A stretch of DNA of 20,204 nucleotides, from positions 1 through 20,204 of the IMG/VR virus record IMGVR_UViG_3300032242_000908; one strand, given 5' to 3'. The notes beneath the pieces were generated by a model. That model saw only the letters and a program-made list of their open reading frames with translations. It did not search any database and was not told the DNA's origin. Of this stretch, positions 1 to 20,204 are shown in pieces. The position numbers and the translations under genes were made by a program. The stretch is from a virus. The stretch's first letter is position 1, and each line of letters begins with the position of its first letter.

Positions 1-87
1 AATAGACTTCAACCGAGTTCTGCCGGTGTATAGCTGTGCAGGCAGTGTTCCTGCATAGGCTGACTTAACGTCATACTGCATTGTCAT
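1..87 (-). CDS. Partial CDS, unknown phage protein (N-terminus only)
   Basis: The first 29 codons of a leftward gene are present; the rest lies beyond the window edge. The start is set by an AGGAG ribosome-binding site at 95-99 seven bases upstream of the ATG at 85-87. The peptide begins MTMQYDVKSAYAGTLPAQLY. I do not recognise the family. It follows the capsid module and a Thr-rich virion protein, so a structural or assembly role is plausible but unproven. A second ATG two codons in is a less likely start. A hairpin terminator lies just upstream (106-123), so this gene may be expressed by read-through. Confidence 0.6.
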   Translation of the reverse strand, partial: MTMQYDVKSAYAGTLPAQLYTGRTRLKSI

Positions 88-101
88 AACTAATCTCCTG
101 T

Positions 102-123
102 AAAACGGGGGCCGAAGCCCCCG
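102..123 (-). terminator. Rho-independent terminator with UUCG-type tetraloop
   Basis: On the minus strand CGGGGGC, loop TTCG, GCCCCCG (123-106) is followed by TTTT (105-102). It lies directly after the Thr-rich gene (131-622) and before the ribosome-binding site of the partial gene at the edge. Its core is nearly identical to the hairpin at 1081-1098. The short T run suggests partial termination. Confidence 0.75.
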
Positions 124-130
124 AGACTAA

Positions 131-622
131 TTACTGCTGGATAGCAGGAGGAGCGCTGTTGCCGCTGGAGTCTTTGACTGCGTACTGCACGGTAATCTGT
201 GCCGCACCGCCGCTAGCAGTTCCTGCGCAAGCGTAGATGACTTGAAGAATCAGGTCAGTCGTGCCTACGTTCAAGATGGTAGCCATGTTTGTGCCCGACA
301 AAGTGGTGGTTGCACGCCCAATAGCCAGAGGAGTAGTAGTAGCTCCGCCCACTGTAGCCAGAGTAGTTCCGCCAGCCGTTTGAACGGTGATGGTGTTACC
401 GGTCGTGCCCGAGAACGCAGTGGTGATGTCGCAGAAGATATTGGTAATCTGTGCGCCTGCGGGGATGACTGCAAAGGTGGTAGCAGTCGTAGTGCTAACC
501 GTCATCGTGCCCGTTTGGGTGACGTTGGTAGTGCCGGTGTTTTGGATGGTTCCAGCGGTAGTACCGGTGGTGTTTTTGACCGTGCCCAAGAGCCAAGGGC
601 CAAGGTGTGTTGCGAATCCCAT
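131..622 (-). CDS. Thr/Gly-rich probable virion structural protein
   Basis: This 163-aa protein is dominated by Thr, Gly, Ala, Val and Ile, with alternating TT, TVT and GTT patterns typical of beta-structured phage surface or decoration proteins. It has no signal peptide, membrane segment or Cys cluster. The N-terminus MGFATHLGPWLLGTVKNT precedes the repetitive region, which may anchor the protein. The ATG at 622 has a TAAGGA ribosome-binding site. A strong promoter (710-737) and a terminator (102-123) flank it, so it appears to be its own transcription unit downstream of the capsid operon. A head decoration or minor tail component is the best guess; no family is recognised. Confidence 0.7.
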   Translation of the reverse strand: MGFATHLGPWLLGTVKNTTGTTAGTIQNTGTTNVTQTGTMTVSTTTATTFAVIPAGAQITNIFCDITTAFSGTTGNTITVQTAGGTTLATVGGATTTPLAIGRATTTLSGTNMATILNVGTTDLILQVIYACAGTASGGAAQITVQYAVKDSSGNSAPPAIQQ

Positions 623-709
623 GATAAGTCCTTACATACAAGTTAGGTACACTGGTCGGTATGTCGTCTGCCGGGGCAGTCCAGTGCACCGGAAGTCCCG
701 GATAGCTGC

Positions 710-737
710 AATATACACTATTTTTAAGGCGCGTCAA
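710..737 (-). promoter_or_regulatory. Sigma70-type promoter for the Thr-rich virion gene
   Basis: On the minus strand the -35 is TTGACG (737-732, 5 of 6 consensus bases), the spacer is 16 bp and the -10 is TATATT (715-710, 5 of 6), preceded directly by TG. Predicted transcription starts near 703, leaving an ~80-nt leader to the ATG at 622. The leader can form a stem between its CACTGG and CCAGTG arms (649-685). The promoter ends five bases from the HNH gene start at 742. Confidence 0.65.
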
Positions 738-741
738 CAGC

Positions 742-1119
742 ATGCCGTACAAAGACCTAGTTGTTCGCAAAGCCAAGCACAAAGAGTACTCGGCGACCCA
801 TTACCAGAAAAACAAGGAAGTTGTGCAGGCGTCTTCAAAAAAGTCTAGGAAACAAAAAAAGCAGGAGTGGGCGGAATTTAAGGCGAAGCAGTCCTGCACC
901 AAGTGCGGGTTCTCTCACCCCGCAGCAATCGACTTTCATCATGTTGGGCCTAAAAAATACAGCGTCAACGAGCTTATAGCCGGGGGCCGGTACAAGCGGG
1001 CTTATGAAGAAGTGAAGCAGTGCATACCCCTCTGTGCCAACTGCCACCGCATACATCACCACAATGAACAAGAAACAAAAAGGGGGCCGAAGCCCCCTGT
1101 AGAACCCAGCGCGGATTAA
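742..1119 (+). CDS. HNH endonuclease, probable free-standing homing enzyme
   Basis: The 125-aa product has the HNH/zinc layout: CTKC at residues 52-55, DFHH at 64-67 as the first catalytic His pair, and LCANCHRIHHH at 97-107 with the second CxxC and the metal-binding His residues. The first 50 residues are Lys-rich and probably contact DNA. HNH enzymes of this size cut or nick double-stranded DNA and often act as mobile intron-less homing genes in phages. It is the only plus-strand gene in the leftward structural half and lies between two leftward units, which supports insertion. The ribosome-binding site is weak (AAGG at 726-729). Its last codons contain the terminator hairpin of the opposing gene, and its stop overlaps that gene by 4 bases. 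Confidence 0.85.
   Translation: MPYKDLVVRKAKHKEYSATHYQKNKEVVQASSKKSRKQKKQEWAEFKAKQSCTKCGFSHPAAIDFHHVGPKKYSVNELIAGGRYKRAYEEVKQCIPLCANCHRIHHHNEQETKRGPKPPVEPSAD
1077..1098 (-). terminator. Rho-independent terminator of the acidic gene, inside the HNH CDS
   Basis: On the minus strand AGGGGGC, TTCG loop, GCCCCCT (1098-1081) is followed by further T bases (1080-1077). It lies 18 bases after the stop of the acidic gene (1116). It overlaps the 3' end of the opposing HNH gene, where the sequence encodes the KRGPKPPVE tail. Confidence 0.75.
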
Positions 1120-1478
1120 GCCGCTTCAAGCTCTTCCTCTTCTTCATCTTCTTCATCTTCTTCATCTTCTTCAACGTCGCCCCAGTCGGCTTCGTCGTCT
1201 TCTACCAAGAGCCATTCGTTGGTGTCTTCGTCCAACCAATACCATGCATCGTACTCTTCATCGTACCAGCAATAGCAGCCAGCATCATGGTCGTACTCAT
1301 AGTCTTCGCCTTCGGTGAAACAATCAGCAAACGCTTCAAACTCGTCGTCCTCGTCTTCCACTTCTTCAATGTCGGTGTTACCCAGCATCTGTGTAGTCTG
1401 CAAAAACTTCAAGATGGACTCGGTAGAGTACTCAAAAAAGCCGCCATCGGCCAACTCAACAGATACAGTAAACAGCAT
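1116..1478 (-). CDS. Hyperacidic, aromatic-rich protein of unknown function
   Basis: The protein is 120 aa from the ATG at 1478, chosen because GGAG lies just upstream; an upstream in-frame extension lacks this. By my count about 50 residues are Asp or Glu, against one Lys and no Arg. Five Trp and many Tyr occur in the middle (CYCWYDEEYDAWYWLDED). The N-terminal ~45 residues (MLFTVSVELADGGFFEYSTE) look like a small folded beta/alpha unit; the C-terminus is nearly pure Glu/Asp from an in-frame 9-bp repeat. It sits directly downstream of the capsid operon behind a terminator, so it is probably expressed separately. A DNA-mimic or charge-shielding role is possible, but nothing proves it. Confidence 0.75.
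   Translation of the reverse strand: MLFTVSVELADGGFFEYSTESILKFLQTTQMLGNTDIEEVEDEDDEFEAFADCFTEGEDYEYDHDAGCYCWYDEEYDAWYWLDEDTNEWLLVEDDEADWGDVEEDEEDEEDEEEEELEAA
1141..1173 (-). repeat. 9-bp tandem repeat encoding the acidic tail
   Basis: On the plus strand TCTTCATCT occurs three times in a row (1141-1149, 1150-1158, 1159-1167), followed by a partial fourth copy. On the coding strand each unit reads in frame as Glu/Asp codons, so copy-number change would lengthen or shorten the acidic tail without a frameshift. Confidence 0.8.
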
Positions 1479-1497
1479 TTTTAACTCCAAAAAATAG

Positions 1498-1516
1498 TTG
1501 CAGCACCGCGCTGCAA
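1498..1516. repeat. Inverted repeat upstream of the acidic gene
   Basis: TTGCAGC (1498-1504), 5-nt spacer, GCTGCAA (1510-1516) form a perfect 7-bp dyad 20 bases upstream of the acidic gene start. It could be an operator or leader hairpin. No clear promoter is visible beside it. Confidence 0.45.
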
Positions 1517-1554
1517 GCCATCCTACCACGGCGTCTGTGACAGTTTTTAGACGT

Positions 1555-1605
1555 AAAAAAGCCCCCTCGTGGGGGGCTCCAAATAAGGGGACAAGCCCCT
1601 ATTTT
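1555..1605 (-). terminator. Double-hairpin terminator after the major capsid gene
   Basis: Just after the capsid stop codon the minus strand can first fold AAATAGGGG with CCCCTTATTT (about 1605-1581). It then forms GCCCCC, loop CACGA, GGGGGC (1577-1561) followed by six T (1560-1555). The second hairpin is a canonical Rho-independent terminator and marks the end of the long head operon. Confidence 0.85.
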
Positions 1606-2516
1606 TAGGACGAACCGGGAGAACCAAAGATTCCCAGTGGGTCAGACCAGCCGAACGAGTAACGCTCGCGGGCTTTGTAACGCACGTTGCCGGTGTCGAA
1701 GTCGCCGTCCATCGAAGTAGCCATAGGCGTACGAACGAAGTGCTTCAGACCGTTAGGCACGTCAGTGGTCAGATACCAACCGTTGGAGTCTGTCAAGAAG
1801 TGGTTGACAGTGTAGCCTTCAGGAATCGAACCATTGTTCTTCAGCGCGTTGATGTCGTTGTCGGTAGTGCCAACGCGGAGGCTGGTTTCCAACAGACGAG
1901 TAGCAACGAACATTAGTGACGGGGGAACGATTAGCTTGCGGGGCTTGGCGGCAATCAACAGACCCTTCTCGTCCGTCCAAGCGGCGATTTGGATAACGGC
2001 GGCTTCCAAAGAAGTCTCGTTCAAATCAGCGCCAGTGGCGGGGCGGTTGCTGTTGGTTCCACCGTTGACCAGCGGGTGAGCAGTGCTGAACAACGAAACG
2101 CCATCGCCACCAATGTAGTTGGCAGAGAAACCGTTGTTGATAACAGCAGCGGCTTTAACCTGCTTGGTGTACGCCATACCGCGTGCCAGAGCCTTGGTGT
2201 AGCGGGCAGACAGACTGTCGTACAGGTTGTCTTCCACTGCCTCTTCGGTGATGGAGAAGCCCAAAGCGATGGTCTCGTGGTTGTAGCGGGAAGTGAAGGC
2301 TTCCTGCGCATTGTCATAAGCAATGGCTTGGCCCTCGTTCTTCACCGGTGCAGCACCGAATCCAGCGAGTTTGGTTTCTTCTTCAAAACTACGCTCCGAT
2401 TTCTCGGTCTCGTAGATTTCCTTGTGCTCTTCGCCGTAACGAGCGTACTCGAGTCCATACAGAGCATTCAGGCCGGGAAGGAGTTCCTTCAATAGTTGTG
2501 CGCGTGAAATAGCCAT
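1605..2516 (-). CDS. Major capsid protein
   Basis: The 303-aa protein starts MAISRAQLLKELLPGLNALY at an ATG with AAGGAG upstream. The acidic N-terminal region (YGEEHKEIYETEKSERSFEE), the central EEAVEDNLYDSLSARYTKAL segment followed by the TKQVKAAAVINNG helix, and the C-terminal SFGWSDPLGIFGSPGSS are typical of HK97-fold capsid proteins of the Mu gpT-like type in environmental phages. It would form the icosahedral shell around the scaffold. It is the last gene of the terminase-to-capsid operon and is followed by a strong terminator, in the expected head-cassette order. The family is assigned from sequence pattern only; the length fits a shell subunit without a protease domain. Confidence 0.85.
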   Translation of the reverse strand: MAISRAQLLKELLPGLNALYGLEYARYGEEHKEIYETEKSERSFEEETKLAGFGAAPVKNEGQAIAYDNAQEAFTSRYNHETIALGFSITEEAVEDNLYDSLSARYTKALARGMAYTKQVKAAAVINNGFSANYIGGDGVSLFSTAHPLVNGGTNSNRPATGADLNETSLEAAVIQIAAWTDEKGLLIAAKPRKLIVPPSLMFVATRLLETSLRVGTTDNDINALKNNGSIPEGYTVNHFLTDSNGWYLTTDVPNGLKHFVRTPMATSMDGDFDTGNVRYKARERYSFGWSDPLGIFGSPGSS

Positions 2517-2527
2517 GATTTAACTCC

Positions 2528-3361
2528 TTATGCGCCGGTGGCAGAGTAGTAGCCGTGCAGACCTTGGTTCAACTTGACCAAGATTTCAGGATACTGGGTG
2601 AAGACAACGGTCGAACCGTACACGCCCGAGTTCAGTGTGAACGTAGCGGCTTGGTTCAACACAACGGATGTGTCGCCAGCGGCTGCTGCGGTAGCCACAA
2701 AAGAACCGGTCTGTGCAACTTGACCACTGGTGGTCAAAACAGAAACGTCCGTACCAACTGGCAATGCGTAAGGCAGAGCACTGACGGTCAGGGTGGTAGT
2801 GCCCGAACTGAAAGTAGCAGTACCCAAGTTCACTGCGGTTTCCATAACCAGACCAACCATGCGCAAGGGCAGAGTAGTGGTAACAGGAGTAGCCGAAGGA
2901 GCCAGAACAGCGTTAGCCGAGTTACCGGTGTTTACGCTACCGGTGTTGTTGATGGCTGACAAGTTAGTGCCAATCATCGCCATAGCGCCGGAAGAAACGG
3001 TAGTACCAGAACTGCAAACAACCGCCTTGAACACGGCATCAGGGTCATCCAAGATATAGGCTTGGCAATCACCGGCGGCGGTGCTTGCGGGCCAATACTG
3101 GGAGAACAACTTTTGCTTAGTTGTGGGGTTGGTGTAGGTGCAACCCAAGAAAATACCGACGGTCTGGTTCAGACCAGTGCCAGTAGAAACCGAGGCGCGT
3201 GTGGCAAAGCCACGGGATAGAACAACGAAATCACCGTAGAAGATGCTGGTCGCGTAACCGTACTGGATGTTGTACATGCGGGTGGAACCTGCAAATACTT
3301 GACCGCCAATAAGGTTCTGCGGCAACAGTCCGTACGGAGCTGATACGACAGGATATGCCAT
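2528..3361 (-). CDS. Beta-rich probable head decoration/structural protein
   Basis: The 277-aa protein is rich in Thr, Ser, Val, Gly and Ala, with almost no charge in its second half. The N-terminus has the conserved-looking stretch YGLLPQNLIGGQVFAGSTR. The second half carries repeated TTLTVS, TSGQV and AGDTSVVLN strands, suggesting an Ig-like or jelly-roll beta domain. It sits between the 148-aa conserved gene and the major capsid gene, 11 bases upstream of the latter, where many phages encode a capsid decoration or cement protein. The ATG at 3361 has AGGAG upstream. Function is inferred from position and composition only. Confidence 0.75.
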   Translation of the reverse strand: MAYPVVSAPYGLLPQNLIGGQVFAGSTRMYNIQYGYATSIFYGDFVVLSRGFATRASVSTGTGLNQTVGIFLGCTYTNPTTKQKLFSQYWPASTAAGDCQAYILDDPDAVFKAVVCSSGTTVSSGAMAMIGTNLSAINNTGSVNTGNSANAVLAPSATPVTTTLPLRMVGLVMETAVNLGTATFSSGTTTLTVSALPYALPVGTDVSVLTTSGQVAQTGSFVATAAAAGDTSVVLNQAATFTLNSGVYGSTVVFTQYPEILVKLNQGLHGYYSATGA

Positions 3362-3374
3362 GAAAAACTCCTAT

Positions 3375-3821
3375 TTATTTAAGACCGAGACCAAAACCGC
3401 CACGCGTTGAACTGGATTTTCTTTCCGAAAACAACGGCATGCGCGGGTCATTCTGACGCAAGAAGCTATTGTCTACCGAGTCCATCTGTTGCTGTGCTTG
3501 TCCGTTGTAGTACTCAGCCATAGCTTCTACGTTTTCAGTTGGCTGTTTGCAAAGCATCAGCCCTCCGATTTCGATGTTGCCTGTCTTTTCATTGCCGGTT
3601 AGCATCATCTCAGGGTAATCCACTGCCTTGCACGGTTCCCATCCGTCACGCAATTTACGCGACACATTGGTAGGGTCAGATTGCCCTAGGACGTGTGTCG
3701 CAATCCAGCGGTGCGTCATACCGGGGATTGGGTCGGGGTCAGGCAGTGTACTGGACGGTCGGTACACTTTACGCGCAGTTTTTTCGCGGGAAATAAGGTC
3801 ACGAGATTCACGAGTTGCCAT
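3375..3821 (-). CDS. Conserved phage head-module protein, function unknown
   Basis: The 148-aa hydrophilic protein has no membrane segment. Notable stretches are MTHRWIATHVLGQSDPTNVS (about residues 35-54), EIGGLMLCKQPTENVEA (about 84-100) and the C-terminal DNSFLRQNDPRMPLFSERKS. I recall similar proteins in the head modules of environmental tailed phages, always uncharacterised, but this is memory, not a search. It lies between scaffold-like and decoration-like genes; GGAGTC precedes the ATG at 3821. It could be a minor head protein or assembly factor. Confidence 0.75.
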   Translation of the reverse strand: MATRESRDLISREKTARKVYRPSSTLPDPDPIPGMTHRWIATHVLGQSDPTNVSRKLRDGWEPCKAVDYPEMMLTGNEKTGNIEIGGLMLCKQPTENVEAMAEYYNGQAQQQMDSVDNSFLRQNDPRMPLFSERKSSSTRGGFGLGLK

Positions 3822-3825
3822 AATA

Positions 3826-4770
3826 TTAAGACTCCAATAATGCTACTTGAGCAGCGTACTGCTGCGGGGTTAATCCAAACTTCTTAGCCAACGCAAGCGC
3901 TCGCTGTGAGATTTGAATTTTCTTTGGCCCAGACGAACGAGTCGCCGGGGCTACCACGGATGCAGGCCGCTGACTTTTTTCACTCTGGTTCTTTTCACTC
4001 CGGCTACTCCCGAACACCTCGGGAAACTTGCTTCTGACACTATTGTCAATCTGCGCGTAATACTCATCACTTTGCGGGTCAATGCCCGAATTCACTAGCT
4101 TTTGGTGCAGCCCTAATGAATAGCTGGTTATTTCCTCAAACCCTTCAGAACCGAACCACTGGTTTTTTGCCTGCCAGCGCAGTGATTTTTGGTCCGGTTT
4201 TTCCTGTCGGGCCACAGGTTGTTGCGTTTGTACACTATCGCTGTACGTTTGTAAAGGGGCGGGGCGAAAATTCTTGGCACGTTCTAAGTTGAACTTAGCG
4301 TCAGTCATGGCCTCTTGCGCGGCAATGATGGCGTCTGTGTCAAAGGCTTCCTGTGCTTCCTTGTACTGACGACGGGCTTTCTCCATCTCCGCTTCCGCAG
4401 CGGACAGACCTGAAGCGGCAATCTGTTTCGTGCCCTGCTCAACATACCCCTTGAGCTGTTTATTTTCCGCCAATAGTGATTGCGCTAGTCGTTCCAACTC
4501 TTGATTTTCTCGCAAGGTGGTCTCTTTTGCGCGGCGCTCGTCGTGCCGTGCATGCGTCAGTTTCTTGATACGTTCTTGTACTTTGGAACTGTAACTCTCT
4601 AGCTCTTCGTCCGTTGGGTCTTCGACTGGCTCTTCCAGTTTCTGACGACCGCGGTCTTGCTCTGGGGTGTCATCTACGATTTCAACTTCAATGTCGTTGT
4701 CATCGGTTTCAATGTCAATGGTGACATCCTTTTCGTCTTCAATCTCGTCGGGAAATTTGAATTCAGACAT
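3826..4770 (-). CDS. Scaffolding-like protein
   Basis: The start is placed at 4770 (MSEFKFPDEIEDEKDVTIDI), with GAGAGGAA nine bases upstream; a further-upstream in-frame start at 4806 lacks a site. The 314-aa product has a very acidic N-terminal ~55 residues, a long Glu/Lys/Gln-rich predicted coiled coil (about residues 60-170), a variable linker and a short basic C-terminal helix region (ISQRALALAKKFGLTPQQYA). This acidic, coiled-coil, basic-tail architecture and its place between portal and capsid genes match capsid scaffolds, which template shell assembly and then leave or are degraded. No protease gene is visible nearby. It overlaps the GroES-like gene end by 8 bases. Confidence 0.75.
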   Translation of the reverse strand: MSEFKFPDEIEDEKDVTIDIETDDNDIEVEIVDDTPEQDRGRQKLEEPVEDPTDEELESYSSKVQERIKKLTHARHDERRAKETTLRENQELERLAQSLLAENKQLKGYVEQGTKQIAASGLSAAEAEMEKARRQYKEAQEAFDTDAIIAAQEAMTDAKFNLERAKNFRPAPLQTYSDSVQTQQPVARQEKPDQKSLRWQAKNQWFGSEGFEEITSYSLGLHQKLVNSGIDPQSDEYYAQIDNSVRSKFPEVFGSSRSEKNQSEKSQRPASVVAPATRSSGPKKIQISQRALALAKKFGLTPQQYAAQVALLES

Positions 4771-5191
4771 GTGTGATTCCTCTCGGGTCTTGTACAACAC
4801 CTTCAACTTGGTCGTCGTTGATTAACCGCATTTCCTGCCCATACATCTTGAATCGTGTACCTGCATAAGTGCGAACCATGATGAAGTCACCTTCCTTGCA
4901 CCAAGGGCCGCTGGGGAACTTTTCTTTGTCGGAGTATGCGTCGGGGCCAACCTTGACCACAAACAAAACTGCCGTGGTTACTTCTTCGCGCTTCATCATG
5001 TCTTTCGACTTGAGAAAGTTTGTGCCTTCAATCGTTTCTTCAATTGCTGGCAACACGCATAGCAGCTTGTATCCAGATGGGTCTGGTAGCTGTTTAGCTT
5101 TTTCCGCATCCGTCATTGTCGCGTCGGGTTTGTCTGACGTTTGGATGGGTAGGGGCATTTCGACCCCCGGAGGCAAAAGAATATCACTCAT
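4763..5191 (-). CDS. GroES-like co-chaperonin
   Basis: The 142-aa protein has a ~38-residue extension followed by a GroES/Cpn10-type domain (about residues 39-135). The best match is KEGDFIMVRTYAGTRFKMYG followed by QEMRLINDDQVEGVV, which mirrors the bacterial GroES core of KVGD, YAGTEVK, DGEEY and DDILAVV. The segment EGTNFLKSKDM (55-65) lies where GroES has its mobile loop, with N-F-L in place of the I-V-L that binds GroEL. It would cap host GroEL to fold phage capsid or portal proteins, as T4 Gp31 does. The ATG at 5191 is chosen over an upstream TTG at 5200; it overlaps the preceding gene's stop, indicating translational coupling. Confidence 0.8.
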   Translation of the reverse strand: MSDILLPPGVEMPLPIQTSDKPDATMTDAEKAKQLPDPSGYKLLCVLPAIEETIEGTNFLKSKDMMKREEVTTAVLFVVKVGPDAYSDKEKFPSGPWCKEGDFIMVRTYAGTRFKMYGQEMRLINDDQVEGVVQDPRGITHV

Positions 5192-5375
5192 CGTTTTCAA
5201 CTTTCTTCAGCAGGGCCAATAGGTAGGACTCTGCGGTGGCTAGGCCCTGAATCACCCCGCAAAGTTTTTGGTACTCTTCAAAAGAACGGCAGGCCCCACC
5301 AGCCATGTCGTCCGCGTAGTTGTTCATATCCGTGCGTATTTGTTCGCGCAATACGCGTGCGAAATCTTGAATCAT
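5184..5375 (-). CDS. Small helical protein between portal and GroES-like genes
   Basis: The 63-aa protein MIQDFARVLREQIRTDMNNY... is probably all-helical, with a C-terminal segment YQKLCGVIQGLATAESYLLA that looks amphipathic. It overlaps the portal stop by ATGA and the GroES-like start by 8 bases, so it is translationally coupled on both sides. Similar small ORFs recur at this position in environmental phages as far as I recall. Function unknown; an assembly accessory is possible. Confidence 0.7.
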   Translation of the reverse strand: MIQDFARVLREQIRTDMNNYADDMAGGACRSFEEYQKLCGVIQGLATAESYLLALLKKVENDE

Positions 5376-7831
5376 TTTTCAATCTCCGGTGTTGTGGTTT
5401 GTTGCATCTGAACAGCTTGCTGGGCTTGCTTTTCTTTTATGGACGCGCCAACTTTGACGCCTTCTAATTGCATGCGGGCAGAGGATTCTTCTTTGCGCAT
5501 ATTGTTGGCATCTGCCTTGGCGGATGAGTCCAACACCATCTTCTGTTTATCCAGCTCCAGCTTGGCTTGGGCAATCTGGAAGTCCTGCTGAATTTTTTGA
5601 GCCTCCAACTGCAAACTTCCTTGCTTGAGCTGCAACTCCTGCTGCTGCATCATCACCAGCGGGTCTTGGGCTTGCTGCTGGGCCTGTTGTTGCTGGGCTT
5701 GCTGCTGGTTCATCTGCAACGCCTGCTGCGCGGCCTGCGCCATCATTCCCGATAGTGCTTGCTCAATCTGTGGTGGCAGCTCTTCATCCTCGGGCGGTAG
5801 GGCCAAGCCCAATTGCGCTTCAATTTGCTTGCGGTATTGGTAGCCTGCGTGCTCGGCAACGTGCGCCATGAGCGCTGCTGAAATGACCGGGGCCTTGGGA
5901 TTCTGCCCAATGCTGGCCGCAATCATCGGGTCTTGCATCATCGACATATGCACAGCAATATGCGACTGGTGGTCTTGGTTGAGGAATGCCTTAACCGGGT
6001 CGCCTTTAAGGATGGACATGTTCTCAGTTACCGGGTCACGCGGCTTCTGGTCTTCTGGCAAGGGCACGAGCTTGTCTGCGTTCTTGATGCCCAAAATCTC
6101 CAGCATGTTGCGATGCAACTGGGGCATGTTGTAGATGTCCGGCGCGGCCTGCGCCATCTGCATGACCGCCTGATACTGGACGACCCGCTGGCTCATGGTG
6201 GCTGCGTTGGGGTCGCTGACCGGAATCACGTCCACATGGTCGTAGTCTTCCTGCTTGGCCGTTGCCCCGCCCACGTCGGGCTGGTAGTCGTACGCTGGCT
6301 CCGTGTAGTCGCGGATGATTGCCGCCAGCAGCCGCAGCTCTTGCTTGAACGTGTAGTGCAGTCGCGCTTGCACCGCCGACATGACCTTGAGCTGGCGCTC
6401 CAACAGGGCCAGCGTTGTGCCCACCGGTGCTTGACCGGACATGTCGCTAATCTGCATGTCCGCCGTGGACGCGAACCTTCTACCTTCTTCTACGATGTTA
6501 TTCAACAAAGTGTATAGAACTTGGCTCGGCTCTTTGTACGGCAGCGGCAGGATGTTGTCGCGCAGCGCACCGGAACCGATGTCTACATCGCGGAACTCAC
6601 CCGGCTGAATGGGGGTGTCGTCGCCCTTGATGCGCAGCCCACGGGCCTTGAGTCCACCGGGCAAGTTGGACAGCGTGCCAGCATCCACCAACTGGCGCAT
6701 GATGCTGGTCGCACTTTTGGCAAACCCGCCGATAAGGTGAAATAGACCAAACCCGTAGGCGCCAAAGCCGGGGATGTACTGGTAGTGCACAAAGTGTTGG
6801 CGCTTGAGTTTTAGTTCATCGTCTTCCAACCAGTTGCGGCGGATGGCCAGCACGTCGTTGCTGTCTTTCAGCATCGTCAACACGTACGGCAACGCAATCC
6901 CCGTTGCGCCTTTATCATCCTCGTCTTCAAAACCCACGATGTCCAAGTCAACATGGGCTTCATAAATTGTGTAGCGGTCGTCGTTCAAATCACTGAAGCC
7001 AGTCTCTTTGTCCTTGGCCTGCTTGATGTCACTCAGGTCTTTGTCCGTCTCGGGCAGCTCGATATCGCGGTAGAACCCAGCTTTCTGAAGCTTGATAATC
7101 TCGTTCTTGGTCTTGCGCATGACGTGCGTGATGCGGTAGCACGTATCCAAGTCGGTCGTCCCATACGGCAGGATGATGTCTTCCGCCGGTATGAACATGG
7201 AGACCTGTCGCCCAAGGCTCGGGTCGTAGTAGACCTTCTTGAACGCGGAACCCGTAGCAGGCAAGCTCCACAGCATGCGTTCTTGCTCGGGCCGGAACTC
7301 GCGCATGACTTCCGTCAACTCATAGTTCATATCCGCCTCGACACGGGTCGCGGCCTCAATCTTCTCCGGCGTTTCTTTCCCGATAATCTTGGTGCGCACA
7401 GGCCCCGCAGCCGGGAACATCTCCGTGATAGTCTCCGACTGGAAGCGCACCACGGCTTCTGTAATCATGGGGTGGAACACGCCGCTGGCTCCTTGCCACG
7501 GCTCCGTGCGGTCTTCGTACTGCAAGCCCAACAGCTTGATGCCCTCGGTGTAGGCTTTCTCCCAGTCCTTGCGGCTGGCTTTGTCGTTGTCAATGTCTCC
7601 AGACAGGTCGCTTGCCAACTCCTGCAAGTCCCCCTCGTCCATCAGGTCGGCCAAGTTTGCGCCAAAGTCGTCTTCCCCATCACCGGGCTGGATGGAGATG
7701 TCTAGGTCTCCGGCGTGGATGTTGACTTCTTCCGGGTCAACAATCTCAATCTCAATCGGCTCCTCATCCCCGGCGAGTTCGTCCAGCCCGAGCGGTGCTT
7801 GATATAACCCTTTGTCTACGTTGGTGGCCAT
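5372..7831 (-). CDS. Portal protein
   Basis: The 819-aa protein is long for a portal. The first ~95 residues are acidic. The body contains the typical start of the portal core, KLLGLQYEDRTEPWQGAS and HPMITEAVVRFQSETITEMF, and a middle section with GSAFKKVYYDPSLGRQV and EDIILPYGTTDLDTC. It would form the dodecameric DNA-entry ring at one capsid vertex and dock the terminase. The C-terminal ~130 residues are Gln/Ala-rich (runs such as QQQAQQQQAQQQAQ) and then a long coiled coil, resembling the barrel extension of P22-type portals. Eleven bases separate it from the large terminase stop. The ribosome-binding site is weak (GAAAGAAA). Confidence 0.88.
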   Translation of the reverse strand: MATNVDKGLYQAPLGLDELAGDEEPIEIEIVDPEEVNIHAGDLDISIQPGDGEDDFGANLADLMDEGDLQELASDLSGDIDNDKASRKDWEKAYTEGIKLLGLQYEDRTEPWQGASGVFHPMITEAVVRFQSETITEMFPAAGPVRTKIIGKETPEKIEAATRVEADMNYELTEVMREFRPEQERMLWSLPATGSAFKKVYYDPSLGRQVSMFIPAEDIILPYGTTDLDTCYRITHVMRKTKNEIIKLQKAGFYRDIELPETDKDLSDIKQAKDKETGFSDLNDDRYTIYEAHVDLDIVGFEDEDDKGATGIALPYVLTMLKDSNDVLAIRRNWLEDDELKLKRQHFVHYQYIPGFGAYGFGLFHLIGGFAKSATSIMRQLVDAGTLSNLPGGLKARGLRIKGDDTPIQPGEFRDVDIGSGALRDNILPLPYKEPSQVLYTLLNNIVEEGRRFASTADMQISDMSGQAPVGTTLALLERQLKVMSAVQARLHYTFKQELRLLAAIIRDYTEPAYDYQPDVGGATAKQEDYDHVDVIPVSDPNAATMSQRVVQYQAVMQMAQAAPDIYNMPQLHRNMLEILGIKNADKLVPLPEDQKPRDPVTENMSILKGDPVKAFLNQDHQSHIAVHMSMMQDPMIAASIGQNPKAPVISAALMAHVAEHAGYQYRKQIEAQLGLALPPEDEELPPQIEQALSGMMAQAAQQALQMNQQQAQQQQAQQQAQDPLVMMQQQELQLKQGSLQLEAQKIQQDFQIAQAKLELDKQKMVLDSSAKADANNMRKEESSARMQLEGVKVGASIKEKQAQQAVQMQQTTTPEIEK
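5667..5708 (-). repeat. Direct repeat encoding Gln/Ala-rich portal tail
   Basis: TGGGCTTGCTGCTGG occurs at 5667-5681 and again at 5694-5708 (plus-strand reading), 27 bases apart, within a wider CTG/TTG-rich tract. Both are in frame and encode Gln/Ala. This is probably a slippage-derived low-complexity expansion of the portal C-terminus. Confidence 0.6.
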
Positions 7832-7842
7832 ATGTATTTCTT

Positions 7843-9384
7843 TCAGTAGTATGCGGTTGCCCGACGTCTAAAAATCTTGGGTTCATCCTTCTCGTCGGAG
7901 TCGAGTGAGACAAAGCCGCCTTGTCGATAGCGCAGGAGGGCCTGCGATGTGGTGTCCACATAGTCATCATTATCTCCGTTTGGAAATGATGCCACCTCTT
8001 CAATTACTTCCCGCGCCCAGCGAGTATCTGGAGCCCACACAACGCCAGACACAAACAAATCGGATACGGCATTTAACCGCACCATCTTATCGTTGCCCCG
8101 GCTGGGGCTGAACTCTTGCACCGGTATGCCCATCTGACGCAACTCTTGGATTAGCGGGGCTCCTGCGGCTTTTTTCTCCACGATGAGCGCGTCGGGCTCC
8201 CACTCCTTGTAGTGCTTGAGTGCTACTTGTTTTAGTTCAGGAAATGCCATCCGGTCTTTGAAGGCGTCCAGCAAAATAATCTGCGGCGCGTTGCCCTCTT
8301 CCTCGTTGTACCAAACGCCCCATGTAGTGCAGGCGCTGTAGTCGGAGTTGTTCTTGGTCTCAAACGCCGTATCCCAGCTCTGCAAAATGTACTCACACTT
8401 GGGTGGGTCATCGCCTGTCCAAATCCGCCAGCTTTTACGGCTCACGATGGCGGCTGTGTCGCTGGTTGGCTGCTGCATGTACTGGGCGTTCCAATACCGG
8501 GGGTCAATACTGGCCTTGGTCGTCTTCAAGGACTCCAGCGTCCACTGCTCCGGCCAAAGGGACTTCTCTTGCGGCGTGTCTTCGTTCAGGATGGCTGGGA
8601 GCTCAACGATTTCCCACGGAATAGAGTCCGGGTTCTTGGTTTGGTACGTCAGCAGGCGTCCGGTCAGGTCTAGTAACGACCAGCGTGTCATCACAATGAT
8701 GATTGCCCCTCCGGGCATGAGCCGTTGCAACGGCCCGGTCTGCATCCACGACCATGCGGTATCAAATGCCAGCCGGGAATTGACCTTTACGTCCTGTTCT
8801 GAGTGAGGGTCGTCAATAACGAATAAGTCAGCGCCGCGTCCGGCCAACGCACCACCCACGCCAGCAGCGTAGTACTGCCCACCGGCCCCAGTAGACCACT
8901 TTCCAGCAGCTTTTTGGTCATCTGCAACGCGTGTTTCGGGAAAAATCTCTTTGTAGTCATCGTTGTCAAGCAAATTTCGCACACGGCGACCGTAATCCTC
9001 CGACAAACCTGCCGTGTGAGTGGCCATGATGATTTTTTTGTCGGGGTATTTGCCTAAAAAGTAGGCTGGAAACAGGTATGAGCTGAACTCGGACTTGCCC
9101 ATACGGGGTGCAATATTGATGATGACGCGTTTTTTGCGCCCCTCAATCACGTCCGTGAAGATTTTGGCTATTTTCCTGTGGTGTGCGCCAATCTTGAAGC
9201 CCGGATAGACCGCGGTAGCAAAGCCCAGCATGTTGTGTTGCGCCGCAGCAAGCGATACCCGCTTCTCACGGACTTCCAAATCCGCAAACAACTCCATTTT
9301 TTCTTGGAGTGTCATGGTTGGCAACGCTTTCATCAGCGCTTCCAGCTCTTGTTTGTTCAGCGACGTGAAAACTTCAGGCGTCAT
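7843..9384 (-). CDS. terL: Terminase large subunit (packaging ATPase/nuclease)
   Basis: The 513-aa protein is of the expected length. The ATPase domain shows a Walker A-like APRMGKS (residues 92-98), Walker B LFVIDD (187-192) followed by PHSEQD, and the coupling motif VMTRW (231-235). The C-terminal RNase H-like nuclease shows SWDTAF (D338), IVEKKAAG (E403) and DDYVDTTSQAL with D474/D477, matching the usual acidic triad. It translocates DNA into the prohead through the portal and cuts concatemers. Its ATG overlaps the upstream small-subunit gene by 11 bases. No intein or frameshift is seen. Confidence 0.95.
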   Translation of the reverse strand: MTPEVFTSLNKQELEALMKALPTMTLQEKMELFADLEVREKRVSLAAAQHNMLGFATAVYPGFKIGAHHRKIAKIFTDVIEGRKKRVIINIAPRMGKSEFSSYLFPAYFLGKYPDKKIIMATHTAGLSEDYGRRVRNLLDNDDYKEIFPETRVADDQKAAGKWSTGAGGQYYAAGVGGALAGRGADLFVIDDPHSEQDVKVNSRLAFDTAWSWMQTGPLQRLMPGGAIIIVMTRWSLLDLTGRLLTYQTKNPDSIPWEIVELPAILNEDTPQEKSLWPEQWTLESLKTTKASIDPRYWNAQYMQQPTSDTAAIVSRKSWRIWTGDDPPKCEYILQSWDTAFETKNNSDYSACTTWGVWYNEEEGNAPQIILLDAFKDRMAFPELKQVALKHYKEWEPDALIVEKKAAGAPLIQELRQMGIPVQEFSPSRGNDKMVRLNAVSDLFVSGVVWAPDTRWAREVIEEVASFPNGDNDDYVDTTSQALLRYRQGGFVSLDSDEKDEPKIFRRRATAYY

Positions 9385-9946
9385 TGGTCAGAACTGCTTC
9401 TTGAATATCGACCACGCCCATAAACCGATTGAGTTTTTCTTTGATTCGTTGTTCCAACTCGGTGTCGGTGAGCGCTTCTTTCTGCACTTCAATCTTGTCA
9501 GTGAACAAACCTATCTCGGTCACCTTGCCGAGTAGGCCAAGCGCTTTTAGACGGATGCTTGCGTTGGGGTTTTGGGTTTCTTCTACCAGTTTGGCCACGG
9601 TGTATCCGCGCAGCTCCTTGGCTTGGTTGACAAATTCCCAGTCGTATGCGGTCAGCATGCCCACCAGATGTTGCACCGCCGCAGGAGTCTTAACTTGTGC
9701 CAGCGCAGTGTGGGTAATTTCTTCCGGTGATGCAGAGACTAGGTTTGCAAACGCCTCTTGCGCAGCTTTGGTGTCAAGGGTAGTTGCCAGCTCTTTGCTG
9801 TCTACCGCCCCCATCTTGGTCAGCCAGTTGGATGTGTTGATTTTGGCGTTGAGTAAAGACGTGGGGTCAGCATGTTTCGCCGCTGCCACGGGACGTGGGC
9901 GGTTATCAAAAATATCCGGCTCAAAATCAATCAGGTGTTCAAACAT
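9374..9946 (-). CDS. terS: Probable terminase small subunit
   Basis: The 190-aa helical protein lies immediately upstream of, and overlaps, the large terminase, the usual place for the DNA-recognition subunit. The segment ASIRLKALGLLGKVTEIGLF (about residues 128-147) followed by DKIEVQKE and an acidic/basic helix resembles the end of many small terminases. The N-terminal MFEHLIDFEPDIFDNRPRP may be flexible. The ribosome-binding site is weak (GAGG 13 bases upstream), consistent with coupling to the 24-codon ORF that overlaps its start. The assignment rests mainly on position and C-terminal pattern; a classical helix-turn-helix is not obvious. Confidence 0.7.
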   Translation of the reverse strand: MFEHLIDFEPDIFDNRPRPVAAAKHADPTSLLNAKINTSNWLTKMGAVDSKELATTLDTKAAQEAFANLVSASPEEITHTALAQVKTPAAVQHLVGMLTAYDWEFVNQAKELRGYTVAKLVEETQNPNASIRLKALGLLGKVTEIGLFTDKIEVQKEALTDTELEQRIKEKLNRFMGVVDIQEAVLTNDA

Positions 9947-10013
9947 GCGTAGGTATTGTGACCTCGTTGGACACAGTGTATACTACTTCCCGGTAGGTGT
10001 GTTCTTCTTGCAC
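9939..10013 (-). CDS. Candidate 24-aa leader peptide upstream of terminase
   Basis: A GTG-started ORF (MQEEHTYREVVYTVSNEV...) begins eight bases after a perfect AAGGAG (10027-10022). Its stop overlaps the small-terminase start by 8 bases. An alternative ATG at 10015 in another frame gives only MCKKNTPTGK. The good ribosome-binding site here, contrasted with the poor one before the terminase gene, suggests translational coupling. It could also be the remnant of a longer gene. The peptide is not recognised. Confidence 0.4.
   Translation of the reverse strand: MQEEHTYREVVYTVSNEVTIPTHV
9956..9984 (+). promoter_or_regulatory. Sigma70-type promoter facing away from the terminase operon
   Basis: The -35 is TTGTGA (9956-9961, 4 of 6), the spacer is 17 bp and the -10 is TATACT (9979-9984, 5 of 6), preceded by TG. 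Predicted start is near 9991. The only thing downstream before the terminator at 10051-10080 is ~60 nt of non-coding sequence. Confidence 0.55.
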
Positions 10014-10080
10014 ATTTGCTTCTCCTTGGTAGGTAACACTATCCTTAACTCCCCGGCCTCAAAAACCGGGGATTTTTTTT
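9991..10080 (+). ncRNA. Candidate ~90-nt antisense RNA to the terminase leader
   Basis: This is the span from the predicted start of the 9956-9984 promoter to the end of a strong terminator. The RNA would have a pyrimidine-rich unpaired 5' part with two GGTAGGT copies and a 3' terminator hairpin. It would be exactly complementary to the AAGGAG ribosome-binding site (10022-10027) and the start of the leader ORF on the minus strand, so it could repress late translation in cis. No known RNA family is recognised; transcription is inferred only from promoter and terminator. Confidence 0.4.
10051..10080 (+). terminator. Strong Rho-independent terminator, plus strand
   Basis: CCCCGG (10051-10056), 9-nt loop, CCGGGG (10066-10071), then A and eight T (10073-10080). 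It ends a rightward transcript although no rightward gene lies upstream of it in this region; it also shields the early region from rightward read-through. Confidence 0.85.
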
Positions 10081-10215
10081 GAAATTTTTAGGGCCTGCTT
10101 ATTTTTTAAGCAAGGGAGTGGGTTGCTGGATTGAGTGGTTGTCTAAGGTTTTACAAAGTATGCTGTGCGGCTACGGAACAGTGTTTGGGGCAAAGTGCCA
10201 TCGTCTGCTGCATAA

Positions 10216-10239
10216 GGGGTGATACCCCCGTGGTGGGGT
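10216..10239. repeat. Three-part GGGGT/ACCCC/GGGGT element
   Basis: GGGGT (10216-10220), ACCCC (10224-10228) and GGGGT (10235-10239) allow the middle segment to pair with either neighbour. The left pair forms the tight dyad GGGGTGATACCCC. It lies ~40 bp upstream of the early promoter and could be an operator or a switchable structure. Confidence 0.4.
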
Positions 10240-10279
10240 CGCCATAGTGTCTACTACCCTGCATTATTTACACCCCTTG

Positions 10280-10288
10280 TGGTAAAAT
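10280..10288 (+). promoter_or_regulatory. Extended -10 promoter for rightward early genes
   Basis: TGGTAAAAT contains the extended -10 TGn followed by TAAAAT (10283-10288, 5 of 6). There is no good -35 at 17 bp. Predicted start is near 10295, ~30 bases before palindrome copy 1 and ~65 before the first early ATG. It is the best candidate for driving the early operon. Confidence 0.6.
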
Positions 10289-10324
10289 AGAGGCATCGGT
10301 TGGGGAATGGCTCCGACTGATACC

Positions 10325-10339
10325 GTTGCACTGTGCAAC
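10325..10339 (+). repeat. Palindromic repeat copy 1
   Basis: GTTGCACTGTGCAAC, a 7+1+7 palindrome. It lies in the leader of the first early gene, 21 bases before its ATG, followed by ACTTTCTTACTGGAGAAACC. Confidence 0.95.
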
Positions 10340-10360
10340 ACTTTCTTACTGGAGAAACCT

Positions 10361-10765
10361 ATGACGAAGTTCAACAAGACCGCCCTGTTCGCAGCCCTCA
10401 ACAAGTTTGTGGACGACAAAGTCGCCCTCATCACATCCGTACGCAGTGCGGGCTACAAGACGCTGGAGGAAGCTCGCCCCGATGTAATGGAATGGGTATG
10501 CACTCGGGTGAAGGGTGTGTCCGTGGCCACACGCGGCTCTCAGGTGGTGTTCAAGGGTGACAAGGCTAAATGCTCCGATGCGCGTAGCGCGTTGCGAGAC
10601 GTGATGCTGAACATCCAAGGCACTACGCGCCGCAAGGCCGCAGCCGCTGCTGCACCGAAAGAAGACCACAAGCCCGCACCGCTGACCAAGACGCAACGCA
10701 CCGCCCTCGACTTGGCAATCGCCGCTTTCGGTAGCAAGGCCAAGCTGTTGGCTGCTCTGAAGTAA
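10361..10765 (+). CDS. Basic Ala/Lys-rich early protein, unknown
   Basis: The 134-aa protein starts MTKFNKTALFAALNKFVDDK. An N-terminal ~90-residue alpha/beta region (containing KGVSVATRGSQVVFKGDK) is joined by an Ala-rich linker (RRKAAAAAAPKEDHKPAPL) to a C-terminal ~35-residue helix pair ending in AAFGSKAKLLAALK. Net basic charge and the linker suggest nucleic-acid binding, but no family is recognised. The start at 10361 (GGAG at 10351-10354) is preferred over an in-frame ATG at 10307 because the leader with palindrome and ribosome-binding site repeats before other genes. It is the first gene after the early promoter, a place often used for takeover or regulatory proteins. Confidence 0.75.
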   Translation: MTKFNKTALFAALNKFVDDKVALITSVRSAGYKTLEEARPDVMEWVCTRVKGVSVATRGSQVVFKGDKAKCSDARSALRDVMLNIQGTTRRKAAAAAAPKEDHKPAPLTKTQRTALDLAIAAFGSKAKLLAALK

Positions 10766-10769
10766 ATCT

Positions 10770-10784
10770 GTTGCACTGTGCAAC
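10770..10784 (+). repeat. Palindromic repeat copy 2
   Basis: Exact GTTGCACTGTGCAAC, starting 5 bases after the stop of the first early gene and directly followed by GCTTTT and the 10791-10823 hairpin. Confidence 0.95.
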
Positions 10785-10790
10785 GCTTTT

Positions 10791-10836
10791 CCACGCAAGA
10801 CTCCGAGGGCGGGGCTTGCGTGGTGTTTCTTTTATT
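10791..10836 (+). terminator. Terminator/attenuator between first two early genes
   Basis: CCACGCAAG (10791-10799) pairs with CTTGCGTGG (10815-10823). An inner CTCC/GGGG stem lengthens the hairpin, and TGTTTCTTTTATT follows. The T tract is interrupted, so partial termination is likely. It lies between palindrome copy 2 and the ribosome-binding site of the 49-aa gene. Confidence 0.65.
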
Positions 10837-10854
10837 GTCAACCGGAGATTCCAA

Positions 10855-11004
10855 ATGACCTATGCACACTCAGTCCGCGTAATCCGCAAGGGCTTGTTTT
10901 GGCGTGTTGAACGCTACGCTTTCGGGCGGTGGCAAACAATGCGTGACCTCTACACCACACGGGCAGAAGCCCGCGCAGACCAAGCGTGGTGGGCCACAGA
11001 GTAG
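10855..11004 (+). CDS. Small 49-aa early protein, unknown
   Basis: MTYAHSVRVIRKGLFWRVER... is short, basic and aromatic-rich (five Trp or so), ending AWWATE. The ATG at 10855 has CCGGAG upstream. Longer in-frame versions would begin inside palindrome copy 2 and run through the hairpin, so they are rejected. It looks like a small beta-strand pair followed by a helix (TTRAEARADQAWW). No family is recognised. It is flanked by palindrome copies 2 and 3. Confidence 0.6.
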   Translation: MTYAHSVRVIRKGLFWRVERYAFGRWQTMRDLYTTRAEARADQAWWATE

Positions 11005-11012
11005 GGCTTTCT

Positions 11013-11036
11013 GCAAGCGTAGCGTGCTGCGCTTGC
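11013..11036 (+). repeat. Stem-loop after the 49-aa gene
   Basis: GCAAGCG (11013-11019) and CGCTTGC (11030-11036) form a 7-bp stem with a 10-nt loop, followed by a second small stem GGGCA/TGCCC (11038-11051). There is no T tract, so it is a structure of unknown role rather than a clear terminator. Confidence 0.45.
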
Positions 11037-11057
11037 GGGGCAATCCTGCCCATATCT

Positions 11058-11072
11058 GTTGCACTGTGCAAC
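11058..11072 (+). repeat. Palindromic repeat copy 3
   Basis: Exact GTTGCACTGTGCAAC. The following leader, ACTTTTTCTTATGGAGAATC then CTATG, closely repeats that of copy 1 up to the start codon at 11095. Confidence 0.95.
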
Positions 11073-11094
11073 ACTTTTTCTTATGGAGAATCCT

Positions 11095-11292
11095 ATGAAC
11101 CACATCGCTAACCGCATCCAATCTATCAACCCCTTCACCCGAGCTACCCTGACTGTGTACCCCGTGGGGACATGGCGTGACGAGCGCACCAAAAAGGAAG
11201 TGAACCAAGCCCTGTACTTCTACCAATGCGGGGCAGACCGCTACACAGTGACTGTGTGGCACAAGCCAAAGGCCAAAGTGTCTACACACTGA
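11095..11292 (+). CDS. Small 65-aa early protein, unknown
   Basis: MNHIANRIQSINPFTRATLT... is a small basic protein with a probable beta-rich C-terminus (ALYFYQCGADRYTVTVWHKP). Start at 11095 with GGAGAA at 11085-11090; an in-frame ATG at 11083 lies too close to the palindrome. It is the last gene before the long inverted repeat. No family is recognised; position suggests a host-takeover or regulatory small protein. Confidence 0.65.
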   Translation: MNHIANRIQSINPFTRATLTVYPVGTWRDERTKKEVNQALYFYQCGADRYTVTVWHKPKAKVSTH

Positions 11293-11337
11293 CCGAGTGT
11301 CTCTAGAAATACTACACAAGTTAGTAGAATTTCAACC

Positions 11338-11418
11338 TATCCGGCGTGTATATAGCGTGGACACACTTTCGGACACGCTAACCCATTGATTTGTAATGAG
11401 TATCGGCGCAGTACTCCA
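11338..11418 (+). repeat. Left arm of large imperfect inverted repeat
   Basis: It begins TATCCGG, continues TATAGCG, GGACACGCTAA (11371-11381, exact match to the other arm), TTGAT, and ends GGCGCAGTACTCCA. Read on the minus strand it encodes W-S-T-A-P-I first, as does the right arm on the plus strand. Confidence 0.75.
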
Positions 11419-11546
11419 GTCTATATATATAAATATAATTATTAAGATAAGTAAGTATGTATCTCCCCATATACCCACAGGTTCCAACTGCTTGGCTTGC
11501 CCTTGCTTCCTTTGGCGTATTAGTTCGTTTAAAACAACGGACTTTT

Positions 11547-11628
11547 TGGAGTACCGCGCCAATTACCTATACACATCAAGGACTTAGCGTGTCCAGCACC
11601 ACGACACGCGCTATAGATAAACCGGATA
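11547..11628 (-). repeat. Right arm of large imperfect inverted repeat
   Basis: Its reverse complement matches the left arm in order: TATCCGG, CTATAGCG, GGACACGCTAA, TTGAT, GGCGCGGTACTCCA. The arms are separated by ~128 bp, including the AT-rich centre. Within the right arm GCGTGTC and GACACGC (about 11586-11608) form a further small dyad. Confidence 0.75.
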
Positions 11629-11639
11629 CCCCTACCATG

Positions 11640-11670
11640 TCTACAGAAAAAGGTATGCAGAATGTATAAT
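11640..11670 (+). promoter_or_regulatory. Promoter with consensus -10 before the 263-aa gene
   Basis: TATAAT (11665-11670, 6 of 6), preceded by TG. The -35 is weak: TCTACA (11640-11645) at a long 19-bp spacing. Predicted start ~11677 puts palindrome copy 4 (11683-11697) at about +6 to +20, a classic operator position. Confidence 0.6.
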
Positions 11671-11682
11671 AGCCGTGAAAGT

Positions 11683-11697
11683 GTTGCACTGTGCAAC
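11683..11697 (+). repeat. Palindromic repeat copy 4
   Basis: Exact GTTGCACTGTGCAAC, just downstream of a consensus -10 and 17 bases before the ATG at 11715. Confidence 0.95.
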
Positions 11698-11714
11698 GCT
11701 AACGGAGACCTTGA

Positions 11715-12506
11715 ATGCCCAAGCTATTAACCCGAACGCCCTTCCAACGCCGCGTCGAAGAACACGCTGCCATCGTCAAAAACACCATGCGGAAGGTGAA
11801 GATAAAGGACACAGTGTGTAGAAACTTGTGGCGTGAGTTGGTGTACCCGCTACGCCGTGAGCGTGCCAAGGTGCAGACAAGCGTCGACTACTACGCCCGC
11901 AAGCCGGACGCTGACCCCTATCAGCGCGACACAAACGCTGCATACCTTGCCCTGCTCATAAAACTGGAGGGCAAGCTCGTGGCATGGCAGACGCTGTACG
12001 AAAACCACACGCCCAAGCAGATGGCGCTTGAGAAGGGTGTAGCCAACCACGGGGCGCATTGGTCTGACTGGATACCCACGCACATACGCGACCACTTTGT
12101 GTCAGCGTACCAAAACATAGCTGCCAACCGAAAAGGTGGGCAAGCGCGTACCCCGTTCGAGAGAGAACCCGCACCAAAGCTACCGCCCAAACGCCCTCGA
12201 CGGGTGTCTAAAGCACCCATCCGCCCGCCCACGCCCATCGAAGAACTGCGCGACCGCATGAAGGCGCTCGACGACGAGGCACTACGCACCACAGACCCAC
12301 ACAGAAAGGAGGAACTACGCATGGCCATCATCGCCCTACGCACAGAGCAGGACGAGTTACGCAAGGAAAGGGCGCGCCGCAGGGCATCCGCATACTACCT
12401 CGCGCAAAAAGAAAAGTACGCAGGCATAACAAAGAAAGTTAGGGAGAAACTGAAAGCGTTGCACAGTGCAACACCAAATCAACCACCACTAGGAGAAAGC
12501 AAATGA
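11715..12506 (+). CDS. Highly basic, charged early protein, unknown
   Basis: The 263-aa protein is rich in Arg, Lys and Glu. The N-terminal ~140 residues are predicted helical (RVEEHAAIVKNTMRKVKIKD and a central segment GAHWSDWIPTHIRDHFVSAY). A Pro/Arg-rich linker (KLPPKRPRRVSKAPIRPPTP, about 156-175) leads to a C-terminal coiled coil (RDRMKALDDEAL... RTEQDELRKERARRR). Nucleic-acid binding or a replication accessory role is plausible from charge. No family is recognised. GGAG precedes the ATG. Its last codons contain palindrome copy 5 in reverse, and its stop overlaps the next gene by 4 bases. Confidence 0.75.
   Translation: MPKLLTRTPFQRRVEEHAAIVKNTMRKVKIKDTVCRNLWRELVYPLRRERAKVQTSVDYYARKPDADPYQRDTNAAYLALLIKLEGKLVAWQTLYENHTPKQMALEKGVANHGAHWSDWIPTHIRDHFVSAYQNIAANRKGGQARTPFEREPAPKLPPKRPRRVSKAPIRPPTPIEELRDRMKALDDEALRTTDPHRKEELRMAIIALRTEQDELRKERARRRASAYYLAQKEKYAGITKKVREKLKALHSATPNQPPLGESK
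12458..12472 (-). repeat. Palindromic repeat copy 5 (reverse orientation, inside CDS)
   Basis: GTTGCACAGTGCAAC on the plus strand is the exact reverse complement of the other copies. It lies in the last codons of the 263-aa gene, encoding A-L-H-S-A-T, 30 bases before the next ATG. On its own strand it is followed by GCTTTC, as other copies are by rCTTT. Confidence 0.95.
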
Positions 12507-12673
12507 AAGAAATCCGCGCATATCAGTTGGCCAACACCACGTTGGCTTGTGCATCAGTCGCGCTCGGCATGAGCGTTGAAGGATGGGGGCATGACGCCCT
12601 CTTGTTCGCAGCCGGACTCATGTTCGGCTTTTTGATAACCGAAGTACTTAACCACGAAGGAGAAGAAGCATGA
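12503..12673 (+). CDS. Small membrane protein (56 aa)
   Basis: MKEIRAYQLANTTLACASVA... has two hydrophobic segments, about residues 10-24 and 33-48 (ALLFAAGLMFGFLITEVL), separated by a short polar turn, so a two-pass inner-membrane hairpin is likely. AGGAGAAAGCAA precedes the ATG; it overlaps the previous stop and the next start by ATGA. It is too small for known holin assignment and has no lysis neighbours; function unknown. Confidence 0.7.
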   Translation: MKEIRAYQLANTTLACASVALGMSVEGWGHDALLFAAGLMFGFLITEVLNHEGEEA

Positions 12674-13092
12674 CACTACAGGAACAACTGGCGCAAGCTA
12701 TTGCCAACTACGACAAAGCCGAGACCAAATGGCTTGAAGCCGAGGCCGGACGGCTCAAAGCCGATATTGACTATCGCAAAGCCGATGAAGAAGTAGAACG
12801 CATACAAGAACTGCTTATCGCCCCAGTAGGCAGCATGAAGACATGGAAAGAGTTCAACCGCTTTCACGGCGACAAGTGTTTCTATGGGTGCGTTGCACCC
12901 GATGGCACATGGTTCGACTCGGCTATTGACTTCACCATTGCCGTTCACTTTTGCTGCTATGCAGGAGGGGAGTTTGAGCTGAGCCCCGAGCAGGAGATGG
13001 AGTGGATGAGCACCAAGGGCAAGGACTTGGGCTATTCGATTATTCACAGCTCCATGTTGGAGCGTATGTACGAGAAGGAGTTATTGAAATGA
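12670..13092 (+). CDS. Protein with N-terminal coiled coil, unknown
   Basis: The 140-aa acidic protein has a coiled-coil helix over about residues 1-50 (LAQAIANYDKAETKWLEAEA...) joined to a small Cys- and aromatic-containing domain (KCFYGCVAPDGTWFDSAIDF, HFCCYAGGEF). AAGGAGAAGAAGC precedes the ATG, which overlaps the previous stop as ATGA; its own stop overlaps the next gene start. No family is recognised. Confidence 0.75.
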   Translation: MTLQEQLAQAIANYDKAETKWLEAEAGRLKADIDYRKADEEVERIQELLIAPVGSMKTWKEFNRFHGDKCFYGCVAPDGTWFDSAIDFTIAVHFCCYAGGEFELSPEQEMEWMSTKGKDLGYSIIHSSMLERMYEKELLK

Positions 13093-13472
13093 AAGCAGAC
13101 ATCAAAACCAAATGGGTAGCCGCACTGCGTAGCGGCGAGTATGAGCAGACCGAGGGCGTGCTGCGTAACGGCAACGGGTACTGTTGCCTCGGCGTCCTCT
13201 GCGACATCTACTCAAAAGAAACAGGCGTGGAGTGGTTTGTGCCAAATGACTATGGCGACTGCACCATACATGGCCACGACGGCACGCTACCTGTGGAAGT
13301 GCGGTTATGGGCGGCGATTCCCCACGACGTCGGCGCGTTTGTAGCGGTGAGTAAAAGCTACGACGAGGGCGAGAAAACGATTGTTGACCACAGCTTATCG
13401 CTCACCGAATTGAATGACTCATGGAGCTACAACTTCCACCAAATCGCGGATGTCATCGAGCAGCAGCTTTAA
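13089..13472 (+). CDS. Conserved small phage protein, unknown
   Basis: The 127-aa acidic protein begins MKADIKTKWVAALRSGEYEQ and has GYCCLGVLCDIYSKETG at about residues 30-46. This WxxALRSGxYxQ...CCLGVLCD pattern is one I recall in many phage and prophage hypothetical proteins. The cysteine pairs could bind metal. The C-terminus ends in a hydrophilic helix (SYNFHQIADVIEQQ). Start chosen at the ATG overlapping the previous stop. Confidence 0.8.
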   Translation: MKADIKTKWVAALRSGEYEQTEGVLRNGNGYCCLGVLCDIYSKETGVEWFVPNDYGDCTIHGHDGTLPVEVRLWAAIPHDVGAFVAVSKSYDEGEKTIVDHSLSLTELNDSWSYNFHQIADVIEQQL

Positions 13473-13481
13473 GAAATAAGT

Positions 13482-13496
13482 GTTGCACTGTGCAAC
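13482..13496 (+). repeat. Palindromic repeat copy 6
   Basis: Exact GTTGCACTGTGCAAC, nine bases after the preceding stop codon and ~53 bases before the amidoligase-like gene ATG. It is the last copy in the window. Confidence 0.95.
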
Positions 13497-13549
13497 ACAA
13501 ATCCGTGGTGACTGCGGTTCAGTCACAAACCAACCTAGGAGAAATCAAA

Positions 13550-15250
13550 ATGCAACAAGCATATAAGTTCACGCGTATCGTTTCCCGTGATGCCACTGAG
13601 AACGACCGCTTCATCGCGGCACAGTGTCTGACGAACTCTCGCACCATCATCTACGACAAGGCTAATTACCGTTGCCGTACCACATACGCCGTCTACAGCA
13701 CAGACATTTGGGAGAGCTTGCAAATCGGCGGCTCTGGCACTAGGCACGTTGGGCCGGTGACCCACGCGCTCGTAGATATGAGTGAGCGGGAATTCATACA
13801 CCTATCTAACGAGTACCCGAGTGTCATGGCAAGGCTGCACAGTACCCCCGATAGCCAAATCATGCTAGACCGGCGTTGGGAGGATGCGTTCTCGCATCGG
13901 TACGCAAAGGTGTTGGGCCTCGCGCCAGCACTTCCGAATAACACCTGTCGTATCGACGGGCGTAGTGTGTCGCCACACACATTCATTCGCATCAAGAAAT
14001 ACCGACAGGAGTTGACTGCTGCTATCGCTGCGCGTGAGCAGGGCGATGTGTTCGACTGCTTGCAGTCTCTGCACGATGTGTTTGGCAGCGGCTTCCTGAT
14101 TACGCGTGCGATGGATGCCGTCAACGAAATGGGGTGGATGGACGACACCATCTGCCTCCCTGACTGCGGGCATCTTGCGTGGCATAACGACACGAACACT
14201 GTCGAGGGTGAGCAGTGGTGCCAGTCATGCTTCGAGGATGAAGCTGTGTATGTTGAGAACCGCGATGAGTATATGCGGCGCGGCAATGCGTACGAGCACA
14301 GCAACGGCTGCTACTACACCTACGAGGAGGAGAACGACGAGGACGACGACGACGAGGACGACGACGAGCCTACGCAGTTGATGGGCTACTCCACCAATGT
14401 GCTGCGCCACATAACCAAGGATGACAGCATCAAGTCCAGCCCGTTCGGTAACTTCCTGATGGGTGTTGAGTTGGAGATGTGTTCGGGTTCGCGTAGCACT
14501 GTTGATAACGCTGTGCGTGATGTGCTAGCGCAGTTCGGTGACGACTACTGCATATGCAAGTCCGATGGTTCCCTGCCCGATGACGGGCTGGAGATTGTCA
14601 CTGCGCCGCGTGGTCTTGCCGAGCACATCGAGCGCTTCAAGAAGTGGAACATCAACACCTCGTATCGTGCGTGGAACAACAATCGGTGCGGGATGCATGT
14701 ACACATTGACGCCAATGCGTTCAGCCAGTTGACGCTGGGTAAGTTCCTCATCTTCATCAACGCCGAGGACAACAAGGACTTCATCCGCAAGATAGCTGGC
14801 CGTCATCCGGCTATTGATATGCAAGCGCAACGCTACTGTGCGATGGACGGGCAAGAGCAGTTGGCCAACCCCAAGACCGCGGTGCAGGGCAAGAGCAACG
14901 AGCGCTACTACATGGTGAACCTTGCCAACCTGACCAGTGCAGGGGCGGTGCGGTTGGGTCTGCCTGACTGGAAGTTCTCCGGCAAGTACAACACTGTGGA
15001 GTTGCGTATCTTCCGCGCCTCGCTCAAGAAAGAGCGTCTGCTTGCACAGTTGGAGTTCACCCATGCTGCTGTGATGTTTGTTCGTGCCGCGTCCTATCGT
15101 GAGCTGACTGGTGGGGCGTTCGTTACATGGCTCAAGAAATACAACGTCCTGTATCCGCACCTCGCTGCGTGGTATGGCGTTGCGCCCATCAAGAAAGCCA
15201 ATCCCAACACGACAGTCGTCGTGTCGTCCGATGAAACTGTTTCCGCTTAA
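13550..15250 (+). CDS. Amidoligase-like protein (COOH-NH2 ligase family)
   Basis: The 566-aa protein has two parts. Residues ~304-566 show the amidoligase order: MGVELEM (304-310) as metal/ATP-binding Glu residues, KSDGSLPDDGLEIVTAPRG (337-355), CGMHVHID (380-387), RYYMVNLANL and TVELRIFRAS (482-491). This fold is related to glutamine synthetase/ATP-grasp enzymes, which use ATP to join a carboxyl to an amine; the substrate is unknown. The N-terminal ~300 residues carry a possible zinc site (C202, C206, H208, C224, C227) and an Asp/Glu tract at 259-273. The start at 13550 follows CTAGGAGAAATCAAA; a longer upstream extension would run through palindrome copy 6. The class II glutamine amidotransferase 24 bases downstream is its likely partner. 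Confidence 0.85.
   Translation: MQQAYKFTRIVSRDATENDRFIAAQCLTNSRTIIYDKANYRCRTTYAVYSTDIWESLQIGGSGTRHVGPVTHALVDMSEREFIHLSNEYPSVMARLHSTPDSQIMLDRRWEDAFSHRYAKVLGLAPALPNNTCRIDGRSVSPHTFIRIKKYRQELTAAIAAREQGDVFDCLQSLHDVFGSGFLITRAMDAVNEMGWMDDTICLPDCGHLAWHNDTNTVEGEQWCQSCFEDEAVYVENRDEYMRRGNAYEHSNGCYYTYEEENDEDDDDEDDDEPTQLMGYSTNVLRHITKDDSIKSSPFGNFLMGVELEMCSGSRSTVDNAVRDVLAQFGDDYCICKSDGSLPDDGLEIVTAPRGLAEHIERFKKWNINTSYRAWNNNRCGMHVHIDANAFSQLTLGKFLIFINAEDNKDFIRKIAGRHPAIDMQAQRYCAMDGQEQLANPKTAVQGKSNERYYMVNLANLTSAGAVRLGLPDWKFSGKYNTVELRIFRASLKKERLLAQLEFTHAAVMFVRAASYRELTGGAFVTWLKKYNVLYPHLAAWYGVAPIKKANPNTTVVVSSDETVSA
14324..14368 (+). repeat. GAC/GAG codon repeat encoding acidic linker
   Basis: A run of GAG, GAC and AAC codons, mostly GAC, encodes residues 259-273 (EEENDEDDDDEDDDE) between the zinc-ribbon-like part and the amidoligase domain. 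This is simple-sequence DNA prone to in-frame length change. Confidence 0.8.
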
Positions 15251-15274
15251 TCAATCTATCCAAGGAGAATTACT

Positions 15275-16366
15275 ATGTGCTTAATCATTACCGGTGCTTC
15301 CAACAAAATCCGTTCCACCCTGCTCGACACGGCGGGTATGCTTGCCAATATCTACACCGGCAACGCCGATGGTATTGGGTTCATGTATGGCACGAAGGAC
15401 GGCCTCAAGGTCAGCAAGTTCTTGCCCAAGTCAGAGAAGGATGCACGCTCTTTCATTCAGCGCTTGCCCAACGATGACCGCGATGTGGCTATCCACTTCC
15501 GCATGACCACGCATGGCGACACCGACCTCATCAACTGCCACCCTTACGATGTTGTGCCGGGTTGGATTGCCATGATGCATAACGGCATCCTGTCTATGGG
15601 TAACGCCGCAGACACGTCCAAGTCCGACACATGGCACTTCATCAAGGACTACCTGTCCGGCCCCGTAGAGAAGCATCCCGAGCTTATCTACGAGGAGCAG
15701 TTCCTCACGCTGCTTGCTGACTACATCGGCAACAACCGCTTCGTGTTCATGAACGGCGAGGGGCGTATGTCCCATGTCAACTTCAGACAAGGCATCGAGC
15801 ACGATGGTATGTGGTTCAGCAATACCTACGCATGGACACCATCCATGCTCATCCCCAGCTACAAGAGCCGGTATGCCAGCTACGCCAAGTACAGCGGCTA
15901 CAACGCGACAGCGTGGGACGACGAGGACGATGGGCATTACTACGGCAGCAAGTACAACGGCCGCACATACCCGTTCACCAGCCCTGCCAAGGCCAACCCC
16001 AGCGCACACAGCATTGGGTACAACGAGCGCGACTACGAGCCAGTCGAGGAAGCGGGTGAGCTTATTGATGTGAACTATATGCTGGAGCTGCTGATGTCTG
16101 CGGACGTGGACGAGGTGACCGAGTTGCTTGCCCACTCTACCGAGCAGATTGTCGAGATGACCTTTGCCGCGCTGCGTCCGGTGGCTACCCAGTACTCCCA
16201 CGCGGAGGACTTGCGTGGCGTAGAGAAGGCTGTGTTTGAGATGGTGCTGGACGAGGACACTGACGCCCTCATCAACTACTGCAAGTCAAGCTACAGCGCA
16301 CCGCAGATAGCTGCTGAGGTGATGTGCTACTACATCGACTGGGTTGACGCTCAGGTTACCCAGTAA
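15275..16366 (+). CDS. Class II glutamine amidotransferase
   Basis: The 363-aa protein starts M-C, placing Cys2 as nucleophile after Met removal. The N-terminal Ntn-hydrolase domain retains the full active site by comparison with GlmS: HFRMTTHG (H74-G81; R76, T79, H80), INCHPY (86-91), MHNGI with oxyanion residues N103-G104, and SDT (D118). It releases ammonia from glutamine, here probably for the amidoligase encoded just upstream. Residues beyond ~195 form a separate Tyr/Asp-rich then helical C-terminal region with no recognised acceptor domain, so the synthase half must be supplied by another protein. CAAGGAGAA precedes the ATG; a strong terminator follows. Confidence 0.92.
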   Translation: MCLIITGASNKIRSTLLDTAGMLANIYTGNADGIGFMYGTKDGLKVSKFLPKSEKDARSFIQRLPNDDRDVAIHFRMTTHGDTDLINCHPYDVVPGWIAMMHNGILSMGNAADTSKSDTWHFIKDYLSGPVEKHPELIYEEQFLTLLADYIGNNRFVFMNGEGRMSHVNFRQGIEHDGMWFSNTYAWTPSMLIPSYKSRYASYAKYSGYNATAWDDEDDGHYYGSKYNGRTYPFTSPAKANPSAHSIGYNERDYEPVEEAGELIDVNYMLELLMSADVDEVTELLAHSTEQIVEMTFAALRPVATQYSHAEDLRGVEKAVFEMVLDEDTDALINYCKSSYSAPQIAAEVMCYYIDWVDAQVTQ

Positions 16367-16374
16367 TCAGGTTT

Positions 16375-16400
16375 GGGGGTAGATGGTCTACCCCCTTTTT
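16375..16400 (+). terminator. Rho-independent terminator after the amidotransferase gene
   Basis: GGGGGTAGA (16375-16383), TGG loop, TCTACCCCC (16387-16395), then TTTTT (16396-16400). A 9-bp GC-rich stem makes it strong. It sits 9 bases after the stop and directly before the ribosome-binding site of the DUF2591 gene, so downstream genes need read-through, antitermination or another promoter. Confidence 0.9.
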
Positions 16401-16413
16401 AAGGAGAAAGCAA

Positions 16414-16770
16414 ATGAAGACAAGTGCGTTATCAGGCGCAGCCCTTGATTGGGCGGTAGCGAAGTGTGAGGGAACGGTGTGGGACGCTTCCGAATTCCTC
16501 AAGTACCGTGACCTTTACGACCACGACGATGCGGCGCTGTGGTACTCAATCCACTGGGCACAAGGCGGGCCGATTATTGAGCGTGAGGGAATCGGCGTCT
16601 ACCAATACCGTGGAGCGTGGTCAGCACATTGCCCGCTACCAAACGGCGGGCTTCACGCATGCATGGAGAACCAACCCACACCCCTGATTGCAGCCATGCG
16701 CTGCTATGTTGCGTCCAAGCTGGGCGCTGATATTGATGTACCAAAGGAACTGCAAGGAGAAAGTAAATGA
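16414..16770 (+). CDS. DUF2591-type phage protein
   Basis: The 118-aa protein matches the DUF2591 pattern known from proteobacterial phages: MKTSALSGAALDWAVAKCEG at the N-terminus, WAQGGPIIEREGIGVYQYRG in the middle, and PTPLIAAMRCYVASKLGADI with a VP.EL ending. Its molecular function is unknown; it is usually encoded among early or replication-region small ORFs. AAGGAGAAAGCAA precedes the ATG, and it is the first gene after a strong terminator. The stop overlaps the next start. Confidence 0.88.
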   Translation: MKTSALSGAALDWAVAKCEGTVWDASEFLKYRDLYDHDDAALWYSIHWAQGGPIIEREGIGVYQYRGAWSAHCPLPNGGLHACMENQPTPLIAAMRCYVASKLGADIDVPKELQGESK

Positions 16771-16982
16771 ATACCGTGAAAGAAATCAACGCGTTTGTTG
16801 AGGCGTACCAAAACATCTGCGCGTATGTGTTTAGAGAACAGGTGGAGCACATCGTGTTCATGCTGTGCATGGGGCGTACCGAAGAGGAGATATACAAACT
16901 GTACCCCGAGGCGGTGACTGTGATAGACGCATATCTCATATGGAATACCGCAAAGAACTTTACCCAAGGAGAGACAGCATGA
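16767..16982 (+). CDS. Small 71-aa helical protein, unknown
   Basis: MNTVKEINAFVEAYQNICAY... looks mostly helical, with REQVEHIVFMLCMGRTEEEI and a final hydrophobic helix (AVTVIDAYLIWN). AAGGAGAAAGTAA precedes the ATG, which overlaps the DUF2591 stop; its own stop overlaps the next start. No family is recognised. Confidence 0.7.
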   Translation: MNTVKEINAFVEAYQNICAYVFREQVEHIVFMLCMGRTEEEIYKLYPEAVTVIDAYLIWNTAKNFTQGETA

Positions 16983-17272
16983 TGACGTTTGTATTGGTAG
17001 GTGACATCGAGTTCACTGATGACACAGCGTATGTACGCAGGATTGCGTATGGAACCCTGCTTTGCGAGGGGGACGACATGAATGAGCTAATAGACGATAT
17101 GAGCAGCCTAGGCATGGACTATGTGATGCCGCACCACTACAAGGGGCGCATTGTGTTCGACCAGCACCGCGACGAGAAGACGCGGCAGTTCCTCAGGGAT
17201 GAACTCATAGAGAAGCTCGACCGCGAGGCGCTGGAAGAAAAGATACAAGCAAGGAGGGATGCCGACTATTGA
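16979..17272 (+). CDS. Small 97-aa acidic protein, unknown
   Basis: MMTFVLVGDIEFTDDTAYVR... has an N-terminal beta-like part and a charged C-terminal helix (TRQFLRDELIEKLDREALEE). AAGGAGAGACAGC precedes the ATG at 16979; ATG codons at 16979 and 16982 are both possible. Overlaps the previous stop. No family is recognised. It ends the short post-terminator group; a promoter lies after it. Confidence 0.7.
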   Translation: MMTFVLVGDIEFTDDTAYVRRIAYGTLLCEGDDMNELIDDMSSLGMDYVMPHHYKGRIVFDQHRDEKTRQFLRDELIEKLDREALEEKIQARRDADY

Positions 17273-17295
17273 AACCTTCGTACCCATAAAAATAA

Positions 17296-17315
17296 TTTGT
17301 CTATGAGTAGACAAA
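17296..17315. promoter_or_regulatory. Perfect palindrome overlapping a promoter (probable operator)
   Basis: TTTGTCTA, TGAG, TAGACAAA: 8-bp perfect arms with 4-bp centre. The -35 of the downstream promoter (TAGACA, 17308-17313) lies inside the right arm, so a bound dimeric repressor would block it. Confidence 0.65.
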
Positions 17316-17337
17316 TAGGGAGATTCCCGTGTATCAT
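17308..17337 (+). promoter_or_regulatory. Promoter for the winged-helix gene
   Basis: The -35 is TAGACA (17308-17313, 5 of 6), the spacer is 18 bp and the -10 is TATCAT (17332-17337, 5 of 6), preceded by TG. Predicted start is near 17344, 25 bases before the ATG at 17369. Confidence 0.6.
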
Positions 17338-17368
17338 TTAATCGTGTTAATAAAAACTGGAGAAACAA

Positions 17369-18016
17369 ATGACAGACTTACGAACCGCAATGACTACCGC
17401 ACTCAGCGAGTGGGAACAGCAAGCCGAAGACGCCAACAAGCTAGGTGCAATCCGCGCAGCCCAAGCAGTAAACCCCGTGACTTCGGAGGGAACGGTCATA
17501 AAAGCCGCAGCCCCTGCAACCAAAACCAACCTGACCCGCGATACCTTCGCTATGGTTCGGGACAACCCCGGTATCTCACGCGCAGTTGCGATTGAACGGC
17601 TGCAAGCAATGGGGCACAAACCCGTGTCTACATCGTCCATCCTGTATCAGTTGGTCAGGGCCAAGATGATTGATGAAGGGCCTTTCGGTACGCTATCAAC
17701 CAAGCGCAAGAACTACACATCGCTAACCCACGCGCTGGAGAAAGCCCCCAAGGGCAGACGCAAGACGCGGGTGCAGAAGCCAAAGGCAGTGGAGCTAAAA
17801 GACGTCAGAAGCCCTGCCGGGTTTGTAGGTAAACCGTTGTGGTCACCGGAAGAACAGGCCGCGCCCCAACCGCAGGCTACCCCCACACCAGCGCCCGCAC
17901 CCAAGCCTCAACGGGTGTCAATGAACGTGGACGAGTGGCTCGACACCGTGCCCCTCAAGACTGCGCGACAGGTGTATTGGAAGCTGCACGGCATCTTCGG
18001 AGGGCAAGCAATATGA
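17369..18016 (+). CDS. Winged-helix DNA-binding protein, probable regulator
   Basis: The 215-aa protein has three parts: an N-terminal helix (1-30), a winged-helix-like domain at about 55-112 (RDTFAMVRDNPGISRAVAIE and STSSILYQLVRAKMIDEG, the latter as recognition helix and start of the wing), and a basic/Pro-rich linker (KGRRKTRVQKPK, then QPQATPTPAPAPKP) before a C-terminal motif VDEWLDTVPLKTARQVYWKL. The 'NPGISRAVAIERL' turn resembles MarR/replication-type helix-turn-helix proteins. Its promoter contains a palindrome at 17296-17315, suggesting autoregulation, but a replication-initiation accessory role is equally possible. CTGGAGAAACAA precedes the ATG. Confidence 0.72.
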   Translation: MTDLRTAMTTALSEWEQQAEDANKLGAIRAAQAVNPVTSEGTVIKAAAPATKTNLTRDTFAMVRDNPGISRAVAIERLQAMGHKPVSTSSILYQLVRAKMIDEGPFGTLSTKRKNYTSLTHALEKAPKGRRKTRVQKPKAVELKDVRSPAGFVGKPLWSPEEQAAPQPQATPTPAPAPKPQRVSMNVDEWLDTVPLKTARQVYWKLHGIFGGQAI

Positions 18017-18210
18017 CCGGCGTACCACTGCGCCTTGCTGCGCAAATCCACAACGACATACAGGACTTGACCTTTGCACTGGAGTACACCGAGAAAGGAG
18101 AGCGCACCCACGTGCCTGAACGCGTACAGGAGTACCTAGGCAAGCTGTACATCAACACCCAACTACTGCATGAAACACTGAAAGGAGAGACGCCATGCAT
18201 GCCGAACTGA
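18013..18210 (+). CDS. Small 65-aa protein, unknown
   Basis: MTGVPLRLAAQIHNDIQDLT... is probably two helices (ALEYTEKGERTHVPERVQEY between, then TQLLHETLKG). Its ATG overlaps the winged-helix stop as ATGA, indicating coupling. Longer in-frame versions read through the upstream gene in another frame and are rejected. No family is recognised. Confidence 0.65.
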   Translation: MTGVPLRLAAQIHNDIQDLTFALEYTEKGERTHVPERVQEYLGKLYINTQLLHETLKGETPCMPN

Positions 18211-18398
18211 TATTCAAGATACCCGAGGAGGCTATGGAGTTTCAGATGGCCTCATGGGGCCATCGGTATTGGGCAACGCTAAGTGACATCCGCGAGACCC
18301 TACGCAACCACAACAAGTATGGGGTGAGCAGCGCGGCCACCATTGACCAAGTTCAAAGCCTGCTGGACGAAATCAACCCCCTGCTGGAGCAACTATGA
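18195..18398 (+). CDS. Small 67-aa protein, unknown
   Basis: MHAELIFKIPEEAMEFQMAS... has an N-terminal strand-helix and a C-terminal helix (ATIDQVQSLLDEINPLLEQL). AAAGGAGAGACGCC precedes the ATG; it overlaps the previous gene by 16 bases and the next by 4. Small proteins starting (Y/L)IFxIPEE... occur in other phages as I recall. Function unknown. Confidence 0.68.
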   Translation: MHAELIFKIPEEAMEFQMASWGHRYWATLSDIRETLRNHNKYGVSSAATIDQVQSLLDEINPLLEQL

Positions 18399-18532
18399 AA
18401 TACATCACCGACTTCTTTGCACTGGTGGGGCTGTGCTCCACCATCATCGTGGTGGGGTTCTACATGGGCTACACCATCCACCAACCCAAGTGCGGCACGA
18501 TAGTGTCGGCCTTTACCAAGGAGTGCAAATGA
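18395..18532 (+). CDS. Single-pass membrane protein (45 aa)
   Basis: MKYITDFFALVGLCSTIIVV followed by GFYMGYTIH forms one long hydrophobic helix (about residues 6-27); a short Cys-containing tail (PKCGT...KECK) follows. Start overlaps the previous stop as ATGA; its own stop overlaps the next start. Below usual ORF cutoffs but strongly supported by spacing. Function unknown. Confidence 0.65.
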   Translation: MKYITDFFALVGLCSTIIVVGFYMGYTIHQPKCGTIVSAFTKECK

Positions 18533-18723
18533 TTGCCATGATTAAACGCCTACTTGCTACGCCGACCCCGTTGGAGATGGCAGCGCGAGAACTGGTGCAA
18601 GCGCAGCGGGCCAAGTTGGAAGCCGAGTCTGCGCTGGACTACGCCAGCAGCATGGTTATTTACAACGACGAACGAATCGAACGATTGGTGCGACGACTTA
18701 ACGAAATGAAGGAGCAAGCATGA
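18529..18723 (+). CDS. Small coiled-coil protein (64 aa)
   Basis: MIAMIKRLLATPTPLEMAAR... is helical with heptad-like charged repeats (ELVQAQRAKLEAESALDYAS; ERIERLVRRLNEMKEQ). The pattern 'TPLEMAARELxxAQxxxLxAESALDYA' is one I recall from phage early regions. CCAAGGAGTGCAA precedes the ATG at 18529, which overlaps the previous stop. The ATG at 18538 is a possible alternative. Function unknown. Confidence 0.7.
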   Translation: MIAMIKRLLATPTPLEMAARELVQAQRAKLEAESALDYASSMVIYNDERIERLVRRLNEMKEQA

Positions 18724-18917
18724 CACCAACAACTAAACTGCGCTTTGTTGAGCGCAAAGACTTTACAGAAGATGCAGCCAACCCCCAAACCTTTCGCATT
18801 CTTCAGCAATGGTGGGAGGCCCATGCCACAGGAATGACAAGCACGAATGGCGAAAAGTGGGTTGCCACTTCCGCAGGCGAATGGCGCGATGTACCACTTG
18901 AAGAGGAAAAAGCATGA
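18720..18917 (+). CDS. Small 65-aa protein, unknown
   Basis: MTPTTKLRFVERKDFTEDAA... carries a Trp-rich centre (ILQQWWEAHATG) and an acidic tail (GEWRDVPLEEEKA). It looks like a small phage protein with a WW-like beta turn, but no family is recognised. ATGA overlaps on both sides; AAGGAGCAAGC precedes the ATG. Confidence 0.68.
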   Translation: MTPTTKLRFVERKDFTEDAANPQTFRILQQWWEAHATGMTSTNGEKWVATSAGEWRDVPLEEEKA

Positions 18918-19120
18918 AAGAAGACACCACGACCATCGACCCCACATGGATGCAGAAGACCGGCGGCTTTGCCCGCGACATGACCCTGCATGATTGGTAC
19001 GCGGGGATGGCTATGCAGGGATTAATAGTGCGAATTGATTGGGTTACAAACGACCTTGATTTTTACAGCACATGGGTTCACAAGGTGGCAGACGCAATGC
19101 TGAAAGCGAGGGCGAAATGA
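18914..19120 (+). CDS. Small conserved phage protein (TLHDWYAGMAMQG type)
   Basis: The 68-aa protein contains TLHDWYAGMAMQGLIVR in its centre and ends VADAMLKARAK. This matches a pattern I recall in many proteobacterial phage small proteins (T-LRDxFA-xAMxG ... ADAMLxAR), always of unknown function. The ATG overlaps the previous stop; the stop overlaps the next start in the recurring GCGAAATGA junction. Confidence 0.75.
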   Translation: MKEDTTTIDPTWMQKTGGFARDMTLHDWYAGMAMQGLIVRIDWVTNDLDFYSTWVHKVADAMLKARAK

Positions 19121-19272
19121 TACTTACACCAAAGCAGATGACAGAGTCAATATTGAAAACACTGGATGATGTTGTTGCCGACATCTACCCACCTGAAGAA
19201 CGCGAAGAAGCCAAGGCCCGCATCCTTGATGCGTGGAGCGCGGAGATGTTTCAGGGGAGGGAGGCGAAATGA
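19117..19272 (+). CDS. Small 51-aa protein, unknown
   Basis: MILTPKQMTESILKTLDDVV... is hydrophilic and helical with an acidic middle (YPPEEREEAKARILDAW). It starts and ends at GGCGAAATGA junctions (19111-19120, 19263-19272), coupling it to both neighbours. No family is recognised. Confidence 0.62.
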   Translation: MILTPKQMTESILKTLDDVVADIYPPEEREEAKARILDAWSAEMFQGREAK

Positions 19273-19433
19273 ACACCTACAAACTACATGAGCCACCCAA
19301 GCCCGTGGGCTATTGGCTGCTGTACGCAGAAGGCCCATCAAACATTAGTTTTACTATCTATCACAAGCCATCATGGTTGCAACGCTGGTTCACAACCAAG
19401 CTGCTGGGCTGGACATGGAAGGACGCGAAATGA
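19269..19433 (+). CDS. Small 54-aa aromatic-rich protein, unknown
   Basis: MNTYKLHEPPKPVGYWLLYA... is rich in Trp, Tyr, Phe and Pro and looks beta-rich (SNISFTIYHKPSWLQRWFTT). It begins at a GGCGAAATGA junction and ends at a GCGAAATGA junction. No family is recognised. Confidence 0.62.
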   Translation: MNTYKLHEPPKPVGYWLLYAEGPSNISFTIYHKPSWLQRWFTTKLLGWTWKDAK

Positions 19434-19672
19434 ACATCAAAGATGCTGACATAGTTCGCATAGCGCGGGATGCTGGTATTAATATCTGTTGTGATGGTAT
19501 TTGGTGCAATGTTGACCAGCTTCAACGCTTTGCCGAGTTGGTAGCCGCACATGAGCGTGAAGAGTGCGCTCAAGTTTGTGAAGACGCCAAACAGGAATAC
19601 AACGGCATAGGGCATGAAAGAGAGCTCAAATACACATGTGCAGATGCAATCAGAGCAAGGAGCAAAGCATGA
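19430..19672 (+). CDS. Small conserved phage protein (80 aa)
   Basis: MNIKDADIVRIARDAGINIC... contains LQRFAELVAAHEREECAQVC and ends YTCADAIRARSKA. This 'LxRFAxLV-xxEREEC-xxCE ... CADAIRAR' signature is widespread in phage early regions as I recall, and always unassigned. Several Cys (ICC, WC, C, C, C) could coordinate metal. ATGA coupling on both sides. Confidence 0.75.
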   Translation: MNIKDADIVRIARDAGINICCDGIWCNVDQLQRFAELVAAHEREECAQVCEDAKQEYNGIGHERELKYTCADAIRARSKA

Positions 19673-19782
19673 CCGACGAGGATGAAGACTTAATGGTGTC
19701 CCTGTTCTTTATAGCGTTTGCCATCTTCATCGGATTTTTTATAGTCCTTGCAACCATTGCGGTTTTATGGAGTTGGTTATGA
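19669..19782 (+). CDS. Tiny single-pass membrane protein (37 aa)
   Basis: MTDEDEDLMVSLFFIAFAIF continues into one long hydrophobic helix (about residues 9-35). The acidic N-terminus suggests it faces the cytoplasm or periplasm in a defined orientation. CAAGGAGCAAAGC precedes the ATG, which overlaps the previous stop; its own TGA overlaps the next ATG. Function unknown. Confidence 0.6.
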   Translation: MTDEDEDLMVSLFFIAFAIFIGFFIVLATIAVLWSWL

Positions 19783-20057
19783 GTCCGGATTACCACCAGC
19801 TAAACCAGTCAACCTATGTCAATGGTCAACCCATCGGGAGCATTGAACTGAAGCTGCTTGTAGCAAAAGCAGAGGGGCACACCATCACCGAGAACCGGCA
19901 CGAGCCCGTTTACAGAGCGCACTTTGTTGATGGGAAAGTTGTCAACCTACCCGAAGGGGAAGCGAAGGTTTATTACTACTACAACGGCGGCTTTTTGTTG
20001 CCCATGTTTGACGCATACCGCACTGCGATGCAGTACTACTTGGAGAAGAAAGCATGA
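19779..20057 (+). CDS. Small 92-aa protein, unknown
   Basis: MSPDYHQLNQSTYVNGQPIG... has a central acidic/basic segment and a Tyr-rich C-terminal helix (KVYYYYNGGF, DAYRTAMQYYLEKKA). The start at 19779 (GGAG at 19769-19772) overlaps the previous stop and is preferred to an in-frame ATG at 19767 that lacks a site. No family is recognised. Confidence 0.68.
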   Translation: MSPDYHQLNQSTYVNGQPIGSIELKLLVAKAEGHTITENRHEPVYRAHFVDGKVVNLPEGEAKVYYYYNGGFLLPMFDAYRTAMQYYLEKKA

Positions 20058-20204
20058 AAGCATTGGAAGAACTCAACGCCAAGTACGGCGTAGGCGAAGT
20101 ATGTGACCGGCTGTTGCGGCTTGGTTCAATCGTCAAGGAGTACGAGCGTGAGCTGGGCAGGAAATTAACACCGGATGATTGGAAGAACTTGGCAGCAGTT
20201 GCAG
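20054..20204 (+). CDS. Partial CDS, helical protein cut by window edge
   Basis: The first 50 codons are present: MKALEELNAKYGVGEVCDRL... continuing into RELGRKLTPDDWKNLAAVA. GGAGAAGAAAGC precedes the ATG, which overlaps the previous stop as ATGA. Helical and charged; the family cannot be judged from this fragment. It shows the early operon continues beyond the window. Confidence 0.65.
   Translation, partial: MKALEELNAKYGVGEVCDRLLRLGSIVKEYERELGRKLTPDDWKNLAAVA

Follow-up and report, generated by a model that had tools for sequence, protein, structure and literature searches.

The window, by which we mean the whole stretch of 20,204 bases that was analysed, is a phage contig from an uncultured virus record in which genes for terminase, portal and capsid are present. 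The genes for the major head protein, the portal and the large terminase lie on the minus strand in its left half, and plus-strand genes lie in its right half, among them an amidoligase directly followed by a glutaminase (Table 1). The initial annotation had placed two adjacent genes here, and both are indeed present on the same strand, separated by 24 nt and each with its own ribosome-binding site, AGGAG 8 bases upstream of the ATG of the amidoligase and AAGGAG upstream of the ATG of the glutaminase. At 742-1119, beside the minus-strand structural genes, a 125-aa ORF on the plus strand shows, in addition, a Cys/His pattern resembling that of HNH proteins and is possibly a homing endonuclease.

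Table 1. Features of the amidoligase-glutaminase locus, with positions in the window.
Feature	Position	Strand	Basis
Amidoligase (Amidoligase_2/PF12224), 566 aa: variable N-terminus, metal-binding motif, acidic linker, glutamine-synthetase-like core	13550..15250	+	PF12224, fold, conserved residues
Ligase N-terminal region, residues 1-195, fast-evolving, mostly unmodelled	13550..14134	+	dN/dS, pLDDT, length variation
Zinc-ribbon-like motif C206-G-H208 ... C224-x2-C227 of ligase	14165..14230	+	Invariance; metal binding putative
Ligase acidic linker (EEENDEDDDDEDDDE), residues about 258-276	14321..14377	+	Alignment of relatives
Ligase GS/GCS2-like catalytic core, residues 297-546	14438..15187	+	YbdK 1r8g match, dN/dS
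Class II glutamine amidotransferase (glutaminase), 363 aa, catalytic Cys2	15275..16366	+	EgtC/GlmS fold, invariant residues
Ntn glutaminase domain, residues 1-196	15275..15862	+	Aligned range 2-197 with EgtC/GlmS; dN/dS
Glutaminase C-terminal part, residues 197-363: low-confidence linker, then helical domain	15863..16363	+	Model, dN/dS
Intrinsic terminator 3' of the pair	16375..16400	+	9-pair stem, loop 3, TTTTT
Leader of the pair: Shine-Dalgarno AGGAG 13537-13541; palindrome GTTGCACTGTGCAAC 13482-13496	13473..13549	+	Sequence

The pair ends in a terminator as originally claimed, a hairpin of 9 pairs at 16375-16395 followed by TTTTT. On the plus strand a search for promoters gave none before 17269, the leader of the pair included, and none of the terminators predicted on this strand falls between the pair and the gene ahead of it. 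The palindrome of the leader, GTTGCAC(T/A)GTGCAAC, occurs in six exact copies in the window (at 10325, 10770, 11058, 11683, 12458 and 13482), before small plus-strand genes. The initial annotation had assigned it to the pair, but the closest relative, L002, has three copies of which none precedes the ligase, and the palindrome is absent from all other loci; it is therefore not part of the module but a feature of the leaders of this particular phage lineage, possibly an operator. The notion of a self-contained module is thus upheld only in part, by linkage and by the terminator, whereas the leader lends it no support, since a promoter was not found and the palindrome is not conserved.

That the first gene encodes an amidoligase, as proposed, stands on profile, fold and conserved residues alike. 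The product scores clearly above cut-off against PF12224 (32.7 vs 22 bits), residues 346-506 aligning with profile columns 75-243, and PHROGs 'amidoligase enzyme' families likewise match it; a sequence search against solved structures gave no matches. In an AlphaFold model built from 15 relatives the core is confident and pLDDT falls below 50 at residues 1-140. Residues 295-546 match YbdK (1r8g) with a VIA Z of 10.6 over 211 residues and an rmsd of 4.2, and in the fold search the core also matches many glutamine synthetases and the Pup ligase PafA. A core of the glutamine-synthetase or ATP-grasp kind had been anticipated in residues 304-566, and residues 295-546 model as the former, a glutamine-synthetase-type fold, and not as ATP-grasp. 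The residues G305, E307, E309, D339, E348, H383, H385 and H419 are invariant in all 71 ligases aligned; R452, N457, E484, R486 and R489 are present in 70, the remaining sequence being gapped, R413 likewise in 70 (K in one) and D387 in 69 (H in two). The conserved acidic, His and Arg residues are of the kind expected at a metal and ATP site. The core is under strong purifying selection with a dN/dS of 0.16-0.18 (0.18 over residues 304-566).

The region ahead of the core is of a different character, since residues 1-195 evolve fast (dN/dS about 0.5-0.57) and the length of the N-terminus differs between relatives. C206, H208, C224 and C227 are nonetheless invariant in 71/71 relatives, and the motif that they form looks like a zinc ribbon, which would make it a putative metal site. 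Between this Cys/His motif and the core an acidic run is found in every aligned relative and also in L107. In L002 (4265-4500) the ligase frame is broken near residue 58-67 and resumes in another frame, which suggests either that the extreme N-terminus is dispensable or that the assembly is in error. One subclade of ligases (L049, L050, L059, L063, L069 and L090) carries an extra C-terminal stretch of ~90-100 residues before the glutaminase gene; a conserved third gene in the ~380-nt gap of one subclade was considered and rejected, the gap being an in-frame C-terminal extension of the ligase. In L017 (4951-6000) an apparent inserted HNH-type gene separates ligase from glutaminase by a 1.1-kb gap, and an HNH gene is found at the same place, the amidoligase/glutaminase junction, in the LUZ24-like phage UFV-P2 (PMC3890496).

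The second gene had been described as a class II glutaminase, and this holds on the strength of the fold and of an invariant catalytic set, whereas profile searches with class II models do not reach their curated cut-offs: the GATase_4 profile gives 13 bits, below its cut-off of 23, and the glmS profile 17 against a cut-off of 418 (E 0.0015), a score so far under the cut-off that identity with GlmS was rejected. The predicted fold is on the other hand a strong match. A model built from 16 relatives corresponds to the Ntn glutaminase fold, with VIA Z scores of 10.9 for EgtC, 10.6 for the glutaminase domain of GlmS and 8.8 for PurF, and the family profile aligns by sequence to PurF and GlmS over the R-W-A-T-H-G...HNG stretch; EgtC was not recovered by this sequence profile. 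Matches of the glutaminase to galectins were also seen and dismissed as chance, unsupported by the fold. C2, R76, T79, H80, N103, G104 and D118 are invariant in 57/57 glutaminases, and the motifs and residues first quoted from the window alone are all present and are family-wide features. We can conclude that the protein is a divergent class II (Ntn) glutamine amidotransferase and not GlmS. Residue 77, which lies in a GlmS-like R-W-A-T-H-G context, is W in 47 of the 57 sequences and M in the other 10, and in GlmS the tryptophan of this stretch gates the ammonia channel. The dN/dS is 0.12 for the Ntn domain and 0.16 for the C-terminal part, in which A347, C351 and W356 are invariant in alignment A1. 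In its C-terminal third neither a known fold nor a synthase domain was recognised, which agrees with the initial description of a glutaminase devoid of a synthase domain of its own.

The linkage of the two genes was assessed in loci from scans of a viral collection with the ligase family and with the glutaminase family, two sets that overlap. A glutaminase lies directly downstream at 73/80 ligase loci and a ligase directly upstream at 71/80 glutaminase loci, and the remaining 7 and 9 loci, respectively, are cut by a contig end. Within the family to which the window belongs, the pair is accordingly inseparable, with no exception either way among the loci with room, and instead of homologous phages in which the genes never co-occur, they are always found together where the contig allows. 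The two proteins furthermore co-diverge beyond what a nearby phage gene accounts for: their pairwise divergences correlate at 0.95, with a partial r of 0.84 given the nearby gene, as compared to -0.01 for ligase and neighbour given the glutaminase. Outside the family the adjacency recurs in Marvin gp105/gp106, MEP402 gp06/gp07, MW202733, a human-gut phage and LUZ24 gp18/gp19. In L113, a phage of Clostridioides, and in L114, a contig from a Microcoleus phage, a divergent ligase was seen with no glutaminase adjoining it.

The pairing as such, including in phages, is already published, namely for LUZ24-like phages, phiEco32, Marvin and OM43 phages. The closest in layout are perhaps best considered one by one. 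Mycobacteriophage Marvin has an amidoligase (gp105) and a class II glutaminase (gp106) adjacent and in the same order as in the window, with profile alignments of E 2.6e-14 over 197 columns for the ligase and E 1.4e-12 over 152 columns for the glutaminase, and with Cys clusters ahead of the ligase core; it is however a separate lineage with a ligase identity of only 27%, and its glutaminase ends in a Cys cluster that is lacking from that of the window. The OM43 phages MEP401 and MEP402 (Zobellviridae) resemble the window in having adjacent amidoligase and GATase genes outside any larger cassette, with identities of 29% for the ligase and 32% for the glutaminase, but they belong to another phage family and host and their glutaminase is shorter. 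Their pair has been described as auxiliary genes (PMC10580990), in a paper that cites Iyer 2009 for phiEco32 and Marvin. In the LUZ24-like/phiEco32/RIO-1 cassette the amidoligase is likewise directly followed by the class II glutaminase (LUZ24 gp18-gp19), but the cassette adds a COOH-NH2 ligase, a RimK-annotated ATP-grasp protein and a gamma-glutamylcyclotransferase. The pairing has been reported for LUZ24-like phages (PMC3890496), for phage tf (PMC3517423) and for Pseudoalteromonas podoviruses, the latter together with a proposal concerning peptidoglycan and superinfection (PMC5498523). Finally, EgtA and EgtC of ergothioneine biosynthesis likewise combine a GCS2-type ligase with a class II Ntn enzyme, whereas the pair of the window is not adjacent to other ergothioneine-type genes.

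The genomic context was searched in 17 related records of 31-68 kb in addition to the window, which is itself a fragment. Neither the COOH-NH2 ligase (PF14395) nor gamma-glutamylcyclotransferase (GGCT, PF06094) gave a match in these 17 records, and PF14395 does detect LUZ24, which served as control. The RimK profile fails to match even in LUZ24, where it misses gp21, and gp21 used as query gave no match in the window or the 17 records, although divergence could hide a relative; the first and last of the additional cassette genes were thus not found in the relatives of the window and a gp21 relative was likewise not found, being possibly too diverged. In a 62-kb relative the pair is located between the terminase and a set comprising family A DNA polymerase, SNF2-type helicase and PD-(D/E)XK nuclease, with the polymerase on the strand of the pair and ~6 kb downstream of it; the module accordingly sits on the early, replication side. 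Two genes to which no function is assigned (window 11715-12506 and 17369-18016) are conserved around the pair in 60/78 and 46/78 distinct loci, respectively. The matches in cellular genomes were an Oxalobacteraceae MAG contig and Pelistega indica, both of the Burkholderiales, which hints at this order as the host group. A host origin of the pair itself was considered and rejected, since the profile matches only 1/300 genomes of the order of the MAG, the one matching contig being probably phage, and the module therefore belongs to phages.

Given the folds, the catalytic residues, the purifying selection, the obligate linkage and the co-divergence, we think it fairly probable that the two proteins are subunits of a glutamine-dependent amide synthase which the phage employs while infecting its host. 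In the small subunit Cys2 would be exposed as the N-terminal nucleophile and convert glutamine to glutamate and ammonia, and from the co-occurrence of the two genes we infer that the ammonia is handed to the ligase, presumably within a physical complex. With ATP and Mg the large subunit would turn a carboxylate into an acyl phosphate and join the ammonia to it, so that the product would be a carboxamide, i.e. a primary amide, and the metal-binding motif, the acidic linker and the variable N-terminus of the ligase probably hold or select the substrate. Against an amide synthase it should be mentioned that EgtC, the closest solved fold of the glutaminase, acts as a gamma-glutamyl amidohydrolase and does not donate ammonia, that divergent ligases exist without an adjoining glutaminase (L113 and L114), and that the glutaminase scores below curated profile cut-offs. 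By analogy with what has been published for related phage cassettes, one might speculate that the pair acts on a cell-wall peptide or some other component of the host surface and serves to exclude other phages.

As for what is modified, the pair may act on host peptidoglycan peptides or other surface components and thereby block superinfection, as suggested for phiEco32, LUZ24-like and RIO-1-like podoviruses, and we consider this reading possible but rather unlikely. It draws on a published proposal for a cassette with the same two enzymes (PMC5498523; PMC10580990) and on the direct succession of gp18 and gp19 in LUZ24. It is however only a proposal in those papers, the ligase shows weak homology with gp18 of LUZ24, and the COOH-NH2 ligase and gamma-glutamylcyclotransferase of the cassette were not found in the 17 related records.

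The main rival concerns the chemistry, namely that the ligase, similar to EgtA, joins an amine to gamma-glutamate or a different acid, and that the Ntn enzyme, similar to EgtC, later removes glutamate as a hydrolase rather than donating ammonia. In the structural comparison the Ntn enzyme is matched best by EgtC and the ligase by YbdK, which like EgtA is of the gamma-glutamylcysteine-ligase type, and the glutamyl-binding residues would be identical for both reactions. However, GlmS and PurF match about equally well and are recovered by the sequence profile whereas EgtC is not, W or M at residue 77 stands in the R-W-A-T-H-G context of GlmS, and no third pathway enzyme is conserved beside the pair. 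The fold search does not separate the two reactions and the GlmS-like position 77, as read from the alignment, only leans towards ammonia transfer; we nevertheless regard an EgtA/EgtC-like pair as rather unlikely.

If the pair instead amidated a nucleotide or a DNA base, so that the phage DNA would be protected by the modification, this would be in keeping with the position of the module on the replication side, upstream of the family A DNA polymerase in the 62-kb relative, and with a zinc-ribbon-like motif that could contact nucleic acid, but the reading is made improbable by the absence of the thymidylate synthase/hydroxymethylase family and of QueC from the window and the 17 related records. 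That the two enzymes are independent and neighbours merely by joint inheritance is highly improbable, since even though contact between the proteins is only conjectured and some divergent ligases have no adjoining glutaminase, the loci with room show no exception either way, the co-divergence exceeds that with a nearby gene, and the same adjacency exists in phages of unrelated lineages.

Returning to the amide synthase, a more far-reaching version may be entertained, albeit tentatively and with little confidence, in which the pair is a minimal two-gene module that moves freely in a large family of uncultured phages, probably of betaproteobacteria. It would amidate one particular macromolecule of the host, singled out via the metal motif and the fast-evolving N-terminus of the ligase, as an offensive or exclusion mechanism that has no characterised counterpart. 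Annotations of amidoligase-glutaminase pairs in phages go back to about 2009, and experiments on any such pair were not found in the searchable literature. What sets the present family apart is that the pair stands alone, in the absence of a COOH-NH2 ligase or gamma-glutamylcyclotransferase, and that the ligase carries an invariant C-x-H...C-x2-C putative metal site. The pair in the window's family is a stripped-down form of a known phage system, and since this family is reduced to two inseparable genes with a conserved active site, what such phages amidate, and why, becomes addressable in a system of two proteins, where otherwise a cassette of seven genes would be needed.

Zinc-ribbon-like Cys clusters are found at the N-terminus of the ligase in the window, in both proteins of Marvin and at the C-terminus of the glutaminase in LUZ24 (L110 3767-6107 and L117 9902-11434 being the Cys-cluster loci), and from these sequences it would seem that one and the same recognition part may reside in either of the two proteins.
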